Positions 1 through 64,000 of a DNA stretch of 64,000 bases are shown piece after piece. The stretch covers positions 1-64,000 of the forward strand of contig CALVBU010000009.1 in the NCBI GenBank assembly GCA_944325875.1. Reading direction: 5' to 3'. The position numbers and the translations under genes were made by a program. Numbering within the stretch: the first letter of the stretch is position 1; each line of letters starts with the position of its first letter. The notes beneath the pieces were generated by a model. The model was not told the origin of the DNA. It saw only the letters and a program-made list of their open reading frames with translations, and did not search any database. Source of the stretch: Candidatus Gastranaerophilales bacterium. Its GTDB lineage: Bacteria > Cyanobacteriota > Vampirovibrionia > Gastranaerophilales > Gastranaerophilaceae.

Positions 1-96
1 CTATGTATCGGCATAATGGAATAAAAACTTTAATATTTTACTCTATTTGTGTTACATTTCTTAATAAAATCGAAATATTACCGTGTTGGCAACCAT

Positions 97-1335
97 TTAA
101 TGGAGGATATTTTGTAATTTATTGATTACAAAATCCAATGCGCCTTGTTGTGCTTCGAAAACTCTTTCGCAATCTTTGCATGCTTGATTATAGAATGTTT
201 CGTCATTAAGCAGTTTATGAGCTTCTGAGTAAAATTCTTCAGGGGTTTTAACTACTTTCCCTGCATTTGTTTTTCCTAGTATAGAATAGATATCTTTAAA
301 GTTATGAACATCAGGCCCTGAAATTACCGGCTTGTTGTAAACTGAAGCTTCAAGAGGGTTGTGACCTCCTGTATGGTTAAAGCTTCCGCCAATAAATGCA
401 AAGTTACATATTGAATACATTTTACCAAGTTCACCTAATGTATCAAGAATAATCAAATCTTTTTCTTTAAATGTGTCATTTTCAGAACGTTTGCCATAAT
501 TTATTCCAGATTTTTCGATAATCGGAATTATAGATGGCACTCGATTTGGATGACGTGGAGCCAGAAGTAGTTTTATATCAGAAAATTCTGATTTTAGCCT
601 TTTAAAGGTATTAATAACAATCTCGTCTTCACCTTTATGCGTACTTCCTGCAATAAATATTCTATGTCCATCTTGGCCAATTTGAATATCAGCTTCTTTT
701 TTCTTTACATCAAACTTAAGGTTGCCCATGACTTCTGTCTTTTCAGCAGGCATTCCTATTGAGATGTATTTTTCTTTATCTTCATTACTTTGAGCATAAA
801 CTGCTGTAAAGTTTTTGAAAACTTGTTTAAAAAATGGTGTTGCTATTTTATAAGACTTATATGTAGAATCTGAGATTCTTCCATTTATGATAGCTATAGG
901 GATATTGTTTTTGTGACATTTATATGCAAAATTAGGCCAAAGTTCTGTTTCTGCAATTAGCACAACTTCGGGTTTGATATTTGCTAAGAATTTATCTATG
1001 CAATGTGGAATATCAAATGGAAAATAAGTTATGAAATCAGCTATATTTTCATATTTTTTGTGTGCAATATCCTGTCCTGTTTTAGTTCCTGTGGTTACTA
1101 CAAGTTTGTATTCAGGAAAAGTTTCTTTAATCTTTTTTGCAAGATTTTCCAGCGCGATTACTTCACCGACTGAGACTCCGTGCATCATAATGATTTTTTC
1201 ATTTTTGAATGGAATGTTGATATTTCCAAATTTTTCATTCCAGCCAAATGATTTTTTGTGTAAAACTCTTTCTGCGTAATAAAAAGGCAGTGATGCGTAA
1301 AATATTATTGTGCTTAAAAATCCATATAATTCCAT
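97..1335 (-). CDS. waaA: 3-deoxy-D-manno-octulosonic acid (Kdo) transferase
   Basis: This enzyme transfers Kdo from CMP-Kdo to lipid A precursor at the inner membrane, the first step of LPS core assembly. The N-terminus has a hydrophobic anchor, followed by the family motifs HGVSVGE (the glutamate is the expected catalytic base), AETELWPN and INGRISD. The C-terminal half has the GT-B nucleotide-sugar region (FIGGSFNHTGGHNPLE). The protein is 412 residues, normal for the family. I chose the ATG at 1335 rather than the in-frame GTG at 1350, because a TATAAT box lies exactly six bases upstream of the ATG and overlaps the GTG region. With lpxK in this window it implies a Kdo-lipid A outer membrane. 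Confidence 0.93.
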   Translation of the reverse strand: MELYGFLSTIIFYASLPFYYAERVLHKKSFGWNEKFGNINIPFKNEKIIMMHGVSVGEVIALENLAKKIKETFPEYKLVVTTGTKTGQDIAHKKYENIADFITYFPFDIPHCIDKFLANIKPEVVLIAETELWPNFAYKCHKNNIPIAIINGRISDSTYKSYKIATPFFKQVFKNFTAVYAQSNEDKEKYISIGMPAEKTEVMGNLKFDVKKKEADIQIGQDGHRIFIAGSTHKGEDEIVINTFKRLKSEFSDIKLLLAPRHPNRVPSIIPIIEKSGINYGKRSENDTFKEKDLIILDTLGELGKMYSICNFAFIGGSFNHTGGHNPLEASVYNKPVISGPDVHNFKDIYSILGKTNAGKVVKTPEEFYSEAHKLLNDETFYNQACKDCERVFEAQQGALDFVINKLQNILH

Positions 1336-1341
1336 AAGTTT

Positions 1342-1369
1342 ATTATACACAAAATTAAAATCCGGTAAA
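1342..1369 (-). promoter_or_regulatory. waaA promoter, leaderless layout
   Basis: On the minus strand TTTACC, a 16-base spacer and TATAAT are followed after six bases by the waaA ATG. No Shine-Dalgarno sequence fits between. Transcription would start at or beside the A of ATG. Confidence 0.55.
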
Positions 1370-1395
1370 ATATTTATTATAATGTTATATAATTG

Positions 1396-1424
1396 TTGAC
1401 TTTAGTTATAAAAATTTATAAAAT
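1396..1424 (+). promoter_or_regulatory. folK promoter, leaderless layout
   Basis: TTGACT, a 17-base spacer and TAAAAT are followed after six bases by the folK ATG. This is a near-consensus housekeeping promoter with no room for a ribosome binding site. It is back to back with the waaA promoter. Confidence 0.65.
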
Positions 1425-1430
1425 GTGGGT

Positions 1431-1937
1431 ATGGCTATAGTATATTTAAGTTTAGGGTCTAATAAAGGTGATAGAATCGGCTATGTCCAACAAGCAACAA
1501 GCCTTTTGGGTGCTGCTGAAAATATTAGTCTTATAAGAACTTCTGCTTTTTACGAAACTGAACCTTGGGATATGAATTCCGATACTTGGTTTGTTAATGC
1601 TGTTGTTGAGATAAAAACTTCATTATCTCCTGAAGATTTGCTTGCGGAATGTAAGCGTATTGAACATCAGCTTGGCCGTACTCATTCTGATAAAAAAGAA
1701 TATGAAGATAGAACTATTGATATTGATATTCTTTTTTATAATAAAGATATTATCAATGAAGATAATCTTGTTATTCCGCATAAATTTCTTCATTTACGCG
1801 CATTTGTTCTTGTGCCTATGTTAGAGTTGAATCCTGATTTTATACATCCAGTTTTGCATAAGTCTATTTCTGACTTGCACAGTGATTTAGAAAATCCTGA
1901 AATGGTATTTTTATATGGGACGAGAGTTGAAATCTAA
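1431..1937 (+). CDS. folK: HPPK, folate biosynthesis pyrophosphokinase
   Basis: 6-hydroxymethyl-7,8-dihydropterin pyrophosphokinase transfers pyrophosphate from ATP to the pterin before it is joined to p-aminobenzoate. The family motifs are present: LSLGSNKGDR at the N-terminus, FYETEPW, FVNAVVEI, and the signature RTIDIDILFY with the metal-binding acidic residues. Length is about 168 residues, typical. The ATG at 1431 is preferred over a GTG two codons earlier because it sits seven bases from the -10 box. The 3' end overlaps the next gene by 23 bases, so the two are probably cotranscribed. No other folate gene is visible nearby. Confidence 0.93.
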   Translation: MAIVYLSLGSNKGDRIGYVQQATSLLGAAENISLIRTSAFYETEPWDMNSDTWFVNAVVEIKTSLSPEDLLAECKRIEHQLGRTHSDKKEYEDRTIDIDILFYNKDIINEDNLVIPHKFLHLRAFVLVPMLELNPDFIHPVLHKSISDLHSDLENPEMVFLYGTRVEI

Positions 1938-3081
1938 AGTCGCAATTATTGGTGGGGGCCCTGCTGGGTGCTTTTGTGCTTATTTTCTTCAAAAAGATTT
2001 TGATATTACGGTTTTTGAGGCTAAATCTCCGTTAACGACAATTTTGCCTACTGGTGGTGGTCGTTGTAATCTTGCTCATGCAGAATATGATTTTAGAGAA
2101 TTAGCTTCTAATTATCCTCGCGGAGAAAAATTCTTGTATTCTGTATTTTCAAAATTCGGGACTGCTGATACAATAGATTTTTTTGAAAGTATTGGGGTTG
2201 ATACTTATGTTCAGGATGATTTGAGGGTTTTTCCGCTTTCTAATAGTGCTGTTGATGTTAGAAATAAATTCTTAGAGAGTTTAGAGTGTGTCAAATTTAT
2301 AGAAAAAAGAGTTGACAAAATTGAAGAGGATATAAGCGGTTTTACCATTGTTTGTGGTAGTAATGCATATAAGTTTGATAAAGTTGTAGTTGCTGTAGGC
2401 GGACATTCAGGATTTTCTTTAGTAGAAAATCTTGGGCATAGTATAGTTTCTCCAAGACCTTCTCTTTGCGGGTTAAAAACAAAAGAAGATTTTGTAGAAC
2501 TAAGCGGGGTTAGTTTCAGTTCGGTTAAAGCAAAATGTAAGGGTAAGACTTATCTTGGAGATTTTATGTTTACACATACTGGAGTGACTGGACCTGTTAT
2601 TTATCAAATTTCCTCAATAATGGCAAGAGAAAAATTCCCTTATATTATAAATATAGATTTTCTTGCTGATGGTGATTTTGACTTACAGGGGTTGTTGAAC
2701 GAAAATCCCCATAAAGCTATTAAAAATCTCATCTCAGAATATTTACCAAAGTCTTTTGCTGAATTTATTTTAGGTAATTTGAGTATTAATCCTGATGAAA
2801 AATGCCATAGAATCAATGGCACTTTGAGAGATAAAATTATAGATAAGTTAAGAAACTTTGAACTTACTGCATTAGGTACTCGTCCTGATGGTGAAGTCGT
2901 TACTTCAGGAGGAGTTGACTTGAAAGAAGTAGATTCAAAGACTATGGAATCAAAACTTGTTTCAGGATTATTCTTTTGTGGGGAAGTTCTTGATATTGAC
3001 GGCTTTTGCGGAGGTTTTAATTTGCAAAACTGCTGGTCTACAGGATATGTTGCTGCACAAGGTATTATGCAGTCACAATAG
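1915..3081 (+). CDS. HI0933/YhiN-family FAD-dependent flavoprotein
   Basis: An NAD(P)/FAD-dependent oxidoreductase of the HI0933 (YhiN, BaiN-like) family. The N-terminus has the dinucleotide-binding glycine motif GGGPAG, then the family signature PTGGGRCN. The C-terminus has TSGGVDLKEVD and FFCGEVLDIDGFCGGFNLQ, which close the FAD site. Length (388) is close to the family's 390-410. Substrate and physiological role are not settled for most members; BaiN homologues reduce bile-acid intermediates, but nothing here shows that activity. It overlaps folK by 23 bases and converges on the gene ending at 3065, sharing 17 bases with its 3' end. Confidence 0.88.
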   Translation: MGRELKSKVAIIGGGPAGCFCAYFLQKDFDITVFEAKSPLTTILPTGGGRCNLAHAEYDFRELASNYPRGEKFLYSVFSKFGTADTIDFFESIGVDTYVQDDLRVFPLSNSAVDVRNKFLESLECVKFIEKRVDKIEEDISGFTIVCGSNAYKFDKVVVAVGGHSGFSLVENLGHSIVSPRPSLCGLKTKEDFVELSGVSFSSVKAKCKGKTYLGDFMFTHTGVTGPVIYQISSIMAREKFPYIINIDFLADGDFDLQGLLNENPHKAIKNLISEYLPKSFAEFILGNLSINPDEKCHRINGTLRDKIIDKLRNFELTALGTRPDGEVVTSGGVDLKEVDSKTMESKLVSGLFFCGEVLDIDGFCGGFNLQNCWSTGYVAAQGIMQSQ

Positions 3082-4390
3082 TATTATTAGTTTCGTTTTT
3101 AGCTTTTTCCATTACTTTGTATTCTTTATTGTTTGGAAGTATGTATCTCATTGCGATCATAAGTAACGGAACTCCAACGCCTAGAGCACCTATACATGTT
3201 CCTAAATTTTTGATTACGGAAATTCTTTTTGTTTTGATTACGTTTTTCAAATAGTCGTCAATATTATCTTTTGGCGCTTTTTCGTATAACATGCTGATAT
3301 CATCTTTTAATTTCTTAAATTCATTAATATCAAGGTATGCTCTGGTATCAATTTTAGCATTTGTAATATCATCGTTGCTTTTTATTGTTGCTATAAGTTT
3401 TGATTTTTTACCCATTTTTACTATAAAGTTGTCCGGGTTCTCGTGGATAAATTTATAAATATCAACGTCAGAAGCTGTTTCTGGACATTTTTGAGCGTAA
3501 TCGTCAAGGCTTTGTTTAATTGTACCGAGTCTGAAGGCTTCTTTTAAGTGCGGGCTTTCAATAATTCTTGAATCTAAAGCTATTGGGGTTGGTTGTTTTT
3601 TGTTTAGAGCTTTTTTCTCAAGATAATTTTTAATCATATCACCTGCAAAGTACATAAATGTCCAAGTACCAGCTTCTTTGATTGTATAGTTAATGAATTC
3701 CTGTTTGCTTTCTGAGTTTCTAAGTCTTTCTTCTGTGATAGCTCCATCTAAAAGCATCATATTTTTTGCAGGGTTAAACATAAATTCTTGCAAACCACCG
3801 TTAAATGAAATATCTTTGCCTTTTTGTAATTTTACGTCTTTGAAGGCTGGTTTTAATTCTAATTTTTGTGAAGTTTTATAGTTTGCATTATTGTGTTTGT
3901 TTTTTTCGGCTATTTCTTCTTTTGCTTTTTTTAATCTGTAGTTTTGTCTGTACTTAGTAAGTCCTGTATAGGCTGCAATTGCACCTCCTGTTGCAAAAGC
4001 GAACTTGCCTAATGCAAGATTTTTTACAAGTTTTTCATTTGCTACAGCCTTTTTAATGCTCTCTGCTATTTCTTTTGTCGGAGCTTTCTCTATAGACATT
4101 GCAAGAATTTCTTTATTCTTAAAGTTTCTTACATCGAAATTTGGGTCAATCCCTAAAAGTTTATATGCTGTGAAATTGGTTAGTCCTTTAAAAAATGGAA
4201 TTCCGCCTATCCAGATTGCTTCTGTGCCGAATTCGTCGATAAATCTGTCTTGACTCTCTACATTTTTCCCTGTTACGTATGATCCTGCTGTTAGTCCTAC
4301 ACTGTTTGCTACGTCCTTAACCATAAGGGGTAAAAGTGAGGAATTACTTCCTAATTTTGAATATAAATAGCTTGTTACTGATGATATCAT
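3065..4390 (-). CDS. unrecognised 441-residue protein with membrane-type segments
   Basis: I do not recognise a family. The protein begins in a moderately hydrophobic region (LLPLMVKDVANSVGLTAGSY), has an alanine/glycine-rich segment (FAFATGGAIAAYTG) around residue 150, a lysine-rich stretch, the motif ISFNGG near residue 200, and a convincing C-terminal transmembrane segment (IGALGVGVPLLMIAMRYIL). The ATG at 4390 has GGAG upstream and is preferred to an in-frame GTG 14 codons earlier. Upstream lie a 27-codon ORF and a structured leader RNA, suggesting regulated expression. The ISFNGG motif recurs in other unrecognised proteins of this window. A membrane-linked, lineage-specific protein is my best description. 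Confidence 0.7.
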   Translation of the reverse strand: MISSVTSYLYSKLGSNSSLLPLMVKDVANSVGLTAGSYVTGKNVESQDRFIDEFGTEAIWIGGIPFFKGLTNFTAYKLLGIDPNFDVRNFKNKEILAMSIEKAPTKEIAESIKKAVANEKLVKNLALGKFAFATGGAIAAYTGLTKYRQNYRLKKAKEEIAEKNKHNNANYKTSQKLELKPAFKDVKLQKGKDISFNGGLQEFMFNPAKNMMLLDGAITEERLRNSESKQEFINYTIKEAGTWTFMYFAGDMIKNYLEKKALNKKQPTPIALDSRIIESPHLKEAFRLGTIKQSLDDYAQKCPETASDVDIYKFIHENPDNFIVKMGKKSKLIATIKSNDDITNAKIDTRAYLDINEFKKLKDDISMLYEKAPKDNIDDYLKNVIKTKRISVIKNLGTCIGALGVGVPLLMIAMRYILPNNKEYKVMEKAKNETNNTIVTA

Positions 4391-4444
4391 TTTCTTGTTA
4401 TTTCTCCATAGGAATACTATTGGGTATTCCACTCAATCTGTGTA

Positions 4445-4528
4445 CTACAAGCCCCAGATTAAATTCATTAATTTGACGATTGGGGCATTCGCCTTTATGA
4501 TTGAGTTTCGTCGAAGTTTTTTTGTCAT
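4445..4528 (-). CDS. possible 27-residue basic small protein or leader peptide
   Basis: A short ORF starts at ATG 4528 with AAAGG a few bases upstream. It begins MTKKLRRNS and ends in a hydrophobic patch (IVKLMNLIWGL). It lies between the leader RNA and the 441-residue gene on the same strand. It could be a small amphipathic protein, a leader peptide or chance. Its C-terminal coding region lies inside an imperfect dyad (CCCCA...TGGGG). Confidence 0.3.
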   Translation of the reverse strand: MTKKLRRNSIIKANAPIVKLMNLIWGL

Positions 4529-4613
4529 TATCTAACCTTTCACTTATTTTCTAACGTCCCTGAATAATTAAATTGCTCTTTTAAAGTTTATTTTTTACCT
4601 TTGTTTACAAACT

Positions 4614-4644
4614 AAAAAAGAAGACCTTTTTTTCAAAAGGCCTT
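4614..4644 (-). terminator. intrinsic terminator of the leader RNA
   Basis: On the minus strand AAGGCCTTTT, a four-base loop and AAAAGGTCTT form a 10-bp stem with one G-U pair. A C and six T follow. The T tract is on the minus strand only, which fixes the direction. Confidence 0.6.
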
Positions 4645-4748
4645 GTTTATGATTTTTATTTCTCGACAAAAAGTAAGTGTCTTATTATTTAAACAAGCCC
4701 TTTTATTTTACTTACTATACGTCGGTATTGATAATTCTTAATCATTGC
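4614..4748 (-). ncRNA. candidate attenuator or riboswitch-like leader RNA
   Basis: A minus-strand transcript from the promoter at 4755-4783 would start near 4748. Three structures are visible. Hairpin A pairs 4711-4724 with 4664-4677 (CGAC and AGTAAG helices around a 4x4 internal loop). An antiterminator pairs 4690-4702 (AAGGGCTTGTTTA on the minus strand) with 4637-4649 (TAAACAAGGCCTT), 12 of 13 positions complementary. A terminator hairpin occupies 4614-4644. The antiterminator uses the 5' arm of the terminator, so the two exclude each other. The first antiterminator strand sits in the loop of hairpin A. I match it to no riboswitch family I know. Confidence 0.5.
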
Positions 4749-4754
4749 TCATCT

Positions 4755-4783
4755 ATTATAAACATAAATTGTTCTATTGTAAA
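4755..4783 (-). promoter_or_regulatory. promoter of the leader RNA
   Basis: TTTACA, a 17-base spacer and a perfect TATAAT on the minus strand. It points away from the GT-C gene and towards the structured leader and the 441-residue gene. Confidence 0.6.
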
Positions 4784-4897
4784 GTCTTTTTATTTTATTC
4801 CTTCTTTTGCTTTGATAAAATTTATGAATGTATTATTATTAGAAATGTTTAAATATAATATAGTAGAGAGTAATTAATTTGGGATTGGCGGTATAAA

Positions 4898-7015
4898 GTG
4901 ATTTTGTTTTTAATATCATTATTTTTAATTTTAGGTTTTGCTTTTTGTATTGCAAATGTTTTCGAGTCTAAAAGTTTGGTAAGAAATTATATATATTTTA
5001 TTGTTTCTGCTTTTGCAAATATTATATTTACTTTTGAGCTTCTTTCGATATTCTCAGCAATATCAGAGTTAGGAGTCATTGTTTTAAATTTAGTGTTATT
5101 TGTTTTAAGCTTTGCAATTTGGGCTAGAAGCGGTTTCCCGCTAGTTAAAGTTGATATAAAAGAGTTTTTTAATCGTTTTAAGAATGCTCTTTCGTTAGAT
5201 AATTCGTTATTATTTTTGTTTGCCGGTGTTATATTTGTTTTACTGGTTAGTTTAATTGTTATAATATATGCGCCATCAAATGGTGGAACTGATTTGTTTT
5301 ATCATGTTGTCAGAGCATTATTTTGGGTAGAGAATGGAAATTTAAACCACTTTAATGTTGCAGATGCCAGAATGGTATCATTCCCAATAAATTCTGAGAT
5401 ACTTTATAGTTGGATTTTCTTGTTATTAAAGAAAGATGTTTGTATACGTAGTTTTTCTTTTATATCCTATATGCTTTATATTCTTTCATTATATGGACTA
5501 ATGGGTGAATTTACAGCATCTTTGCGTAGAAAGTTGTGGGTTGTTTTCATCGTTTCTTCTTTTACCGCTGTTATTACATATATTTCTTCTAACGATACTA
5601 CTATAATGGTTTCGGCTCTGATTTTGGCTTCAATATACTTATTATTAGGGGCATTAAAATGTAAGAAAAATTCTATTCTTTTATATATGTCGTCATTAGC
5701 TTTAGCTATATCTGTTGGAGTTAAGACTTCTGCATTATTTGTACTTCCAGCTTTAGTGATTTGGTATTTCGTTCTTGGTTGGAGGTTTAGAGAAAAATCT
5801 TATAGAATAAATTTTTGGAAGTTTAGTTTGTATTTCATTATCAATGTTATTCTGTTTGCTTCATATAATTACGTTCTTAATTTTATAAATTACGGGAGCG
5901 TTATTTCAATACCGTCTTTAACTTATTCTCATCAAAATCAGCTTGGAATAAAAGGTTTTGTGTTTAATTTGCTTAATTATATTATGATGTCTGTTACTTA
6001 TCCTGAGTATGGAAAGTTTATTAATTTATCTTCATTTTTGGGGCATTTGCAGAGCGACTTGTTTAAACTTTTTGGAGGAGGGTTTCTTATTGGAAGATAT
6101 TCTAATTCTTATATAGGCACATACCTTATAGCTGATCGTGTAGGTTTAGGTATAGGCGGGGTAATAGTATTTCTACCTTGTTTATTTATTTCTTTTGCAA
6201 TGTTATTTAGAACATCATTCAATAAATCCTTTTTGCTTAACTCATTTCCTTTATTATTTTTTATCCCTTTTATATTGATGACTTATAGTCTTGCATATAT
6301 GTCTTTTAATATAAGATTTATAGTGACTTTTGCTTTGATTGCAATGCCTGTAATTTATTATTCTTATCATAAAAAATTAACAGTTTATAAATTTATTGTT
6401 GCATTTTTGGCATTTGCTTCTCTTTGGTATGTTCCTATAAATATTACTTATAATAATGTTTTTGATATTTTGAAGTATCTTCGCAGAGGGTATTCTATCA
6501 GTGAGATTCAGGAGTCTTTGTTATGCGGGAATTCGTATTTTGGTAAGAATATATATTGTCAGGTTAGAGATTATGCAGAAAAGCTCCCTAAAAATAACAA
6601 GTTTTTATATTTTTCACAGGAAGGTGAGGGGATATTTTATATAAAATCTTTGCAACTAAAAGGGTATGATGTAGATGTAGATTTGATGGAGAATGTTGAA
6701 AATATTAATTTCGATCAATATGATTATGTGATTACCCTAGAAAATAGGCAGGCTTCTTCTTTATTTGATAGAAGTATAAATTTTGATTCAGATGAATATC
6801 GCCGTCAAGGGCTTAATTGCTTTTATAACGAATATAATGGTAATTTGATATTAGATCCGAATAAGGGTAAACCTACTATTTTATATTGTTATTTGGATGG
6901 TAATTATTTTAATAGCAGGAATTTTAGTTTGTTTGATATTTTAAAATTCTCTGAGAATATTAATGGTATTACTAATCATTATAGTTTTTATGTGTATAAA
7001 AACAACAGAATTTAA
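4898..7015 (+). CDS. GT-C superfamily membrane glycosyltransferase, copy 1
   Basis: A 705-residue multipass membrane protein with about 11-13 hydrophobic segments and a soluble C-terminal domain of roughly 180 residues. After the third or fourth helix comes the GT-C-type catalytic loop: an Asp (TDLFYHVVRALFW) followed by NHFNVADAR and FPINSEILYSW. This pattern is known from lipid-linked sugar transferases that use polyprenyl-phosphate donors. The acceptor is unknown. The next gene is a paralogue. The start is a GTG at 4898 with only weak upstream purines (GGGATTGGCGG). A role in modifying surface glycan or protein is inferred from the fold alone. Confidence 0.7.
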   Translation: MILFLISLFLILGFAFCIANVFESKSLVRNYIYFIVSAFANIIFTFELLSIFSAISELGVIVLNLVLFVLSFAIWARSGFPLVKVDIKEFFNRFKNALSLDNSLLFLFAGVIFVLLVSLIVIIYAPSNGGTDLFYHVVRALFWVENGNLNHFNVADARMVSFPINSEILYSWIFLLLKKDVCIRSFSFISYMLYILSLYGLMGEFTASLRRKLWVVFIVSSFTAVITYISSNDTTIMVSALILASIYLLLGALKCKKNSILLYMSSLALAISVGVKTSALFVLPALVIWYFVLGWRFREKSYRINFWKFSLYFIINVILFASYNYVLNFINYGSVISIPSLTYSHQNQLGIKGFVFNLLNYIMMSVTYPEYGKFINLSSFLGHLQSDLFKLFGGGFLIGRYSNSYIGTYLIADRVGLGIGGVIVFLPCLFISFAMLFRTSFNKSFLLNSFPLLFFIPFILMTYSLAYMSFNIRFIVTFALIAMPVIYYSYHKKLTVYKFIVAFLAFASLWYVPINITYNNVFDILKYLRRGYSISEIQESLLCGNSYFGKNIYCQVRDYAEKLPKNNKFLYFSQEGEGIFYIKSLQLKGYDVDVDLMENVENINFDQYDYVITLENRQASSLFDRSINFDSDEYRRQGLNCFYNEYNGNLILDPNKGKPTILYCYLDGNYFNSRNFSLFDILKFSENINGITNHYSFYVYKNNRI

Positions 7016-7031
7016 TCATGGTTAACATACA

Positions 7032-7060
7032 TTGAACTCTTTGTTTGTATCTGATATATT
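7032..7060 (+). promoter_or_regulatory. promoter of the second GT-C gene
   Basis: TTGAAC, 17 bases, TATATT, in the 66-base gap between the two paralogues. It allows the second gene to be expressed independently of the first. Confidence 0.55.
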
Positions 7061-7081
7061 TTCTACTGAGGAGAGAGGGAT

Positions 7082-9268
7082 ATGCTGTTGTTTTTTCTAT
7101 CTTTTATTATCATATTATTAACATCTTTTTTTGCTGTTGCATGTTTTGAAAATAAAAAATTTAATATTGCATTGATTTATATTTTAGTCACAATGTTTGC
7201 GAATGTAGTTTTGACGTTTGAAATTCTGTCGCTATTTTCTGCTATATCTCAGGTTGGAGTGTTGAGTTTTAATTTAATTTTATTTATTCTCTCTCTTGCC
7301 TATTGGTTGAAGGCTGGAAAACCATTGTATGACTTTGAAATAAAAATGCCTTTAAAAGTTTTTTTTAATACCTTAATGAAGGATAAGTATCTTTTTGTAT
7401 TATTTTTTAGTTCATGCTTTATGTGTTTTGTTGCATTATGGTTAATAAGTTTTATGCCGGTAGTAAATCCTGATGCTGAAGGGTATCATGTCCTAAGAAG
7501 TTTGTTTTGGATTTCTAACGGTAATTTAAATCATTTTGATATTGCTGAATCCAGATGTCTTGATTTCCCTATTAATTCGGAGATTTTATATACTTGGATT
7601 CTTCTTTTTGTAAGAAAATGTGTGTGGTTTGGAATATTTTCATTTGCAGGATTCGTTTTGTCGATATCTGCTTTATATGGAATATTGACTAATATAGGGC
7701 TCTCTTTGCGTAAAAAGTTGTGGGTAATTCTTTTAACCTCATCTTTAGCTTCTGTAATTGTCCAAATTTCTGGAACTGAAACAGATATAATTATTTCAGG
7801 GCTTGTACTTGCTAGTATTTACCTATACTGTAATGCTCTAAAATCCTGTAAGCGAGTTCCAATATATGTATCTTCTCTTGCTTATGCTCTTGCTATAGGG
7901 ACAAAAACTCCTGCAATTATGTTGATTCCCGGGGTCGGAATTTGGATGGTTGCAATGAGCATTTATTACAAAAAGAAAGATTTTTATAAGCCTTTTTTAT
8001 CGTTTTTACTTTTTGCTTTAATAAATTTTATTTTATTTGGAGCTTATAATTATCTGCTTAATTTCTTAGATTATGGCAATATTGCTGGGTCTCCTTCTTT
8101 GCTTGCTGTTCATCAAAATCATAACGGATTGAAGTCTGTGCCGGCAGATTTTATTAAGTATATTTTTATGTTCTTTGATTTTACCGGATTTACTTGGAAT
8201 AAAACATTAGGGGTTCATATAATCCATTTTAGAGACTCAATATTGTCTTCTCTTGGTTTATTTGTTTCTCAGGATGGGCTTAATTCTTCAGATTCTTCTT
8301 TATCAAACAGTTCTCTTTTGGAACCGTTAATGGGCATGGGCATCTTGGGCTTTTTAGTTTATTTGCCTTGTTTATTTTATTCGCTGGTAAAACCTATTAT
8401 CACTAGAAAGAAAAAAGATTTATTAATATTTCCGTTTGGAATAATTTTACTGGTGACAATTTTTATGATGGCGTATCAGATTCAGTACATGACTTATAGT
8501 ATAAGATTTTTGACATCTTTTTGTGTGGTTTGTGCGCCTGTTTTAGCTTATTCATACTCTAAAAAGAATAATCTGTTTAAATTTATTATTGTATTTTTTG
8601 CCGTGTTTAACCTTTTGTTTGTATCTACACATCTTTGGGCAAGAGCTGCAATAAGAATATTCTCTTATTTTAGAGAGGGTGCGACAGTATCTCAAGTTCG
8701 AGAAATTGCGACATGTTCAGGTTTCTTTAAAGGAATAAATAAGAACCCTTCGTTAATCTCTAATTATCCAATATTTAATATAGCTTGTGGCATAAGAAAT
8801 AAGTTACGGTTAATTGATAAAAGAAATAAAATTCTGTACTTTTCTAATGCTTCAGATACCCTTTTAATAATCAAAATGATGGAATTTCAAGGGTATAACA
8901 TAGATTTTAAAACCGCTGAAAATATTGAAAATATTGATTTCAGTAAGTATAACTTGATCGTGACGATTGATGATATTCAAGTTTCTACAAATGTTCAGAA
9001 ATACAATAGTCGTAACTCAGGTTTTGATTACATTACAGATGGTATAGTCTGCTCTTATATTGATTTGAATGATATGCCAATTTCACATGCTTCTAATTCA
9101 TATCCGTATAAATCTATATGTAGATTTACGAATTATTTTTTCAAAAAGCATGGATATAAATTCTATAATGAATTTGCGGTTGATTATAGAGAAAATGGAC
9201 AGTTATCAGTAATTAAATTTAAGTTCTATGAAAATACAAATAATCCGGTAATTACCCCATTATATTAA
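7082..9268 (+). CDS. GT-C superfamily membrane glycosyltransferase, copy 2
   Basis: A 728-residue paralogue of the preceding gene with the same arrangement: hydrophobic start, periplasmic catalytic loop with Asp (PDAEGYHVLRSLFW), NHFDIAESR, FPINSEILYTW, then further membrane helices (YALAIGTKTPA) and a soluble tail. It starts at ATG 7082 behind a strong GAGGAGAGAGG. Side by side the two proteins are clearly alike but far from identical, so the duplication is old and the two may differ in acceptor or donor. The 3' end overlaps the convergent gene by 17 bases. Confidence 0.7.
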   Translation: MLLFFLSFIIILLTSFFAVACFENKKFNIALIYILVTMFANVVLTFEILSLFSAISQVGVLSFNLILFILSLAYWLKAGKPLYDFEIKMPLKVFFNTLMKDKYLFVLFFSSCFMCFVALWLISFMPVVNPDAEGYHVLRSLFWISNGNLNHFDIAESRCLDFPINSEILYTWILLFVRKCVWFGIFSFAGFVLSISALYGILTNIGLSLRKKLWVILLTSSLASVIVQISGTETDIIISGLVLASIYLYCNALKSCKRVPIYVSSLAYALAIGTKTPAIMLIPGVGIWMVAMSIYYKKKDFYKPFLSFLLFALINFILFGAYNYLLNFLDYGNIAGSPSLLAVHQNHNGLKSVPADFIKYIFMFFDFTGFTWNKTLGVHIIHFRDSILSSLGLFVSQDGLNSSDSSLSNSSLLEPLMGMGILGFLVYLPCLFYSLVKPIITRKKKDLLIFPFGIILLVTIFMMAYQIQYMTYSIRFLTSFCVVCAPVLAYSYSKKNNLFKFIIVFFAVFNLLFVSTHLWARAAIRIFSYFREGATVSQVREIATCSGFFKGINKNPSLISNYPIFNIACGIRNKLRLIDKRNKILYFSNASDTLLIIKMMEFQGYNIDFKTAENIENIDFSKYNLIVTIDDIQVSTNVQKYNSRNSGFDYITDGIVCSYIDLNDMPISHASNSYPYKSICRFTNYFFKKHGYKFYNEFAVDYRENGQLSVIKFKFYENTNNPVITPLY

Positions 9269-9650
9269 GTTTACGTCCGCTAGTTGAGAGCATGCTCTGA
9301 GCTTGAGCCTTAATTTCTCTCGCTTTTGCTGCAACTTTATAGTCTTGAGGAGAAGGATCTCCAGGTGCCATAGCAGAGCGGATAACGATATTTGCTTCAT
9401 CAATGGTTTTTTGCGGATTGTTAGGGTTTAATACAGGCATTTTTATGGCAACATGCCCTCCAACAGGAATGCCGTCGGAATTCTTTTCAATAACTATTGA
9501 ACCAGCCAAAGCTCCACCTGCAGATTTATGAGCTTGTTCATGCGCATAAATCTCATTGTAATTTCTTTGTATTAATTCTTGCTTTTGCTGATTATTATTT
9601 TGTTGAAGTAAGTTTGAATAAAGACTACCAAAGTTAACATTCCTAATCAT
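9252..9650 (-). CDS. small SprA-related putative zinc metalloprotein
   Basis: A 132-residue protein with the zincin-type motif HEQAHKSAGG (H-E-x-x-H) at about residues 38-47. This sequence context is typical of the SprA-related family (PF12118). Downstream VGGHVAIKMPV and a region of alternating charged helix (AKAREIKAQAQSML) also fit that family. It is shorter than the usual 200-400-residue members and lacks their long N-terminal part. It starts MIRNVNFGSLY, with the short x-F-G motif seen in other proteins of this window. There is no signal peptide. AGGTTAGG precedes the ATG. Protease activity is inferred from the motif only. Confidence 0.65.
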   Translation of the reverse strand: MIRNVNFGSLYSNLLQQNNNQQKQELIQRNYNEIYAHEQAHKSAGGALAGSIVIEKNSDGIPVGGHVAIKMPVLNPNNPQKTIDEANIVIRSAMAPGDPSPQDYKVAAKAREIKAQAQSMLSTSGRKLNIMG

Positions 9651-9734
9651 ACGCCTAACCTCATACTATTTCAGAAATATTATACTACATAGATAGTAAT
9701 TGTTCAACTATTTATTACGAATTATAAAAGCATT

Positions 9735-9760
9735 AAAAAAGACGCCTTAGTGGCGTCTTA
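9735..9760 (-). terminator. terminator after tRNA-Glu
   Basis: The stem AAGACGCC / GGCGTCTT with a short ACTAA loop is followed by T residues on the minus strand, immediately downstream of the tRNA. Confidence 0.8.
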
Positions 9761-9768
9761 TTCTAAAA

Positions 9769-9844
9769 TGGTACTCCCAGGGGAATTCGAATCCCCGTCT
9801 ACACCGTGAAAGGGTGTTGTCCTAGGCCTCTAGACGATGGGAGC
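9769..9844 (-). tRNA. tRNA-Glu (anticodon TTC)
   Basis: A full cloverleaf: acceptor GCTCCCA / TGGGAGT (first pair G-U), D arm with CTAGAGGCCTAGG, anticodon loop CTTTCAC giving TTC, and a T arm with GATTCGAATT. The sequence ends in an encoded CCA. It closely resembles the E. coli tRNA-Glu layout. Confidence 0.95.
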
Positions 9845-9912
9845 CTGATATTTTTGAGTTTAAAGTTTTTGATTTATTCTCTAAACTCTGGGGTTTCCCT
9901 TCCACGTTTTCT

Positions 9913-9940
9913 ATAGTACCAAAACAAAATTTTTTGTCAA
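9913..9940 (-). promoter_or_regulatory. tRNA-Glu promoter
   Basis: Perfect TTGACA, 16 bases, TACTAT on the minus strand, about 60 bases before the mature tRNA. The rest of the 9651-10108 gap holds only this, the tRNA, its terminator and the clpC promoter. Confidence 0.55.
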
Positions 9941-10046
9941 CAACTTTTTTTTATATTTTTTATATATAAAAATTTTAGAGTCTAAAAAGTTGTTTTTATA
10001 ATGTATTATAAAATTTCTAAACTGTTTGTAATACGCCTTTGCCCTC

Positions 10047-10075
10047 TTGAAAGATTTTTATTTTTTATGTAAAAT
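10047..10075 (+). promoter_or_regulatory. clpC promoter
   Basis: TTGAAA, 17 bases, TAAAAT. A leader of about 26 bases with AGGAG follows before the clpC ATG. I see no CtsR or HrcA (CIRCE) operator around it. Confidence 0.65.
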
Positions 10076-10108
10076 ATATATCATATAAGTAGAGATAGGA
10101 GCTAATTA

Positions 10109-12604
10109 ATGTTTGAACGTTTTACGGAAAAGGCCATAAAGGTAATAATGTTGGCTCAAGAAGAGGCTCGCAGGCTCGGCCATAATTTCGTCGGTACAGA
10201 ACAGGTTCTACTTGGTCTTATCGGAGAAGGAACTGGTGTTGCTGCAAAAACCCTTAAATCAATGGGGGTAACTCTTAAAGATGCCAGAGCAGAGGTAGAA
10301 AAAATAATAGGCAGAGGTTCAGGATTTGTAGCGGTAGAAATTCCTTTTACACCTAGAGCTAAGCGTGTTCTTGAATTGTCTTGGGATGAAGCTAGACAAT
10401 TAGGACATAACTATATAGGAACCGAACATCTTTTACTCGGGCTTATCCGTGAAGGTGAAGGTGTAGCTGCTAGAGTTTTAGAAAATCTCGGTGTAGATTT
10501 AAACAAAATTAGAAGTAATGTTGTGAAGATGTTAGGAGAGTCAAAACCTCAAACAGCTTCAGCTGGTTCTTCTAGTTCTTCTTCATCATCTTCTGGTGGT
10601 GGAAAGACTAAAACTCCTAGTCTTGATGAATTTGGTCGTGATTTAACTCTTGCTGCTCAGGAATTGCGTTTGGATCCTGTAGTTGGCAGAGAAAAAGAAA
10701 TCGAACGTGTTATTCAAATTCTTGCAAGACGTACTAAAAATAACCCTGTTCTTATTGGTGAACCAGGTGTTGGTAAAACCGCAGTGGCAGAAGGACTTGC
10801 TATTAGAATTGTAAATGCTGAAGTTCCAGATATTCTTGATGGAAAAAAAGTAATTCAATTAGATATGGGCTTGCTTGTTGCTGGTACTAAATATCGTGGT
10901 GAGTTCGAAGAACGTTTGAAAAAAATTATGGATGAAATTCGTCAAGCAGGTAATATAATCCTTGTAATTGATGAAATGCATACGCTTATTGGTGCAGGTG
11001 CAGCAGAAGGTGCTATTGATGCTGCAAATATCTTGAAACCTGCTCTATCAAGAGGTGAAATTCAAGTTATTGGTGCAACAACACTTGATGAATACAGAAA
11101 ATATGTCGAAAAAGATTCAGCTTTAGAAAGACGTTTCCAATCTGTTATTATTGAAGAACCTACTATTGATGAATCAATAGAAATTATCAAAGGTTTAAAA
11201 CCAAAATATGAAGATCACCACAAACTTTTAATTTCTGATGAAGCAATTGTTGCGGCTGTAAAATTGTCTAGTAAGTACATTACAGACAGATTTTTACCAG
11301 ATAAAGCAATTGACGTAATTGATGAGGCTTCATCTAAAGTTCGTTTGAAAGTATCTACTCTTTCTCCAGAAGGTAAAGAACTTGAAAAAGAGTTAAGAGA
11401 CTTAATTAAAGAAAAAGAAGAAGCTATCAGAAATCAAGAATTTGAAAAAGCTTCTCAACTTCGTGATGATGAGGCTGATTTAAAAGATAGAATTCGTGAG
11501 ATGGCTCAAAAATACAGAGAAGAACACGAAGCTAATAAACCAACAGTAACTGCAGAAAATGTTGCAGAAGTTATCGCAACTATGACTGGGGTGCCTGTTA
11601 CTAAACTAACTGAAGGTGAAAGTGAAAGATTACTTAAGCTTGAAGAAACTCTTCATGCTCGTGTAATTGGTCAAAATGACGCGGTTGTAGCTATTTCAAA
11701 AGCTATCAGACGTGCCAGAGTCGGTTTGAAGAGCCCTAACAGACCAATCGGAAGCTTTATATTCTGTGGTCCTACAGGTGTTGGTAAAACTGAACTTGCT
11801 AAGGCTCTTGCTGAAGCTGTATTTGGTTCTGAAGATAACATGATAAGAGTTGATATGTCAGAATTTATGGAAAAACATTCAACTGCAAAACTTATCGGTT
11901 CACCTCCAGGTTATGTAGGTTATGATGATGGAGGTCACTTAACTGAACTTATCAGAAAGAAACCTTATTCGGTTGTTCTTTTCGATGAAATTGAAAAAGC
12001 TCATCCGGATGTGTTTAATATCATGCTTCAAATTCTTGATGATGGTCGTTTGACTGACTCTAAAGGTCGTCATATTAACTTCAAAAATACTATTATCATC
12101 ATGACTTCAAACGTCGGAGCAAGCATGATTACAACAACATCAAGATTAGGCTTCTCAACTTCTGATGATGAGTCAAAAGACAAATATGAAAAACTTAAAG
12201 AAACAGTTTCTGAAGAAATGAAAAAGGCATTCAGACCTGAATTCTTGAACCGTATTGATGAAACTATCGTATTTGCTCACTTGTCACAAGAAGAAATCAG
12301 ACAGATTGTTGACTTGATGTTAAAAGACTTATTTAAACGTCTTGCAGAAAGAGATTTGTCTGTTGAAGTAACTGATGAAGTGAAAGATCATCTTGCTAAA
12401 AACGGTTATTCTGAAGCTTATGGTGCAAGACCGTTAAGACGTCTTATCCAACGTAAGATTGAGGATAACTTGGCAGAAGAAATCCTCTCAGGTAAGTATG
12501 AGCCAGGCGATACGATAAGAATAACTCTTGTTGATGATAAGATTGCTTTTGAAAAAGCAAGTAAGAAAAAGTCAAAGGCTAAAGAAGAAGTTACAGCAGA
12601 GTAA
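10109..12604 (+). CDS. clpC: ClpC, AAA+ unfoldase of the Clp protease
   Basis: A Clp/Hsp100 unfoldase that feeds substrates to ClpP. Two ClpN repeats fill residues 1-145 ([21 protein letters not shown] and a second [14 protein letters not shown]). A serine/glycine-rich linker follows. The first AAA module has Walker A GEPGVGKT near residue 217. A UVR-type coiled segment ([12 protein letters not shown]) marks it as ClpC rather than ClpA or ClpB. The second AAA module has GPTGVGKT near residue 554. The LGF tripeptide after the second module matches the ClpP-docking loop. Length 831 is normal. It has its own promoter and terminator and is thus monocistronic. clpP and adaptor genes are not in the window. 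Confidence 0.96.
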
Positions 12605-12612
12605 AAATAATA

Positions 12613-12645
12613 AAAAGAGCCGATTTTAAAAATCGGCTCTTTTTG
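12613..12645 (+). terminator. clpC terminator
   Basis: An 11-bp perfect stem AAGAGCCGATT / AATCGGCTCTT, extended by flanking A/T pairs, with a short loop and a T tract. It lies just after the clpC stop codon. Confidence 0.88.
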
Positions 12646-12668
12646 AAACTATAAGATTTAAGGTTGGA

Positions 12669-13883
12669 ATGGCTAAGTTTTTTTATAAAGCATTAAAAAA
12701 TAATAAAATAGAAGTGAAAGGATATATAGAAGCTGAAAATCCTCGTGAGGCTCGTGATAAAGTCCGTGGATTGGGATTTTTACCGACTAATATCTATGAA
12801 GAAACTTTTGAAAAACAGCCAGTTGAAAATTCAGTAGCGAAAATTTCAAGATTGTCGTTGAGTGAAAAGATATTTTTTACATCTGAACTGCAAGTTATGT
12901 TGGCTTCAAGTATTCCTATGATAGAAGCATTAACTACTGTTGAAGAGCATGCTCACAAACCAAAAATAAGAATAATTGCAAATGATTTAAAAAATAAGAT
13001 AGTTAATGGTAGTACTTTTTCTGAAGCTTTGCAATCTTATGAAAAAGTTTTTGGTCCTGTATATATTGGGCTTTGTAAGGCTGGGGAAGCTTCTGGAAAT
13101 TTAGATAAAACTTTTGAGTATAACTTAGCTGTCTTAAGAAAACAAGATGATTTGAAGGCAAAAGTTATTAGCATGTCTATTTATCCTGCGATTACAGTGC
13201 TTATTTTAACTGCTGTCTTTATAATTTGTGGTAAGCTTGTTTTTCCGGCGTTTATAAGTGGTGCAAATATTTCTGCTGGAGATATTCCCTGGACTGTTAA
13301 TTTTGTTGTTGGAACGTGTGATTATTTGTTTAAGTATTGGATGATTACGCTTATTACTTTTATTGCAGGAATATGGGGGTTAATAAAAATCTGGGAGCAA
13401 AGTTGCTTTAAAAAGTTTGTTGATGAACAATTTTTAAAAATTCCGCTCGTTTCTGATTTTATTAGGTACATTAATCTATCTTCATTTTTTGCCGTATTAA
13501 ATGTGGCTTATGAGTCTGGAATTACTATTGTTTCATCGTTAGAGTTGGCAAATAGTACGCTTTCTAATACAACTATAAAAAAAGAAGCAGAATGTTCCAA
13601 AGCGCTTGTGACAAAAGGAGAAGAATTGTCTCAATCTTTTGTTAAATCAGAGCTTGTTCCGCCAATTTTTAACACTTTAATAGTTACAGGTGAAAAAAGC
13701 GGTCGTTTAGGACAAATGTTTCGCGATATAGCTTTAGGTATCGATAAAAGGCTAGAGCTGGTTATGTCAGCATTATCTAAAGCTTTTGAACCTGCATTGA
13801 CTGTAATTATTGGAATAGTTGTCGGGTATATTGTTATTGCCTTCTTCCAGTTGTATGGAAGTATGATTGGCACAATGTTTTAG
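12669..13883 (+). CDS. pilC: PilC/GspF-family type IV pilus inner-membrane platform protein
   Basis: This inner-membrane protein forms the assembly platform of type IV pilus or type II secretion machines. It starts FFYKALKNNKIEVKGYIEAENPREA, the usual N-terminal pattern, and carries two T2SF cytoplasmic domains (residues about 75-195 and 280-400). Each is followed by hydrophobic helices, with the family pattern GEASGNLD and its repeat GEKSGRLGQMF. The length of 404 is standard. AAGGTTGG precedes the ATG. No pilB, pilT or pilD is adjacent, but two pilin-like genes occur later in the window. The last 4 bases overlap the convergent TPR gene. Confidence 0.92.
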   Translation: MAKFFYKALKNNKIEVKGYIEAENPREARDKVRGLGFLPTNIYEETFEKQPVENSVAKISRLSLSEKIFFTSELQVMLASSIPMIEALTTVEEHAHKPKIRIIANDLKNKIVNGSTFSEALQSYEKVFGPVYIGLCKAGEASGNLDKTFEYNLAVLRKQDDLKAKVISMSIYPAITVLILTAVFIICGKLVFPAFISGANISAGDIPWTVNFVVGTCDYLFKYWMITLITFIAGIWGLIKIWEQSCFKKFVDEQFLKIPLVSDFIRYINLSSFFAVLNVAYESGITIVSSLELANSTLSNTTIKKEAECSKALVTKGEELSQSFVKSELVPPIFNTLIVTGEKSGRLGQMFRDIALGIDKRLELVMSALSKAFEPALTVIIGIVVGYIVIAFFQLYGSMIGTMF

Positions 13884-15286
13884 TTCCCTTTATTAAAAAA
13901 TCTCATAATCTTATCAATCAAACCTTCTTCTTGCGCCATTTCAGTGTTTTCAAGTTTTGCAAGTTTTCTTCTGATTGGTTCTGTTTCAGGTGAATCCCCT
14001 GTAATTGATAAGTATTTTTGATAATATTTTACAGCTTCAGGTTTATTTCTAAGTTTTTCGTATTTTTCTGCAATTTGTCTTATTAAAACAGAATTTCTTT
14101 TATCTGTTTCTAGAAGTTTTTCTAAGTATTCAACTTGAGTTGCATAATCTCCGATACTTTCTCTGAATTCAGCAAGTTTTTTTAGTGCAGTTTTATTTGT
14201 TGGCTCAAGTTTGTATAGTTTTTCGTAAAATTCAATAGCATGGTTTTTCTCGCCGGTGCTTTCTAATAAAATTGCAAGAGAATGTATTAGATCTGCATCA
14301 TCATCTTTTAATTGATAAGCATTTAATAAATCATTTACTGCGATATCTTTATTTCCGCGTGCAAGATTATATTTTCCCCAGTTTATATGAGCGTTATAGT
14401 CATCTTGTTTACCTTCGTATATTAAAGCTTTCATTTGGAAGCCTAATGCAGTATTAGGTTGGAATTTTTCATATTCTATAACGTTTTCCAAAGCTTTATC
14501 AAATTCTTTTTCCTCGTAATAGTACTGAGCTTTGATTACATAAAAGTCAGAATTCCCGATGTATTTTTCTTTGCATTTCTGAATTTCAGAGAATGCTTCA
14601 TTTCTGTCTCCTAAGGCTAAAAGGCATTTTATTCTAAGTAAATCGTCATTTGTAATGTCTTTAGCAAGTTCAGGTTGATTATTTTTCAAATACAGTTTAG
14701 CTAAATCTTCTTTTATACTTTCTGTATCAAACCCTTCTTTTCTGGCTCTTTCTAAGGTTTCTATGGCACTTCCTACTGCATTTTCAGATAAATAAAGATT
14801 TGCCAGTTTTTTATAGACTTCTTCATGAGTATGATCAAAGTCAAGAATTTTTAAATATTCATCGATAGCTTTTACATTATTTCCAACTTGTTCATATAAT
14901 GAGCCCAGAACAAATCTTGTTGAGCATTGAGCTTCTTCATTATCAGCCGTATGAGTTAAAGCTTTTTTGAAATCGTTAATAGCATGTTCCAGCTGGTGCA
15001 TAACAGAATGCATGTTACCTCTGTAAATATAATATTTAAATTTATCAGTTGTAACATAAATGTCCATAAGCTGTTCATAAGCCATTACGTTTGTTGCATC
15101 CATTTCTAAAATAGCAGAATAGTATTCAGAAGCTTCATCTTTTTTGCCAAGCATCATAGCAATATGTCCGAGACGTTCTAAAAGCCCTAAATCTTTAGGG
15201 TTTGTTTCGTATGATTTTTTATATTCTTCGTATGCTTTATCGTATTGTTCGTTTTCTTCATATTGTTCTGCTAATTGTAAGCTCAT
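13880..15286 (-). CDS. tetratricopeptide-repeat protein
   Basis: A 468-residue protein made almost entirely of TPR units (about 11-12), each with the A-x-x-x-Y/L...A-x-x-x-F/Y-x-x-A-L spacing, for example GHIAMMLGKKDEASEYYSAI and YEKLRNKPEAVKYYQKYL. There is no signal peptide or membrane segment, so it is probably a cytoplasmic scaffold. The C-terminus is a short charged tail (IDKIMRFFNKGN). AAGGAG lies about 10 bases before the ATG. It follows pth on the same strand but a terminator lies between them. Partners cannot be told from the sequence. Confidence 0.85.
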   Translation of the reverse strand: MSLQLAEQYEENEQYDKAYEEYKKSYETNPKDLGLLERLGHIAMMLGKKDEASEYYSAILEMDATNVMAYEQLMDIYVTTDKFKYYIYRGNMHSVMHQLEHAINDFKKALTHTADNEEAQCSTRFVLGSLYEQVGNNVKAIDEYLKILDFDHTHEEVYKKLANLYLSENAVGSAIETLERARKEGFDTESIKEDLAKLYLKNNQPELAKDITNDDLLRIKCLLALGDRNEAFSEIQKCKEKYIGNSDFYVIKAQYYYEEKEFDKALENVIEYEKFQPNTALGFQMKALIYEGKQDDYNAHINWGKYNLARGNKDIAVNDLLNAYQLKDDDADLIHSLAILLESTGEKNHAIEFYEKLYKLEPTNKTALKKLAEFRESIGDYATQVEYLEKLLETDKRNSVLIRQIAEKYEKLRNKPEAVKYYQKYLSITGDSPETEPIRRKLAKLENTEMAQEEGLIDKIMRFFNKGN

Positions 15287-15320
15287 TATAGTTATACTCC
15301 TTTTTTATTTATTATATATG

Positions 15321-15351
15321 AAAAAAGCCTTGAGTCTTCTCCAGTTGGGCT
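15321..15351 (-). terminator. probable pth terminator
   Basis: On the minus strand AGCC and GGCT close an imperfect hairpin that is followed by six T. It begins at the pth stop codon. Confidence 0.5.
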
Positions 15352-15907
15352 AATTATATTTGTTTTGAGTTTTTTCTATCCCATTTTCAAGATAAAATTT
15401 AACGGAGTCTATGCTTCTGTCAAGGACTTCTTTTAATGTATCAAGTTGATCTTTGGGAAAATTTTGCAAAACATAATTTTCTGATGGAATATTTGGTTGA
15501 GGCCCAATTCCTATTTTTAGTCTTGCGAAGTCTTTTGTTCCGGTATGTTTGATTATGGATTTAATCCCGTTGTGGCCTCCATCCGAGCCGTTTGCACGGT
15601 ATCTTATTCGGCCTAAGTCAAGGGCAATGTCATCATAGATTATTAATAAATCTTTTATATCAATTTTGTAGTAATCCATAATTGCCCGCACAGCTTCTCC
15701 GGATAAATTCATAAATGTTGTTGGTTTTGCAAGGATAATATCTTCATTTCCAACTTTTATTCTCGATATATATGCCTTTAGTTTATTTTCTAATTTAAAG
15801 CTGACACCTTCCGTTAATGCCCATCTATCAAGCACCATAAATCCAGCATTATGGCGTGTCATACAATATTTATCCCCGATATTTCCTAAGCCTGTTATAA
15901 GTTTCAT
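15350..15907 (-). CDS. pth: peptidyl-tRNA hydrolase
   Basis: Recycles peptidyl-tRNA released from stalled ribosomes. The N-terminus ITGLGNIGDKYCMTRHNAGFMVLD carries the catalytic His in TRHNAG; KPTTFMNLSGEAV and YDDIALDLGRIR are the substrate-binding and catalytic Asp regions; GSDGGHNGIKSII is the second signature. Length 185 is typical. AAAGGTAG precedes the start. Confidence 0.96.
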   Translation of the reverse strand: MKLITGLGNIGDKYCMTRHNAGFMVLDRWALTEGVSFKLENKLKAYISRIKVGNEDIILAKPTTFMNLSGEAVRAIMDYYKIDIKDLLIIYDDIALDLGRIRYRANGSDGGHNGIKSIIKHTGTKDFARLKIGIGPQPNIPSENYVLQNFPKDQLDTLKEVLDRSIDSVKFYLENGIEKTQNKYN

Positions 15908-16036
15908 ACATCTACCTTTTATATTTATTATTTTAACCTAAATAAATATTACCGCTCCTGTTTACCATGTTTTCGCTTAACAAAATGATAAGAAAGTTTT
16001 AATTTAATAGTGAATTTAATTAGAGAGGATACATAC

Positions 16037-16606
16037 ATGAAATCTAAAGACAAACCTATTGTACAAGAAAAAAGTTCAGAAAAAGTTGCTAAATTTCTTG
16101 AAAAAAACGGATTACATAAAAAAGATTTTGCAGAAATGATTGGGGTAACACTTTCTTATGTTTATAATTTAATAGATGATACCATTCCATTTTCAACGAG
16201 AGGTACAACTCTTGAAAGAATTGCTACCGTTATGGAGATTGAACCGGAAGAATTCGAAGAGTATAAAATACCTCAAGAACCAAGAGTTATAGATGATTTT
16301 GTGGAATATTTGCATAGTGAAATGAAACATAAAAAGATGTCTGTTGTAAATTTCTTGAAAGCTTTTCCGAGAAAGAAACGTTTAGAAATAGTCGATATCT
16401 TAAGGGGAAATCTTCCAATCCCTATTGATTATAAAGAATTGACAATGATTGCTCAAGTTTTAGAAATGAATAAAGAAGATGTCTATAATATGTGGGAACG
16501 TCGCATGAAAAATGTACTTGAAACTAATGGTATGAATATTTATGCAAATGCAGCATTAGTAAATGCTATGTTTGACTGTGCTAAAAAATACATTAGTTTA
16601 AAATAG
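16037..16606 (+). CDS. XRE-type helix-turn-helix protein with two HTH-like halves
   Basis: The N-terminal half (residues about 15-70) has a Cro/C1-type helix-turn-helix: VAKFLEKNGLHKKDFAEMIGVTLSYVYNLI, then a family-typical helix (TLERIATVMEIEPEEF). The second half repeats the pattern loosely (MSVVNFLKAFPRKKRLEIVDIL, then ELTMIAQVLEMNKEDVYNMW), suggesting an internal duplication. The ATG at 16037 with AGAGAGGAT upstream is preferred over a GTG at 16010. It stands alone between pth and the polysaccharide genes, and its target is unknown. A DNA-binding regulator is the likely role. Confidence 0.7.
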   Translation: MKSKDKPIVQEKSSEKVAKFLEKNGLHKKDFAEMIGVTLSYVYNLIDDTIPFSTRGTTLERIATVMEIEPEEFEEYKIPQEPRVIDDFVEYLHSEMKHKKMSVVNFLKAFPRKKRLEIVDILRGNLPIPIDYKELTMIAQVLEMNKEDVYNMWERRMKNVLETNGMNIYANAALVNAMFDCAKKYISLK

Positions 16607-16612
16607 AATTTC

Positions 16613-17293
16613 TTATTTTAGCAGTTCTTTAGCCGGAATTGTTAATATATCTTTATTTTGCGTCTTTTTTAGTAAATCATTGACTTCTTGTTCTTTTAAA
16701 TTGACATTTACTTTTTTAAAAGCTTTACCAGATTTTCCTCCGTAATGAATTATTATGTCATTGTGGTCATAATATGCTTTTACGGAGGTGTTTGGTGTTT
16801 CTAGAACTTCACCTTGAAGTTTTGTAATTGACCAAAACCATTTGAAATTTTCATCAAGTTTAAATTTGTCGTATAAATCTTTATCTATCAAAAAACAATA
16901 GCCGTCAGCTCTTGTATTTGCTCCATCGTTTACAGCTCCATATGCAGATATACCATACTTATGATTTTTTAATAGTAATTCTAGCCAATCTGGATGTATG
17001 ATTTTAACATCTGAATTCAATAATAAGTAGTATTTAGCATCTTTTGATGCTAATGTTGCTCCAAAATTGTTCCCTTTAGCAAAGAATAGGTTTTCTATTG
17101 AATAATACAATTTATCTATGTATTTTAATTTAAATAGAAGTTTTAGTAATAATTTTGTAAACAATCCAGACTTGTTATCAACAACAATTGATTCATAATT
17201 AGAATTTTTTGTCTTTTTTAATGATAAAAATGTTTTTAATACATATTTAGGTGCGTTGTGTACTAAGATTATTATACTGGTTAACTCATTCAT
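16613..17293 (-). CDS. family 2 glycosyltransferase
   Basis: A GT-A-fold glycosyltransferase. The start TSIIILVHNAPKYVLKTFLSL is the usual nucleotide-sugar-binding strand, followed by IVVDNKSG, FAKGNNFGATLA and LLLNSDVKI, where NSD stands in the DxD metal site. At 226 residues it is a short member with little beyond the catalytic domain. No membrane segment is clear. It is translationally coupled to the upstream pyruvyl transferase (TAATG overlap), so the pair probably builds or decorates one surface polysaccharide. Confidence 0.85.
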   Translation of the reverse strand: MNELTSIIILVHNAPKYVLKTFLSLKKTKNSNYESIVVDNKSGLFTKLLLKLLFKLKYIDKLYYSIENLFFAKGNNFGATLASKDAKYYLLLNSDVKIIHPDWLELLLKNHKYGISAYGAVNDGANTRADGYCFLIDKDLYDKFKLDENFKWFWSITKLQGEVLETPNTSVKAYYDHNDIIIHYGGKSGKAFKKVNVNLKEQEVNDLLKKTQNKDILTIPAKELLK

Positions 17294-18303
17294 TATTCCA
17301 TAAATCCTTTTACTATTTGTTTTAGCCTGTTAGCAAATGCTTTATATTTTGTAGGGTTTGTTACCAAACCTTTAGAATCTTTACAGATTTTGTAGACAAA
17401 GTGTTTATGTTTATTTATTCCAATTACATTTAGTAATTGGAATATTCCATTATAGCGGAAAGTATCATAATGTTTTAATACTAATATAACTGGTGTTCCC
17501 AATGCCAAACAAGGAAGTGCACAATGTATTCTTGATGTTATTACAAGTTTTGCTTTTGAATATTTTCTTAAGAGGTTTTCTGCTTCCTTAAAGCATTCTT
17601 CACTATTCATATTAATGGGATAGCTATGTTTTGTGTGTTCAATATTGCAATCCTTGTATTTAGCTAGTATATTTTTAAGTTTATTATCTATTTTGTTTTC
17701 ACTTGCTTCATCTATCTCATAATCACAGAAAATTATCGTGTTATTTCTTTCACTATCTGGAATTTTATATTTAAAATCAAGAGTTGTAGTTAAACAACTT
17801 GAAAAGTAAGCTTTTATGCCCTTTAACATTAAAAAGTTTCTGGTTGTATAATCTCTACATCCAATAGGTTCATGTTCTTTTAGATATTTAATAGTTTCGT
17901 CAGGGATTGCGTATAGATTATTTAAGTGAACTGCAACTAATAAAGGGTTAATTTTGTCTGAAAATTTAATATTGTTATTATGTATCCAGTACCAAGCATT
18001 TGCAATTAGATCAATATTTTGACCATCATAGTTTGCAATATTATCTCTATCTACTAAAATTGGAGTTTGGGTGGTTGGTAAATATTGTTTAGCCGCTAAG
18101 CTTTGGATATAATCACCAATATTTATAAAATCAGGTTTGTATTGACAACTTTGTGGTGTCGCATATCTATAAGCATAAAGTCCAAAATTGTCATATTTAT
18201 GTCTAAAATTTTTAGGGTATGTTTCAAATAGTGTTAGGAATTTATTTATAAATTCTCTCTTTGATAATGTTACTATAATTTTTTGTGTTAGTTTTGTTTT
18301 CAT
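17293..18303 (-). CDS. polysaccharide pyruvyl transferase family protein
   Basis: The PF04230-type pattern is visible: an N-terminal NIGDYIQSLAAKQYLP, a middle HEPIGCRDYTTRNFL, and the C-terminal SRIHCALPCLALGTPVILV, which is the most conserved block. Members transfer pyruvate ketals from phosphoenolpyruvate to sugars or act as related transferases; the exact substrate here is unknown. Length 336 is usual. AAAGGTAA precedes the ATG. It is followed without a gap by a GT2 gene and preceded by a permease gene 21 bases upstream, so the three are likely an operon. Confidence 0.82.
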   Translation of the reverse strand: MKTKLTQKIIVTLSKREFINKFLTLFETYPKNFRHKYDNFGLYAYRYATPQSCQYKPDFINIGDYIQSLAAKQYLPTTQTPILVDRDNIANYDGQNIDLIANAWYWIHNNNIKFSDKINPLLVAVHLNNLYAIPDETIKYLKEHEPIGCRDYTTRNFLMLKGIKAYFSSCLTTTLDFKYKIPDSERNNTIIFCDYEIDEASENKIDNKLKNILAKYKDCNIEHTKHSYPINMNSEECFKEAENLLRKYSKAKLVITSRIHCALPCLALGTPVILVLKHYDTFRYNGIFQLLNVIGINKHKHFVYKICKDSKGLVTNPTKYKAFANRLKQIVKGFME

Positions 18304-18324
18304 TAGTAAAGTTACCTTTTCATA

Positions 18325-19287
18325 TTAGTTAAATAAAGTTTGAAGTATTAACCCAGCTAAAGCGCTTATTCCAAATAAAATTGATATAATTAAAATTGTA
18401 TCCTTTAGTTTTTCATTTTTCTTTAAAAGAATTAGCATACCAAGTCCTGCACTTGATGATAATCCTGCTATTACAGATCCAAAACTTATAGCATGTTGAA
18501 TGTATAACATTGTAATAAGTATTGATATTGCACAATTTGGTATAAGTCCTATTATAGATGCAATTATAGGTTGTAGTGGAGAGTTATATAAAAATACTTG
18601 TTCAAGGTGTCCTTCTGTTTTTGTAAGGACTAAATTTAAGAATAAAGTTACTATAAGTATAAAGATAAAAATATTTAAAGTGTGTTTAATTGGATGAAGA
18701 ATAAGATTTCTTTTTTTGAATCTGTCGTTAGAAATTTCATGTTGGCAGCAGCCTTTTTCCTGGATATCTAAAGTGTCAAGTCTTTCTGAATCCAAATCTT
18801 GCTCATTTTCAAATGGCTTAATAATAGCGTCAACTAAGTATCCTGTTATTATTGCGAGAAGAAATTTTGTAAATAGTATAGGTATGATTTTTGGAACCAT
18901 CTCCGGATGCGCAAGAAGTACAGGGATCGCTTCATCTGATGTTGATATGTAGACAGCAATTAATGTACCTCGAGTTATTAGTTTTTTTATATATAGAGTA
19001 CTAGCAATAACCGAAAATCCACATTGTGGAACAAGTGCCGTTAACGCCCCTAAAAAAGGGCCGCTTATTTTTGAATGGTTTGGTAAGTTTTTTATTTTTT
19101 TTGAAAAATAAATTTCAAAAAGTTCTATAAAAAAGAAAATGACAAATAAAAATGGCACAAGATTTATGCTATCAATTAGTGCATCTTTTATAAAGTCTGC
19201 TATTGGCAATTGTTCTATTATTTTATTAGACCAACCCAGAATATATGCGTTAAACGCATTTAGACTTTTTATTATTTCAATAATCAT
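18325..19287 (-). CDS. multipass permease of the PF11449-like putative metal exporter family
   Basis: A 320-residue protein with about eight to ten transmembrane segments in two halves. Each half has a conserved turn with Pro and Cys: ALVPQCGFSVIAS and GLIPNCAISILIT. This duplicated PQCG/PNCA pattern is what I associate with the family annotated as putative arsenic or manganese efflux protein. A cytoplasmic loop has a Cys-Cys-Gln-His cluster (KGCCQHEIS), a possible metal ligand. The ATG at 19287 follows AAAGGTGAG; a GTG two codons earlier is less likely. The substrate is not proven. It leads the operon with the polysaccharide genes and follows tRNA-Lys. Confidence 0.6.
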   Translation of the reverse strand: MIIEIIKSLNAFNAYILGWSNKIIEQLPIADFIKDALIDSINLVPFLFVIFFFIELFEIYFSKKIKNLPNHSKISGPFLGALTALVPQCGFSVIASTLYIKKLITRGTLIAVYISTSDEAIPVLLAHPEMVPKIIPILFTKFLLAIITGYLVDAIIKPFENEQDLDSERLDTLDIQEKGCCQHEISNDRFKKRNLILHPIKHTLNIFIFILIVTLFLNLVLTKTEGHLEQVFLYNSPLQPIIASIIGLIPNCAISILITMLYIQHAISFGSVIAGLSSSAGLGMLILLKKNEKLKDTILIISILFGISALAGLILQTLFN

Positions 19288-19343
19288 ACTCACCTTTGCA
19301 ATTTCATGATATCATAAATAAATTTTATAACACAATAAAAATT

Positions 19344-19416
19344 TGCGCTTGGCGCGATTCGAACGCGCGACCTATCCCTTAAAAGGGGAGTGCTCTACCT
19401 GCTGAGCTACAAGCGC
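19344..19416 (-). tRNA. tRNA-Lys (anticodon TTT)
   Basis: Acceptor GCGCTTG / CAAGCGC, D arm TAGCTCAGCAGGTAGAGCA, anticodon loop CTTTTAA giving TTT, and T arm GCGCGTTCGAATCGCGC. The discriminator base is A. No CCA is encoded, unlike the tRNA-Glu of this window. Confidence 0.95.
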
Positions 19417-19455
19417 AAATTTTTTATTTGCAATGCTATTTAATTTTCTTTAATC

Positions 19456-19546
19456 TTCAGGGGGTAATCATTGTATTGGAAAATTTCATCTTCCAGTCAA
19501 GAGCTATCCGCCCCTCTCTGGGTCCATACCGTTTGCCAGTCCCAGT
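19456..19546 (-). ncRNA. unassigned structured RNA upstream of tRNA-Lys
   Basis: A near-consensus promoter places a transcription start at about 19546. The RNA then begins with a hairpin, CTGGG...CCCAG around an 18-base loop (19518-19545). A second, longer hairpin follows, closed by AGGGG / CCCCT and containing TGGAA / TTCCA. No coding potential, tRNA fold or rho-independent terminator is evident. Transcription may read into tRNA-Lys 40 bases later. It lacks the GGAAG-type apical loop of SRP RNA and is not like 5S or tmRNA. It could be a small stable RNA or a processed tRNA leader. Confidence 0.5.
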
Positions 19547-19552
19547 AAGATT

Positions 19553-19581
19553 AATTTAACAAGAACAAAATTAATTGTCAA
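19553..19581 (-). promoter_or_regulatory. strong promoter of the structured RNA/tRNA-Lys unit
   Basis: Perfect TTGACA, 17 bases, TAAATT on the minus strand, between the stop of the glycogen-synthase-like gene and the structured RNA. Confidence 0.65.
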
Positions 19582-19600
19582 TAGTTTTTGTTAAATTTTT

Positions 19601-22600
19601 TTATCCAATTTTTGTAAAAGGTTTTTCTTCTACGGGTTTATTGTATCCAAGCTTTTTCTGGTGGCGTTTAAAGAAGTAGTATCCACCTGACGCAATAGCA
19701 GCTGTTCCAAGGATACTTAATGCCACAATTCTGCCTAATTTTGAAGTTGATGTTGACATTGTTGCATTTTCAGCTTGTACAACAATTTTTTCTGTTGCTG
19801 TTCCAAATTTTCCAACAAAACGCTTCATTGGTGATTTATTTCTAGCTTCCATGCCTTTATTTTTTTCGAATATTTCGTTCATATAACGTTCATTTGCAGT
19901 TTTGCCACCGTTATAGTCAGAATTTTGGTGCCAATCCATTTTATCTCTTTGAAGACCAGCGTTTTGTACCATTTCTTTATATGGTATAACGTTTTGATTT
20001 TTTATTTCATCTGATAATTGGTCTTGGATTGCTTTCTTGAATTCTTCATCGCTTGATTGCATTGCCATTATTATACAATCTTTCAGTTCAAATGTTGCAT
20101 TTTTCCATCTAGCACCATCTAAAATTCTTGCATCGTGTCCAGGGTCTCCATTAAAATCAAGTTTTCCTCCTAAAATTTCTTCAAGTCTTTCGCGTTTTAG
20201 AAGGTATGGATTTTTTGTTAAGAATCCACGCATTTTATTAATGAAATCTGGAGAACCTCCGGTATTGATAGAAATACAAGGTGTTGCAGATGCAAAAGAT
20301 TCTAACGGCGTAATTCCGCATGGCTCAAATCTTGAAGAGAATAAAGTCCATGTTGCACATCCAACTAATCTATTAGAGAAGAAGTTGTTAACGTACATTA
20401 TGTTTCCGGCATATTTTCCGTTATCAATTTTCGGTAATTGTACTTCAATTAGGTCTTTAATCCACTTGAATTCTTCAGCGCCTGAATCCCAAGTCCCTGC
20501 TCCAAAGATTGCTTTTGTTCTTAATTTAACTTCTTCTGGAATATTTGTGTCTTTTAAAAACTCAAAGTATTCTTTTATTGCACCTACAGATGCTGGGAAA
20601 TTTTTCTGAGGGTCTGGTCTACCCCATCCCATAAATAGTTTATCGCCTTCTTTAAACCCTGAAAGGTGTCCTATTACAGAGGCGCCATTTTTAATTTGAG
20701 CATCACTACAAAATACTTTCGTTACTCCATTTTGACCGCCAGTTTGGAATGCATGATCTACAATGTTTAGTAACCATTTTGTATTGTTTTCTTTTGCTTT
20801 TAAAACTTCATCAATATTGTCATTTATGATTTTTCCATCTTTATCTAATTTATATTCATAATTGTAAGTTTGGAATCCTCGTTTTAATTTTGAAAGGATA
20901 TTAGGATGTCCTTTTCTATGGAAGTCTGCTTTAGGGTTATCTAACTGTAAGTTAGCAGGTGTGCTTCCATTAGTAACATCGTGAGTTTCAATTTCAGCAA
21001 GTTTGTTTGTCATCCCTAATGCAATTTCAGGTGTGTCGGCGTTTTTCATTTCTTTACCGTAGTTCATGGACACAGTACCTGCTGTGAAGTTTTTACTATC
21101 TTCTTTTACTGCTGCAACAGGAGTCATTGAAATATTGTAAGTTCCAAAATCATCCATAAAGTTCTTAAAATATGGATCAAAGATTTGTTTTACAAATTTT
21201 GCTTCTGCCGTTAATTCTTCACCAGGTTTAGGTGCGAATTTATCCCAATTCTTTTCTATATATTTTAACTCTTTGATTTGGGAGTGATTTCTTATAGCTT
21301 CAACATCCTGTTCATCTGCAATGAGTCTGAAAAATTCAAAAGGATTATTCATCCAACCCTGGTAATCACGTCCAGGGTTATGGAATGTTCCATGAGCTTT
21401 TACTCCGCCATTGTAGTATTCATTTCCTTCTGCAGATTTGTTTGCAATATAATGCATAACCATAAATGCTGGACGGTCATGTAACCAGAAGTTTGCAGGT
21501 CTGAAATGCCCGTGTTCTTTTGTGTCTAGTTGAGGAAGACCTTCTACAAGTGCTCTGTTATTGTCTGCATAAAATACATTGGTACTTACATGTTTTATAC
21601 CATCAGTGCTTCCTTCTGTTCCGTAAGCACCATAGGCTCCGTAAGCTCCATAAGCGCCATACGTTCCATAAGAGCCTCCCACTTTAGAATTGATGCCGTA
21701 GGCATTTTCAAATTTAGCCAAATCTTCTGTGTGAATGAAATATGTTGTATTTCTTTCAGGAACAGCATCTGCTGCAGTTTCTCTTATTTTCGCAAGTTTG
21801 TCTTTATAATCTTGAGTTTCTATTGCTTTGTAAAATTCGTCATCAATTTCGGCCTTAATTTTATTCAGCTCGTCGTTGATTTTCGAGTTATATTCGGTTT
21901 CTAATTCTCCGATTTTTGGATTTGGCTCAAATGAATATGGATCTTTTTGGAAGTTTCTTTCATCAGCGTCATTTAGTTCTTTTAATTTCTGTTCATAATG
22001 AAATTCTGCTTCTAATTTTTCTTTAATCTTATTAACATGTGGAGTGAGAATATTATCTCTTGTTTTTGCTTCAAGTTTTTTTTCTGCAACGACTACAGGA
22101 TCAGAAAACTCATCTGTTCCAAAAAATCTGTATTTAATTTCTTTTAATTCATCTATTGCAGTGTCAGATGCTCGTTTGAATGAGCCTTTTACATTTTCAT
22201 CTTTTAATACTACGAATTCAGATTTCCCTTTCGTATCAGGTTCAACTTGAATAACGTATTCCAAGTTTTCAGCTTTTAAGTTGAGTCTTTTAGCGACTTC
22301 TTCTAATGTTTCATTTTGTCCTGCTTGGTGGAATTTATCTTGAGATAAGCGTCTTTCTGTTATATGACCTTTATCATCTCTAGTAACTTCAGCTACGATA
22401 ACACCTCCGTTAGGGTTACCATAAGAATGATAAGGTGATGCGTCTCTTACATCGGCTTTTTCTTTTAATCTCCAATTGTTTGGACCTTCTAATGCAACAA
22501 CACCAAGGCCGCCATGGTTATAGGCATTTAATCCGTATCTTTTGTTTTCAGGGGCATAGGATATAAATTGATTGATGTTTTTGTCTGCACCAGTAAATGT

Positions 22601-22783
22601 AAGGCTAATATATGGCACTCTATTTTTTCTTGATATTTGATCTATAAATGCAGGTGCTACGTAGTTTAATGAGCTTACGTTATTATTTTTGTTTAAATTG
22701 TTGATAATATTAGCTTGTGTGTAGTTTTCTTGTTTTTCTAATTTACTCGCATAAATCTGCGGTACAACCGAAGTAATACGCAT
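19601..22783 (-). CDS. large glycogen/starch-synthase-like (GT5) protein with C-terminal membrane anchor
   Basis: A 1060-residue protein. The C-terminal GT-B domain has the GT5 features: FMGWGRPDPQKNF where GT5 enzymes have RLVPQKG, and SSRFEPCGITPLESFASATP with the E-x7-E motif, then NTGGSPDFI. The N-terminal GT5 block is recognisable as HGGLGVVALEGP near residue 91. Between them are several hundred residues of lineage-specific sequence, including a coiled, charged part (residues about 220-340) and a GAY repeat. After the catalytic part the protein ends with ALSILGTAAIASGGYYFF, a single transmembrane segment and a basic tail. Normal GT5 enzymes are soluble and about 480 residues. AAGGGG precedes the ATG. 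The likely role is alpha-glucan synthesis at a membrane, inferred. Confidence 0.7.
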   Translation of the reverse strand: MRITSVVPQIYASKLEKQENYTQANIINNLNKNNNVSSLNYVAPAFIDQISRKNRVPYISLTFTGADKNINQFISYAPENKRYGLNAYNHGGLGVVALEGPNNWRLKEKADVRDASPYHSYGNPNGGVIVAEVTRDDKGHITERRLSQDKFHQAGQNETLEEVAKRLNLKAENLEYVIQVEPDTKGKSEFVVLKDENVKGSFKRASDTAIDELKEIKYRFFGTDEFSDPVVVAEKKLEAKTRDNILTPHVNKIKEKLEAEFHYEQKLKELNDADERNFQKDPYSFEPNPKIGELETEYNSKINDELNKIKAEIDDEFYKAIETQDYKDKLAKIRETAADAVPERNTTYFIHTEDLAKFENAYGINSKVGGSYGTYGAYGAYGAYGAYGTEGSTDGIKHVSTNVFYADNNRALVEGLPQLDTKEHGHFRPANFWLHDRPAFMVMHYIANKSAEGNEYYNGGVKAHGTFHNPGRDYQGWMNNPFEFFRLIADEQDVEAIRNHSQIKELKYIEKNWDKFAPKPGEELTAEAKFVKQIFDPYFKNFMDDFGTYNISMTPVAAVKEDSKNFTAGTVSMNYGKEMKNADTPEIALGMTNKLAEIETHDVTNGSTPANLQLDNPKADFHRKGHPNILSKLKRGFQTYNYEYKLDKDGKIINDNIDEVLKAKENNTKWLLNIVDHAFQTGGQNGVTKVFCSDAQIKNGASVIGHLSGFKEGDKLFMGWGRPDPQKNFPASVGAIKEYFEFLKDTNIPEEVKLRTKAIFGAGTWDSGAEEFKWIKDLIEVQLPKIDNGKYAGNIMYVNNFFSNRLVGCATWTLFSSRFEPCGITPLESFASATPCISINTGGSPDFINKMRGFLTKNPYLLKRERLEEILGGKLDFNGDPGHDARILDGARWKNATFELKDCIIMAMQSSDEEFKKAIQDQLSDEIKNQNVIPYKEMVQNAGLQRDKMDWHQNSDYNGGKTANERYMNEIFEKNKGMEARNKSPMKRFVGKFGTATEKIVVQAENATMSTSTSKLGRIVALSILGTAAIASGGYYFFKRHQKKLGYNKPVEEKPFTKIG
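21619..21675 (-). repeat. in-frame 9-base repeat coding for G-x-Y-G-A-Y units
   Basis: About six tandem copies of a 9-base unit encode alternating GTY/GAY tripeptides (YGAYGAYGAYG) inside the large GT5-like gene. The codons vary between GCT and GCC, TAT and TAC, so the repeat is not perfectly fresh. Unit gain or loss would keep the frame. Confidence 0.8.
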
Positions 22784-22837
22784 TTAATACCCCTTTTCTA
22801 TTTAACCATGCTGCAGAAAGAATTATCTTCTGCATAT

Positions 22838-22867
22838 ATAGTAAAATGCTGACATAAATTTTTTCAA
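22838..22867 (-). promoter_or_regulatory. promoter of the GT5-like gene
   Basis: TTGAAA, 18 bases, TACTAT on the minus strand. The 5' leader then contains a hairpin with 7-base arms TGCAGAA / TTCTGCA (22811-22833) before the ribosome binding site. Confidence 0.45.
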
Positions 22868-22885
22868 CAGCGGGGTGGGTAAATG

Positions 22886-22903
22886 TTAAGTAATATTAAG
22901 TAA
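22886..22903. promoter_or_regulatory. direct repeat, possible response-regulator site
   Basis: TTAAGTAA occurs twice with a two-base spacer, a 10-base period. It sits between the divergent GT5-like and nupC genes, just upstream of the GT5-like promoter. OmpR/PhoB-type regulators bind such repeats, but the binder here is unknown. Confidence 0.35.
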
Positions 22904-23023
22904 ACTTTTTTCAATAATTAAAGTTTTTTATATAACTTTAAAGTAAGATTGTTATGTAAAGAGTAATAGTTGTTTTAACTTTGGCAATTATCTCTTGAAT
23001 ACAGATTATAATAAAGGGTGTAT

Positions 23024-24304
23024 ATGGACAGACTTTTTGGAATTTTGGGTATTATTTTAATCTTTGTTATTTGCTTTTTGATGTCAAATAATAAGAAAGC
23101 TATTAATTATAAAACTGTCGGTATGGGATTTTTATTGCAGGTAGGTCTTGCAATATTTATTTTTAAAGTTCCTCTTGGCAGAGCATTGTTTATGAATGTT
23201 GGAATGTTTATACAAAAGATTTTGGACTTTGCAAAAGAAGGTGGAGCATTTGTCTTTGGCCCTTTGATTGATAACGAAAAATTAAATCTTGTATGGGGCA
23301 TGGGGGCTAATGTTTTTGCTTTGCAGTTAATATGTTCTCTAATTTTCATGATGATATTAGTTAATATATTATATTACTATGGCATTATGCAGAGAGTTGT
23401 TCCGCTTTTTGGCAGAGCAATGAATAAGATTATGTCTGTAAGCGGAGCAGAGGCATTATCAAACGTTGCAAGTGCTTTTGTTGGTCAGATTGCTGCTCAG
23501 ATTATGATAAGACCTTATTTAGCAAAATTAACTCGTTCTGAGTTGCTTGCTTCAATGGCAGGTAGTATGGCTTGTATTTCTATGGCTACAATGCCTATTT
23601 ATATTGGTATGGGAATCCCTGCTCATTACCTTTTGGCTTCATCGTTTATGGCCGCACCAGGAGCTCTTGTTATTTCGAAAATTATTTATCCTGAAACACA
23701 TGTGCCTGAAACGAGTGAAGATTTTAAAATTACCTATAGTAAAAGAAAACGTCCTTATATAAATGTATTTGATGCAATTTCAGCTGGTGCATCTGAAGGT
23801 ATGAAAGTTGCAATTAATGTTATTGCGATGATTTTAGCTCTTGTGGCTTTAGTGGCAATGATCGATTGGTTTTTAAAAGGCTTTGGAATGCTTTTTGTTA
23901 AATATTTGCATATTAATTTTGCATCATTTGATATGACGCAGCTTTCATTAAGAATGATTTTAGGTAAAATATTTGCTATATTTGCGTACTTTATGGGAGT
24001 TCCGTTACATGAAGCAACTACAGTTGGTAGTCTTATGGGGACAAAGCTTGTATTAAATGAAATGGTTGCTTATGTTGATTTAACAAATCTTCCGCAAGCT
24101 CTTTCTGAAAAAAGTTATTTAATTACTTGTTTTGCACTATGCAGTTTTGGTAACTTTGGCTCTATTGCAATTCAACTAGGTGGTATTGGTGAATTAGCTC
24201 CGAACCAACGCAAAAATTTAGCAAGACTTGGGGTAAGAGCTTTAATTGCAGGAACCTTAACTTGTTATATGTCTGCAGCTATTGTAGGTGTATTGTTTAA
24301 TTAA
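23024..24304 (+). CDS. nupC: NupC-type concentrative nucleoside transporter
   Basis: A sodium- or proton-coupled nucleoside importer of the CNT family. The protein has about nine to ten membrane segments, with the N-terminal gate region KIMSVSGAEALSNVASAFVGQIAAQIMIRPYL, the core motif MAGSMACISMATMPIYIGMGIPAHYLLA, and the second half FGNFGSIAIQLGGIGELAP that completes the pseudo-repeat. The length of 426 residues is standard. The ATG at 23024 follows AAAGGG; an in-frame GTG lies two codons upstream. The substrate is very probably nucleosides, though base preference cannot be read. Confidence 0.9.
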   Translation: MDRLFGILGIILIFVICFLMSNNKKAINYKTVGMGFLLQVGLAIFIFKVPLGRALFMNVGMFIQKILDFAKEGGAFVFGPLIDNEKLNLVWGMGANVFALQLICSLIFMMILVNILYYYGIMQRVVPLFGRAMNKIMSVSGAEALSNVASAFVGQIAAQIMIRPYLAKLTRSELLASMAGSMACISMATMPIYIGMGIPAHYLLASSFMAAPGALVISKIIYPETHVPETSEDFKITYSKRKRPYINVFDAISAGASEGMKVAINVIAMILALVALVAMIDWFLKGFGMLFVKYLHINFASFDMTQLSLRMILGKIFAIFAYFMGVPLHEATTVGSLMGTKLVLNEMVAYVDLTNLPQALSEKSYLITCFALCSFGNFGSIAIQLGGIGELAPNQRKNLARLGVRALIAGTLTCYMSAAIVGVLFN

Positions 24305-24309
24305 ATAAT

Positions 24310-24621
24310 TTATTTAGGCAAGTGATCTGCCCAGTGCTCATCAAGGTCACGTATGAATCGATGAGCATCAATTACATCATCATATGTTATAGGATCTGGT
24401 CCATCTTGAATTTCTAAAGCTAGTTTGGACTCGTCTTTTACATCTATACCTGAAAATCCTAAAAATGCTACGCCAAAGCTTTTCCCGCAGTTTTTGCATA
24501 CCAAATGAGTTACTGTAAGTCCGGGTTCTTCTCTTTTTATTATAAAAGATTCTTCGTCAAATCCTGTTTTACATTGTGAACAGCATAAATTTTCAAATAA
24601 TGCTTTCAGTTTCTTTTCCAT
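24310..24621 (-). CDS. small zinc-ribbon protein of unknown function
   Basis: A 103-residue protein with two Cys pairs: CCSQC near residue 13 and CKNCGKSFG near residue 42, forming a probable zinc ribbon. The rest is acidic (DVKDESKLALEIQDGPDPITYDDVIDAHRFIRDLDEHWADHLPK). I do not recognise a named family. AGAGGAA precedes the ATG. It converges on nupC with a 5-base gap. Confidence 0.65.
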   Translation of the reverse strand: MEKKLKALFENLCCSQCKTGFDEESFIIKREEPGLTVTHLVCKNCGKSFGVAFLGFSGIDVKDESKLALEIQDGPDPITYDDVIDAHRFIRDLDEHWADHLPK

Positions 24622-24737
24622 ATTTTTCCTCTTTCTTCTATTATATAAAAAAATTTTTAAAAATTTTTGTTAAAAAGTGTTAAATTGATAGCTGGCATGG
24701 GCATAATATTACATGTAGGCTTATAGGAGAAGTTCTA

Positions 24738-24833
24738 ATGGAAGCTATCAACTTAATTCTGTTCGGATTTATCGTTTACACTGCATTAATCGTAGTACCA
24801 AGCATTTGGGAAGAATTAACTACAGAAGGATAA
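24738..24833 (+). CDS. 31-residue single-pass membrane microprotein
   Basis: An ORF starting at ATG 24738 with AGGAG nine bases upstream encodes MEAINLILFGFIVYTALIVV followed by PSIWEELTTEG. It is one hydrophobic helix with an acidic C-terminus, the layout of small photosystem or cytochrome-complex subunits in Cyanobacteria, but I can match it to none of them. It lies alone in a 339-base gap with no other gene. The codons and the ribosome binding site argue that it is real. Confidence 0.55.
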   Translation: MEAINLILFGFIVYTALIVVPSIWEELTTEG

Positions 24834-24960
24834 ATCTCTAAAATAATAGACGATTGAAGTGTTGATTTGTTTCAAAATTTTTATCGCCAATTGAGAGTGT
24901 GTGGTCTTTAAAAAGTGTTTAATATACGCTTGTTATTCAAGCGGGTAGAGTTTTGCGTCC

Positions 24961-26322
24961 TTATTCGGGTAAAACTTCTTTTAGGCACTCTAAGGCAACA
25001 TCTGTGACAAAATCCATATCCGTTTTGTCTATAATAAGTGGCGGATTGAAATAAATTACATCACCGAGCGGTCGGAGAAGTACGCCTTTTTTTAGGGCTT
25101 TTTTGTAGATTTGATAACCTGTTCTCAGTTTCGAATCGAATGGCTCTTTTGTTGTCTTATCTTTAACCAGCTCAATAGCATTTATCAATCCTATATGTCT
25201 TATATCGCCGACATTTTTATGTGAGGCGAACTTTTCTTTTATAATTTTATTAAAATAAATTGCATTTTCATTTGCTTTTTTCAATACACTTCCATCTTCC
25301 AGAATGTCAAGAACAGCGTTAGCTGCCGCACAGGCAAGCGGGTTTCCGCTGTATGTGTGTGAGTGCATAAAGGCTTTATGCGTGTTGTATTCGTCGTAAA
25401 ATGCATCATATATTTTTTGTGTAGTAATAAATAGTGCGCATGGCATATAACCTCCGGTAAGCCCTTTTGAAAGACACATAATATCAGGAGATACACCAGC
25501 ATGGTTGAATGCAAACATTTTTCCTGTTCTGCCATATCCTGTGGCTATTTCATCAGCGATTAAATGGACGTTATATTTATCACATAGTTCTCTTAATTTT
25601 TTTAAGTATAGTGGCGGATAAACTTTCATTCCTGCTGATCCCTGAAGTAGTGGTTCTACAAGAAGAGCAGCTGTTTCATTCCCGTATTTTTCAAAAGTTT
25701 CTTCAGCTTTTTGGGCACATTCGCAGGTACAGTGGTCTCTGTCTTTTCCGTAAGGACATCTGTAGCAGTCAGGCCCTTCTATTCTTACAATATCCATTAG
25801 TATAGGTTTATAAAGCTCTGTATATAAATCACAGTCACCGACTGATAATGCGCCTATAGTTTCTCCGTGGTAAGCTTCAGATAATGCCATAAACCGTGTT
25901 TTTTGAGGATTTCCAGTTTGCTCGTGGTATTGAAAGCTAACTTTCATTGCTGCTTCAATTGCAGACGAGCCGTTGTCTGTAAAGTTAAATTTGCAAAGTC
26001 CATCAGGTAGAATTTTTGCTAATCGTTCACAGAGTCTTATTGCTTGTTTATGAGTAAAGTTTGCGAATATAACGTGTTCTAGTGAATTAAGTTGTTTTTT
26101 TATTTCTTTGTTAATATGCGGGTTACAGTGTCCTAGAAGATTGCACCACCATGAGCTAATTACATCTACATAGCGATTCCCCTCTATGTCATAAAGGTAA
26201 ACCCCTTCCCCATGATCAATTACTATCGGAGGTAATTCTTCATAATCTTTCATCTGTGAACAAGGGTGCCATATATATTTTACATCACGTTTCGACCAGT
26301 CTTTATTTTCGCTAAATTCCAT
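24961..26322 (-). CDS. bioA: adenosylmethionine-8-amino-7-oxononanoate aminotransferase
   Basis: PLP enzyme of biotin synthesis that makes 7,8-diaminopelargonate using S-adenosylmethionine as amino donor. It has WHPCSQMKDYE at the N-terminus, SWWCNLLGH, the class III aminotransferase core DEIATGYGRTGKMFAF, and LSKGLTGGYMP with the PLP-binding Lys. The C-terminal RPLGDVIYFNPPL is typical. Length 453 is normal. A CHC-rich insert (CYRCPYGKDRDHCTCEC, about residues 190-210) could bind metal and is found in some BioA proteins. It follows bioD by one base. A weak hairpin at 24927-24943 may end the transcript. Confidence 0.94.
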   Translation of the reverse strand: MEFSENKDWSKRDVKYIWHPCSQMKDYEELPPIVIDHGEGVYLYDIEGNRYVDVISSWWCNLLGHCNPHINKEIKKQLNSLEHVIFANFTHKQAIRLCERLAKILPDGLCKFNFTDNGSSAIEAAMKVSFQYHEQTGNPQKTRFMALSEAYHGETIGALSVGDCDLYTELYKPILMDIVRIEGPDCYRCPYGKDRDHCTCECAQKAEETFEKYGNETAALLVEPLLQGSAGMKVYPPLYLKKLRELCDKYNVHLIADEIATGYGRTGKMFAFNHAGVSPDIMCLSKGLTGGYMPCALFITTQKIYDAFYDEYNTHKAFMHSHTYSGNPLACAAANAVLDILEDGSVLKKANENAIYFNKIIKEKFASHKNVGDIRHIGLINAIELVKDKTTKEPFDSKLRTGYQIYKKALKKGVLLRPLGDVIYFNPPLIIDKTDMDFVTDVALECLKEVLPE

Positions 26323-26323
26323 T

Positions 26324-27010
26324 TTATATCTCCTTAAAAATTGATAAAATTTCTTCTTTTTCTATATTAAGATCATTGTCATTTTCTTTTACTTCTGCAA
26401 TGACTTTTACTCCAGTGAGTCTTTCTATTTGTTTTTTATTATCACGTTGCATAAAATCCTTTTCATTATATTTATTCAGAATTATGCCTTTTATGTTTAT
26501 TCCGCAATTCTTGATGTATTCGACAGTTAGTACTGCATTATTAATTGAACCGAGTTCTGCCCCTGAAACAATAACTACATCCAATCCTAGAAGTTTTATT
26601 ATATCGGGTAATATAATTTGTTCATCTTTTAAATTAAACGGGCAAATAATGCCTCCAGCACCTTCTACAACTAGATAATTATAATCTTCTTTTTTATCTT
26701 GAAAATCCTTTAGTATTTTTTCTTTTTTAATTGATACTCCTTCAATTTCAGCAGCTAAATGTGGAGATACTGCTGTTTTAAATATATATGAAGCAAATTT
26801 AGATGGGTCATCTTTAATTCCAGCGGTTTTTAATACGAATTCACAATCTCCAGGAATTAATTTGCCGTTTTTTAATTCTGCACCGCTTAATGCTGGTTTA
26901 TAGTATCCGCAATTTAGACCTAAATCTCTCATCTTTTTTACGATAAGCGCTGAGATAAATGTTTTTCCTACATCAGTTCCTGTTGCTGTTATAAATATAC
27001 CTTTGTTCAT
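26324..27010 (-). CDS. bioD: dethiobiotin synthetase
   Basis: ATP-dependent enzyme that closes the ureido ring of biotin using CO2. The N-terminus FITATGTDVGKTFISALI is the P-loop with the TDVGKT signature. YKPALSG and VEGAGGIICPF are the substrate and Mg sites. Length 228 is typical. GAGAGGTAA precedes the ATG. It is coupled to bioA. bioB and bioF are not in the window. Confidence 0.95.
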   Translation of the reverse strand: MNKGIFITATGTDVGKTFISALIVKKMRDLGLNCGYYKPALSGAELKNGKLIPGDCEFVLKTAGIKDDPSKFASYIFKTAVSPHLAAEIEGVSIKKEKILKDFQDKKEDYNYLVVEGAGGIICPFNLKDEQIILPDIIKLLGLDVVIVSGAELGSINNAVLTVEYIKNCGINIKGIILNKYNEKDFMQRDNKKQIERLTGVKVIAEVKENDNDLNIEKEEILSIFKEI

Positions 27011-27030
27011 GTTACTGTTACCTCTCCCAT

Positions 27031-27071
27031 AAAAATAACACCCTTAGTCTAGAACTAAAGGTGTTATTTTT
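27031..27071 (-). terminator. terminator after the TpsB gene
   Basis: A 12-base stem AAAAATAACACC / GGTGTTATTTTT with a loop centred on TCTAGA. It separates the TpsB gene from bioD on the same strand. Confidence 0.85.
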
Positions 27072-27101
27072 CAAGTTATTGTTTACATTTATGTATATGT
27101 T

Positions 27102-29066
27102 CTATAGTGAGCCGCCACCACCGTCATTGAAGTAGTCATAGTGACGAATATCATCATAGTTGTTAACAGGTTCTGATGGACCAACTGGTTGAGCCTTAAC
27201 TGCTTTAGCTGTTGATCTGTTTCTTAACAATGCATCAAAGTTAGGTTCCATTGTTAACTCAAAGTGGAATCGACCGATTTTATGGTCAGTTTCCCAAGAG
27301 TGGTTAATTAATGGGTAGCCCCAATATAAACGACCTGTCAAGTCTCCTGGTAATTGAACTCTTAAGCCCATACCAAGTGATGCCATAAAGTAGTTGTTAT
27401 CATAATAATCTTCACCGGTAGATGGGAATACACCACCAAAGTCTGCAAATACTGCACCTTTAATATACTTACCAATGAATGACATTTTTTCTTTTGAACG
27501 AGGGCTTGTGATTTCACGTGGTAACAATGGGAACATCAATTCGTTGCTGATGTAGAAACCGTTTTTACCAATCATAAGACCTTCAGAGTATCCTCTTACA
27601 GTTGCCAAACCACCTGCTTGGAATTGGTCAATGTATGGAATATGTTTGTTATTAGGTATAACTTGATAATTTGCTCTCATTTGACCTATAAATCCGTGAG
27701 AGAAATCATGTAATCTTACTGCACCACCGGAAATTTTTACATAATTTGAATCACTATCGAATATTGGAGCAGCATAGCTTACGCCTTGGTTCAAGTACCA
27801 AATACCATATTTTGTATCTTTACGCATATTTAAAGCTACATCAACACTTGTTACTTGATCTAATCCTAACTCATCATCAATACCAAAGTTTTTGAGGAAG
27901 CCCATAGTGGTTCTAGCTCTTTTGTAGTTTAAAGCGGTATAAGTCTTTAATTCAAAGCCAGGTTTTCTAATAATTGGTTGTGAATAGTAAAGTGAATACA
28001 TATAAGCTTTACTTCTTAAGTCTAAGTCTGCGAATTCGCCGTATTTAATTTTAGAAAGACCTGAAGTGAATAAGAAACCTACACGACCATCTTTTCTGTT
28101 AACCGGAATGTTATAATCAACAAATGGGCTGACAGAACCTCCACTGAAATAAGATCCGATGGATAACTTATCTCTATTATGGAAAAGACTGTCTGCATAA
28201 ATCATTGCACCACCTCTTAGGTTACCAGTGGTGTAACGACCAGCGTTATCCATAACACCAACAACGTGGAATGGGAAGTTTTCGTGAGCTGTAATCTCAA
28301 TATCTGTAGTACCGTCAGCTTCACCAGCTTTAAGGTTAGCTGAAAGGTTTACACCTTCGTTATAACGGTTAAAGTCTAAGATATCTTTTTCTAGTTCGAC
28401 AATATCAAACAAATCCCCTTTTTTCTGAGGTAATCTGTCTGTAATATATTTATCTCTTGTATATTTATTTTCGTGAACTGTAATGTTACCGACACGGCTT
28501 TCTACAAGTTCAATATATATATTTCCGTTTGTAACTGTTTGTTCTGGCAAAAATGCTTTTGCGGTTACAAAACCTTTTGAAGCATATAATTGGTTAATTT
28601 GGTTTACAACGCTTGTTATATCGCCGATAAACACGTTTTTACCAATGATAGGTCTAATAATATTGTCAATTTCCTCTTTTGTTAAAATTTCAGAAGGTGA
28701 TACTTCAACGGAATTAACATATACACCTTTTGTATCAATATCCTCAACCTGTGCTTGCATTAATGATCCGTTAGGGTCATAATTTCTAATTACTTGATTT
28801 TCTTTACTTGGGTTTTGTACAGCATTTTTTCGTCTTTCATAACGATTATAATCATCGTTAAGATATTGCTGATCTCTTTTGAATTCCAAAGAATCTGTAT
28901 TATGTTTATAATTTGTGCCACTTTCCATTTGGATTTGGTTCAAAATCGGAATGTCAGGTGCCGCAAATACTGGGGTAACAGATGCAGGAATAGCAAGGGC
29001 AACTGTGGCACATAGGCCTAATATTGCCTTTGATAAGTTCATTTTAATTTGATTCTTTTCCATCAT
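27102..29066 (-). CDS. TpsB/ShlB-FhaC-family outer-membrane translocator
   Basis: An Omp85-superfamily pore that exports a TpsA partner or other substrate. A signal peptide (ILGLCATVALAIPASVTPVFA) is followed by a linker, a POTRA-like domain (residues about 105-190, VYVNSVEVSPSEILTKEEI and YASKGFVTAKAFLPEQ), a second POTRA region, then a 16-strand-type barrel. The barrel has the family motif ATVRGYSEG, containing the VRGY loop. After the last strands the protein continues for about 40 residues (KAVKAQPVGPSEPV...GGGGSL), whereas the family normally ends at the last strand. No TpsA gene is adjacent; a Skp-like gene diverges. GAAGGTGT precedes two successive ATGs at 29066 and 29063. Confidence 0.85.
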   Translation of the reverse strand: MMEKNQIKMNLSKAILGLCATVALAIPASVTPVFAAPDIPILNQIQMESGTNYKHNTDSLEFKRDQQYLNDDYNRYERRKNAVQNPSKENQVIRNYDPNGSLMQAQVEDIDTKGVYVNSVEVSPSEILTKEEIDNIIRPIIGKNVFIGDITSVVNQINQLYASKGFVTAKAFLPEQTVTNGNIYIELVESRVGNITVHENKYTRDKYITDRLPQKKGDLFDIVELEKDILDFNRYNEGVNLSANLKAGEADGTTDIEITAHENFPFHVVGVMDNAGRYTTGNLRGGAMIYADSLFHNRDKLSIGSYFSGGSVSPFVDYNIPVNRKDGRVGFLFTSGLSKIKYGEFADLDLRSKAYMYSLYYSQPIIRKPGFELKTYTALNYKRARTTMGFLKNFGIDDELGLDQVTSVDVALNMRKDTKYGIWYLNQGVSYAAPIFDSDSNYVKISGGAVRLHDFSHGFIGQMRANYQVIPNNKHIPYIDQFQAGGLATVRGYSEGLMIGKNGFYISNELMFPLLPREITSPRSKEKMSFIGKYIKGAVFADFGGVFPSTGEDYYDNNYFMASLGMGLRVQLPGDLTGRLYWGYPLINHSWETDHKIGRFHFELTMEPNFDALLRNRSTAKAVKAQPVGPSEPVNNYDDIRHYDYFNDGGGGSL

Positions 29067-29217
29067 ACACCTTCTGTTTGTACTGTATATTCAGTTTATT
29101 CCTATTCTCTAACTTAGATATTAAAATAAAAACAAAATCTAAATTTTTATTGCGATATATTTACAAAAATTTATAAATTAGCAACTTTGGGAATTGACCT
29201 GTTATTATTATATAGGA

Positions 29218-29247
29218 TTGCTATTGAGTTGTAAAGATGCTTATAAA
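29218..29247 (+). promoter_or_regulatory. candidate promoter of the Skp-like gene
   Basis: TTGCTA, 18 bases, TATAAA, about 90 bases before the start. The other elements in the 272-base gap are weaker. Confidence 0.35.
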
Positions 29248-29338
29248 AAGTTCACATTTTTAAATGAGCAATTTTTAATAAAATCATTAAATTAATGTAC
29301 AACAGCTCGTAGGATACAGAGGTTATAAAGGAGGAAAA

Positions 29339-29803
29339 ATGAAAAATTTAGGAATGGTTACACTTGGTCTTGCAGCATTTGTTATTGGTATGACTGTAAA
29401 TAATTTTGCAATGTCAGATGTTCCACCAAGTTATAGAGTTGCCGTTGTTGATGTTTCAAAAGTAGTTGGATCTTCAGCTCAAGTTAAAGCTCTAAAACAA
29501 GAACAACAAGCAAAAGCTACTGAAATTGTTAAATATGTAGAAAAAGCTAGAAAGGATGTTGCAGCTGTAACTGATGAAAAGAAGAAAAAAGCTCTTGAAG
29601 ATAAGTATTCTAAAGAATTGTTAAGCAAAAGAGATAAATTAGAAAAAGAATATACAACAAAATTATCTGCAATTGATAAAAATATCTCTGCTACTATAGA
29701 AGCTCAAGCAAAAGCTAAAAATTATAATATCGTATTAGCAAAAGGTGTAGTTCTTTATGGTGGCGATGATATCACTGCTGATATTATTAAGGTTGTAAAA
29801 TAA
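29339..29803 (+). CDS. Skp/OmpH-family periplasmic chaperone
   Basis: A periplasmic chaperone for outer-membrane proteins. A signal peptide or anchor (MVTLGLAAFVIGMTVNNFAM) is followed by the family strand YRVAVVDVSKVVGSSAQVK, then a long charged coiled coil (KARKDVAAVTDEKKKKALEDKYSKELLSKR), and a closing strand region YNIVLAKGVVLYGGDDIT. Length 154 is usual. AAAGGAGG precedes the ATG. It diverges from the TpsB gene, and both serve the outer membrane. The trimer with tentacle-like coiled coils is known for the family. Confidence 0.87.
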   Translation: MKNLGMVTLGLAAFVIGMTVNNFAMSDVPPSYRVAVVDVSKVVGSSAQVKALKQEQQAKATEIVKYVEKARKDVAAVTDEKKKKALEDKYSKELLSKRDKLEKEYTTKLSAIDKNISATIEAQAKAKNYNIVLAKGVVLYGGDDITADIIKVVK

Positions 29804-29838
29804 TTTAATTCAATATTTAGATAATATTTATTAAATAA

Positions 29839-29875
29839 AAAAACTCCCGATTGTAAAAATCGGGAGTTTTAATTT
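29839..29875. terminator. bidirectional terminator between Skp and hydA
   Basis: The stem AAACTCCCGATT / AATCGGGAGTTT has A tracts on one side and T tracts on the other, between convergent genes. Confidence 0.88.
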
Positions 29876-31626
29876 TATACATCTTTATATGAACCGGTAA
29901 ATTTATTAGAATATATCGTATGTAATATTTCATGCGCTTTGTGCGAATTTGGATATTCAAGATATTCTTGATAAAGCTTTTGTATTGAAGGGTTCATATG
30001 TGATTTTCTTAAAGGAAGTTCGCTGTCTTCTTTATATAAGCCTTCAGCTCTTTCGCCTTTAATTTTACTGTCATCACAGCTTCTTGGCTGACCGCCTCCG
30101 TTGATGCAACCTCCTGGGCAAGCCATAACTTCAAGCATTTGGAAAGGTGCAGTGCCAGCTTTTATCTCTTGTAAAGATTTTTCAGCTTCTTTTAGAGTAG
30201 AAACAACTCTTACTACAAGTTTTGTACCTTTTAAATCCAATTCGACATCTCTTGAACGGTTTTTAGTACCTCTTAGAGGTTTGAAGTCAACGTCTGTTAA
30301 AGGCTCTCCTGTTGCAAATTCGTAAGCTGTTCTCACTGCAGCTTCAGCAACCCCGCCTGATGCTCCAAAAATTGTACCAGCACCTGAATATTCTCCAAAA
30401 GGTGAGTCGTGATCTTCTGGTTCTAGTGCATTAAAGTTTATTCCGGCTTCTTTAATCATTCTGCCAAGTTCTTGAGTAGTCAATACATAATCGGTATCAG
30501 GTCTGCCGTTTCTTGATAATTCTGGGCGTTTGCACTCATATTTTTTAGCTGTACAAGGCATAATTGCTACTACTACTAAGTTTTCACGAGCAATACCAAG
30601 TTGATTTGGTAATAAATCAACTAATACCGGTGAAAGCATAGACATTGGGGATTTGCAGCTTGATAGGTGATGAAGCATATCAGGATGTTGATCCTCCAAA
30701 TATTTAACCCAAGCTGGACAGCAAGAGGTAAATAGTGGTAAGTTTTGACCTGATTTTACTCTTTCTAAAAATTCAGTAGCTTCTTCCATAATAGTCAAAT
30801 CTGCTGAGAAGTTTGTATCAAATACTTTGTCAAATCCGATTTTTCTAAGTGCAGCATTCATTAATCCGATAGCGTTTTCTCCGGGTTTTAGCCCGAACAT
30901 TTCACCAAGAGCTACTCTTGTTGCAGGTGCCATTTGCACTACAACAGTTTTTTCTTTATTGGTAATTTCACTCCAAACTTTTTCAATTTCGGATTTGATA
31001 GTTAATGCTCCGGTAGGACAAACTGCCGCACATTGACCACAGTTTACACAATCTACCTGACCTAGTGGTCTTCCATTCATTGGTTGAACAACCGTTTTTG
31101 AGCCTCTGTTTGCAAAGCCTAAGACTGCATGGCCTTGGAATTCTGCACAAGCTCTTACACAAGCTCCGCAAAGGATACATTTATTAGGATCTCTTACTAA
31201 TGATGGAGAACTATCATCGATTGGTAAATATTCATCAGGCTGTTTTTCTGTGTATCTGATTTTTCTTATACCGTATTCTTCTGCGTATTTTTGAAGCTCA
31301 CAATTGCCTGATTTATCACAGGTTAAGCACTCTTTGTCGTGATTTGCAAGAAGTAATTCAAGAACAGTTTTTCTGATTCTTCTTGTTTTTTCAGTGTTTA
31401 AGTGAATTTTTAACCCGTTTTCAGGTGGCATTGTGCAGGATGATTGAATTCCTCTGCCTTCTACTTCTACAACACACATTCTGCAAGCTCCGAATTGTGT
31501 TAAATCGGGACGGTAACAGAATGTAGGGACATTCATGCCTGCTTTTCTTATAACTTCAAGCAAGTTTGGTTCGTCTGTAAATTCAACTTCTTTACCGTCT
31601 ATGAATAATGTTTTTTTATCTGTCAT
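29875..31626 (-). CDS. hydA: [FeFe]-hydrogenase catalytic subunit HydA
   Basis: Hydrogen-evolving catalytic subunit of a group A3 (NADH- and ferredoxin-dependent, bifurcating) hydrogenase. The N-terminus has a [2Fe-2S] ferredoxin domain (Cys near residues 37, 48, 51 and 64), then an H-x3-C-x2-C-x5-C [4Fe-4S] site (HDKECLTC), and two [4Fe-4S] clusters (CILCGACVRAC and CVNCGQCAAVCP). The H-cluster motifs are all complete: TSCCPAW, MPCTAKK and MACPGGCINGGGQP. The length of 583 matches subunit A. It is last in hydC-hydB-hydA, 29 bases after hydB. Maturases HydE, HydF and HydG are not seen. Physiological direction is probably H2 production during fermentation. Confidence 0.95.
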   Translation of the reverse strand: MTDKKTLFIDGKEVEFTDEPNLLEVIRKAGMNVPTFCYRPDLTQFGACRMCVVEVEGRGIQSSCTMPPENGLKIHLNTEKTRRIRKTVLELLLANHDKECLTCDKSGNCELQKYAEEYGIRKIRYTEKQPDEYLPIDDSSPSLVRDPNKCILCGACVRACAEFQGHAVLGFANRGSKTVVQPMNGRPLGQVDCVNCGQCAAVCPTGALTIKSEIEKVWSEITNKEKTVVVQMAPATRVALGEMFGLKPGENAIGLMNAALRKIGFDKVFDTNFSADLTIMEEATEFLERVKSGQNLPLFTSCCPAWVKYLEDQHPDMLHHLSSCKSPMSMLSPVLVDLLPNQLGIARENLVVVAIMPCTAKKYECKRPELSRNGRPDTDYVLTTQELGRMIKEAGINFNALEPEDHDSPFGEYSGAGTIFGASGGVAEAAVRTAYEFATGEPLTDVDFKPLRGTKNRSRDVELDLKGTKLVVRVVSTLKEAEKSLQEIKAGTAPFQMLEVMACPGGCINGGGQPRSCDDSKIKGERAEGLYKEDSELPLRKSHMNPSIQKLYQEYLEYPNSHKAHEILHTIYSNKFTGSYKDV

Positions 31627-31655
31627 AATTTATTTTCCTTATACTTAAATATTGG

Positions 31656-33518
31656 TTATTCCAAAACTATTGCTCTAAATGGACAATTAGTTAAGCAGGC
31701 TTCACATTTAATACATTTTTCTTGATTAATATGATGAGGTTGCTTAACTGTACCTTCAATAGCTCCAACAGGACATGTTCTAGCACATTTTGTACATCCT
31801 TTACATAATTCAGGCTGGATAACGATTTTTTTCATCGCTGTACAAACTCCTGCTGGGCATTTTTTGTCTTTAATGTGCGCAATATATTCATCTCTAAAGT
31901 ATTTCAAAGTTGAAAGTACAGGATTTGGTGCAGTTTTTCCAAGACCGCATAGAGAACCTTCTTTAACTGATAGTGCAAGTTCTTCTAATAAGTCAAGGTC
32001 TTTCATTTCGCCTTTACCTGCTACTATTTTTTCTAAGATTTTAAGCATATTTTTTGTACCTTCACGACAAGGAACGCATTTACCGCAGCTTTCGTGTTGC
32101 GTAAAGTTCATGAAAAATCTTGCTACTTCTACAATACAGGTGTCTTCAGCCATTACAACAAGTCCGCCAGATCCTACCATTGCGCCGGCTTTAATTAGGC
32201 TGTCGTAATCCATTGGAAGATCAAGGTGTTCTTCTGTTAAGCACCCGCCTGACGGTCCGCCAATTTGAACGGCTTTGAATTTTTTACCGCCTCGAATACC
32301 GCCTCCGATGTCAAATACGATTTCTCTTAATGTAGTGCCCATTGGAACTTCAATAAGACCTGTATTGTTTACTTCACCTGTTAGCGCGAAAGTTTTTGTA
32401 CCTTTTGATGTTTCTGTACCGAAAGATGCGAACCAATCTGCACCTTTTAGCATAATTACAGGAACATTCGCAAGTGTTTCAACGTTATTAATTAATGTTG
32501 GTCTGCCAAATAAACCTTTATTTGCAGGGAAAGGTGGTTTTGGTCTAGGCATACCTCTTTCTCCTTCAATAGAAGCAATTAGTGCAGTTTCTTCACCGCA
32601 TACAAATGCTCCAGCGCCCTCTTTAATATGAAGCGTGAATGAAAATTCACTTCCCATAATATTTTTACCTAGGAAGTGTCTTTCTTCGGCGTCTGCTATG
32701 GCTTTTCTTAAACGTTTAATTGCAAGAGGATATTCTGCACGTACATAAATATAACCTTCATCAGCGCCGATAGCAAAAGCTGCTATTGCCATACCTTCAA
32801 GAAGTTTATGAGGGTCTCCCTCCATAATGCTTCTATCCATAAATGCTCCAGGGTCACCTTCGTCACCGTTACATACAACATAAGACTTTCCACCTTTATT
32901 AGCTGCAGTAAATCTCCATTTGCGACCTGTAGGGAAGCCTCCGCCCCCTCTGCCTCTTAGTCCTGATTTTTCAATTTCAGCAATTACTGCATCCGGATCA
33001 TTTTGTTCTATTACGTTTGCTAATGCTTCGTAACCTCTTACTGCAATTGCTTCATCTATGCATTCTGCATTAATGTGTCCGCAGTTTGCAAGAGCCGTTC
33101 TTGTTTGTTTTGCGTAGAAGTTAATATCTTCTGATTTGTGAATATGTTCATGTGTTTTTGGATCTGTATAAAGAAGTCTTTCTACAGGTTTGTCATTAAG
33201 TATATGGCTTTGGTATATTTCTTCAACATCTTCAAGTTTTACTTTTACATATACTACGTGTTTGTCCGGAATTAGAACAAGTACACCTTGTTCACAAAAA
33301 CCATGGCATCCTGTAGGTACGATTGTCATTTTGTCATAATCTGTTAATGGTGATACATCTGCACCAAGTTCTTTAAATTTTTCTATTACTTTTAATGAAC
33401 CGTTAGCAACGCATCCTGTTCCTGCACATACAAGCACTCTAAGCCCTTGTTTTTTTATTGCTTCTTGAGCTTTAGCTTGTTCTTGTTTTATATCAATATT
33501 TAATGCTGTTTTTTCCAT
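31656..33518 (-). CDS. hydB: bifurcating hydrogenase NADH/FMN subunit HydB
   Basis: A NuoF-like subunit that binds NADH and FMN. An N-terminal thioredoxin-like [2Fe-2S] domain (CAGTGCVANGS and PTGCHGFCEQG) is fused to the NuoF core (GLRGRGGGGFPTGRKW, NGDEGDPGAFMDRSI, SCGKCVPCREGTKN). A C-terminal pair of [4Fe-4S] motifs (CKGCTKCARTCPVGAI, CIKCEACLTNCPFRAI) completes the electron path. The length of 620 fits the family. It begins one base after the stop of hydC, so the genes are tightly cotranscribed. Confidence 0.95.
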   Translation of the reverse strand: MEKTALNIDIKQEQAKAQEAIKKQGLRVLVCAGTGCVANGSLKVIEKFKELGADVSPLTDYDKMTIVPTGCHGFCEQGVLVLIPDKHVVYVKVKLEDVEEIYQSHILNDKPVERLLYTDPKTHEHIHKSEDINFYAKQTRTALANCGHINAECIDEAIAVRGYEALANVIEQNDPDAVIAEIEKSGLRGRGGGGFPTGRKWRFTAANKGGKSYVVCNGDEGDPGAFMDRSIMEGDPHKLLEGMAIAAFAIGADEGYIYVRAEYPLAIKRLRKAIADAEERHFLGKNIMGSEFSFTLHIKEGAGAFVCGEETALIASIEGERGMPRPKPPFPANKGLFGRPTLINNVETLANVPVIMLKGADWFASFGTETSKGTKTFALTGEVNNTGLIEVPMGTTLREIVFDIGGGIRGGKKFKAVQIGGPSGGCLTEEHLDLPMDYDSLIKAGAMVGSGGLVVMAEDTCIVEVARFFMNFTQHESCGKCVPCREGTKNMLKILEKIVAGKGEMKDLDLLEELALSVKEGSLCGLGKTAPNPVLSTLKYFRDEYIAHIKDKKCPAGVCTAMKKIVIQPELCKGCTKCARTCPVGAIEGTVKQPHHINQEKCIKCEACLTNCPFRAIVLE

Positions 33519-33519
33519 A

Positions 33520-34014
33520 TTATCTGTCCTCTTTTAAAAGGGTATCTAAAACTATTCTTATTGCATCTGATGTCATTTGCGGATAGACTTTTCCGTTTAT
33601 AACTACAACCGGAGCTAGCCCGCAAGCGCCTAGACAGCTGACGGTTTCCAATGAAAATAGTCCGTCATCAGTAGTCATTTTGCCATCAGTAAGGTCTAAT
33701 CTTGCCTTAATTGCATTTAATACTGGCATAGAACCTCTTACGTGACAGGCTGTTCCATCGCATACTTTAATTTCAAATTTACCCTTCGGTTCAAGTGAAA
33801 ATTGTGCATAAAAAGTGGCTACTCCATATACTGTTGCAGGAGATAGCCCTTCTATTTTTGTACCGATATAAATCATTGCATCTTCAGGAAGATATCGGTA
33901 TACTTCTTGAACTTTTTGTAAAATCGCAATCAAATTGGATTTTTTACCCTCGTAAGAATTGATAATTTCATCCAATTTAGATGTGTCGATTTTATGAGGA
34001 TTCTCTACACTCAT
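33520..34014 (-). CDS. hydC: bifurcating hydrogenase NuoE-like subunit HydC
   Basis: A 164-residue thioredoxin-like [2Fe-2S] protein with the four cluster cysteines in CDGTACHVRGS and VSCLGACGLAPVVVIN. It has the usual NuoE start (LDEIINSYEGKKSNLIAILQKVQEVYRYLP). It is the promoter-proximal gene of the operon and has TAGGAG before its ATG. The upstream region contains a 7-base dyad (GATTGTA / TACAATC) with no identified regulator; no Rex box was found. Confidence 0.94.
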   Translation of the reverse strand: MSVENPHKIDTSKLDEIINSYEGKKSNLIAILQKVQEVYRYLPEDAMIYIGTKIEGLSPATVYGVATFYAQFSLEPKGKFEIKVCDGTACHVRGSMPVLNAIKARLDLTDGKMTTDDGLFSLETVSCLGACGLAPVVVINGKVYPQMTSDAIRIVLDTLLKEDR

Positions 34015-34123
34015 CTCGCACTCCTATAATCTATGTATAACACTATGATTGTATTTTCTTTAACCCAAAAACAATTACAATCTTAGTGGTATTATTGCAC
34101 ATGATGGGTGTAAAATCAAGTTT

Positions 34124-34324
34124 TTAAGATTCTCTAAAAGGATTGTTTACTTTTAGGAAAAATTTTATATTTCTTATAATTTGTTGAAATTTATTTGGCC
34201 TTGGAGGTTGGTAAATCGGTTGTAACCCATTGTGGGCTGTATAGTGTGTTATTCTTTTTTTAGGTTGATGTTTTGGACGTAACAAACTAAATCTTCCGCT
34301 AAATGAAACATTATTTGTATACAT
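34124..34324 (-). CDS. 66-residue basic protein with N-terminal VSFSG motif
   Basis: Not recognised. The protein starts MYTNNVSFSGRFSLLRPKHQ, is rich in Pro, Lys and Arg, and ends in a short hydrophobic-basic stretch (FQQIIRNIKFFLKVNNPF). AGGAG lies nine bases before the ATG, which supports real expression. The N-terminal V-S-F-S-G motif recurs in other proteins of this window. It sits alone between hydC and nth. Confidence 0.55.
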   Translation of the reverse strand: MYTNNVSFSGRFSLLRPKHQPKKRITHYTAHNGLQPIYQPPRPNKFQQIIRNIKFFLKVNNPFRES

Positions 34325-34391
34325 TTTTTATCTCCTATTTTTCGTTTATAAAAAACAAAGATTTTAAAATTTGCTTAATTATTAAAAAATG

Positions 34392-35039
34392 TTATATACA
34401 TTTTTTGCATAATTTATTTATTGGGCATTGTTCGCATGCAGGTTTTGTTGGTTTACATACGTTTTGACCGTGAGTTACAAGCAGCGTATTAATATCTATC
34501 CAGTGTTTTACTGGAAGTTTTGCTCTCAATGCAAATTCGGTTTCTTCTGGGCTCTTTGTTTTTATATATCCAAGACGGTTAAAAATTCTATGGACATGTA
34601 CATCTACACAAATTGCAGGTTTGTTGAAGCCTCTGCTCATTACCAGATTAGCTGTTTTTCTTCCGACACCATTGAATTTTATCATTTCATCTATTGATTC
34701 CGGAACTTTTGAGTCATATTCATTAACTAGTTTTTGAGATAATTCAATAATTTGTTTAGCCTTATTTGCATAAAACCCTACAGGATAAATTGCTTGTTCT
34801 AATTTTTTGACATCACATTTTGCAAAATCTTCAGGTGTTTTACCCAATTCCAACATTCTTAATGTTGCAGGGTATGTGGTTTTATCATTTGTTCTTAAGC
34901 TTAAAATGCAAGATATTAATACAAGATATGGATCATTAAAGGTATCCATTAACTTTACAAAATCGCTTCTTGGTTGATCGGCTTTTTTTAATAAATCTAC
35001 GATTTCATCTATTTCTGTCGTATCTGCTTTTTTAAGCAT
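34392..35039 (-). CDS. nth: endonuclease III, base-excision repair glycosylase
   Basis: DNA glycosylase/AP lyase for oxidised pyrimidines. The helix-hairpin-helix FNGVGRKTANLVMSRGF is followed by the catalytic Asp region ICVDVHVHRIFNRLG. The lysine nucleophile lies in the same conserved region. The [4Fe-4S] loop CKPTKPACEQCPINKLC has the C-x6-C-x2-C-x5-C spacing. Length 215 is typical. AAGGAG precedes the ATG. Confidence 0.95.
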   Translation of the reverse strand: MLKKADTTEIDEIVDLLKKADQPRSDFVKLMDTFNDPYLVLISCILSLRTNDKTTYPATLRMLELGKTPEDFAKCDVKKLEQAIYPVGFYANKAKQIIELSQKLVNEYDSKVPESIDEMIKFNGVGRKTANLVMSRGFNKPAICVDVHVHRIFNRLGYIKTKSPEETEFALRAKLPVKHWIDINTLLVTHGQNVCKPTKPACEQCPINKLCKKCI

Positions 35040-35140
35040 ATTTAAACTCCTTATTAGATTAGAATCATAGCATTAATCAGGAGTATATTCAATGACATCT
35101 TTTATATCGTATTTAAAATAGTTACAAATTTTATAGGTTT

Positions 35141-36184
35141 TTAATTCTTTGATATAATTCCTTCTATATCAAGAGATATTTTTAATTTTAATGCGTAGAT
35201 GTTATCTTTATTGAATTTTTGAAGTTTTACGGCATCTTTTTCTGTTGTAACTATATTGCCTTTTATATTTTCTATATCTTTCAATTCATATTGATGATGA
35301 TCATCAAAAGGAATCATTTCTTTCAATTTATATTCAGTTAGAAAATCGAAAAATTGTCCAGGTTGTCCTATTGCGCATATTGCCGTAATTTCACTATCTT
35401 GTGAAAGTTTTTCTCCTGTTTTTATATTATAAATATAATCAGGTTCTGTTTTGCAAACAAATGTCGGAATTTTCATTCTTTTTGCTGTTATTTTGGCTAT
35501 TTTTTCTGCCCTAGTATGGTCGACGTTTTTGCTTACAATAACCATTTTATCGATTCGTTTAAAGGCTTCAGGACCTTCTCGAAGCGGACCTGCCGGTAGT
35601 AATTTTTCATTTCCAAATCCTTTTTCACTGTCTGAGAGAACTATATCAAGATCTCTGTGAAGTTTTCGATGTTGGAAACCGTCATCAAGAATTATATAAT
35701 TAACACCGAAATTTTCTATTGCATATTTAGCTGCTTTATAACGATTTTTAGAGGTAACAACTATTGCACCTTTTGCGTTTTCGGCAAGCCAAAATGGTTC
35801 ATCGCCTGCTAAGTTTGCATTGTAATATGTTTTTTTCCCATCGGATATCAAATTTATTTGTTTATTAGAGAGTTTCCCGCCATATCCTCTTGAAATAATT
35901 GCAGGTTTCTCGCCTTTAGCTAACAAATATTTCGCAATTTCTGCTACAACAGGAGTTTTACCAACTCCGCCTGTTGTTATATTCCCTACCGAAATAACAT
36001 AGGCATTAACTTTTTTCGGTTTGATTATTTGTTTATCGTAAAGAAGATTTTTGAATCCGCTTCCTATCCCGTAAAAAATTGATGCAAATTCCAGAAGTTT
36101 TACAAATGCTCCTTTTGCTTCTTTATTATAGTGAATTTTTGTAATTTCTGTCTTTAAATTTTTCATGATTTTTACCGTAAGCAT
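35141..36184 (-). CDS. lpxK: lipid A tetraacyldisaccharide 4'-kinase
   Basis: Phosphorylates the 4' position of the lipid A disaccharide at the inner membrane. Walker A is ISVGNITTGGVGKTPVV, preceded by the hydrophobic entry region FYGIGSGFKNLLYD. VVTSKNRYKAAKYAI, LDDGFQHRKLHRDLDIVL and LLPAGPLREG are the family blocks. An alternative ATG lies six codons in; no ribosome binding site decides between them. It is 18 bases downstream of the MCE gene, so the two are probably an operon. Confidence 0.94.
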   Translation of the reverse strand: MLTVKIMKNLKTEITKIHYNKEAKGAFVKLLEFASIFYGIGSGFKNLLYDKQIIKPKKVNAYVISVGNITTGGVGKTPVVAEIAKYLLAKGEKPAIISRGYGGKLSNKQINLISDGKKTYYNANLAGDEPFWLAENAKGAIVVTSKNRYKAAKYAIENFGVNYIILDDGFQHRKLHRDLDIVLSDSEKGFGNEKLLPAGPLREGPEAFKRIDKMVIVSKNVDHTRAEKIAKITAKRMKIPTFVCKTEPDYIYNIKTGEKLSQDSEITAICAIGQPGQFFDFLTEYKLKEMIPFDDHHQYELKDIENIKGNIVTTEKDAVKLQKFNKDNIYALKLKISLDIEGIISKN

Positions 36185-36202
36185 TTTCAGACTTGATTAA
36201 GA

Positions 36203-37567
36203 TTAGAACATTAATCTGAAAAGAAGGAAACGTTTATTTAATTTTTCTGAGAATTTTCTTAGATTACATGCTGTAGCCGAAGTCTCTTCCAATAACGTTT
36301 GTAATTGAGTTTTATTTTCAGGTGTTACTTGGTTTACTGTAGCTAATGTTGTTGTAATCTGCGCCATTGCACTGTTTGCGTTATCTACAGTCATTGTAAG
36401 TTTACGTTTTAGTGCTGTATCTTTTGTCATTGAATTTACAAAGGCACTGATTTCATTAATATTATGAGCGATAGTTCTTATATCTTGAGCCATTTGTTCA
36501 GCTTCTTTTTCATTACCCATAATTTTGTTTAAATTATTAGCTAACTGTTCAACTGAATTTGAGGCTGAATATATTGAACGTTTAAATTCAGGGTCGCCTA
36601 TTATGTTGTTGATATTTTCAGATAGTTTGTTGAAGTCATTTGTTGCTTGATTCATTAGAGCCATCAATTCATCAATATCTCCTCTTGAATCATCAAGTAG
36701 TTTATTTACTTTCTCTACAGTAGTAGAAGCTTGAGATGTTATATCATTAAGATTAATAACAGTAGCTTTTAGTTCTGCAATTGTTTGATCTGACAATAAC
36801 TGATTAATCTTTTGGTTTGTTTCTGTTAATGTTTCTGCGGCTTTGTATTGCCAATCCATAAAGTCTGCTATTCTCATAGGTTCTATAATTGTATATTTAG
36901 AATCCTGTTGCGGAAATGGCAGTACTGTATCGTCCAATGTAGAAATTCTTAATTTTTTACTTCCATCTTTTAGAGTAACAGTTTTTCCTTTTACAAATTC
37001 AGGAAGGATAAGTCCCGGAAGATTAATTGTATAATCTATTTTATAGGCATATTTTGATTTGATTCTTTCTCTGTCTGCAGGTGGAATTGCTTCTGTTGAA
37101 ATTGTTTCAATATTTTTGATAATACCTACATCGTGATATTTATCACTAAGTTTCATTTCTACAATATCATCTTTATATAAGATATCTTTGCTTGTCATAG
37201 GTATATATAAAGTCTTTGTTTTTGGAGGAGTAATTTCTAGGAAAAGTTCTCCGATAAGACCTGACTGTTGAATGCTAAACAATGATGCAGGAGGAATATC
37301 GATATCAGGTTCAGTAATTACAAACTTTACCTTTACATAGTTATTTTCACCAGTGATTACCGGTGTAACTTCTTCGACTTGACCTACTCTTAGTCCCATC
37401 ATTTGAACTGCGGAACCAGGGCGCATGCCGTTAACGTCCTGAAATTTTACTTCAATTCTTTCTGCTGATGATAATGCACGACCTTTAACCCTTAATACAA
37501 TTCCTAAAAGCAATACCAATGCTATTAGAGTTAATAGTCCCACTTTAAATGATGATGAAAATTTCAT
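36203..37567 (-). CDS. MCE/MlaD-family lipid-transport protein
   Basis: A periplasmic, membrane-anchored MCE protein. An N-terminal helix (VGLLTLIALVLLLGIVLRV) anchors it, followed by the MCE domain (VKFQDVNGMRPGSAVQMMGLRVGQVEEV and SLFSIQQSGLIGELFLEI). From about residue 230 it becomes a long helical, coiled region (TETNQKINQLLSDQ..., SENINNIIGDPEFK), as in Mla-like lipid transporters with extended tails. The length of 454 exceeds E. coli MlaD (183) but is close to cyanobacterial and plant TGD2-like proteins. It precedes lpxK. The ATPase and permease partners are not adjacent. Confidence 0.88.
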   Translation of the reverse strand: MKFSSSFKVGLLTLIALVLLLGIVLRVKGRALSSAERIEVKFQDVNGMRPGSAVQMMGLRVGQVEEVTPVITGENNYVKVKFVITEPDIDIPPASLFSIQQSGLIGELFLEITPPKTKTLYIPMTSKDILYKDDIVEMKLSDKYHDVGIIKNIETISTEAIPPADRERIKSKYAYKIDYTINLPGLILPEFVKGKTVTLKDGSKKLRISTLDDTVLPFPQQDSKYTIIEPMRIADFMDWQYKAAETLTETNQKINQLLSDQTIAELKATVINLNDITSQASTTVEKVNKLLDDSRGDIDELMALMNQATNDFNKLSENINNIIGDPEFKRSIYSASNSVEQLANNLNKIMGNEKEAEQMAQDIRTIAHNINEISAFVNSMTKDTALKRKLTMTVDNANSAMAQITTTLATVNQVTPENKTQLQTLLEETSATACNLRKFSEKLNKRFLLFRLMF

Positions 37568-37636
37568 ATATCCCTTTCCTTAATAAACAGATTTATACAA
37601 GTATTGTATCAAAAACTGTTTTTTTGTGCAAAAAGG

Positions 37637-38383
37637 TTACAGATAATTTGCAAGAATATTTTTTACATAATTCTGAGTTTCCGGATATGGCGGAACTCCA
37701 TCATATTTATCAACAGCGCCAGGACCTGCATTATATGCTGCAAGAGCTAATATAATATTGCCGTTATATTTGTTAAGCATTGATTTTAAATATCTTACTC
37801 CACCATCAACGTTTTGTAACGGATTGTATGCATCTTGAACTCCTAAACCTTTTGCAGTTGCTGGCATGAGTTGCATTAGACCCATTGCTCCAACTTTTGA
37901 GGTTGCTTTTGCGTTGAAGCCTGATTCTTGTTTGATTAGAGCTTTTACTAATTTTTCATCAACACCATGTTTTTCACAAACTCTTGAAATCATATCTAGA
38001 ATCTGTGATTTTGAGGTGTTATTATTATTTACTTGGTGGGCAGAACTGATCGATGGGGTTGTATTTATTTCTTTTACGGTGTTGTTGAATGTTTGAGATG
38101 GTACATTTTTTATAATGTTCGCTTTAACATTCATTGCCTGAGGCCCGAGAAGTAAATTTCCAAAATCTGTTGATTTACTTGTTTGCAGAATGTTTTCAAA
38201 TGATTGTACATTCTTTTTATTAGCGGGATAAATCGCATCCATAGGGTTTTGTGCAGCTGGCTGTTGCGGTCCGTATATTTGATCTTGTATGCTGCGTACT
38301 TGATTACTTAAAGCTGCATATCTTTGCATTGCAGCTGATTTGCCGCTAGATGACAATAAATTTTGTATCATTTTTGAAAACAT
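37637..38383 (-). CDS. SLT-domain lytic transglycosylase
   Basis: A C-terminal SLT domain (residues about 135-248) cleaves peptidoglycan glycan strands. The catalytic Glu is in ALIKQESGFNAKATS; the following GAMGLMQLMPATAKGLG and LALAAYNAGPGAVDKY are the usual signature blocks. The N-terminal 130 residues are low-complexity and Asn/Gln-rich with no clear signal peptide. Such N-terminal extensions occur in flagellum- or secretion-linked transglycosylases. The upstream GGGTAGAG is a weak ribosome binding site. Confidence 0.88.
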   Translation of the reverse strand: MFSKMIQNLLSSSGKSAAMQRYAALSNQVRSIQDQIYGPQQPAAQNPMDAIYPANKKNVQSFENILQTSKSTDFGNLLLGPQAMNVKANIIKNVPSQTFNNTVKEINTTPSISSAHQVNNNNTSKSQILDMISRVCEKHGVDEKLVKALIKQESGFNAKATSKVGAMGLMQLMPATAKGLGVQDAYNPLQNVDGGVRYLKSMLNKYNGNIILALAAYNAGPGAVDKYDGVPPYPETQNYVKNILANYL

Positions 38384-38472
38384 AATTACACTCTACCCTT
38401 GTCCTGATACCCTTATTATATGTTCAAACTACTACCCTGATATCATATAAACTAATGATTTTTTTAATAATG

Positions 38473-39258
38473 TCAATAAGTAGTAGTTACACCTGCAGAA
38501 ATTTTATTTACATAGTTTACAAGTGCTTTAAATACAAACGGATGCAGTTTTCCATCTTTCACATCTTTATAAATAATTGTCAGGGCTGTTTTTTCATCCA
38601 GAGCTTCTTTGTATGCTCTTTTTTCGGTCAAAGCCGAGTACTTATCGGCAATTGATACAATTTGCAAGTTTAAGTCTGCATTGAAATTTTTATCAGCAAA
38701 CGGATACCCTGTTTTTTTCGCATTCTGATGATGGTTTTTAACGATATTTAATGTTGTTTTATCAATATCGCTGTTTTTTAAAAGTTCATATCCTAAAATT
38801 GAATGTCTGTGCATGATTTCGGTTTCAAATGGATCTAATTTACCGTTTTTATTAAGGATTTCTTCAGGTATTAGAGCTTTACCTAAATCGTGTAAATATG
38901 CGCCATCAGATATGGCTTTTAAGTTAATTTTATTCTTTAATGAAAATGGTAGATTGTCGGCAATACCTTCTGCTATTCTTTTTGCGTCTGAAGCGTGATT
39001 ATTAAGCAGGTTATTTAGCTGTTCCATATTTAGTTTTACAGGGACGCCTACTTCATTAAGAATTTTGGAAATTTTTGGGTTTGTCTGTATTGCTTTTCTT
39101 AAATAAAACTCAGTTGTGTATCGGTTTGTTGAATTGGATTCAAATTTATCAGATGTAAGTTCTCCATTAAAACTTACATTTGATTTCGGATAATTAGTTC
39201 CTATTCGGTTTACGCTTACTCCGTTTTGAAACAGAGGTCTTAAAAATTCTATCGACAC
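38473..39258 (-). CDS. HD-GYP-type phosphohydrolase domain protein
   Basis: A metal-dependent phosphohydrolase domain. The HD pair is YLHDLGKALIPEEIL, followed by the HD-GYP features EIMHRHSILGYELL, KNHHQNAKKTGYP and LQIVSIADKYSALTEKRAY. These define enzymes that hydrolyse cyclic dinucleotides such as c-di-GMP. The N-terminal 70 residues lack a sensor domain and carry the motif NVSFNGE near residue 28. The start is a GTG at 39258 with GTGGAA upstream; no ATG precedes the core. No GGDEF gene is near. Confidence 0.82.
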   Translation of the reverse strand: MSIEFLRPLFQNGVSVNRIGTNYPKSNVSFNGELTSDKFESNSTNRYTTEFYLRKAIQTNPKISKILNEVGVPVKLNMEQLNNLLNNHASDAKRIAEGIADNLPFSLKNKINLKAISDGAYLHDLGKALIPEEILNKNGKLDPFETEIMHRHSILGYELLKNSDIDKTTLNIVKNHHQNAKKTGYPFADKNFNADLNLQIVSIADKYSALTEKRAYKEALDEKTALTIIYKDVKDGKLHPFVFKALVNYVNKISAGVTTTY

Positions 39259-39414
39259 TATTTTTCCACACTAAATTTTATAGACACACTACCTATATAT
39301 TTATATAAAGTTTTTTTATATAATTTAATTTACAGTTTATATAAAAATGTTAAGATAAATTTGCATATAAAAAATATATTCAGAATTAATCTTATCATTA
39401 ATTTAGGTGTTAAA

Positions 39415-40365
39415 ATGATGACTATGAAAGAAATAAAAAAAGTAATTGTATGCGGACTTGGAGCTATAGGAACAATTTATGCTGATAAATTTCAGCAATA
39501 TGATCCCGAAAACTTTAGAGTGCTTGTTAATGAAGAAAGAAAAGCAAAATATTTGAAAAATCCAATATCTTTTAATGGTAGGATTTTAAACTTTAATTAT
39601 TTATTGCCTTCTGAGAAAGATTTTAAAGCAGATTTGATTATTGTTGCAACTAAATTTAATGGACTTGATGATGCTATTCGAGAGATGAAAAATTGTGTTA
39701 AAGACGATACAATTATTTTATCTTTGCTAAATGGCGTGACAAGTGAGGATATTATAGCTGCTGCCTATGGCAAAGAAAAACTTCTGTATTCATATTTTAT
39801 AGGGCATAGTTCAGTTCGCACAGGAAATTCTATTGTTCATGACGATGTGAATAATATTGTTTTCGGTGCAGAAAATAATTTGAATAAAAATGTCCTATTA
39901 GTAAAAGAATGTTTTGATAGAGTGGGTATCCATTATACAATTCCAGAGGATATAAAACGTTCAATGTGGCTTAAATTTATGTTGAATGTTTCGGCAAACC
40001 AGCCTACTGCAATTTTAAAAATGACATTTGGTGAGATGTTGAGAAACCATAATTTTATGGATTTATCTATGAAAATTATGGAGGAAGTTCGAGATATTGC
40101 AAAGGCTGAAGGTATCCATAATACGGATACGATGATAGAAGAAACTATAGAACATCTTCATACAATGATTCCTGAGGGTAAGACATCTATGTTACAAGAT
40201 GTTGAAGCAGGAAGAAAAACTGAAGTTGAAATGTTTGCAGGTACAGTAATAGAGTTTGGTAAAAAACATAATATACCTACACCATACAATTCAATATTGC
40301 GTAGCATGATTAAAATTATTGAAGAAGACAACATATTAAAAGCCAATGAAAAACTTAGAGTATAG
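39415..40365 (+). CDS. panE: 2-dehydropantoate 2-reductase (ketopantoate reductase)
   Basis: NADPH-dependent reductase that makes pantoate for coenzyme A. The N-terminal Rossmann motif VIVCGLGAIGTIYADKF precedes IIVATKFNGLDDAI. KRSMWLKFMLNVSANQPTAIL carries the conserved Lys and Asn of the active site. The C-terminal helical domain is complete. I chose the ATG at 39415; the reading frame stays open upstream to a TTG at 39361, but TTAGGTG lies just before 39415. Other ketopantoate reductase homologues can act on different 2-keto acids, so the substrate is probable but not certain. Confidence 0.85.
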   Translation: MMTMKEIKKVIVCGLGAIGTIYADKFQQYDPENFRVLVNEERKAKYLKNPISFNGRILNFNYLLPSEKDFKADLIIVATKFNGLDDAIREMKNCVKDDTIILSLLNGVTSEDIIAAAYGKEKLLYSYFIGHSSVRTGNSIVHDDVNNIVFGAENNLNKNVLLVKECFDRVGIHYTIPEDIKRSMWLKFMLNVSANQPTAILKMTFGEMLRNHNFMDLSMKIMEEVRDIAKAEGIHNTDTMIEETIEHLHTMIPEGKTSMLQDVEAGRKTEVEMFAGTVIEFGKKHNIPTPYNSILRSMIKIIEEDNILKANEKLRV

Positions 40366-40372
40366 TTTTTCA

Positions 40373-40600
40373 TTAATACTCAATTGAGTTTTGTTGTTCT
40401 ATAGCTTGGTTCCGCATGTTTTGAATTTCATTTAATTTCTGATTGACTTCATCTTCAATGCTTTCGTGTTTTATAGGTGAAGTTTCAATATTTGTAGATG
40501 TAGAACTTTTGATAGAAGGCATTGTTAATATAAATGCGATTGCAATTATAAGTAGTGTTATTAATAATCCTATAGCTCCACTTGCAGAAAACTTTTTCAT
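40373..40600 (-). CDS. 75-residue small membrane protein
   Basis: One transmembrane helix near the start (GAIGLLITLLIIAIAFILTM) is followed by an extracytoplasmic or cytoplasmic Ser/Thr-rich linker and a short coiled coil (SIEDEVNQKLNEIQNMRNQ). GAGG precedes the ATG. It follows the next gene upstream by 12 bases in the same operon as the RNase E/G gene. I recognise no family. Confidence 0.6.
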   Translation of the reverse strand: MKKFSASGAIGLLITLLIIAIAFILTMPSIKSSTSTNIETSPIKHESIEDEVNQKLNEIQNMRNQAIEQQNSIEY

Positions 40601-40612
40601 ACAAAAACCTCG

Positions 40613-40960
40613 TTACTTTAATTTATTTCTTTTTATAAATAGAGTTACTGCTTCTTCTATTGTTTTAGGCGTATTAAGGTTATCTTCAGGCATAGAGGCG
40701 TTACGTAGGCTATTTTTTACAAAGAATTTATTATATAAAGATAACCCAGCCCATATAATTACAGAAGATAAAATAACGCCAAGCATTGTTACTACAAATT
40801 TTGAGGCTGTAATAGATATTCCTGTAGCAGGTTTTGTCGGTATAGAATCAGCTACAGCAGGTATGTGCTGCGCAATATCTTCTGTGCATATACCTGCTTG
40901 TGCTGATAATAATATGATTAATCCAAGTAAAACTAGTATACTAAGATTCTTTATCTTCAA
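40613..40960 (-). CDS. small exported or membrane protein, probable TTG start
   Basis: A 115-residue protein that reads as a signal peptide (KNLSILVLLGLIILLSAQA) followed by a polar stretch, then a transmembrane helix (FVVTMLGVILSSVIIWAGLSL) and a basic tail. The reading frame is open further upstream to an ATG at 41011, but a TTG at 40960 is preferred: GAGG lies eight bases upstream and the signal peptide then begins correctly. This start overlaps the 3' end of the RNase E/G gene by 20 bases. Function unknown. Confidence 0.55.
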   Translation of the reverse strand: MKIKNLSILVLLGLIILLSAQAGICTEDIAQHIPAVADSIPTKPATGISITASKFVVTMLGVILSSVIIWAGLSLYNKFFVKNSLRNASMPEDNLNTPKTIEEAVTLFIKRNKLK

Positions 40961-42812
40961 CTTTTTCCTCACTTGTTGTTTTCTTTGTTCTTGTACGTTT
41001 AGAAGTTCCACGGTTTGGGCGTCTAGTTCGTTTTGGTTTTTCTTCCTTTACTTCTTCTGAAGTTTTTTCAGTCTCAGTTTCAGTTTCTGAAGTAGCTTCA
41101 ACTGGAGCTTCTTGTTTTTCTTCCGGTTGAGGTGCATTCTCTACTTTTGCTTCTTCAATCGGTTTTTCTTCAACTTTTGGTTCGTTTATTGCAGCTTTAG
41201 CTTCAAGCACTTCTTCTGCAATTTCTGGTTTAATTTCTTCATTTATTTTTAAAACAGTCTCTGCTGTATGAACTTCATCTGTTACGGCTAGAGGTGTTTC
41301 AACTTTTGAGGCATCTTTCTTTTCAAATCTTGATTTTCTGCCTTTACGTTTTTTCTCAGTTTTTTCGACCTCTTGAGTTGCTACAACAGATGGGTTTTCT
41401 ACCTGAATTTCAGGGGTTGGAATTTGTTCTTGAATTTCATTTTCAACCGTTACCTCTTCCATTTGAGGTTTATTATTTTGTTTATTGTTGTTATTGTTTT
41501 TCTTAAAGTTGTTTACAGGTAATTTTAATTTTGCAGCTTTTGCTCTGTATTCACCTTCAGCAGTAGGAGTTGCAAAGTTAAAATCTATTACGGAACATCC
41601 GCTGCCTTGGCAGTGAGGACATTTTTTAGTAAAGATTTCTGATAAAGATTGTCCTTGACGGTGACGAGTAAGTTCTACAAGTCCTAGGTCTGATAATTGA
41701 CCGACTTGAGGTTTTGCTTTATCAGGTTCAAGTGCAATTTCAAGTTCTTCCAACATTGCAAGTTTATCTGCTCTGGACATCATATCTATAAAGTCTACAA
41801 TAATCATGCCGCCTATGTTACGAAGTCTTAGTTGTCTTGCAATTTCATGTACAGCTTCAATATTGGTTTTTAAGATAGTTTCATCTTGAGTTGAAGAACT
41901 TGTAAATTTACCGCTGTTTACATCGATTACGGTTAAAGCTTCTGTTTGCTGTATAAATAAGTATCCGCCTGATGGCATATTCACTTTTACATTTAAGGCT
42001 GCTTTAATTTCTTTGTGAATGTCGTAGGCTATCAATAGTGGTTCTGTACCTTTGTATAGAGTTACTTCGATATTTTTGCTGATATGCCAATTTTGAAGTA
42101 TGTTTTGTACTCTGCTTAACGCAAATGCTGTATCTACAACGATTTCTTTTACATCTTCAGTGCAAGCTTCACGAATTACTCTATATAATAAATCTTGATC
42201 TCTATAGATTAAGTTTGGAGGATTTAGAGTTTCAGCTGAAGTAATTATGTTATTCCATTTTTCTAAAAGAATTTCTAAATCTTCTTGAATATCAGCTTCG
42301 GATTGACCTTCAGCTTCTGTTCTTATAATGACGCCAACACCTACTGGTTTAATTAGGTTCATTATAGCTTTTAGTCTTGCGCGTTCTCTTGAGTTTTCAA
42401 TTTTTTTACTAACGCTGACTCCAGGTTCATAAGGCATTAGTACCAAAAATCTGCCAGGAAGACTTATTTCGGTAGTAACTCTTGGACCTTTATGACCGGT
42501 TGGTTCTTTAACTACTTGAACTATCAGTTTTTGTTTTGGTTTAAGCTTTTCTTTTAAAGTACCTTTGCCCATAACATCCTGAGCGTGTAAAAAGCCCATT
42601 TTATCAGTTCCAACGTTTACAAATGCTGCATCGATACTTGGGAGGATATTATCTACTGTTGCAAGATATACATCTCCAAGTAGGACATCTCCTCTATGAA
42701 TAAAGAAATCTGTTACTTTACCGTTTTCTAATACTGCAGCAATGTTGTCTCTTTCAGCAATAATAATCTTTTTACCTTGCTGTTGATCTTTAAAATTTCT
42801 GTTGTTTGCCAT
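40941..42812 (-). CDS. rng: ribonuclease E/G
   Basis: Endoribonuclease for rRNA and mRNA processing. An S1 RNA-binding region (VLLGDVYLATVDNILPSIDAAFVNVG) precedes the catalytic domain, where TVIDVNSGK and GGMIIVDFIDM carry the two metal-binding Asp residues. CPHCQGSG is the zinc link that joins dimers. The catalytic part ends near residue 415; a tail of about 200 residues follows, highly charged, with an acidic middle and a basic end (RTRRPNRGTSKRTRTKK). Cyanobacterial RNase E proteins also end in a conserved arginine-rich patch that binds PNPase. AAGGAT precedes the ATG. Confidence 0.93.
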   Translation of the reverse strand: MANNRNFKDQQQGKKIIIAERDNIAAVLENGKVTDFFIHRGDVLLGDVYLATVDNILPSIDAAFVNVGTDKMGFLHAQDVMGKGTLKEKLKPKQKLIVQVVKEPTGHKGPRVTTEISLPGRFLVLMPYEPGVSVSKKIENSRERARLKAIMNLIKPVGVGVIIRTEAEGQSEADIQEDLEILLEKWNNIITSAETLNPPNLIYRDQDLLYRVIREACTEDVKEIVVDTAFALSRVQNILQNWHISKNIEVTLYKGTEPLLIAYDIHKEIKAALNVKVNMPSGGYLFIQQTEALTVIDVNSGKFTSSSTQDETILKTNIEAVHEIARQLRLRNIGGMIIVDFIDMMSRADKLAMLEELEIALEPDKAKPQVGQLSDLGLVELTRHRQGQSLSEIFTKKCPHCQGSGCSVIDFNFATPTAEGEYRAKAAKLKLPVNNFKKNNNNNKQNNKPQMEEVTVENEIQEQIPTPEIQVENPSVVATQEVEKTEKKRKGRKSRFEKKDASKVETPLAVTDEVHTAETVLKINEEIKPEIAEEVLEAKAAINEPKVEEKPIEEAKVENAPQPEEKQEAPVEATSETETETEKTSEEVKEEKPKRTRRPNRGTSKRTRTKKTTSEEKVEDKES

Positions 42813-42822
42813 TTTAAAATCC

Positions 42823-45375
42823 TTATAATTCTCTTAAATCTCTGTCAAAGAATCTTGTACGTTTAATATTAAACGATACATCAGGTGCGATTATATTCAT
42901 TAGAGCATCTGCTCTTAATGCAGGAATTGCATCTTCACCTATTCCTTGACCTGTTTTTAGTACTATGAACAGACTATCACCTTGATATCTATAGCTTTTT
43001 ACAGCCGGTTTTATGTCTGTTTTTTTGAGTAAACCTTTTTTGTTTTTCTTCTCGATAAAAATTTCTTCGGAAGATAAAACTTTGTCTGTATTATACTTTA
43101 ATTTTTCAAAATCGTAAAGATTTTCATTTGCAGAATTGATTTCATATTCAGCCCATTGTGCAGTTATATCAATTGCTGGCGCTGATTTATCAATTTTAAC
43201 AATACTTAGTATTTTAGATTGTGGAGGAAGAACTTTTTCCAACTTTAGTTTAAGATCTTCTGATTCTAAATCATCAAATAACTCTATATCAACAAATTCT
43301 GTGATACTTTCCGCAAACAAAGGTAATGCTACACCCATTGAAACTTTCATTGAAGGGTTAAAGCCTTGAGAAAATACTACATTTAAATCGGTTCTCGATA
43401 ATGCTTTTAAGAAGGTATTTTGCCAGTCTAAATGAGAGAAGTATTTCAAAATTCCGGTTTTTGTAAGTTTAATTCTGTATTTATAAATTGGTTTATCATA
43501 AGGTTTGCAAGTCTTTGGATCTTCTTTTTCTATATTAACAATATTTTGAGCTTCTTGACTTGCTTTAAATGGTTTATCCATAACTTTATGAGTTTTTAAG
43601 TTTTTACAAACTCCGCAATCTACACATTTTGTTTGGCAAGTAGGAACTACGTGTTCAGAACTTTCATTAATTTCAAAGGCTTTTTGATATTCGCTGATAA
43701 ACCATTCTTTGTCTACTCCGATATTTATAAAGTCCCATGGAAGAGGCTTTTCTAAATCATATTGTTTTTCAGCAAGCTCGGTCAAATTAATTCCAAGTTC
43801 TTCTGCTGTAGTGTACCAGACATCCTTATTAAAATATTCGCCCCAAGCATCAAGATAACAACCTTTTTTATAAAGAGCTTCCACATATTGACATAAGCTG
43901 TCATCCCCTCTAGTTAAGACTGCTTCCAATAGCGATACAAATTTTTCGTGATAATTAACTTTTACACCTTTTATTGTTTTAATTTGTTCTTTTAAATATT
44001 TTATATGTTCGGTTACTTTGTCCAAGTTCATTTGTGGACACCATTGGAATGGTGTGAATGGTTTTGGTACAAAAATTGATAATGTACAAGTTAAATCCAT
44101 TCCATGAGTAAGTCCTTTTTCTTTTTTTATAAGTTTACAGCGATATCTGATTTTTCTGAATAATTCAGCCATTTCATCCATATCTTCTAAAGTCTCTGTT
44201 GGAAGGCCGCATATAAAATAGAATTTTATTCTTGACCAGCCGTTTTCATATAAAGTTGTGACGGCATTTATAATCATATCTTCTGTGATATTTTTCTTAA
44301 TTACATCACGTAAGCGTTGGCTTCCTGCTTCAGGTGCAAGTGTCATTGTTGATTTTCTAACGCTTTGAACTAGATTTGCAAGTTCTAAATTAAAACCGTC
44401 GATTCTTTGGCTTGGAAGAGATACTGAAATCTTTTTCTTATTAAAATCTACCGCAAGTTCTTTTATTACTTCATTAATATTCGCGTAATCATTTGAGGAT
44501 AATGAAAGTAGTGAGTATTCATCATATCCTGTATTTTTAACCAATTCTTTGGCAATTTTGATAATATCTTCAGCCGAACGTTCTCTTATTGGAAGCGTTA
44601 CGTGTCCTGGTTGGCAAAAACGGCACATACGACCGCATCCTCTTCTGATTTCTATTACAGCTCTATCTTGCACAGAGGAAGAAAATGGAATCGGATAGGA
44701 TTTTAGTGCGGTTTCATATGTTAATTGAGCTATTCTCTTATTAACATTCTCTCCAGTAAGTTTTGACCATCTGCCTGAAGTCTCACCTTCACAAAGAGCT
44801 TTTATGCGCTCGTTACGTGGAAGATTTTTTGTTTTTTCTAAAATTTCGCAAACTTCAAGAATACTGTCTTCTCCATCACCAATCATAAATACATCGATAA
44901 AATCAGCTAAAGGTAGCGGGTTAAAAGCACAAGGACCGCCCGCTATAATAATCGGATCGCTATCAGAGCGTTTATCGTTACGATATGGAATTCCTGCCAT
45001 ATCAAGCATTTTTAGTACAGTCGGATATGACATTTCATATTGGAGTGAAAAACCGACAGCGTCAAAATCTTTTATTTTACGTTTACTTTCCAGTCCGTAT
45101 AGCTCTTTTGGTTTGAAATCTGGTTCAGGTGCATAAACTCTATCAGCCATATATTTAGGTTGGTTATTTACTAAGTTATATAGAACCCTTACTCCAAGGT
45201 TACTTATACCTATTTCATATTTGTCAGGGAATGCAAATGCAAATCTTACATTTGCACTGTCAAAATCTTTATTGAATGATAAAAATTCGCCGCCTACATA
45301 TTGATACGGTTTATTACATTTAAACAAGGCGTCGTGATAATCTCTAAAAAAACAATCCATATCTATATATCCCAT
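42823..45375 (-). CDS. TIGR03960-type radical SAM protein fused to a DUF2344 domain
   Basis: An 850-residue protein. The N-terminal part (1-230) has a B12-binding-like fold pattern (GFSLQYEMSYPTVLKMLDMAGIP). The radical SAM motif is RRGCGRMCRFCQPG, with the C-x3-C-x2-C ligands. A second cysteine group (CQTKCVDCGVCKN) near residue 600 may bind another cluster. From about 640 the DUF2344 part starts (YRIKLTKTGILKYFSHLDWQNTFLKALSR). The family is commonly next to RNase E/G genes, as here (10-base gap), but its reaction is unknown to me. The start overlaps the preceding gene's stop as TAATG. Confidence 0.88.
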   Translation of the reverse strand: MGYIDMDCFFRDYHDALFKCNKPYQYVGGEFLSFNKDFDSANVRFAFAFPDKYEIGISNLGVRVLYNLVNNQPKYMADRVYAPEPDFKPKELYGLESKRKIKDFDAVGFSLQYEMSYPTVLKMLDMAGIPYRNDKRSDSDPIIIAGGPCAFNPLPLADFIDVFMIGDGEDSILEVCEILEKTKNLPRNERIKALCEGETSGRWSKLTGENVNKRIAQLTYETALKSYPIPFSSSVQDRAVIEIRRGCGRMCRFCQPGHVTLPIRERSAEDIIKIAKELVKNTGYDEYSLLSLSSNDYANINEVIKELAVDFNKKKISVSLPSQRIDGFNLELANLVQSVRKSTMTLAPEAGSQRLRDVIKKNITEDMIINAVTTLYENGWSRIKFYFICGLPTETLEDMDEMAELFRKIRYRCKLIKKEKGLTHGMDLTCTLSIFVPKPFTPFQWCPQMNLDKVTEHIKYLKEQIKTIKGVKVNYHEKFVSLLEAVLTRGDDSLCQYVEALYKKGCYLDAWGEYFNKDVWYTTAEELGINLTELAEKQYDLEKPLPWDFINIGVDKEWFISEYQKAFEINESSEHVVPTCQTKCVDCGVCKNLKTHKVMDKPFKASQEAQNIVNIEKEDPKTCKPYDKPIYKYRIKLTKTGILKYFSHLDWQNTFLKALSRTDLNVVFSQGFNPSMKVSMGVALPLFAESITEFVDIELFDDLESEDLKLKLEKVLPPQSKILSIVKIDKSAPAIDITAQWAEYEINSANENLYDFEKLKYNTDKVLSSEEIFIEKKNKKGLLKKTDIKPAVKSYRYQGDSLFIVLKTGQGIGEDAIPALRADALMNIIAPDVSFNIKRTRFFDRDLREL

Positions 45376-45719
45376 TAAGCTAGTTCATCAGGAAAATACT
45401 TTTCAATTTCTATAATTTTACCATCAAGAGTATTTTCTTCAAATGATTTTATAAATTTAAATAAATCATTGTTTGGTACGTCGTAATTGTATAAAACGGT
45501 TTCCCCTTTGTATTCACGCATTACTCTTACAATGTAATGACAGTCTTCTGCGTATTTAAGTAACAGTTCTGGGTTAAATTTGTTTCCGTTTGCGTCTTTG
45601 TCAATCCTAACATAATTAAATCCGGCATAAAATTTGACTTTTTCCTTTGTCGCTGGCGGTAAGTCTTTGTTATGCCTTGAAAATATATTTGTTACTTTAC
45701 GATTGATTTCATCTGTCAT
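45375..45719 (-). CDS. 114-residue protein of unknown function
   Basis: A soluble protein with no membrane segment and a mixed helix/strand pattern (FYAGFNYVRIDKDANGNKF, YAEDCHYIVRVMREYKG). It is translationally coupled to the radical SAM gene (TAATG). No family recognised. No good ribosome binding site precedes the ATG. It is the first gene of the minus-strand operon that continues through the radical SAM and RNase E/G genes. Confidence 0.6.
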   Translation of the reverse strand: MTDEINRKVTNIFSRHNKDLPPATKEKVKFYAGFNYVRIDKDANGNKFNPELLLKYAEDCHYIVRVMREYKGETVLYNYDVPNNDLFKFIKSFEENTLDGKIIEIEKYFPDELA

Positions 45720-45767
45720 ATATTGTTATTAAACTATATTTTTTCTAAGCTGGCTAAATATTAAGTT

Positions 45768-45792
45768 TTTATACAATTTTGGATTGTATAAA
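45768..45792. promoter_or_regulatory. perfect 10-bp inverted repeat, possible operator
   Basis: TTTATACAAT and ATTGTATAAA are separated by TTTGG. It lies between divergent genes starting at 45719 and 45875, with no T tract on either side, so an operator is more likely than a terminator. Confidence 0.5.
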
Positions 45793-45874
45793 CATATTTT
45801 TGAGTATTAAATTTTATTTTTAATTACACTTTATATAGAATTTAAGGTTAAATTTTGTTATAGGAGATTATGCT

Positions 45875-46828
45875 GTGAGAGTTAAATTGTTCCAAGATCT
45901 AATTGATGTTCTTAGGGGAAAGTTGGAATTTAATTTTAAAGATCCTAACAGGTGGCTTTCAATTTTAGCAATAGGTGAAAAATTTATTTATAGAAATCAA
46001 GATTCTAATGATTTGATTTTAAGACATTTGAATTCAGATAAACCTGAAATGATTTGTAGATTTGGTACGCTTGAACTAGAAACAGTGCGACATTTCTTTA
46101 AGTATAGAAATAAAAAGAATCATTTTATAGATGGACATAGAAAATCTTTTTCAAACACAGCTGGTTTTTTCCCAGTTGATGATTATAATATGACAAGATT
46201 TGCCTGCTTGCAACTAAATGTCTTGGAACATGTTGATATTATGTGCTGTAGATGTGAAGCGTATGAAATCGAAATTGTTGAAAAATATTTGAATCAAGAT
46301 GGAGAACTTGCTGATATATTAGCTATTTCGCAGCCCTTTTGTTTTGAGAACCCTTGGATATCTGCGTTAAAAGGTAAAAAGGTTCTTGTAATCAATCCAT
46401 TTGATGAAACTATAAAAAAACAGTATGCGAAAAGGGAATTGTTATTTAAGGATCAAAATGTTTTACCAGAATTCGAGCTTATTACATATAGACCAGTTCA
46501 AGGTATTGGACATAGTAAAGATTTACTTCCATATAAGAATTGGTTTGAGGCTTTAGATGCTATGAAAGCCGATATCAAGAATATTGATTTTGATATTGCA
46601 ATTATTGGAGCTGGAGCTTATGGCATGTTTTTGGCTCAATATTGCAAATCTTTAGGAAAAAAAGCTGTTCATATGGGCGGGGCAACTCAACTTTTGTTTG
46701 GTATAAAAGGTAAACGTTGGGATAATTATTTGAACAGTTATTATAACCAATATTGGACAAGACCTTCAGCTAGTGAAACTCCCGCGGGGGTTGAGCTTTT
46801 TGAAAATGGAACAATGGCATACTGGTAA
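45875..46828 (+). CDS. putative GT-D-type glycosyltransferase or polysaccharide protein
   Basis: A 317-residue protein. The N-terminal part has ICRFGTLELETVRHFFKY, resembling the RxGxxE block of GT-D (DUF1792-like) transferases. The C-terminal half has DFDIAIIGAGAYGMFLAQYCKSLGKKAVHMGGATQLLFGIKGKRW, a block I associate with proteins encoded in capsule and O-antigen regions. The start is a GTG at 45875 with AGGAG upstream; an overlapping ATG is out of frame and ends at once. Solitary, with its own terminator. The role is inferred. Confidence 0.5.
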   Translation: MRVKLFQDLIDVLRGKLEFNFKDPNRWLSILAIGEKFIYRNQDSNDLILRHLNSDKPEMICRFGTLELETVRHFFKYRNKKNHFIDGHRKSFSNTAGFFPVDDYNMTRFACLQLNVLEHVDIMCCRCEAYEIEIVEKYLNQDGELADILAISQPFCFENPWISALKGKKVLVINPFDETIKKQYAKRELLFKDQNVLPEFELITYRPVQGIGHSKDLLPYKNWFEALDAMKADIKNIDFDIAIIGAGAYGMFLAQYCKSLGKKAVHMGGATQLLFGIKGKRWDNYLNSYYNQYWTRPSASETPAGVELFENGTMAYW

Positions 46829-46865
46829 AAAATATCGAAGATATTAATCTTCGATATTTTTTTCG
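46827..46865. terminator. bidirectional terminator between convergent genes
   Basis: AAAAAATATCGAAGAT and ATCTTCGATATTTTTT form a long perfect stem around ATTA. The stop codon of the minus-strand gene lies in the loop. Confidence 0.87.
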
Positions 46866-47146
46866 ATGTGTTCAATTATATCTAGTGCTAATTGTCGTCT
46901 TAATTCTTCTGGTGCATGTTTTAGATATTCCATTGCGTGTGAAACTTTTATATTCTTATCGTACCAGCGTCTTAAAATATATTGATACTGCTCTTCCAGA
47001 CTCATTTGAAAATCAATATCTTTAAGTTTGTCAATAACATATTCTGCACATAAGGTTTGTAATTCTTCAGGTGCAGTTTCCCAAACTGCTACAGCTCTGC
47101 TTACAACAGGATCTATATCATACCAACGTTTTTGTTGCTGTTCCAT
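46844..47146 (-). CDS. 100-residue protein built of two similar halves
   Basis: Two repeats of about 38-45 residues are evident: RWYDIDPVVSRAVAVWETAP with EELQTLCAEYVIDKL, and RWYDKNIKVSHAMEYLKHAP with EELRRQLALDIIEHI. Each begins RWYD and ends in an APEEL-led helix. No family recognised. AGGAG precedes the ATG. It converges on the GT-D-like gene. Confidence 0.65.
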   Translation of the reverse strand: MEQQQKRWYDIDPVVSRAVAVWETAPEELQTLCAEYVIDKLKDIDFQMSLEEQYQYILRRWYDKNIKVSHAMEYLKHAPEELRRQLALDIIEHIEKNIED

Positions 47147-47203
47147 AATTTTTCTCCTATCATTTTTCTTTTAAGAATAGTATAAAATTTTGAAATTGTA
47201 AAT

Positions 47204-47234
47204 TTGTACCAAAGTTTTTTATGTGTTGTATAAT
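47204..47234 (+). promoter_or_regulatory. promoter with leaderless layout
   Basis: A perfect TATAAT ends six bases before the ATG at 47241. The best -35 is TTGTAC with a long 19-base spacer, so it is weaker than the folK case. Confidence 0.45.
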
Positions 47235-47240
47235 GCTGTT

Positions 47241-48398
47241 ATGAAAAAGGGAATAGCTTTATTTTTATTAACAGCTTTTTTAGCAATGAATAACCTTGTA
47301 TTTGCCGATCCAGTTTTTGAAGGGCATGCAGAAAAAACTGACCAATTACAAAAACTTCAAGATGAGTTGTTTACAGGTCAAGTTGAGACTTTGGAACGCT
47401 CAGATGTTATACATATGACTGTCTCTCAAGTGCTTGATTCTAATATTAATATTGAAGGGGATGAATTTTTTGCAGAGGTTGTTAATGATGTAGAAGGAGA
47501 TTCTGGCGTAATAATCCCAAAAGGAACTATTGCTCATGGTAGAATTTCTCAAACTGAGGCTGCAAAACGATTAGGACGTCCGGCGCAAATTTCTTTGGAT
47601 TTCGATTATCTGATTACGCCAGATGGAAGAGAAATACCAATTGAAGGCCGAATGTCTACTAAGTTAAACCCTGTAGTGCAAACGTCTAAAATTGTTATGC
47701 AAGATTTGGGCTACACTGTAGCTGGTGGTGCAGTAGGAGGCTTTTTGGCGCTTAATTGGCTTGGTATTGAAGCTGCAATTGCATCTCAAGGTTATACTCT
47801 GGCAGGTGGTGCAGCACTCGGTGGTGCAATCGGGCTTGGAGCAGCACTTATGAGAAAAGGTCATGATGTTCTAATTGCGCCAGGGGATGAAATAAAAGTA
47901 AAAGTTAATACTTCAGTAACACTTCCGGTGTATCGAGAAACGGCACTTATGCAGCATGAAATGTTCTATCCGGGACTTGATATTATGATAAGTGATATTA
48001 AACATGAAGAAGATCCTTTTGGAGAAGCTAATACTATTACGTTGACAATAATGATTACAAATATGTCAGATAAAACTTTCTCTGGATTGGATTTGGCACT
48101 TGTAAATGATTATAATGCTGTTTTTAGACCGTCAATTTTTGGTGATACAAAACTTATGTTCAGGCAAATTAAACCCGGAGACAAAGTTGTAGGACATATT
48201 TCTTTTGCAGTAGATAATATAAATCGTAAGTTTTGGTTAACTTTTTACGATAGAAGGACTAAAAAGCCTTTGTCGAAAATTTCAATAGATAATGCATATA
48301 GAAAAGTTTCAGCTAAAACAAAGAAAAAAAATGAAAAACTAAGAAGTAAAAAAAATAATTTTAAAAAGGTTCCGGATGTTTTGGAAATGGAATTGTAA
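47241..48398 (+). CDS. exported protein of unknown function
   Basis: A 385-residue protein with a signal peptide (KKGIALFLLTAFLAMNNLVFA). A beta-rich region follows (GVIIPKGTIAHGRISQTEAAKRLG and ISLDFDYLITPDGREIPIEG), then a glycine-rich hydrophobic hairpin (VAGGAVGGFLALNWLG, TLAGGAALGGAIGLGAALM). The C-terminal half is a second beta domain and ends in a lysine-rich tail. The pre-hairpin part recalls TrbI/VirB10-like periplasmic domains, but I would not assign it. The ATG at 47241 is preferred over a GTG at 47223 because it begins the signal peptide and sits six bases after TATAAT. Confidence 0.6.
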   Translation: MKKGIALFLLTAFLAMNNLVFADPVFEGHAEKTDQLQKLQDELFTGQVETLERSDVIHMTVSQVLDSNINIEGDEFFAEVVNDVEGDSGVIIPKGTIAHGRISQTEAAKRLGRPAQISLDFDYLITPDGREIPIEGRMSTKLNPVVQTSKIVMQDLGYTVAGGAVGGFLALNWLGIEAAIASQGYTLAGGAALGGAIGLGAALMRKGHDVLIAPGDEIKVKVNTSVTLPVYRETALMQHEMFYPGLDIMISDIKHEEDPFGEANTITLTIMITNMSDKTFSGLDLALVNDYNAVFRPSIFGDTKLMFRQIKPGDKVVGHISFAVDNINRKFWLTFYDRRTKKPLSKISIDNAYRKVSAKTKKKNEKLRSKKNNFKKVPDVLEMEL

Positions 48399-48415
48399 TA
48401 ATACTTTGTATAAGC

Positions 48416-48443
48416 TTGCATTCCAGAATTTTTATGTTACAAT
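48416..48443 (+). promoter_or_regulatory. promoter of the BlaI-like operon
   Basis: TTGCAT, 16 bases, TACAAT, followed by a leader of about 30 bases and GAGGAATT. The region is a candidate for autoregulation by the BlaI-like protein, but I see no TACA-n-TGTA operator. Confidence 0.5.
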
Positions 48444-48481
48444 GTTAGTAATTAGTCAGAAAAAGAAAGTAGAGGAATTAT

Positions 48482-48820
48482 ATGGTGTGCGGTAAGTTAG
48501 AAATTGATATTTTAAACTCAATTTGGCGAATGACAGATGAATATGAAGATAGAGATATTTCTATTCAAGATGTTGTTGATGACTTATCCGAGAATGGTAT
48601 TGAACGTGCATATACTACTATTAAAACAGTCATGGACAGGTTGACTGTAAAAAGTGTGCTTGTTCGTTATAAGGTTGGTAAAAAATTCTTCTACAAAGCT
48701 ACTATGAATAGACGAGAAATGGCTGTCGATTCTGTAAAAGAGCTTGCATCACAGTTTTTTGATTCTGATTATGTAAGCTTAATTAGATTTGTAGAAAAAG
48801 AATTTGATTTAGTAAAATAA
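48482..48820 (+). CDS. BlaI/MecI/CopY-family transcriptional regulator
   Basis: A 112-residue winged-helix repressor. LEIDILNSIWRM at the start, the recognition-helix region ENGIERAYTTIKTVMDRLTVKSVL, and the wing VRYKVGKKFFYKAT match the family. Known members repress beta-lactamase or copper genes and are released by a membrane sensor protease. No BlaR1-like gene is present nearby. It heads an operon with the 122-residue protein. Confidence 0.85.
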   Translation: MVCGKLEIDILNSIWRMTDEYEDRDISIQDVVDDLSENGIERAYTTIKTVMDRLTVKSVLVRYKVGKKFFYKATMNRREMAVDSVKELASQFFDSDYVSLIRFVEKEFDLVK

Positions 48821-48821
48821 T

Positions 48822-49190
48822 ATGGACGGAGAATTTAATAAAAGAGAGTATGTTGCTTTATTGATACGAAAAGTATTAATAGGTGCAATTACTGTTGGTG
48901 AGGCTGTTAAAAATTTCCCTTTTGACAGCGGAGACAAGAGTTTAGAGGCAGCATATCATGCTATTGTTCATTATGAAGCCGATGAGGATTTGAGACGTCG
49001 TGATATTCTTTATCGCGAGGAACAGGATGATTATTTGGAGATGATTTCTCAGACCTTGGAAAAAGGGGAAAGTCTTCCTGATAATATAATCAGAAATTAT
49101 GAAAAATATTATTCAGAAAAAAGTATTCCTCACAGTCATGATAAGGCTGGAAGTATTCGCAGTTTTTTAAGGTTTTTGAATATTAAATAG
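48822..49190 (+). CDS. 122-residue protein of unknown function
   Basis: A soluble, mostly helical protein (REYVALLIRKVLIGAITVGEAVKNF, then YHAIVHYEADEDLRRRDILYREEQ). No family recognised. It starts one base after the BlaI-like stop, so translation is probably coupled. It may be a partner of that regulator, though nothing in its sequence shows this. Confidence 0.6.
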   Translation: MDGEFNKREYVALLIRKVLIGAITVGEAVKNFPFDSGDKSLEAAYHAIVHYEADEDLRRRDILYREEQDDYLEMISQTLEKGESLPDNIIRNYEKYYSEKSIPHSHDKAGSIRSFLRFLNIK

Positions 49191-49204
49191 ATTTATGTTA
49201 TTTT
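49176..49204 (+). promoter_or_regulatory. promoter of the PadR-like gene, leaderless layout
   Basis: TTGAAT, 17 bases, TATTTT, six bases, ATG. The start codon has no upstream purine tract. The promoter sits inside the end of the preceding coding region. Confidence 0.5.
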
Positions 49205-49210
49205 AAGCTT

Positions 49211-49735
49211 ATGATAGAATTATTGATTTTATATATTGTATCTAAACGTGAATTTACTATGTACGCTATCCAAAAAGGGATAGAAAGTGAATTTGGGGTT
49301 TATACAAGACCCAGCTTTGGGGCTTTAAAGCCTGCTTTGAGAAGGTTGGAATTTAATGATTTTATTACTACAAGAAAAATGATGTCTGATGGTGGTAAGC
49401 TTTCTGTTTATTATTCGATTACAAAAAAAGGTATGCAGGAACTTAAAAAGTTGGTTTTAGAGCCGCTTAGTGATAATCCGATTCAGTTTGTTTCTAATGC
49501 TAAAATAAAGCTTTCTTGTGCTGAATTTTTAGATTATGCAGAAAAAAAACAATTATTTTTTGACTTAAAGTCGCAAGCTTTGAGTTTTAAGCTTTGTGCC
49601 GAAAATATTTTGAATGATGAATATACAAATAAGAATTTTTATCAAAAAATACTTTTAGATAATTCTGTTTGTGAATATTCTAATTTAGTAACCATTATAG
49701 AAGGATTTGAAAAAGATAATGAGCGCAATTGTTAA
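49211..49735 (+). CDS. PadR-family transcriptional regulator
   Basis: A winged-helix regulator. IELLILYIVSKREFTMYAIQKGIE, ALKPALRRLEFNDFITTRKM and YSITKKGMQELKKLV match the PadR pattern. The C-terminal part (residues about 100-170) is the helical dimerisation region. Known members respond to small molecules or cell-envelope stress. The target is unknown. It overlaps the next gene by 17 bases. Confidence 0.8.
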   Translation: MIELLILYIVSKREFTMYAIQKGIESEFGVYTRPSFGALKPALRRLEFNDFITTRKMMSDGGKLSVYYSITKKGMQELKKLVLEPLSDNPIQFVSNAKIKLSCAEFLDYAEKKQLFFDLKSQALSFKLCAENILNDEYTNKNFYQKILLDNSVCEYSNLVTIIEGFEKDNERNC

Positions 49736-50984
49736 TAAAGTTTTGGATGGCTCTATTGCTCAAGAATTGGAAATTGAAGCCGGAGATGAAATTCTTTCGA
49801 TTGATGACACTCCAATGCTTGATATGATTGATTATAACTTTTTATGTAAGAATGATTTTATTACGATTGAAATTAAAAAGAAAAACGGTGAAATCGAAGT
49901 ATTTGAGTTGGAAAAAGATTATGATGAAGATTTAGGTATAGTGTTTGAAAGTGCTGTATTCGACAGAGTTAAACCTTGTTTAAATAAATGTATATTCTGT
50001 TTTGTTGATCAACAGCCAAAAGGTTTGCGTGATACATTATACGTAAAAGACGATGACTATAGACTTTCATATTTACAAGGAACATACATAACGCTAACGA
50101 ATTTAACTGAAAAGGATAAAGAACGTATTCAAAGGATGCATTTAGGACCATTTTATGTTTCTGTGCATACTACTAATCCTGAATTGCGTGTAAAAATGCT
50201 AAGAAATCCTAATGCTGGTAAGGCTTTGGAAAATTTAAAATGGTTCAGAAAGAATAAAATTCCGTTTCATGCTCAAATAGTTTTATGCCCAGGGTATAAC
50301 GACGGTGAGGAACTTGAGAGAACCCTATCTGATCTTGCGGAATTAAAAAATACAGTTTTGTCTGTAGCTATTGTACCTGTAGGAATTACACAATTCAGAA
50401 AAGAAGCCTTGAAACAAGTAGATAAAGAGTGTGCTATTAAAACTTTAGAAATAGCATCTAGATATAAAAAAGTTTGCTGTTCTGATGAATTTTTCCTTTT
50501 AGCAGGACAAGAAATTCCTCCAGCTAAGTATTATGGAAACTTTTCTCAACTTGAAGATGGGGTCGGGGCTATAAGACTTTTGCTAGAAGACTTTAAAAAA
50601 TTATCAATTCCAAAAAGTATAAAGAACTCAACAAAAATTCTTTTTGCAACATCTTATGCTGCTAAAACGGCTATTGAAACTGTTTGTAAGAAACTTGATA
50701 AAGTAAAAAATCTTTCAACAGAGGTAGTACCTGTAAAATCAAACTACTGGGGGCAGGATATTACAGTAGCAGGGCTTATTACAACAGATGATTTAATTGA
50801 ATCATTAAAAAATAAGGATGGTGATTTTGTTGTAATCCCTTCTGTTATGTTAAGACCATATAGCGAAGACTTTTTGGATGGCAAAACTCTCTCTTATGTA
50901 AAAGAAAAAACAGGTAAAGAATTTTTTGTTATTCAAAATATTTATTCTATGAAAGAGTTAACGGATTATTTAAATACTCTTTAA
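49719..50984 (+). CDS. DUF512-family PDZ/radical SAM protein
   Basis: A 421-residue protein. Residues 1-70 are a PDZ-like domain (VNKVLDGSIAQELEIEAGDEILSIDD). The radical-SAM-like motif CLNKCIFCFVDQQPKGLR has C-x3-C-x2-C spacing; the rest (FYVSVHTTNPELRVKML and AIVPVGITQFRKE) matches the DUF512 family. This family is common in Clostridia, and a close relative is marked as a cyanobacterial FeS oxidoreductase. The reaction is unknown. The ATG at 49719 is preferred to a TTG four codons earlier. Confidence 0.88.
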   Translation: MSAIVNKVLDGSIAQELEIEAGDEILSIDDTPMLDMIDYNFLCKNDFITIEIKKKNGEIEVFELEKDYDEDLGIVFESAVFDRVKPCLNKCIFCFVDQQPKGLRDTLYVKDDDYRLSYLQGTYITLTNLTEKDKERIQRMHLGPFYVSVHTTNPELRVKMLRNPNAGKALENLKWFRKNKIPFHAQIVLCPGYNDGEELERTLSDLAELKNTVLSVAIVPVGITQFRKEALKQVDKECAIKTLEIASRYKKVCCSDEFFLLAGQEIPPAKYYGNFSQLEDGVGAIRLLLEDFKKLSIPKSIKNSTKILFATSYAAKTAIETVCKKLDKVKNLSTEVVPVKSNYWGQDITVAGLITTDDLIESLKNKDGDFVVIPSVMLRPYSEDFLDGKTLSYVKEKTGKEFFVIQNIYSMKELTDYLNTL

Positions 50985-50985
50985 T

Positions 50986-51249
50986 TTATTCGTAAAGTTT
51001 TTCTATATCAAATTTATATTTATCTAAATTGTCGAATTCAAAAAAATCTTTTAATGAGATATTCATTGCTCTTGAAATTTTAAATAATACGCTGATGGAT
51101 ACATCACGTTTTCCCGATTCAATCATTGCGATATGTGAACGAGATATCCCTGACTCAAAAGCTACATATTCTTGAGTTAGGGATTTGCTGAGTCTTATTT
51201 TTCTGAGATTTTCTCCTAATGCCTTTTTAAATTCTTTGCACATATTCAT
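50986..51249 (-). CDS. XRE-family transcriptional regulator
   Basis: An 87-residue Cro/C1-type DNA-binding protein: LGENLRKIRLSKSLTQEYVAFESGISRSHIAMIESGKRDVSISVLFKISRAMNI is a textbook helix-turn-helix. Only a short tail follows, so it has no sensor domain. It is divergent from a pilin-like gene, with a palindromic operator between them. The start is either ATG at 51249 or 51243; neither has a ribosome binding site, and TAAAAT lies six bases before the second. Confidence 0.88.
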   Translation of the reverse strand: MNMCKEFKKALGENLRKIRLSKSLTQEYVAFESGISRSHIAMIESGKRDVSISVLFKISRAMNISLKDFFEFDNLDKYKFDIEKLYE

Positions 51250-51261
51250 ATTTTATGATAT

Positions 51262-51297
51262 GTTACTGTAAGTGACTGTCACTATTAGTGACATAAC
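51262..51297. promoter_or_regulatory. operator of the XRE regulator and pilin gene
   Basis: A perfect 13-bp palindrome AGTGACTGTCACT (51271-51283) is flanked by further half-sites, GTTACT on one side and AGTGAC on the other. This is the spacing expected for cooperative binding of a small Cro/C1-type repressor. It overlaps the likely promoter regions of both divergent genes. Confidence 0.7.
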
Positions 51298-51315
51298 TAT
51301 GATAAGGAGGTATAT

Positions 51316-51936
51316 ATGCAGCAAAGATTATTGTTAATCAAGTCAGGTTTTACTCTGGCAGAAGTGTTGATAACTCTGGGTATTATTGGTATTGTCGCTT
51401 CATTAACTCTTCCCTCAATAATTGCAAACACAAGATATAAAGAAGCAAGTGCAAGACTAAAGAAGTTTAATTCTACAATGGCACAGGTTTTAATTTTATC
51501 AGAAAATGATAATGGGGCTGTAAATAGCTGGGATATGAGTTTAAAGCCTGAGGATTTTGTAAGGAAGTATTTTGGACCATACATTAAATCCTTGAAAATT
51601 GATTCTGCAGATGAAGATAGAAATACGGGACGTATTTATTTTACTGATGGAAGTACTGTTTCTATACAAAAAGGGCGTTGTATGGATATAAGTTTTGATG
51701 TAAACGGAGATCGAAAACCAAATAAATCTGGTTATGATCAATTTGTTTTTTTAGCGTGTGACAAAACAATAACCGAATGGTGTTCAAATAAAGGTTGGTG
51801 TACATACTATAAACCGAGTTATGATCAATCTCGAATAGAAAGGTTAAAAAAATGTAAAACAATTCCTAGTTACTGTTCAGCTTTGTTAGAATATGATAAT
51901 TGGGAATTTAAGGATGATTATCCTTATAAACTTTAG
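51316..51936 (+). CDS. type IV pilin-like protein
   Basis: A prepilin with the processing site at G-FTLAEVLITLGIIGIVASLTLPSII: after the short leader QQRLLLIKSG, cleavage before Phe leaves the methylated N-terminus with Glu at position 5. The globular part (to residue 206) has a DVNGDRKPNKSGYDQF loop with acidic and Asn residues, a likely Ca-binding turn also seen in the second pilin here. Four or more cysteines (CDKTITEWCSNKGWC) may form disulfides. AAGGAGG precedes the ATG. Whether it is a major pilin, minor pilin or competence pseudopilin is open. Confidence 0.85.
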   Translation: MQQRLLLIKSGFTLAEVLITLGIIGIVASLTLPSIIANTRYKEASARLKKFNSTMAQVLILSENDNGAVNSWDMSLKPEDFVRKYFGPYIKSLKIDSADEDRNTGRIYFTDGSTVSIQKGRCMDISFDVNGDRKPNKSGYDQFVFLACDKTITEWCSNKGWCTYYKPSYDQSRIERLKKCKTIPSYCSALLEYDNWEFKDDYPYKL

Positions 51937-51970
51937 TAAAAAAGCCTCTCTATATAGAGAGGCTTTTTTT
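51936..51970. terminator. bidirectional terminator between pilin gene and glnA
   Basis: AAAAAAGCCTCTC and GAGAGGCTTTTTTT with TATATA in the loop, between convergent genes. Confidence 0.9.
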
Positions 51971-51973
51971 ATA

Positions 51974-53338
51974 CTAATATCTTTCCAGATATTTATCAAT
52001 TTCCCATTGAGAAACGTAAGTTCTAAATGAATCCCATTCTTTTTTCTTAGAAGACATAAATTCTTTAAATGCGTGTTCTCCAAGGGCGGCGCGACTAACT
52101 AATGATTTATCCATTAAATCTAACGCTTCAGCAAGACTTCCTGGTAGGGAATCAATTCTTTGTTTTTTACGTTCTTTAGTTGTTAATTTGTATATGTTGC
52201 TTTCAACGGGAGCTGGCGGATCAATTTTATTTCTTACACCGTCAAGGCAAGCTTCCAATATAGCTGCAAATGCAAGATATGGATTGCAAGCCGGATCTGG
52301 TGAGCGAAGTTCTACTCTGGTTGCGTTGCCACGTTTTGCAGGTACTCTTAATAAAGCACTTCTGTTTGCAAGTGACCAAGCTAGATATACCGGAGCTTCA
52401 TAGCCTGGAACTAATCGTTTGTAGCTGTTTACTGTTGGGTTTAGAATAGCAGTTATGCTTTTTACGTGTTTTAACATACCGCCAATTGAGTATTTTGCGA
52501 TATCTGATAATTGATATTCAGCTTTTTCGTCATAAAAAGCATTTTTGCCGTCTTTGAATAGAGATATATTACAGTGCATTCCTGAGCCGTTAATGCCATA
52601 AATTGGTTTTGGCATGAATGTTGCGTGTAAATTATGTCTTGCTGCAATTGCTTTTACTGCAATTTTGAAAGTTGCAACGTTATCAGCAGCAGATAGGATA
52701 TCTGTGTATCTGAAGTCAACTTCGTGTTGACCATCAGCAACTTCGTGGTGTGAAGCTTCAATATCAAAGCCCATCTCCTGTAATGTTAATACGATATCAG
52801 ATCGGACATCTTCACCTAAATCTTCAGGTCCTACATCGTAATATCCAGCTCTATCTTGAGTTGTTGTAGTAACGTTTCCGTCTTTATCTCTAGCAAACAA
52901 GAAAAACTCAGCTTCCGGTCCGATGTTCATAGAGAAGCCCATCTTTTCAGCTTCTTTCATTACTCGTTTCAAGTTACATCTTGGACATCCTTCAAATGGT
53001 GTTCCATCTGCGTTGTATATATCGCAAATTAATCTTGCAGAATGGATTCCATCTTGTTCTCTCCAAGGTAAAATTTGGAAAGTGTTTTTGTCTGGATAGA
53101 AAAACATATCTGAGGTTTCTATGCTTCTAAAACCTTTTATAGAAGAACCGTCTAACATGATTTCATTATTCAGGATTTTTTCAATATGTTGTGACGGTAT
53201 TGTGATATTTTTTACTTGACCGTTTATGTCTACAAATTGAAGCTTTATGAATTTGATATTATATTCCTTAATAAAGTTTTTAATATCGTCATCCGTAAAA
53301 TTCCTGTTGTCGAGTCTAGTGTGCATAAATTCTTTCAT
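51974..53338 (-). CDS. glnA: glutamine synthetase, type I-alpha
   Basis: ATP-dependent ammonium assimilation. LQFVDINGQVKNITIP and LDGSSIKGF start the family pattern; GPEAEFFLF and VADGQHEVDFRY carry metal-binding Glu residues; KPIYGINGSGMHCNISLF and NPTVNSYKRLVPGYEAPVYLAWS are the ammonium/ATP region. The length of 454, and the absence of the adenylylation tyrosine motif of the beta type (the NxYxLT region reads NIYKLTTKERKK), indicate the alpha type controlled by feedback or by regulators rather than adenylylation. AGAGGTCAC precedes the ATG. Upstream is its own promoter and the duplicated RNA-like element. Confidence 0.93.
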   Translation of the reverse strand: MKEFMHTRLDNRNFTDDDIKNFIKEYNIKFIKLQFVDINGQVKNITIPSQHIEKILNNEIMLDGSSIKGFRSIETSDMFFYPDKNTFQILPWREQDGIHSARLICDIYNADGTPFEGCPRCNLKRVMKEAEKMGFSMNIGPEAEFFLFARDKDGNVTTTTQDRAGYYDVGPEDLGEDVRSDIVLTLQEMGFDIEASHHEVADGQHEVDFRYTDILSAADNVATFKIAVKAIAARHNLHATFMPKPIYGINGSGMHCNISLFKDGKNAFYDEKAEYQLSDIAKYSIGGMLKHVKSITAILNPTVNSYKRLVPGYEAPVYLAWSLANRSALLRVPAKRGNATRVELRSPDPACNPYLAFAAILEACLDGVRNKIDPPAPVESNIYKLTTKERKKQRIDSLPGSLAEALDLMDKSLVSRAALGEHAFKEFMSSKKKEWDSFRTYVSQWEIDKYLERY

Positions 53339-53382
53339 GTGACCTCTTTTCTTCTAAATCATTAATTTAAACTACGTTTCTT

Positions 53383-53411
53383 ATTAGAATACTTTTTTTG
53401 AAAAAGGTCAA
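53383..53411 (-). promoter_or_regulatory. glnA promoter
   Basis: TTGACC, 17 bases, TCTAAT on the minus strand. It lies downstream of both duplicated elements, so glnA need not be transcribed through them. I see no NtcA site (GTA-N8-TAC) overlapping it. Confidence 0.6.
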
Positions 53412-53525
53412 GCATTTTTATATTAAGAATGTATAAAGACGCGGGTTTTGGGATTTTTTATAATAGCGATTTTTTTATTAAAAATATAATTAATTGTTCT
53501 TTTTTGCAAAAATCTTTTGTATATA

Positions 53526-53555
53526 AAAAGAAAAACCCTATCTTTCGATAGAGTT
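53526..53555 (-). terminator. terminator of element copy 1
   Basis: AACTCTATC, loop GAAA, GATAGGGTT and a T tract on the minus strand. The T tract is only on this side, which sets the direction. Confidence 0.7.
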
Positions 53556-53731
53556 TTGGAATTCTTTTTTGTAATTCCTCGTGTGTAGAAGGTTAGTGTG
53601 TAGTAGGTAGTGTAGTTAGTAAGTGTGTATTTTATGTCTCGTGTTTATTTAATCGATATTGCTTACATATTAATAAAGTATTTTGAAAGTATATAATTGC
53701 TATATCTTATTTATTTCGTTACATTTCTTAA
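53531..53731 (-). repeat. duplicated candidate small-RNA element, copy 1
   Basis: The gap between glnA and the mannosidase is 659 bases and holds two copies of a 200-bp sequence. From the minus strand, each copy begins with a TTAAG...TGTAAC box, then an AT-rich stretch, then a 60-base A/C/T-rich, nearly G-free region (CTACACAC, CTAACC, CCTAC), then a hairpin GGAATT / AATTCC, and ends with a terminator. No ORF of note runs through it. The body matches copy 2 over about 135 bases apart from one T. Confidence 0.75.
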
Positions 53732-53793
53732 TAGTATTGTTTGAATGCTTTATTTTATAAGGGTTTAAGAGTTGAGTTGCAATATGCACATAA

Positions 53794-53820
53794 TAAAAAA
53801 CCCTATCTTTCGATAGAGTT
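53794..53820 (-). terminator. terminator of element copy 2
   Basis: The same ACTCTATC-GAAA-GATAGGGT hairpin with six T downstream on the minus strand. Confidence 0.7.
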
Positions 53821-53995
53821 TGGAATTCTTTTTTGTAATTCCTCGTGTGTAGAAGGTTAGTGTGTAGTAGGTAGTGTAGTTAGTAAGTGTGTATTTTATG
53901 TCTCGTGTTTATTTAATCGATATTGCTTACATATAAATAAAGTATTTTGAGAATATATAATTGCTATATCTTATTTATTTCGTTACACTTCTTAA
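53796..53995 (-). repeat. duplicated candidate small-RNA element, copy 2
   Basis: About 97% identical to copy 1 and offset by 265 bases, with 64 unrelated bases between them. The few differences are in the upstream AT-rich part, not in the A/C-rich core or the terminator stem. It begins just past the mannosidase stop codon at 53998. Confidence 0.75.
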
Positions 53996-53997
53996 CA

Positions 53998-55923
53998 CTA
54001 ATCTTCGAAAACCGCTTGAGGAAAGACTTCTTCTATTAAATTTTCAGCTTTATCAGGTGTGAAAAATCCGATAGAAAATTCTGCTGTATTTTCCCCTAGT
54101 TGTTGAGCTTCCGGAACGTCAATCGGTGGCCCAGCAGGGGTAGATCTGGCTGGGTTTTTCGGATTAGATATAATACCTGTACTTCTTAAAAGAGTTATAG
54201 CCAAATTGTTTTGGAATACTTCATATTCTGTGAGACCTTTAGTTATAATGCCAAAGCCTTGGGTTCCTACATATCTTTGCATTGGAGCAAAGTTAGATTT
54301 TGTTTCTATACCTTTAACTTTTGGAAGATGTTTTCTCATATCATAATCAGGATCAAATGAGCGTTTAATTATTGAGTTCAAATCTTCTGAGTATGTTTCA
54401 GTTATGGGGTTTTTTAGTGTAAATCTTACTTGCCAAAGTTTATTTTTTAGTTGATTATTCCATTTTATTTTAAAATTGATAAGGTTTTCTGATTTAAAAA
54501 ACTCTACATCGAAAAAGTTTGTTTTTATTATATTGGCATCAAGTCCGTATATTTCTGCAAATTCACCATAGTCATCTTCTTTTGGTGCAAAGTTATATGT
54601 ATCACCAAGATCTTCTCGTCTTAGAAATTCTATTTTGATATCATTTGCAAAGAGTTTCCCGTCTTTTACGTATATATTAATATCAGTTAAATGGGTTGGT
54701 TTTTTGCGTAATGTATAGATTTTAGTATAGTCTTCTGTAATTGGAATTCTTTGTGTATCGTATAGCAAGCTATTATCAAACCCGTTATTGGTATTTATAA
54801 TTTCATATCCATCAAGTTCTTTATTGCTTAGAATTTCCGGAGTTTTAAAATTATATGTAAGTCTTAATTCTTCTACAATAGCATTTGCAATTTGAAGGAT
54901 TTTTTCATACCTAGTGACATTTTCTCTGTGGACGGCATCTGTAGAACATCCGCAAATCCCGTCGTGAGCTTGATTTTGTAAGAGTAATTTGTATGCATAT
55001 TCTATTATACTGTTATATTTTTCTCCGTAGTGTTTTTGTATTCTATTTGCAAAATCAAGTTTGTATGTACATTCCGTGTTAAGCTGTTTAATTCTTGTTC
55101 TCGCAGAGTAGCATCCAGGGAGAACAAAGGTTTTGGTATTGTCCCGAAGTTCTTCATTCCACTCAAATTTGTCGAAGTTATCTTTTACAAGTTCAAAATA
55201 TTCAAAAGGAGAACCAATTTTTATTTCGTAATCTTGTAATATGTCATTAACTTTTTTAACCTGTTCAGCAATGTCAGGTTCAACTCCTAGATGGTCTGCC
55301 CCTATAGGTAAGAGAAGAACATCCGAGGATTTTTCTGAAATTTTGTCAAGATTACCCTTAAGCCATTCTGCTTTTTGTTCAATAGTCATATTAGCAGAGA
55401 AAATGTCCATAAAATATCCGCGAATAAGATTTACTGTATTAATTCCGTTAAATTTAAATTCAGAAGGTATATCTCCACAACCTCTCCAAACAATGCATTT
55501 ATCAATTCCGTATTTTAAAAATAATTGCGGGATGTTTTTACTATGTCCAAAAGTGTCAGCTAAGTAGCCAATAAAGTCATTGCAACCGAAATCTTTTGAT
55601 ATTTTTAATCCTATTTCAAGATTTTTTTCAAAAGCAGTTTTGTCTGTTAAATATTCGTCCACAAGAGTATAACAAGGACCTATAAAAAGTCTTTTTTGGG
55701 AGATTAGCTCTCTAATTAAATTCTCTTTTTCAGGTCTGATTTCAAGATAATCTAATAATGCAGAAACTTGTCCATCAAAATAAAATGATGGAATTTTGTT
55801 TTGCTCAAGCATATCTAAGATATTGTCAAATACTCTTAGCAAACGCAATCTAAAAATCTCAAATTCTCGATACCACTCTCTATCCCAGTGTGTATGAAGG
55901 TATGCAATAACTTTCTTTTTCAT
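53998..55923 (-). CDS. GH38-family alpha-mannosidase
   Basis: A 641-residue glycoside hydrolase. The N-terminus AYLHTHWDREWYREFE is the family metal site (His and Asp); the catalytic nucleophile Asp lies in YLADTFGHSKNIPQLF; LLQNQAHDGICGCSTDAVHREN holds further zinc ligands. GH38 enzymes remove alpha-mannose from glycans. There is no signal peptide, so it should act in the cytoplasm on imported oligosaccharides. Length is below the 850-1000 of longer GH38 enzymes, with a reduced C-terminal beta domain. The promoter TTGCAC-17-TATAAA lies only seven bases from the ATG. Confidence 0.9.
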   Translation of the reverse strand: MKKKVIAYLHTHWDREWYREFEIFRLRLLRVFDNILDMLEQNKIPSFYFDGQVSALLDYLEIRPEKENLIRELISQKRLFIGPCYTLVDEYLTDKTAFEKNLEIGLKISKDFGCNDFIGYLADTFGHSKNIPQLFLKYGIDKCIVWRGCGDIPSEFKFNGINTVNLIRGYFMDIFSANMTIEQKAEWLKGNLDKISEKSSDVLLLPIGADHLGVEPDIAEQVKKVNDILQDYEIKIGSPFEYFELVKDNFDKFEWNEELRDNTKTFVLPGCYSARTRIKQLNTECTYKLDFANRIQKHYGEKYNSIIEYAYKLLLQNQAHDGICGCSTDAVHRENVTRYEKILQIANAIVEELRLTYNFKTPEILSNKELDGYEIINTNNGFDNSLLYDTQRIPITEDYTKIYTLRKKPTHLTDINIYVKDGKLFANDIKIEFLRREDLGDTYNFAPKEDDYGEFAEIYGLDANIIKTNFFDVEFFKSENLINFKIKWNNQLKNKLWQVRFTLKNPITETYSEDLNSIIKRSFDPDYDMRKHLPKVKGIETKSNFAPMQRYVGTQGFGIITKGLTEYEVFQNNLAITLLRSTGIISNPKNPARSTPAGPPIDVPEAQQLGENTAEFSIGFFTPDKAENLIEEVFPQAVFED

Positions 55924-55930
55924 ATCTATC

Positions 55931-55959
55931 TTTATACTCTATTATTCTAATTCGTGCAA
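55931..55959 (-). promoter_or_regulatory. mannosidase promoter, near-leaderless layout
   Basis: TTGCAC, 17 bases, TATAAA, seven bases, ATG on the minus strand. AAAGATAG is at best a weak ribosome binding site. Confidence 0.5.
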
Positions 55960-56047
55960 AATTTTAACAAAAAGTTATTAGCTTATTGGAGAATGCCTTT
56001 ATTTTTTACCTGATTTATATTTTTTGAATAAATCGGAGGAGTGTATT

Positions 56048-56503
56048 ATGAGAAAATTTGCAATAATTTTATTAGGAATTTTGTTATCTGTAAATGGTGC
56101 ATTAGCGACAAGGTATGTTACTACAACAACTTATCCAAGTAATCCTGCTTATAATCCAAGTATTTATAATAATCCTTACAGAGCCTATCAACGACCTGTG
56201 AGAACTGATTATGGAAGACATCCTCGTCCAATATATGATAGACCTTATGATAATCCGAGATATCAAAATCGTTATGATGCAAATTATACTCAAACAAAAA
56301 CAACTCGTGTTGGAGGTCTGCTGAATTCTATAAGTAATATGTTTATGGGGACACCAACTGGCATGACTCCTCAAGTTAATCCGTATTGGGATGGGGATTT
56401 TTATGCTCCAAACGGAAAACAAACTGATTATGTAGGGCGCAACGGATGGATTCATACCAACAATCAAATTGGTTCAGGTACAGGTGTTCATATTATTGAC
56501 TAA
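56048..56503 (+). CDS. small secreted Tyr/Pro/Arg/Asn-rich protein
   Basis: A signal peptide (KFAIILLGILLSVNGALA) with likely cleavage near ALA-TR is followed by a low-complexity region rich in Tyr, Pro, Asn and Arg (SNPAYNPSIYNNPYRAYQRP, RHPRPIYDRPYDNPRYQNRY), then a more ordered C-terminus (YWDGDFYAPNGKQTDYVGRNGWIH). The ATG at 56048 follows CGGAGGAG; a TTG further upstream is in frame but less likely. It precedes the flagellar-like genes. Function unknown, possibly a surface or matrix component. Confidence 0.65.
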   Translation: MRKFAIILLGILLSVNGALATRYVTTTTYPSNPAYNPSIYNNPYRAYQRPVRTDYGRHPRPIYDRPYDNPRYQNRYDANYTQTKTTRVGGLLNSISNMFMGTPTGMTPQVNPYWDGDFYAPNGKQTDYVGRNGWIHTNNQIGSGTGVHIID

Positions 56504-56593
56504 TCTAAATTTATCATTAAATATATCATACGTTTAGATGTTTCTGATCTTGCGGTTATATAACATAATAATCACAAGAAAGTATAGTCTAAA

Positions 56594-57082
56594 ATGCCTT
56601 TTCGTTATCGATTACAAAAAGTATTAGAATTCAGAATCCGAAAAAAAGAAGAACAACTGTTGGTCGTTCAAAAAGCACAACAAGCGGTCTTTATAGCTGA
56701 AGAAAATATTAGAAAAAATAACGAAGAGATTGAGGCTACAAAACAGAACATGCGACAGGCTAATCCTATGATGTATGAGACGTATGATAACTATCTTATT
56801 CATCTTTGGGAGAAAGCAAAAGAACTTGAACAAATTCGTGTAGAAGCTCAAAGACAACTAGATATAGAAAAAGCTAAGCTGGTAAAACTTGAGCAAGGTG
56901 TAAAGGTTCTTGAAAAACATAAAGAAAAAAACAAAGAAGCCTACATCGCAGAAGAAAAAGCTGCAGAATTAAAAACTTTTTCAGAATTAGGTGTAACAAG
57001 GTTCTATCGTCAAAATCTTGAAAAAATTGAAGAAGAAGAAAAAGAAATTCTGAGACAGCTTGAAGAACTGGAGGATAGTTAG
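56594..57082 (+). CDS. fliJ: FliJ-like flagellar export chaperone
   Basis: A 162-residue, nearly all-helical coiled-coil protein starting FRYRLQKVLEFRIRKKEEQLL, which is the standard FliJ N-terminus. FliJ works with the FliI ATPase in flagellar protein export. The length fits (about 145-150). It is followed by a FliK-like gene after five bases, which supports the assignment. The sequence is low in specific motifs, so a generic coiled-coil protein remains possible. Confidence 0.7.
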   Translation: MPFRYRLQKVLEFRIRKKEEQLLVVQKAQQAVFIAEENIRKNNEEIEATKQNMRQANPMMYETYDNYLIHLWEKAKELEQIRVEAQRQLDIEKAKLVKLEQGVKVLEKHKEKNKEAYIAEEKAAELKTFSELGVTRFYRQNLEKIEEEEKEILRQLEELEDS

Positions 57083-57087
57083 TAAAA

Positions 57088-58005
57088 ATGATAAATGTTG
57101 ATACAGCGGCTACTGCAATTTTTGGTAATAGCGGGGTTACGACCGGTAAATCATCAGTTCAAAAAAGCTCAGATAAGAAATCTTCATTTCAAGATGAATT
57201 AAAAACTGCTGAGAATGATGATGTAAAAGAAACAGAACAACAAGAGCAAGAATCAGAAGTTAAAGAAGTATCTCAAAAAGAAGATACAAAATCTAATAAA
57301 AAAGAAGATAAATCATCAGCAGAGCAAAAAGAAAATGAAGCTTCTAAAAAGACTGACGAGGCTGAAGGTGGAAATAATGAAACTTTAAAAGGCGATGTGA
57401 GTATGACAAATACCCAAAATGCCAATGGCGATGACTACGCAGCTTTGTCTGATCAGGTAAAATCGTTCATTCTAAAAAATGGTGGTCAATTTAATATGAA
57501 TGCTATAAATCTTATGACTGCTACAACAAGAGCTGAAATCGCAAATGTTGCACCTTCTGTAGATTATTCTTCAATCAAAATGTCTGATGCTGATGCAAAG
57601 TTTTTCTCAGATTTAGTTAATAAAACAGATATGTCAGCGCAGAGTGTTGCCGCAGAGTTTCAAAAAGCTTTAAATAATGGAAATGTACAACAGGTTCAAT
57701 CTACAGCAAAAGCAACTGCAGCATTGATTGCAAACCTTCAAGAATCAGCTAAAACAAACCAACCATTTAGAATTGACTTTGATCAGGATGTTTCTGTAAT
57801 TTTAAAAGTTGATAAAGAAGGTAAAATTAATGCTAATTTTATTCCCGGAGATAAAGCAGTAGAAGCTTATTTGCGTAATAATATTGACTTTTTAAAACAA
57901 AGATTCAATGAAGAAAATATAGCATACGGAGATTTAAATTATTCTAAATCTCGTCAGGAAAAAGAAAAACAAAATAGAAATAATAAGGAGCAGGATAATG
58001 AATGA
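57088..58005 (+). CDS. fliK: FliK-like flagellar hook-length control protein
   Basis: A 305-residue protein. The first 110 residues are a charged, disordered linker (Lys/Glu/Gln-rich). The C-terminal 60-70 residues (FRIDFDQDVSVILKVDKEGKINANFIPGDKAVEAYLRNNIDFLKQRF) match the Flg_hook domain of FliK. FliK sets hook length and switches export specificity. It is shorter than typical FliK (about 400). It overlaps the next gene by eight bases. Confidence 0.68.
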   Translation: MINVDTAATAIFGNSGVTTGKSSVQKSSDKKSSFQDELKTAENDDVKETEQQEQESEVKEVSQKEDTKSNKKEDKSSAEQKENEASKKTDEAEGGNNETLKGDVSMTNTQNANGDDYAALSDQVKSFILKNGGQFNMNAINLMTATTRAEIANVAPSVDYSSIKMSDADAKFFSDLVNKTDMSAQSVAAEFQKALNNGNVQQVQSTAKATAALIANLQESAKTNQPFRIDFDQDVSVILKVDKEGKINANFIPGDKAVEAYLRNNIDFLKQRFNEENIAYGDLNYSKSRQEKEKQNRNNKEQDNE

Positions 58006-58834
58006 TTCATTTATTACAGCGATGAATACACAAAAATCGACCCAAAACTGGATGGATGTTATTGCTGATAACATGACTAACATTTATACTCCGGGTTTCA
58101 GAGAAAAACAAGTGAACTTCAAAACCTTCTTAGGTGGAGCTATTGCTGATGACTATGATAAGAAAATTAGTCAAGGTAAATCAACTCCCGGAACTTCTAA
58201 TGACAACTTGTATCTTGAGGGTAAAGGCTTTTTCTTGACTAAGACTCCGGATGGAAAAGATGTCTATACTCGTTTGGGTGAATTTACATTTGATGGTGAA
58301 GGTGTTTATAGAGCAAGAAATGGAAACACCGTTCAAGGTTATATTCTAAATGATAAGGGTGAAATTATGCAGGGTACCAAAAGTATTTCTGCTGATTTGT
58401 ACCAAGAGACAGCCTTAAAGGGTGGTGCTCTTGATATCCCGACCACAAATATAAAAATGTGGATTGATCCTAATAATGGAAAATATCTTGGTAAATATGA
58501 TGAATTTGAAATAAAAGAAGATGGTACAATATACGGAAAAGCTGATAATGGTAAACGTACTGTCCCTCTTTATCGTATTACAACAAGAAATTTCCATAAT
58601 GCAGCAGGATTATATGAGTTTAAGGAAGGGCAGTTTATTGAAACTGAAGAATCAGGTAAACCGCTTTTGGGCTATGGTGCAATTCGTTCAGGATTGTTAG
58701 AAATGTCAAACGCCGATTTCAAAGGTAATATTTCTTATTTCCAAATGGCAAAATTGCAACTTGAAATTTCAAATAAACTTGTATCTACAAATAAAGAACT
58801 TCTGGAAGAAGCTCTAAGATTGGTAGGAAGTTAA
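57998..58834 (+). CDS. flagellar hook/rod family protein (FlgE/F/G-like)
   Basis: A 278-residue protein with a clear flagellar rod/hook N-terminus: FITAMNTQKSTQNWMDVIADNMTNIYTPGFREKQVNF, matching the Flg_bb_rod pattern (x-N-N-x-x-N-x-x-T-x-G-F, here DNMTNIYTPGF). The middle has LYLEGKGFFLTKTPDGKDVYTRLGEFTFDGEG, the usual FlgF/FlgG core. The C-terminal helix (FQMAKLQLEISNKLVSTNKELLEEALRLV) is less like the consensus. It could be FlgF or FlgG; which one is not decidable. AGGAG precedes the ATG. Confidence 0.8.
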   Translation: MNDSFITAMNTQKSTQNWMDVIADNMTNIYTPGFREKQVNFKTFLGGAIADDYDKKISQGKSTPGTSNDNLYLEGKGFFLTKTPDGKDVYTRLGEFTFDGEGVYRARNGNTVQGYILNDKGEIMQGTKSISADLYQETALKGGALDIPTTNIKMWIDPNNGKYLGKYDEFEIKEDGTIYGKADNGKRTVPLYRITTRNFHNAAGLYEFKEGQFIETEESGKPLLGYGAIRSGLLEMSNADFKGNISYFQMAKLQLEISNKLVSTNKELLEEALRLVGS

Positions 58835-58904
58835 TGTAAATATTTCCGAACGTATTTATTTGTTCGGGTTGTATATAGACACAATAATTCAAACTCCATT
58901 TATG

Positions 58905-58929
58905 AAGAGGGATTTTATCCCTCTTTTTA
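58905..58929 (+). terminator. terminator of the flagellar-type operon
   Basis: AGAGGGAT and ATCCCTCT with a TTT loop, then a T tract, after the hook/rod gene. Confidence 0.88.
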
Positions 58930-58930
58930 T

Positions 58931-58959
58931 TTGACAATAGCATATTTTTTAGCTATTTT
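58931..58959 (+). promoter_or_regulatory. promoter of the FkbM methyltransferase gene
   Basis: A perfect TTGACA, 17 bases and TATTTT, immediately after the operon terminator. Confidence 0.65.
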
Positions 58960-58988
58960 TAGCTAGGGCTACTTCTTGGAATTATATT

Positions 58989-60095
58989 ATGTCGTTGTTT
59001 GGTTCATTTAAAAATATTGACAACCATAAGGTTATTACTATTTTAGGTATAAAGATAAAAATTAACTTATATCTATGGCGGAGTTTTATGGGGTATAAAT
59101 CTCCTTTTAGGATACCTTTTGGGGTAGCTATCCGTTATAAATCTTTTTTACCAAGGGTAGAGTTTTTTGCTCATTATTGCCGTAGGCCAAATTATGACTT
59201 TAATGGTGATAAATTTGAATCAGATTATAATAAATTAACTGCTGGGCTTGATGATGCGAGTCTTTCAAACGTTAATAATGTAGTTTCTATATATAAAAAA
59301 TATCAGGAATTATTTAATAAAAAAAGCATTTCTGCAAAAGAATTAGGAGAATATATCAGTTTAATTAATCCAACTGAAGAGGAACTTACTGCTGTTGAGC
59401 GTGATTGTTATTCAAAAATAAATGTGATTAATTCAAATGAATATCAGTTTGGTATGTATAAGTTGCCAATTAATCATTTTGAATCAAGTGTATTTTATCA
59501 TCGTCATAGTATAGATGTGCTTAATTCTCTGAGTGTAATCAAAGAAAAATGTATAATTGATGTAGGTGGTTTTATTGGTGATTCAGCTTTAGTGTTTTCG
59601 CCTTATACAAATAAAAAGATATATTCATTTGAGGCTTCTCCTGAGAATTTTTATTTAATGCAAAAAACTATTGCGATGAATGATTTGAAAAATGTTATTC
59701 CTGTACAGTTAGCTTTAGGGGCAAATGTTGATGAAAAACTTTATTTATCCGGAGCAGGGTCTTGTACTGTTATTGATACGGATGAAGAAAAAAATAAAAG
59801 TAGTTTATTTTCGATTGCTTCTACAACTTTAGATGATTATGTTCAAAAAAATAATTTAGATGTAGGCTTGATAAAAGTTGATATAGAAGGGTATGAACAA
59901 GAGTTTTTGAAAGGTGCAGAAAATACTATTAAAACGCAAAAGCCGGCTTTATTAATAAGTATATACCATAAGCCTGAAGATTATTTGTATATAAAACCAT
60001 TAATTGAGTCGTGGAATTTAGGATATAAATTTAGAGTAATATGCCCACCGGAAAATCGACTTTTTGAAACTTTATTAGTCGCCGAAGTTGTATAG
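58989..60095 (+). CDS. FkbM-family methyltransferase domain protein
   Basis: A 368-residue protein. Residues about 190-360 form a SAM-dependent methyltransferase of the FkbM type: CIIDVGGFIGDSALVFSPY is the SAM-binding motif I, followed by YSFEASPENFYLM, LALGANVDEKLYLSG and VDIEGYEQEFLKGAENTI. Family members often methylate sugars or surface glycans. The N-terminal 180 residues carry no domain I recognise. It stands alone with its own promoter. Confidence 0.82.
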   Translation: MSLFGSFKNIDNHKVITILGIKIKINLYLWRSFMGYKSPFRIPFGVAIRYKSFLPRVEFFAHYCRRPNYDFNGDKFESDYNKLTAGLDDASLSNVNNVVSIYKKYQELFNKKSISAKELGEYISLINPTEEELTAVERDCYSKINVINSNEYQFGMYKLPINHFESSVFYHRHSIDVLNSLSVIKEKCIIDVGGFIGDSALVFSPYTNKKIYSFEASPENFYLMQKTIAMNDLKNVIPVQLALGANVDEKLYLSGAGSCTVIDTDEEKNKSSLFSIASTTLDDYVQKNNLDVGLIKVDIEGYEQEFLKGAENTIKTQKPALLISIYHKPEDYLYIKPLIESWNLGYKFRVICPPENRLFETLLVAEVV

Positions 60096-60124
60096 TTGCG
60101 TTGGTATAATAAATATGTTAATAT
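60096..60124 (+). promoter_or_regulatory. promoter of the poly-G mini-ORF
   Basis: TTGCGT, 17 bases, TAATAT, immediately after the FkbM gene stop codon. Confidence 0.5.
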
Positions 60125-60153
60125 AGATATAACTATATATGGAGATGGAAAAT

Positions 60154-60207
60154 ATGCAAAAGCTTGATTTAACAACTGTTTTCGGGGGGGGGGTAACCCT
60201 GATTTAA
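60154..60207 (+). CDS. short ORF with an internal run of ten G
   Basis: ATG at 60154 with GGAGATGG upstream opens a 17-codon frame (MQKLDLTTVFGGGVTLI). It contains ten consecutive G (60184-60193). Two further ATGs at 60139 and 60145 are in frame. A hairpin with GCCGA / TCGGC (60214-60228) follows. If the tract had eight or eleven G the frame would run about 15 codons further. It may be a slippage-controlled leader, a broken gene, or a sequencing artefact in the homopolymer. Confidence 0.35.
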   Translation: MQKLDLTTVFGGGVTLI

Positions 60208-60267
60208 GTTATAGCCGAGTTTTTCGGCGTTTTCGAGTTTTTGTAATTGTTTGAGTATATATTATTT

Positions 60268-60315
60268 AAAGTAATGTGATTTGGTTTATTAGGATGCCAA
60301 TTGTCACGTTACTTT
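60268..60315 (+). promoter_or_regulatory. 12-bp-arm hairpin before the second pilin gene
   Basis: AAAGTAATGTGA and TCACGTTACTTT are complementary apart from one G-U type pair, around a 24-base loop that itself has TGG / CCA. It is about 45 bases before the pilin ATG. It contains TGTCAC and GTTACT, words also present in the XRE operator at 51262-51297. It could be an operator, an RNA structure or a terminator of the mini-ORF transcript. Confidence 0.4.
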
Positions 60316-60361
60316 TTGTTGTTATAAAAAGTGAAACTATTAATAAAGATTGGAGGTTTTA

Positions 60362-61129
60362 ATGTCAAGGAGAAGAGGTTTTACTTTAGCAGAAGTGTTA
60401 ATTACACTTGGAGTAATTGGAGTTGTCGCTGCAATGACCTTACCTATGCTAATTCAAAATTATCAAAAAACAGTACTAAAAAGTCAGTTTAAAAAAGTTT
60501 ATGCAGAATTCTTTAATGCTATAAAATTAACTCAGTCAAAAATGGAAGCTCCAGTGTATTGTTTTTATTGGGATAAAAGCCCTTATGGTTATAATGCTGT
60601 TTGTATAGAACATAATGAATATGGATCTTGTACAAAATGGGAGACTCCAACTGGAGATAAGTTACCTTCAGATTACAATGGATTGTATTCAAATTGTAGA
60701 TCTTTTTATGATAACTTATTTGGGCAGACTTTAAAAATAGCAAATTATTGCCCTGATAATGCATTGTCAAATGGTTGTATTACAGAAGATTATCGTGGTA
60801 TCGATAAAGTAAAGACAGAAATAGATGATAGTGTTCAATATGATCCAAATTCATCTTTTAGTGATAATACAATTAAGAAAAAATCTGAGGCTTGGGTACT
60901 TGTTGATGGTACGGTATTCTTAAAGTATTGTAATAGTAAATGTACAACTCCAGTTTTTACTATTGATATAAATGGTCATAAAAAACCTAATAAATGGGGA
61001 TATGATTTGTTCTCTTTTCAATTTAAAGGTACTCCGAATGATGGTATAACAAAGCTTAATCCTTTAAATTATTATTATGAAAAGGGTGGTTTTACTACTG
61101 CACAAATGTTATTTGAGTCACATAGATAA
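60362..61129 (+). CDS. type IV pilin-like protein, second copy
   Basis: A 255-residue prepilin: RRRGFTLAEVLITLGVIGVVAAMTLPML has the basic leader, the G-F cleavage site and Glu at mature position 5. The globular part has several Cys (YCFYW, GSCTKW, NCRSF, YCPDNALSNGC) and a loop TIDINGHKKPNKWGYDLFSF, almost the same as in the pilin at 51316. The ATG at 60362 follows TTGGAGG; a TTG four codons earlier is less likely. It shares the PilC machine by inference. Confidence 0.85.
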   Translation: MSRRRGFTLAEVLITLGVIGVVAAMTLPMLIQNYQKTVLKSQFKKVYAEFFNAIKLTQSKMEAPVYCFYWDKSPYGYNAVCIEHNEYGSCTKWETPTGDKLPSDYNGLYSNCRSFYDNLFGQTLKIANYCPDNALSNGCITEDYRGIDKVKTEIDDSVQYDPNSSFSDNTIKKKSEAWVLVDGTVFLKYCNSKCTTPVFTIDINGHKKPNKWGYDLFSFQFKGTPNDGITKLNPLNYYYEKGGFTTAQMLFESHR

Positions 61130-61143
61130 ATTACTTAATATAA

Positions 61144-61172
61144 TTGCTACATGACGCCTTTTGAGATATCCT
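61144..61172 (+). promoter_or_regulatory. recN promoter, leaderless layout
   Basis: TTGCTA, 17 bases, TATCCT, six bases, ATG at 61179. The boxes match consensus in four of six positions each. No ribosome binding site is present, and I see no LexA box. Confidence 0.4.
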
Positions 61173-61178
61173 GTAAGT

Positions 61179-62831
61179 ATGATTAAGCAATTAAGACTAA
61201 AAGATTATATATTAATAGATGAATTAACTGCTAATTTTCATCAAGGTTTAAATGTTATTACAGGTGAGACAGGAGCAGGTAAGAGTATATTGATTAGTGC
61301 AATTGATCTAGCTTTTGCTCCTCGAGTCTCAAAAGATGTAATAAAAAATGGCAGGGAAAAAGCTGTAATCGAGTTAGTTATTGAAAATACAAAACATGAT
61401 TTATCTAAACTTTTCCAAGATAATGGTATTGATGATTTTGGCTCAGAAATTATTCTATCAAAGGAAATAACACAATCAGCTGTGAGAACTCGTTTGAATG
61501 GAACGTTAATTAATCAGGAGTTTCTGAAGCAGATTAAGACTTTATTTCTGGATATTCATTCACAACATCAAACCTATGTTTTTATGCAGCCCAAATACCA
61601 TATCACACTTTTGGATAATTATGCAAAAGATGTTTATGGAACACTTTTAGATGATTATAAGGATTTGTATAAAAAATATACAGATACTGAAAAACTTTTA
61701 GAAGCCGCAAGGAATTCTGCAGATACTACAGAATCACAGATTGATTTTTTGAAGTTTCAAGTAGATGAAATTGAATCTGCTGAAATTCAGTCTGAAACTG
61801 AGGATGAAGACTTGAATTCTGAGCTTGAAGTTTTAGAGAATGCTGAAAAATTAAAAGAACTTACAGGTTCTTCATATTGGGCAATCAATGGAGATGATGG
61901 TTCTATAATGGAAGCTTTAACTAAAATTAAGCAAAATATTTCAAAAGCAGCTTCTCTTGATAAAAACTTGGAAGAATCTGAACAAAATCTGGTAGATGCA
62001 ATCGAAAGACTTCGTGATGTAGGTTCTGAGTTACGTGAATATAGCCAAAATCTCGATAATGATACAGAAAGACTTAATGAAATTCAAGAAAGGTTATTCC
62101 TGTTAGATAAGTTGAAACGTAAATACGGCGGAACCTTAGAGGATGTCTTGAATACTTATAAAAAGCTTTCTGAGGAACTTTCAGGAATTGAATTTTCTAC
62201 AAAAAATATAGAGGAGTTAGAAAAAGAACTTTCTTTATTAAAAAATGAATTAACTGCTCAGGCAGAAAAGATTACAGAAAAAAGGATAGATTATGCCAAA
62301 GTCCTTTCTGTTTATATTCAAGAAAAGCTAGAACATCTAGAATTGCCAAAAGCTCGTTTTGAAATTTCTGTAACACCAAAAGAATTATCTCCAGATGGTG
62401 CGGATAATGTTGAATTTTTGATTTCAACTAACGTGTCAGAGGATTTAAAACCTCTTGCAAAAGTTGCATCAGGTGGTGAAATCTCCAGAGTAATGCTAGC
62501 TATCAAGTCTATTTTTGCTCAATCTGATGATATTGATACTGTTATTTTTGATGAAATCGATACAGGAATTTCAGGGAAAGCTTCTCAAAGTGTTGCTGAT
62601 GAAATAAAAGAATTGGCGAAGTATCATCAAATTATATTGATTACGCATCAGCCGATTATTGCATCAAAAGCTGATAAGCATTTTTATGTAAGAAAATCTC
62701 AAGATGATGAGACAAAAGTTGAGGTATATGTCCTTACCGGGGATAATAGAATAAAGGCGCTTGCAGAGCTTGCGGGTGGAGATATTAATGAACAATCTAT
62801 AGAGTTTGCTAAATCTTTGATTGGGGCATAA
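61179..62831 (+). CDS. recN: DNA repair protein RecN
   Basis: An SMC-like ATPase that helps repair double-strand breaks. The N-terminus has MIKQLRLKDYILIDELTANFHQGLNVITGETGAGKSIL with Walker A GETGAGKS. A long coiled-coil middle (residues about 150-370) follows, and the C-terminal KVASGGEISRVMLAIKSIFA (signature) and TVIFDEIDTGISGKASQSVA (Walker B) complete the head domain. Length 550 is normal. The ATG at 61179 begins the conserved strand; the in-frame TTG at 61161 adds six residues and is less likely. Confidence 0.95.
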   Translation: MIKQLRLKDYILIDELTANFHQGLNVITGETGAGKSILISAIDLAFAPRVSKDVIKNGREKAVIELVIENTKHDLSKLFQDNGIDDFGSEIILSKEITQSAVRTRLNGTLINQEFLKQIKTLFLDIHSQHQTYVFMQPKYHITLLDNYAKDVYGTLLDDYKDLYKKYTDTEKLLEAARNSADTTESQIDFLKFQVDEIESAEIQSETEDEDLNSELEVLENAEKLKELTGSSYWAINGDDGSIMEALTKIKQNISKAASLDKNLEESEQNLVDAIERLRDVGSELREYSQNLDNDTERLNEIQERLFLLDKLKRKYGGTLEDVLNTYKKLSEELSGIEFSTKNIEELEKELSLLKNELTAQAEKITEKRIDYAKVLSVYIQEKLEHLELPKARFEISVTPKELSPDGADNVEFLISTNVSEDLKPLAKVASGGEISRVMLAIKSIFAQSDDIDTVIFDEIDTGISGKASQSVADEIKELAKYHQIILITHQPIIASKADKHFYVRKSQDDETKVEVYVLTGDNRIKALAELAGGDINEQSIEFAKSLIGA

Positions 62832-62856
62832 ATATAAGGAAAAAAAGGGGGTATTA

Positions 62857-64000
62857 ATGGATTGTCCAAAATGCAAAATCGAGCTTGGGGTGTATAACCG
62901 TGACGGTTTGAATATTAAATATTGTAAGTCTTGCAAATCTATGTGGATTAAGTTTCCAACGTTACAAAAAATCGGAGAAATGCTAGATTTAAAGGTTCCA
63001 CTTATTAATCCGGTCGAAATGGAAACTATAAAAGTAAAAGAAGAACCAAGAATTTGTCCTGAATGTGCCAAACAAATGGATAAAGTTTATTTTAACGGTA
63101 TAGTAGTTGATAAATGCTCTGATTGTAACGGTATATTGTTTGATAATGGAGAATTATCGAAGTATTTTAATTTATTCCTTAAAAAGCCTGTAGGGGTTAT
63201 TGATAACTTGGTATTTGTCCAAAATGCATGTTCTAATTCTCTGAAAAATGATGCTAATGAATCTTATTCAAAAGAACTTGAAATTCAAAGCAAAGAAAAA
63301 GAACGTAATGTATTTTCTGTAAACGGATTTTTCATGGTTTTTGTAATGTTGATTTGGGCATTTTTCATTTGGACATTCTTTGTGTTAAATTTACCATTTA
63401 TTGCTATAATTCTTTTGATTTTATTAATTGTATCATTGCCTGGGTATAAACTTTTAAAGCCTCAAGAAGCTTTGGTTTTGACTTTCTTTGGTAAGTATAT
63501 CGGCTCTTTAAAGGGTGCAGGTTTTCATTATGTAAATCCATTTGCACAAAGTGTTACTTTTTTCCTTCCAATATCTTTAAAGGCTATGACTCTTGATAAT
63601 GGTAAACAAAAAATTAACGATGAAATGGGTAACCCTATTGAAGTTGGTATTATTGTAATTTGGGAGGTTCAAGATACTGCGAAGGCTATGTTTAATGTTG
63701 AGGATTACAAAACATTCTTGGCTGCTCAAAGTGATTCAGCTTTAAGAAATATCGTAAGAATGTATCCTTATGATTCTCCGGAAGATTCTGGTATCCAGTC
63801 ATTACGTGGAGATAGTCAAGAAATTTCTGCAAAATTAAAAGCTGAAATTCAGAAAAATGTAAGAGTTGCCGGATTAAACATTGTTGATGCTAAAATTACT
63901 CACCTTGCTTATGCTCCTGAAATTGCAGTTGCAATGCTTCAAAGACAACAGGCTGCAGCTGTCGTTGATGCTAAAAAAGCTATCGTTGAAGGTGCTGTTG
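62857..64000 (+). CDS. zinc-ribbon plus SPFH/Band 7 membrane protein (partial, runs off the window)
   Basis: An open frame from ATG 62857 continues past 64000. Two zinc-ribbon units come first: CPKCKIELG with CKSCKSMW, and CPECAKQM with CSDCNGILFDNGELS, the latter matching TFIIB-like ribbon proteins. A hydrophobic hairpin (FFMVFVMLIWAFFIWTFFVLNL, FIAIILLILLIVSLPGY) follows near residues 155-205. The rest is an SPFH domain (LLKPQEALVLTFFGKYIGSLKGAGFHYVNPF, VIWEVQDTAKAMFNVEDY, LRGDSQEISAKLKAEIQ). SPFH proteins organise membrane microdomains. The fused ribbons are unusual. AAGGGGG precedes the ATG. It follows recN by 25 bases. Confidence 0.85.
   Translation, partial: MDCPKCKIELGVYNRDGLNIKYCKSCKSMWIKFPTLQKIGEMLDLKVPLINPVEMETIKVKEEPRICPECAKQMDKVYFNGIVVDKCSDCNGILFDNGELSKYFNLFLKKPVGVIDNLVFVQNACSNSLKNDANESYSKELEIQSKEKERNVFSVNGFFMVFVMLIWAFFIWTFFVLNLPFIAIILLILLIVSLPGYKLLKPQEALVLTFFGKYIGSLKGAGFHYVNPFAQSVTFFLPISLKAMTLDNGKQKINDEMGNPIEVGIIVIWEVQDTAKAMFNVEDYKTFLAAQSDSALRNIVRMYPYDSPEDSGIQSLRGDSQEISAKLKAEIQKNVRVAGLNIVDAKITHLAYAPEIAVAMLQRQQAAAVVDAKKAIVEGAV

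What the first reader, a model, noticed from the sequence alone, without database searches (positions are those of the whole stretch)
4614..4783. Leader RNA with mutually exclusive terminator and antiterminator arms
On the minus strand a TTTACA-17-TATAAT promoter is followed by about 135 bases holding hairpin A, an upstream strand AAGGGCTTGTTTA that can pair with TAAACAAGGCCTT, and an intrinsic terminator whose 5' arm lies in that same segment. That is the layout of transcription attenuators and riboswitches. The upstream strand sits in the loop of hairpin A, so a pseudoknot is possible. The controlled genes would be a 27-codon ORF and an unrecognised 441-residue membrane-type protein. I match it to no known class.
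Basis: seen in the sequence. Interest (0 to 1): 0.7.

Follow-up and report, generated by a model that had tools for sequence, protein, structure and literature searches.

The report
Codon-sensing switch for missing arginine tRNA
Gut Melainabacteria appear to switch on an unknown membrane protein when ribosomes stall at rare CGA arginine codons in a tiny leader gene, and the protein's own gene avoids the codons read by that same tRNA, while a sister protein does the same for histidine.

Summary
In detail: promoter, hairpin A, terminator and antiterminator are all present, and both alternative pairings co-vary across about 60 divergent leaders. The leader encodes an 18-codon ORF (4745-4689, -) whose ATG lies nine bases past the -10 box, so the mRNA is almost leaderless. 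It carries an adjacent CGA-CGU arginine pair, conserved as CGA-CGA/U/C. This makes it a ribosome-mediated attenuator rather than a riboswitch. The 27-codon ORF is a second conserved peptide, also with CGA-CGA, ending MNLxWGL*. The controlled 441-aa helical membrane protein has no recognised domain or fold. Its orthologs avoid exactly CGA, CGU and CGC (12 of 1292 Arg codons in 113 ORFs; 914 of 2650 in neighbouring ORFs); AGA is not avoided. Paralogs of the protein sit behind histidine-codon leaders (42 of 44), and 21 such ORFs hold 3 His in 9006 codons while using CGA/U/C normally. Each protein can therefore be made without the tRNA whose loss would release it: tRNA-Arg(ICG) or tRNA-His. Mechanism class is well supported by comparison, not by experiment. 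Trigger (tRNA damage or amino-acid limitation) and protein function are unknown. New variant of a known kind, of high interest.

The parts
4755..4783 (-). sigma-70 type promoter TTTACA-17-TATAAT
   Evidence: 11 of 12 matches. A TTTACA-like -35 is present in 72 of 107 homologous leaders and a -10 of at least 5/6 lies 4-12 nt before the ORF in 64 of 107; 26 of 107 have a Shine-Dalgarno-like sequence
4689..4745 (-). leader peptide 1 (18 codons, MIKNYQYRRIVSKIKGLV*), near-leaderless start
   Evidence: ATG nine nt after TATAAT. ORF with in-frame CGACG in 111 of 118 pep2 loci. RR codons CGA-CGT 53, CGA-CGA 36, CGA-CGC 17, AGA-CGA 1 of 107
4711..4725 (-). 5' arm of hairpin A, containing the regulatory codons CGA CGT
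   Evidence: co-varies with the 3' arm, z -11.4 over 60 leaders
4690..4704 (-). antiterminator 5' strand AAAAGGGCTTGTTTA (last codons of peptide 1)
   Evidence: co-varies with 4649-4635, z -12.8; the count of structure pairs covariation 0.227 against 0.131 shuffled, 0 of 500
4664..4678 (-). 3' arm of hairpin A
4635..4649 (-). antiterminator 3' strand, overlapping the terminator 5' arm
4614..4644 (-). intrinsic terminator with T-run
   Evidence: terminator found in 107 of 111 homologous leaders
4445..4528 (-). leader peptide 2 (27 codons, MTKKLRRNSIIKANAPIVKLMNLIWGL*)
   Evidence: pattern in 177 of 383 family genomes, 0 control hits; in 117 loci N,L,W,G,L at -6,-5,-3,-2,-1 are invariant with synonymous codon changes; RR is CGA-CGA in 99 of 108
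4431..4506 (-). helix pairing the RR-proximal codons of peptide 2 (4506-4499) with the post-stop region (4438-4431)
   Evidence: self-versus-cross z -13.0 over 68 loci, controls z 0.3 and -0.5
4411..4430 (-). variable-sequence hairpin just before the ribosome-binding site of the main ORF
   Evidence: region between pep2 and ORF folds at -9.7 against -4.0 kcal/mol shuffled, mean z -2.9, in 62 loci with 35-80 nt spacers; absent where the spacer is short
3065..4390 (-). controlled ORF: 441-aa helical membrane protein of unknown function, free of CGA/CGU/CGC codons
   Evidence: 0 CGH of 11 Arg codons. No Pfam or PADLOC family; only NCBIfam and PHROGs matches at E 0.14 and 0.25. AF2 pLDDT 87.5; no PDB match better than E 0.36

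Best explanation
A ribosome-mediated transcription attenuator that reads the supply of functional, charged tRNA-Arg(ICG). The ribosome starts peptide 1 almost at the 5' end of the mRNA and meets CGA-CGU, both read by the single tRNA-Arg with anticodon ACG (inosine at the wobble position). If the tRNA is plentiful, the ribosome runs to the stop codon, covers the GGGCTTGTTTA strand, and the terminator forms: OFF. If the ribosome stalls at CGA-CGU, it covers the 5' arm of hairpin A, the GGGCTTGTTTA strand is free, and it captures the terminator's 5' arm as RNA polymerase makes it: ON. Peptide 2 repeats the CGA-CGA test before the main ORF and adds a conserved MNLxWGL* end, probably a second, translational checkpoint (inferred). 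The released membrane protein can be made under that shortage because its gene lacks CGA, CGU and CGC. Shown by comparison: leader ORF, codon identity, co-varying alternative pairings, codon purge, and the parallel histidine system on paralogs. Inferred: stalling, the ON and OFF states, the role of peptide 2, the trigger, and the function of the protein.
For: (1) First Arg codon of the RR pair is CGA in 106 of 107 peptide 1 and 107 of 108 peptide 2 ORFs, although CGA is 29 of 555 Arg codons in window ORFs and no window RR pair starts with CGA. The second is CGU/CGA/CGC and never CGG in peptide 1. (2) The genome has tRNA-Arg ACG, TCT, CCT and CCG, so the conserved codons are the set one tRNA reads. 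(3) Antiterminator and hairpin A co-vary. (4) With a ribosome modelled at RR, at least 5 antiterminator pairs form in 60 of 60 leaders before the terminator's 3' arm exists; with a ribosome at the stop codon, 2 of 60. (5) Codon purge: CGC, CGT and CGA are the only strongly depleted codons of 61 in 113 ORFs, 12 of 1292; in a second, overlapping set of 80 ORFs chosen by protein homology, 13 of 1004 against 914 of 2650 in 231 neighbouring ORFs. (6) His paralogs: His leader in 24 of 24 and 18 of 20, 3 His in 9006 codons, CGH 82 of 270. In nine genomes holding both types the pattern is reciprocal, CGH 2/112 against 41/112. (7) In Salmonella hisL, Arg-Arg pairs with CGA give strong de-attenuation (PMC4046918, passages read).
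Against: No expression, stalling or mutant data exist. At equilibrium the terminator stays likely even with a stalled ribosome (mean 0.69; 0.84 for the window's leader), so antitermination must be kinetic. For the window's own leader the ribosome-free RNA also prefers the antiterminator before the terminator is complete, so hairpin A's role is not evident there. Peptide 1 is lost in some lineages (L023, L068, L070, L051, L053, genus g24) where the purge persists. In g45 peptide 2 keeps CGA-CGA in three of four loci but loses the WGL end, and the purge is relaxed (18 of 73). Peptide 1's C-terminal codons shift frame among genomes.
Confidence: 0.8

Rival explanations
1. Trigger rival, compatible with the mechanism: the system reports plain arginine limitation. 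Under limitation some isoacceptors lose charging before others; the leader uses the sensitive codons and the ORF the resistant ones.
For: Selective charging is an established theory, tested for Arg isoacceptors among others (PMC1183508, passages). The paralog leaders use His codons, like amino-acid operons. Salmonella speF senses arginine through two adjacent Arg codons (PMC6386406, passages).
Against: AGA is not reduced at all in the Arg-type ORFs (1168 of 49969 codons, 23.4 per 1000, against 22.8 in window ORFs), unlike His, which is purged almost entirely in the His type. AGA is the most used Arg codon and only one gene for its tRNA was found, so with equal tRNA levels it would be the first to lose charging (inference). 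No recognised arginine gene is controlled.
Confidence: 0.4
2. General translation-stress sensor: CGA-CGA is simply slow, and any drug or stress that slows ribosomes raises expression.
For: CGA pairs are intrinsically slow in Salmonella (PMC4046918, PMC11805395, passages). uORFs such as toiL respond to many antibiotics (PMC12121999, start of abstract in search listing).
Against: Does not predict removal of exactly CGA, CGU and CGC from the controlled ORF, nor His leaders with His-free paralogs.
Confidence: 0.1
3. CGACG is an RNA or DNA motif (hairpin or protein site) and the reading frame is incidental.
For: CGACG takes part in hairpin A; it recurs in both small ORFs.
Against: The base after CGACG is T, A or C but never G among 106 CGA-CGN peptide 1 pairs. 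Several exceptional peptide 2 sequences keep an in-frame CGA while the CG that follows is lost (L044, L049, L054, L106, L110). The ORF purge matches the codons.
Confidence: 0.05
4. Metabolite riboswitch or protein-bound leader.
For: Leader length and alternative pairing fit; sequence alone excludes no ligand.
Against: The region up to the antiterminator is coding and conserved as an ORF in 111 of 118 loci; no Rfam riboswitch reaches its threshold; arm sequences change freely while pairing is kept.
Confidence: 0.03
5. The two mini-ORFs act in trans, by sequestering a rare tRNA (as recalled for CreT mini-ORFs) or as functional small proteins.
For: Peptide 2's MNLxWGL* end is selected at the amino-acid level.
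Against: Peptide 1 is conserved mainly at RR and in RNA pairing; both ORFs sit in cis before the same gene, and the terminator architecture needs cis action.
Confidence: 0.07

Closest known systems
trp/his-type ribosome-mediated transcription attenuators
   Same: Short leader ORF with regulatory codons, a hairpin overlapping them, mutually exclusive antiterminator and terminator
   Different: Two adjacent Arg codons limited to the set read by tRNA-Arg(ICG), near-leaderless leader ORF, a second leader peptide, and an unknown membrane protein instead of biosynthesis genes
Salmonella speF leader, orf34 (DUF2618; PMC6386406, passages read)
   Same: Two consecutive Arg codons near the N-terminus of a conserved leader peptide; stalling changes downstream RNA structure
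   Different: There rare and frequent Arg codons both work and control is through Rho, RNase G and translation; here an intrinsic terminator and CGA specificity. No Pfam match of the peptides
Salmonella hisL engineered with CGA-CGA (PMC4046918, PMC11805395, passages read)
   Same: Same codon pair in a leader gives strong de-attenuation
   Different: Laboratory construct; here the pair is natural and conserved across a bacterial family and beyond
Selective-charging codon choice (PMC1183508, passages) and low cognate amino-acid content of biosynthetic enzymes (recalled)
   Same: Leader enriched in starvation-sensitive codons; controlled genes depleted of the cognate residue
   Different: Here the purge is near complete, isoacceptor-specific, and reciprocal between two paralogs
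Mycobacterial leaderless cysteine leader (recalled) and S. meliloti DUF1127 uORF (PMC12218461, abstract)
   Same: Leaderless or short uORFs controlling transcription read-through
   Different: Different codons, targets and phylum

Membership tests
Ribosome-mediated transcription attenuator (trp/his mechanism) | translatable leader ORF with conserved regulatory codons at a fixed place relative to the hairpins | tested here: met
Ribosome-mediated transcription attenuator (trp/his mechanism) | terminator and antiterminator that exclude each other, kept by compensatory change | tested here: met
Ribosome-mediated transcription attenuator (trp/his mechanism) | upstream hairpin overlapping the regulatory codons | tested here: met
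   z -11.4; within genus g57 alone covariation is weak, 39 of 500
Ribosome-mediated transcription attenuator (trp/his mechanism) | read-through depends on stalling at the regulatory codons | not testable with these tools
   thermodynamic modelling only
Amino-acid biosynthesis attenuator (Rfam leader families) | match to a leader covariance model | tested here: not met
   Phe_leader 26.9 against gathering score 55; His_leader 24.7 against 49 on a His-type paralog leader
Amino-acid biosynthesis attenuator (Rfam leader families) | controls biosynthesis or uptake genes of the cognate amino acid | tested here: inconclusive
   no recognised domain or fold
Riboswitch or T-box | match to an Rfam aptamer or T-box model | tested here: not met
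SpeFL / DUF2618 leader peptide | Pfam PF10940 match | tested here: not met
   0 families for 10 peptides at E up to 10
Known anti-phage defence protein | PADLOC model match of the 441-aa protein | tested here: not met

The most novel reading that the evidence does not exclude
A dedicated tRNA-surveillance system: paralogous membrane effectors are each held off by a leader that decodes one tRNA (tRNA-Arg(ICG) or tRNA-His) and are each encoded without the codons of that tRNA. Destruction or under-modification of the tRNA itself (for instance by an anticodon nuclease or a tRNA-cleaving toxin), rather than amino-acid shortage, would then both trigger expression and leave the effector gene translatable.
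Probability: 0.35. Interest if true: 0.93.

Novelty: new variant of a known kind. Interest (0 to 1): 0.85.

Why it matters
It joins a sensor and its output by the same codon logic: the gene is released when one tRNA fails and is written without that tRNA's codons. The reciprocal pair of paralogs (Arg-ICG and His) makes the idea testable with recoding experiments, offers a handle on a wholly uncharacterised protein family of gut Melainabacteria, and suggests a search rule (leader codon set = codons missing downstream) for finding similar hidden systems.

Tried and rejected
Rfam at gathering and relaxed thresholds: nothing credible. Domain searches of the 441-aa protein and His paralogs: no family over its cut-off; weak matches only. 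Phage records by tblastn: none. Fold searches with two models (pLDDT 72, then 87.5): no Foldseek match below E 0.36 in PDB or 0.088 in viral models; best VIA-align Z 6.3 (rmsd 6.9, 135 aligned) and 5.6 (rmsd 4.4, 98 aligned), within the range of common helical arrangements; absence of a match does not show a new fold. The first alignment of leaders was made without turning minus-strand loci and was redone. The rank fractions printed were faulty (missing values) and were replaced. The pep2 pattern found nothing in 22 genomes of the order outside the family, which looked like a family limit; the protein search then found peptides ending WGL* before the ORF in nine of 20 loci there, so the pattern was too strict. 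Hairpin A within genus g57 alone shows little covariation. Literature: nothing on such a leader in this library; subscription journals are mostly absent. A second paper on attenuator screens (PMC2965389, passages) gave His leaders before hisS paralogs in bacilli, not this system.

Full report
WHAT IS THERE. On the minus strand the promoter (4783-4755), hairpin A, terminator (4644-4614) and the pair AAGGGCTTGTTTA: TAAACAAGGCCTT are as described. Simple scans find promoter-like and terminator-like sites no more often than in shuffled sequence, so the case rests on conservation. The 395 bp from promoter to ORF are conserved in 11 of 12 same-genus relatives at E 1e-77 or better and in 11 of 23 other family genomes at E 4e-10 or better. 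The one same-genus genome without it, G010, also lacks the ortholog of the controlled protein (its best match is at 1e-18 and is a His-type paralog). Named homologs belong to Candidatus Gastranaerophilales, including Ca. Scatousia and Ca. Gastranaerophilus, that is, gut Melainabacteria.

THE MISSED LEADER ORF. The leader is itself a gene: ATG at 4745, nine bases after TATAAT, MIKNYQYRRIVSKIKGLV*, stop at 4689. Homologs include MIRFLQNRRSKYNLKGLF*, MTKLIRRNVRKFLKGLL* and MINRQNRRSNNNGGFTI*. Among 118 loci carrying peptide 2 (121 minus three duplicates), 111 have such an ORF with in-frame CGACG, and 107 of these have an intrinsic terminator by my criterion. The seven without are L023, L068 and L070 (region degenerate), L051 and L053 (different upstream gene), L073 (MRIRTYQKRCFRTN*, no RR) and L076 (RR in a longer ORF). 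A -10 box of at least 5 of 6 lies 4-12 nt before the start in 64 of 107; 26 of 107, notably in genus g57, have a Shine-Dalgarno-like sequence.

CODON IDENTITY. When only the dipeptide RR is required, peptide 1 uses CGA-CGT 53, CGA-CGA 36, CGA-CGC 17 and AGA-CGA 1 of 107; peptide 2 uses CGA-CGA 99, CGA-CGT 4, CGA-AGA 3, CGA-CGC 1 and CGC-CGA 1 of 108. In 32 window ORFs of at least 250 aa, CGA is 29 of 555 Arg codons, AGA 355, and no RR pair begins with CGA. Of the 14 of 118 peptide 2 sequences without CGA followed by CGA/U/C, 11 still keep an in-frame CGA. The genome's tRNA-Arg genes have anticodons ACG, TCT, CCT and CCG; that ACG is read as ICG and serves CGA, CGU and CGC is established knowledge.

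STRUCTURE. I compared duplex energies of strands from the same leader with those from different leaders (60 leaders under 85% identity, 5000 permutations). Antiterminator: -14.5 self against -10.1 cross, z -12.8. Hairpin A: -12.1 against -8.1, z -11.4. Neither was reached in 5000 permutations. Five unrelated strand pairs gave z -1.3 to +1.0; one pair of overlapping segments (s2:s3) gave -4.7. Relatedness inflates these z values. On an alignment of 23 leaders the antiterminator has covariation 0.227 against 0.131 shuffled (0 of 500). In genus g57 the pair has changed to GGAGGCTTTA with AAAGCCTTC. In genus g7 the 3' strand has changed and only about six pairs (GAAAGG:CCTTTC) remain. Blocking a ribosome footprint at CGA-CGN leaves at least 5 expected antiterminator pairs in 60 of 60 leaders before the terminator's 3' arm exists, at the stop codon 2 of 60, with no ribosome 32 of 60. 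At full length the terminator stays at a mean probability of 0.69 under stall, so the choice would have to be made during transcription.

PEPTIDE 2. The 27-codon ORF (4528-4445) is conserved as protein: in 117 loci the residues N,L,W,G,L at -6,-5,-3,-2,-1 before the stop never change while their codons do, except the single Trp codon (loci chosen by a pattern covering part of this stretch). Chosen instead by the downstream protein, 72 of 80 named loci and 25 of 30 distant family orthologs have a peptide ending WGL*. In one search an RR peptide upstream was listed for 74 of 80, with a few miscalls (L184 is peptide 2 itself, L214 doubtful). RR-proximal codons pair with the post-stop region with strong co-variation (z -13.0; controls 0.3 and -0.5). 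I infer a second checkpoint at translation; this is not shown.

THE CONTROLLED PROTEIN. 441 aa, all helical, hydrophobic segments near 120-150 and 385-420 in most of ten members checked (the window's own protein shows only the second at the threshold used). No domain; AF2 pLDDT 87.5 from 62 sequences without a significant fold match. Function unknown.

CODON PURGE. In 113 orthologous ORFs, CGA, CGU and CGC make 12 of 1292 Arg codons and 105 ORFs have none. Over 61 codons these three stand alone: log2 ratios to window ORFs -5.9 (CGC), -5.8 (CGT), -4.1 (CGA), next TGT -1.7. In 80 ORFs chosen by protein homology (a set that overlaps the first) the figure is 13 of 1004, with 71 of 80 having none, against 914 of 2650 in 231 neighbouring ORFs; there CGG and AGG are also lower (0.51 against 1.51 and 1.58 against 3.99 per 1000 codons) and AGA is higher (25.8 against 18.7). 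So arginine itself is not avoided; the codons of one tRNA are.

THE HISTIDINE TWIN. Paralogs of the protein lie behind leader peptides rich in His, such as MKNYLQKHHHTHHINP* and, in this genome, MKNEFTLNLHLHHHINLKRL* (L032). All 24 paralogs and 18 of 20 have one (L390 proved to be Arg-type, L377 has no credible leader). Under a mechanical rule (three His in nine residues) 43 of 44 pass, counting L377 by chance, against 80 of 1000 random stretches and 0 of 30 Arg-type upstreams. Twenty-one such ORFs contain 3 His in 9006 codons but 82 CGH of 270 Arg codons; the Arg type has 544 His in 49969 codons. In nine genomes with both compared here, CGH is 2/112 (Arg type) against 41/112 (His type), His 46 against 2. 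Their leaders show co-varying pairing of the peptide's end with a downstream strand (z -8.4) and of that region with the ribosome-binding site (z -4.5; control 0.4), so they look like translational attenuators. A third, leaderless paralog type is not purged of CGH (10 of 18 in this genome; other loci vary from 0 of 18 to 8 of 22).

BREADTH AND EXCEPTIONS. Outside the family but within the order, nine of 20 fetched loci have a peptide ending WGL*, and eight of their ORFs hold 0 CGH of 109 Arg codons; the ninth is partial (0 of 6). Against a simple story: genus g24 has no RR leader yet 2 CGH of 51; L051 and L053 lack RR yet 0 of 17; and genus g45, which keeps CGA-CGA in peptide 2 in three of four loci but not its WGL end, shows 18 of 73. 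The purge thus follows the WGL peptide more closely than peptide 1, which I cannot explain.

WHAT IT WORKS LIKE. The mechanism is that of trp/his attenuators. [quoted passage not shown] see also PMC11805395, passages) and that speF uses two adjacent Arg codons in a conserved leader peptide (PMC6386406, passages). Selective charging (PMC1183508, passages) offers the main rival trigger. What I have not found in print in this library is a leader restricted to one isoacceptor's codons controlling a gene purged of exactly those codons, or the reciprocal pair of paralogs.

Noticed in passing
L032:1498-2799 (G000:C1, about 152065-153366) and L391-L410: Paralogs of the controlled protein behind His-codon leader peptides, nearly free of histidine; apparent translational attenuators with an anti-Shine-Dalgarno strand.
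   Followed up: partly
L415, L418, L421, L423 (genus g45): Lineage where peptide 2 has lost its WGL end (three of four loci still show CGA-CGA in it) and the codon purge is relaxed (18 of 73 Arg codons are CGH).
   Followed up: partly
L051, L053, L416: Copies with a WGL peptide lacking RR directly before the ORF; in L051 and L053 they follow what looks like a yidD gene (recognised by eye).
   Followed up: no
L089, L090, L093, L095 just after the terminator; L003 between peptide 2 and the ORF; L054: Short insertions, some more G+C-rich, at the same few places in the leader, possibly small mobile repeats.
   Followed up: no
window 4898-7015 and 7082-9268 (+): Two adjacent, similar-looking large membrane proteins (705 and 728 aa) divergent from the leader promoter; the first starts about 115 bp from it.
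   Followed up: no
G000:C8:18083 (L033): Third, leaderless paralog (537 codons) with ordinary CGA/CGU usage (10 of 18 Arg codons).
   Followed up: partly
L073, L325-L333, L346, L425-L426, L441-L442: A different peptide 1 in several of these loci, MRIR.YQ(K/R)R(C/Q)F(Y/R)TN.., arginine-rich with AGA and CGC/CGA codons, in the same place.
   Followed up: no

Follow-up and report, generated by a model that had tools for sequence, protein, structure and literature searches.

A tandem pair of candidate base-pairing small RNA genes conserved across a family of Gastranaerophilales, with complementarity to a sigma-factor 3'UTR

Background

The Gastranaerophilales are little-cultured gut relatives of the cyanobacteria. 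Tandem duplicated small RNAs (sRNAs) include PrrF1/PrrF2 and OmrA/OmrB, and sRNAs linked to sigma factors include MicL and RybB in E. coli and FoxI and FoxJ in Fusobacterium. In the literature on the Gastranaerophilales we found no sRNA described for the order. Here we analyse a duplicated element located upstream of glnA in a window of 64,000 nucleotides from a Gastranaerophilales genome, and we conclude that its two copies are almost certainly genes for a regulatory sRNA that has not been described before. The element resembles PrrF1/PrrF2 and OmrA/OmrB in that two adjacent and near-identical sRNA genes have the same seed, but it has no sequence relation to them (no Rfam match) and the hosts are different. 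As for MicL/RybB and FoxI/FoxJ, the model suggested below places the sRNA in an alternative-sigma circuit, whereas the link in this case is complementarity to the 3'UTR of the sigma mRNA.

Among known systems, Yfr1/Yfr10 of the cyanobacteria is the nearest functional parallel. Yfr1 is 54-69 nt in size and has two stem-loops around an unpaired stretch of 16-20 nt that contains ACUCCUCACAC (PMC2190773, PMC6778093). Like Yfr1/Yfr10, the element is near-universal in its lineage, has an unpaired A/C/U-rich core with an ultraconserved motif ahead of the terminator, has candidate partners complementary to this motif, and is accompanied by a second putative sRNA with a common core word. Unlike Yfr1, it is about 135 nt long, with an unpaired stretch of at least 40 nt, other seeds and no stable 5' stem-loop. 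A first-pass annotation of the window, made from the sequence alone, had described the core as Yfr1-like with a different sequence, which agrees with our comparison: the size differs and the Yfr1 undecamer ACUCCUCACAC had no match in the window at up to 1 mismatch. On sequence grounds, the element thus appears to be a new family of base-pairing sRNA, itself a known kind. Since it is found across the family and combines a strongly conserved seed with candidate targets and a promoter class, it would offer a testable entry into regulation in the Gastranaerophilales and a first means of approaching RNA-based gene control in these bacteria, and could be compared with Yfr1-type regulation in cyanobacteria.

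Anatomy of the duplicated element

Two direct copies on the minus strand, at about 53531-53730 and 53796-53997 and with a spacing of 264, were located with a repeat finder (reference of 191 nt, at 95%). The duplication proposed in the first-pass annotation was thereby recovered, although the identity of about 97% given there was slightly too high, since a blast comparison of copies A and B yielded 95% over 215 nt. As had also been noted, the differences are mostly located upstream of the core, and each copy is closed by the same minus-strand intrinsic terminator, CTCTATCGAAAGATAGGGTTTTT, of which 2 were found versus 0.2 expected in shuffles. The body previously described as G-poor contains an exact G-free stretch, TACTAACTACACTACCTACTACACACTAACCTTCTACACA, at 53582-53621 and 53846-53885, which is identical in the two copies and includes two or more seed words (ACACUACCUA and CACACUAACCUU). 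Only the two 3' hairpins, a short A+U one and the terminator, were paired in the centroid fold of the predicted RNA (z = -3.4), with the core unpaired and the 5' part A/U-rich and lacking a stable stem-loop. The features of the two copies are as follows.

53531-53665, minus strand: sRNA gene copy A, predicted to be about 135 nt with the 5' end placed from the promoter; covariance model match at 53530-53667
53796-53929, minus strand: sRNA gene copy B; covariance model match at 53795-53931
53666-53700, minus strand: putative promoter of copy A, GCAATT-N11-AAATACTTTATTAATATG; 22 matches in the window's own genome, 0 for the reversed control
53930-53964, minus strand: putative promoter of copy B, pattern search as for copy A
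53706-53723, minus strand: upstream TGTAAC box of copy A, conserved in an alignment of 21 copies
53970-53987, minus strand: upstream TGTAAC box of copy B, conserved in the same alignment
53622-53643, minus strand: 5' arm of copy A, CACGAGACATAAAATACACACT, complementary to a sigma-factor 3'UTR
53886-53907, minus strand: 5' arm of copy B, complementary to the sigma-factor 3'UTR
53582-53621, minus strand: G-free core of copy A, unpaired in the fold and nearly invariant in 18 aligned copies
53604-53613 and 53590-53600, minus strand: seeds ACACTACCTA and CACACTAACCT, respectively, in the core of copy A
53846-53885, minus strand: core of copy B, from the 18-copy alignment
53573-53582, minus strand: 3' arm of copy A, ACGAGGAATT, complementary to the adjacent bases of the sigma 3'UTR
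53837-53846, minus strand: 3' arm of copy B
53558-53578, minus strand: hairpin 1 of copy A, GGAATT..AATTCC, covariation in 5 of 6 pairs
53822-53842, minus strand: hairpin 1 of copy B, covariation
53531-53553, minus strand: intrinsic terminator of copy A, compensatory change in 10 of 10 pairs
53796-53818, minus strand: intrinsic terminator of copy B, shuffle test and covariation

Homologues differ by insertions and deletions of 1-2 bases within the core, so that no reading frame is kept, and a protein-coding function was ruled out for this reason.

Distribution and conservation

A DNA search identified the element in 12 of the 13 genomes of the genus, in one of them as a partial copy at the end of a contig, and most of the genomes with the element contained two copies, either in tandem or separated. 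The ACTACACTACCTACTACACACTAACCTTCT core was nearly invariant among 18 aligned copies from 11 genomes of the genus, and an alignment of 21 copies contained the near-invariant segments ATATAGCAATTATATA, AAAATACTTTAT, ATGTAA, ATTAAATAAACACGAGA, the core and GAGGAATT. A covariance model built from the 18 copies (R1) matched 309 of 383 genomes in the family, representing 37 of its 41 genera, mostly with 1-3 and at most 5 copies per genome. The search for the core in Gastranaerophilales genomes that the first-pass annotation had proposed therefore revealed conservation both in the genus and across the family. With a second covariance model built from 51 diverse members (R2), matches were obtained in 264 of 382 genomes of the class; among the matches listed, all were from the same family, and the other families in the listed class genomes yielded none. 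The Rfam comparison that had likewise been proposed yielded no known family in Rfam 15 at gathering or permissive thresholds, the best matches being far below the cut-offs.

Named records carrying the core were mostly gut or rumen MAGs of Gastranaerophilales or Melainabacteria, and no match to the element was found in viral contigs (IMG/VR) or plasmids. A mobile, MITE-like repeat was rejected given the two copies in the window's own genome, the maximum of five elsewhere, the conserved GH38/glnA neighbourhood and the absence from the viral contigs and plasmids searched.

Copies from distant genera have lost or altered the 5' arm and differ in how many CACACUAACCUwC words they contain, but they mostly retain the last of these words, GAGGAA and the terminator; the spacing of the core also differs between genera. 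Both hairpins covary across the family, with two-sided changes in 15 of 16 pairs and pairing in 97.5% of cells, a level reached by 0 of 500 shuffles. Since a terminator is expected to covary in this way in any transcribed unit, the covariation supports an RNA end rather than a particular function.

A recurrent promoter pattern

A standard sigma-70 scan yielded no minus-strand promoter at the element, and the promoter was therefore located by conservation instead, as a promoter-like block common to both copies. We searched for the pattern GCAATT-N11-AAATACTTTATWWATATG (AAATACTTTATNWATATG, AAATACTTTATATATATG) allowing for up to 3 mismatches, and obtained 22 sites in the own genome versus 0 for the pattern read backwards. 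Within the 0.86 Mb of the own genome covered, the sites outside the sRNA were mostly located 24-40 bases before start codons; many of the genes behind them are of unknown function and many had no Pfam match. The recurrence of the pattern and its distance to the starts place the predicted RNA 5' ends at about 53,665 and 53,929, corresponding to a length of about 135 nt, and the transcript should begin directly after ...TATATG. The promoter class GCAATT-N11-AAATACTTTATATATATG is possibly an alternative-sigma regulon.

Each copy is thus intergenic, with a promoter and terminator of its own and a conserved unpaired seed, as expected for a base-pairing sRNA, and shows at the level of sequence conserved complementarity to mRNAs encoded elsewhere. 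The recurrent promoter, the unpaired core that is near-invariant in the genus, the covarying terminator and the presence in 37 genera all support the duplicated sRNA that had been suggested in the first-pass annotation.

Candidate targets of the core

Complements of the core (AGGUAGUGUG together with partner words) occur in the 5'UTRs of three genes. One of these genes is located in the window and encodes a protein with an HD domain.

38473-39258, minus strand: predicted target gene, HD_5 domain protein of 261 aa (Pfam HD_5, 7e-17)
39284-39295, minus strand: predicted target word 1, TAGGTAGTGTGT, in the 5'UTR of the HD-domain gene and in most orthologues of the genus
39266-39275, minus strand: predicted target word 2, TTTAGTGTGG, near the start codon of the HD-domain gene
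39298-39332, minus strand: less exact match to the promoter class ahead of the HD-domain gene, with 4 mismatches to the sRNA pattern

The 5'UTR of the HD-domain gene reads ..TAGGTAGTGTGTctataaaaTTTAGTGTGGaaaaatAGTG, and among its orthologues in the genus GGTAGTGT is exact in 7 of 12, with GGTAGT in two more. Duplexes of these 5'UTRs with the sRNA had predicted energies of -21 to -32 kcal/mol, and in 9 of the 10 cases tested 0-9 of 200 shuffled UTRs were as good; in the tenth, from genome G006, 36 of 200 shuffles were as good and the start was probably misread. The second gene, beginning MFSPEFMKF, contains GATTAGGTAGTGTGAATTTAAAGGAGAATAAATG, with TAGGTAGTGTG exact before the SD in 7 genomes, and is located behind a GCAATT/TTTTATATATATA promoter. 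The third, beginning MSISTALLEV, has AAGGTAGTGT and AAGGTTA ahead of its start.

The pairing with AGG-type ribosome binding sites that had been proposed for the core in the first-pass annotation is refined by these genes: the predicted partners are the specific 5'UTR words AGGUAGUGUG and GGUUAGUGUG, present in a small number of conserved genes, and the genome-wide enrichment is modest. Compared with dinucleotide-shuffled cores in 812 start regions, the real core yielded 16 versus 8.9 matches of 9 nt (4/200) and 8 versus 2.5 matches of 10 nt (2/200), and coding sequences showed some excess too. Because the excess in start regions was modest and accompanied by an excess in coding sequences, only the conserved cases were accepted as targets, and since about 0.86 Mb of the own genome was covered the target lists are incomplete.

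The start of the class II ribonucleotide reductase (GGAGGUUAGUGUG, in most genomes of the genus) fits the seed and was rejected as target evidence, since this site covers the SD and in some species also coding sequence, which makes its conservation unspecific. The reductase-like gene in the own genome (C4:45736) starts GGAGGTTAGTGTGAAC, and in most genomes of the genus this start could pair with CACACUAACCU by complementarity that spans the SD and the start codon. A site at C4:3561 in the own genome with 15 perfect bases was also rejected, since it is the opposite strand of a second, likewise conserved, sRNA-like element. In genomes G008 and G012, a 3'UTR right behind the stop codon reads TAGGTAGTGTGTAAATATTAACTAAAGTGTGTG and contains two words complementary to the sRNA core.

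Complementarity to a sigma-factor 3'UTR

Outside the element, the strongest complementary site that blast identified in the own genome was the 3'UTR of a sigma-70 family gene. This gene contains Pfam regions 1.2, 2, 3 and 4, is group-2-like and is not the most conserved of the approximately four sigma genes per genome. In the genus genomes examined, the site is located between the stop codon and the terminator and is complementary to the 5' arm of the sRNA and then on into the 3' arm, so that the core would loop out if both arms were paired. The complementarity covers 23 nt with G-U pairs in the own genome and 26 nt without mismatches, in a different sequence, in G189. A change from GACATAA to GATATAA in the sRNA of G008, G012 and G005 is matched in the UTR by TTATGTC becoming TTATATC, and the corresponding sRNA/UTR pairs are GAGGAATC/GATTCCTC in G052 and GAGGAATTACT/AGTAATTCCTC in G038.

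When the sRNA and UTR of the same genome were paired, only 0-1 of 200 shuffled UTRs were as good in most genus-1 genomes and in several other genera. In g2, g7, g38 and more distant genera the own pairs did not beat shuffled UTRs, and the more distant genera have a weak site or none. Permutations in which genera were swapped yielded values of 0.006-0.22, depending on the representatives, and several changes are uncompensated, examples being T to C at one arm position and G006. Judging from these patterns of sequence change, RNA-RNA pairing between the sRNA and the sigma 3'UTR is likely within one clade of genera. If real, it would tie an sRNA directly to the tail of an mRNA, an unusual kind of link in which the two partly co-evolve.

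The complementarity also opens for the possibility that the RNA is real and has its main role with sigma, the 3'UTR or an RNA processed from it being a sponge and the 5'UTR matches minor. The rank of the sigma 3'UTR in the blast search, its much greater strength than that of shuffles, seen in genus 1 and in several further genera, and the two-arm site that leaves the core looped out are all in line with a sponge. However, the most conserved part of the sRNA is the core rather than the arms, the core persists in genera without a match in the sigma 3'UTR, and the 5'UTR sites are conserved in the genus. We consider a sponge as the main role to be rather unlikely.

A match between the start region of the sigma gene and the 5' arm (GTTTTATGTCTATG) was present in part of the genus only and was rejected. 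At C1:207730-207745 in the own genome, CTCGTGTTTATTTAAT provides 16 bases complementary to the 5' arm directly before an intrinsic terminator, and could belong to a further decoy RNA or 3'UTR partner. In G035, the sequence behind the same sigma gene contains ATTAAATAAACACGAGGATATTAAGAGAGAG in the sRNA-like sense and not as the complement.

Proposed mode of action

The two copies are probably tandem genes for a trans-acting base-pairing sRNA of about 135 nt with partners in 5'UTRs and in the sigma 3'UTR. Each copy would be transcribed leftwards from its own promoter of the special class and end at the intrinsic terminator. The core would pair with the 5'UTRs of a few mRNAs, mostly of the same promoter class, with the HD-domain, MFSPEFMKF and MSISTALLEV genes as putative partners, covering the mRNA 5' end and the bases before the start codon such that translation may be lowered or tuned. 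We assume repression, given that the start region or the 5' end would be covered by the pairing; activation by unfolding of the UTR could be an alternative. The arms flanking the core would pair with the 3'UTR of the sigma mRNA, with the core looped out, and the sigma mRNA would then either be regulated itself or be a decoy. The sRNA would be co-expressed with the small regulon on which it acts, and a sigma-factor mRNA would be its partner. A regex search of about 0.86 Mb of the own genome identified no RNA chaperone.

In a more speculative extension, which we put forward as possible though doubtful, the sRNA is the RNA arm of an alternative-sigma circuit. Sigma would read the promoter common to the sRNA and its targets, while the 3'UTR would clamp both arms around the looped-out seed core, so that the level of sigma mRNA sets the amount of free sRNA silencing the same regulon.

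Genomic context

It is very improbable that the element is conserved DNA, such as a protein-binding array or a structural repeat, and not an RNA gene. The repeated words and the upstream box common to both copies might be taken for binding sites, but the order of promoter, core, hairpin and terminator is strand-specific and consistent, the terminator stem stays paired through changes, the core spacing varies between genera, and the target UTRs match it as reverse complements, on a single defined mRNA strand.

In many genera the element occupies a conserved slot, with a GH38 family gene on one side and glnA on the other, and glnA was a conserved neighbour at 20 of the 45 sRNA loci checked. This neighbourhood, together with the location of glnA downstream on the same strand in the window, could suggest a leader or attenuator of glnA, which is the least credible of the readings since the sRNA is oriented away from glnA in 10 of the 20 genomes where both adjoin, glnA has a conserved promoter of its own (TTGACC-N17-TATTCT, of a housekeeping type unlike the sRNA promoter), a copy is located elsewhere in several genomes (G007, G010), and no Rfam leader or glutamine riboswitch matched. 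The opposite orientation and the separate promoter exclude a leader as the general role, as the first-pass annotation had held, while the link to nitrogen assimilation that it considered is unsupported apart from the conserved glnA neighbourhood.

The second conserved sRNA-like element in the own genome is located at about C4:3500-3610 on the plus strand (AACCATTTTCTTTATTTTCTCCTACACACTAACCTTTTACAAATTGAGATAAGCCGTC..terminator). It contains about 60 near-invariant bases in 9 genomes of the genus and has CTACACACTAACCTT in common with the sRNA reported here, a sharing of one word that may be compared with Yfr1/Yfr10. In the C1:197549 region, and in G001, a convergent 3'UTR contains the core word ACTACACTACCTAC in the sense orientation just before the terminator, and may give rise to a 3'UTR-derived RNA with the same seed.
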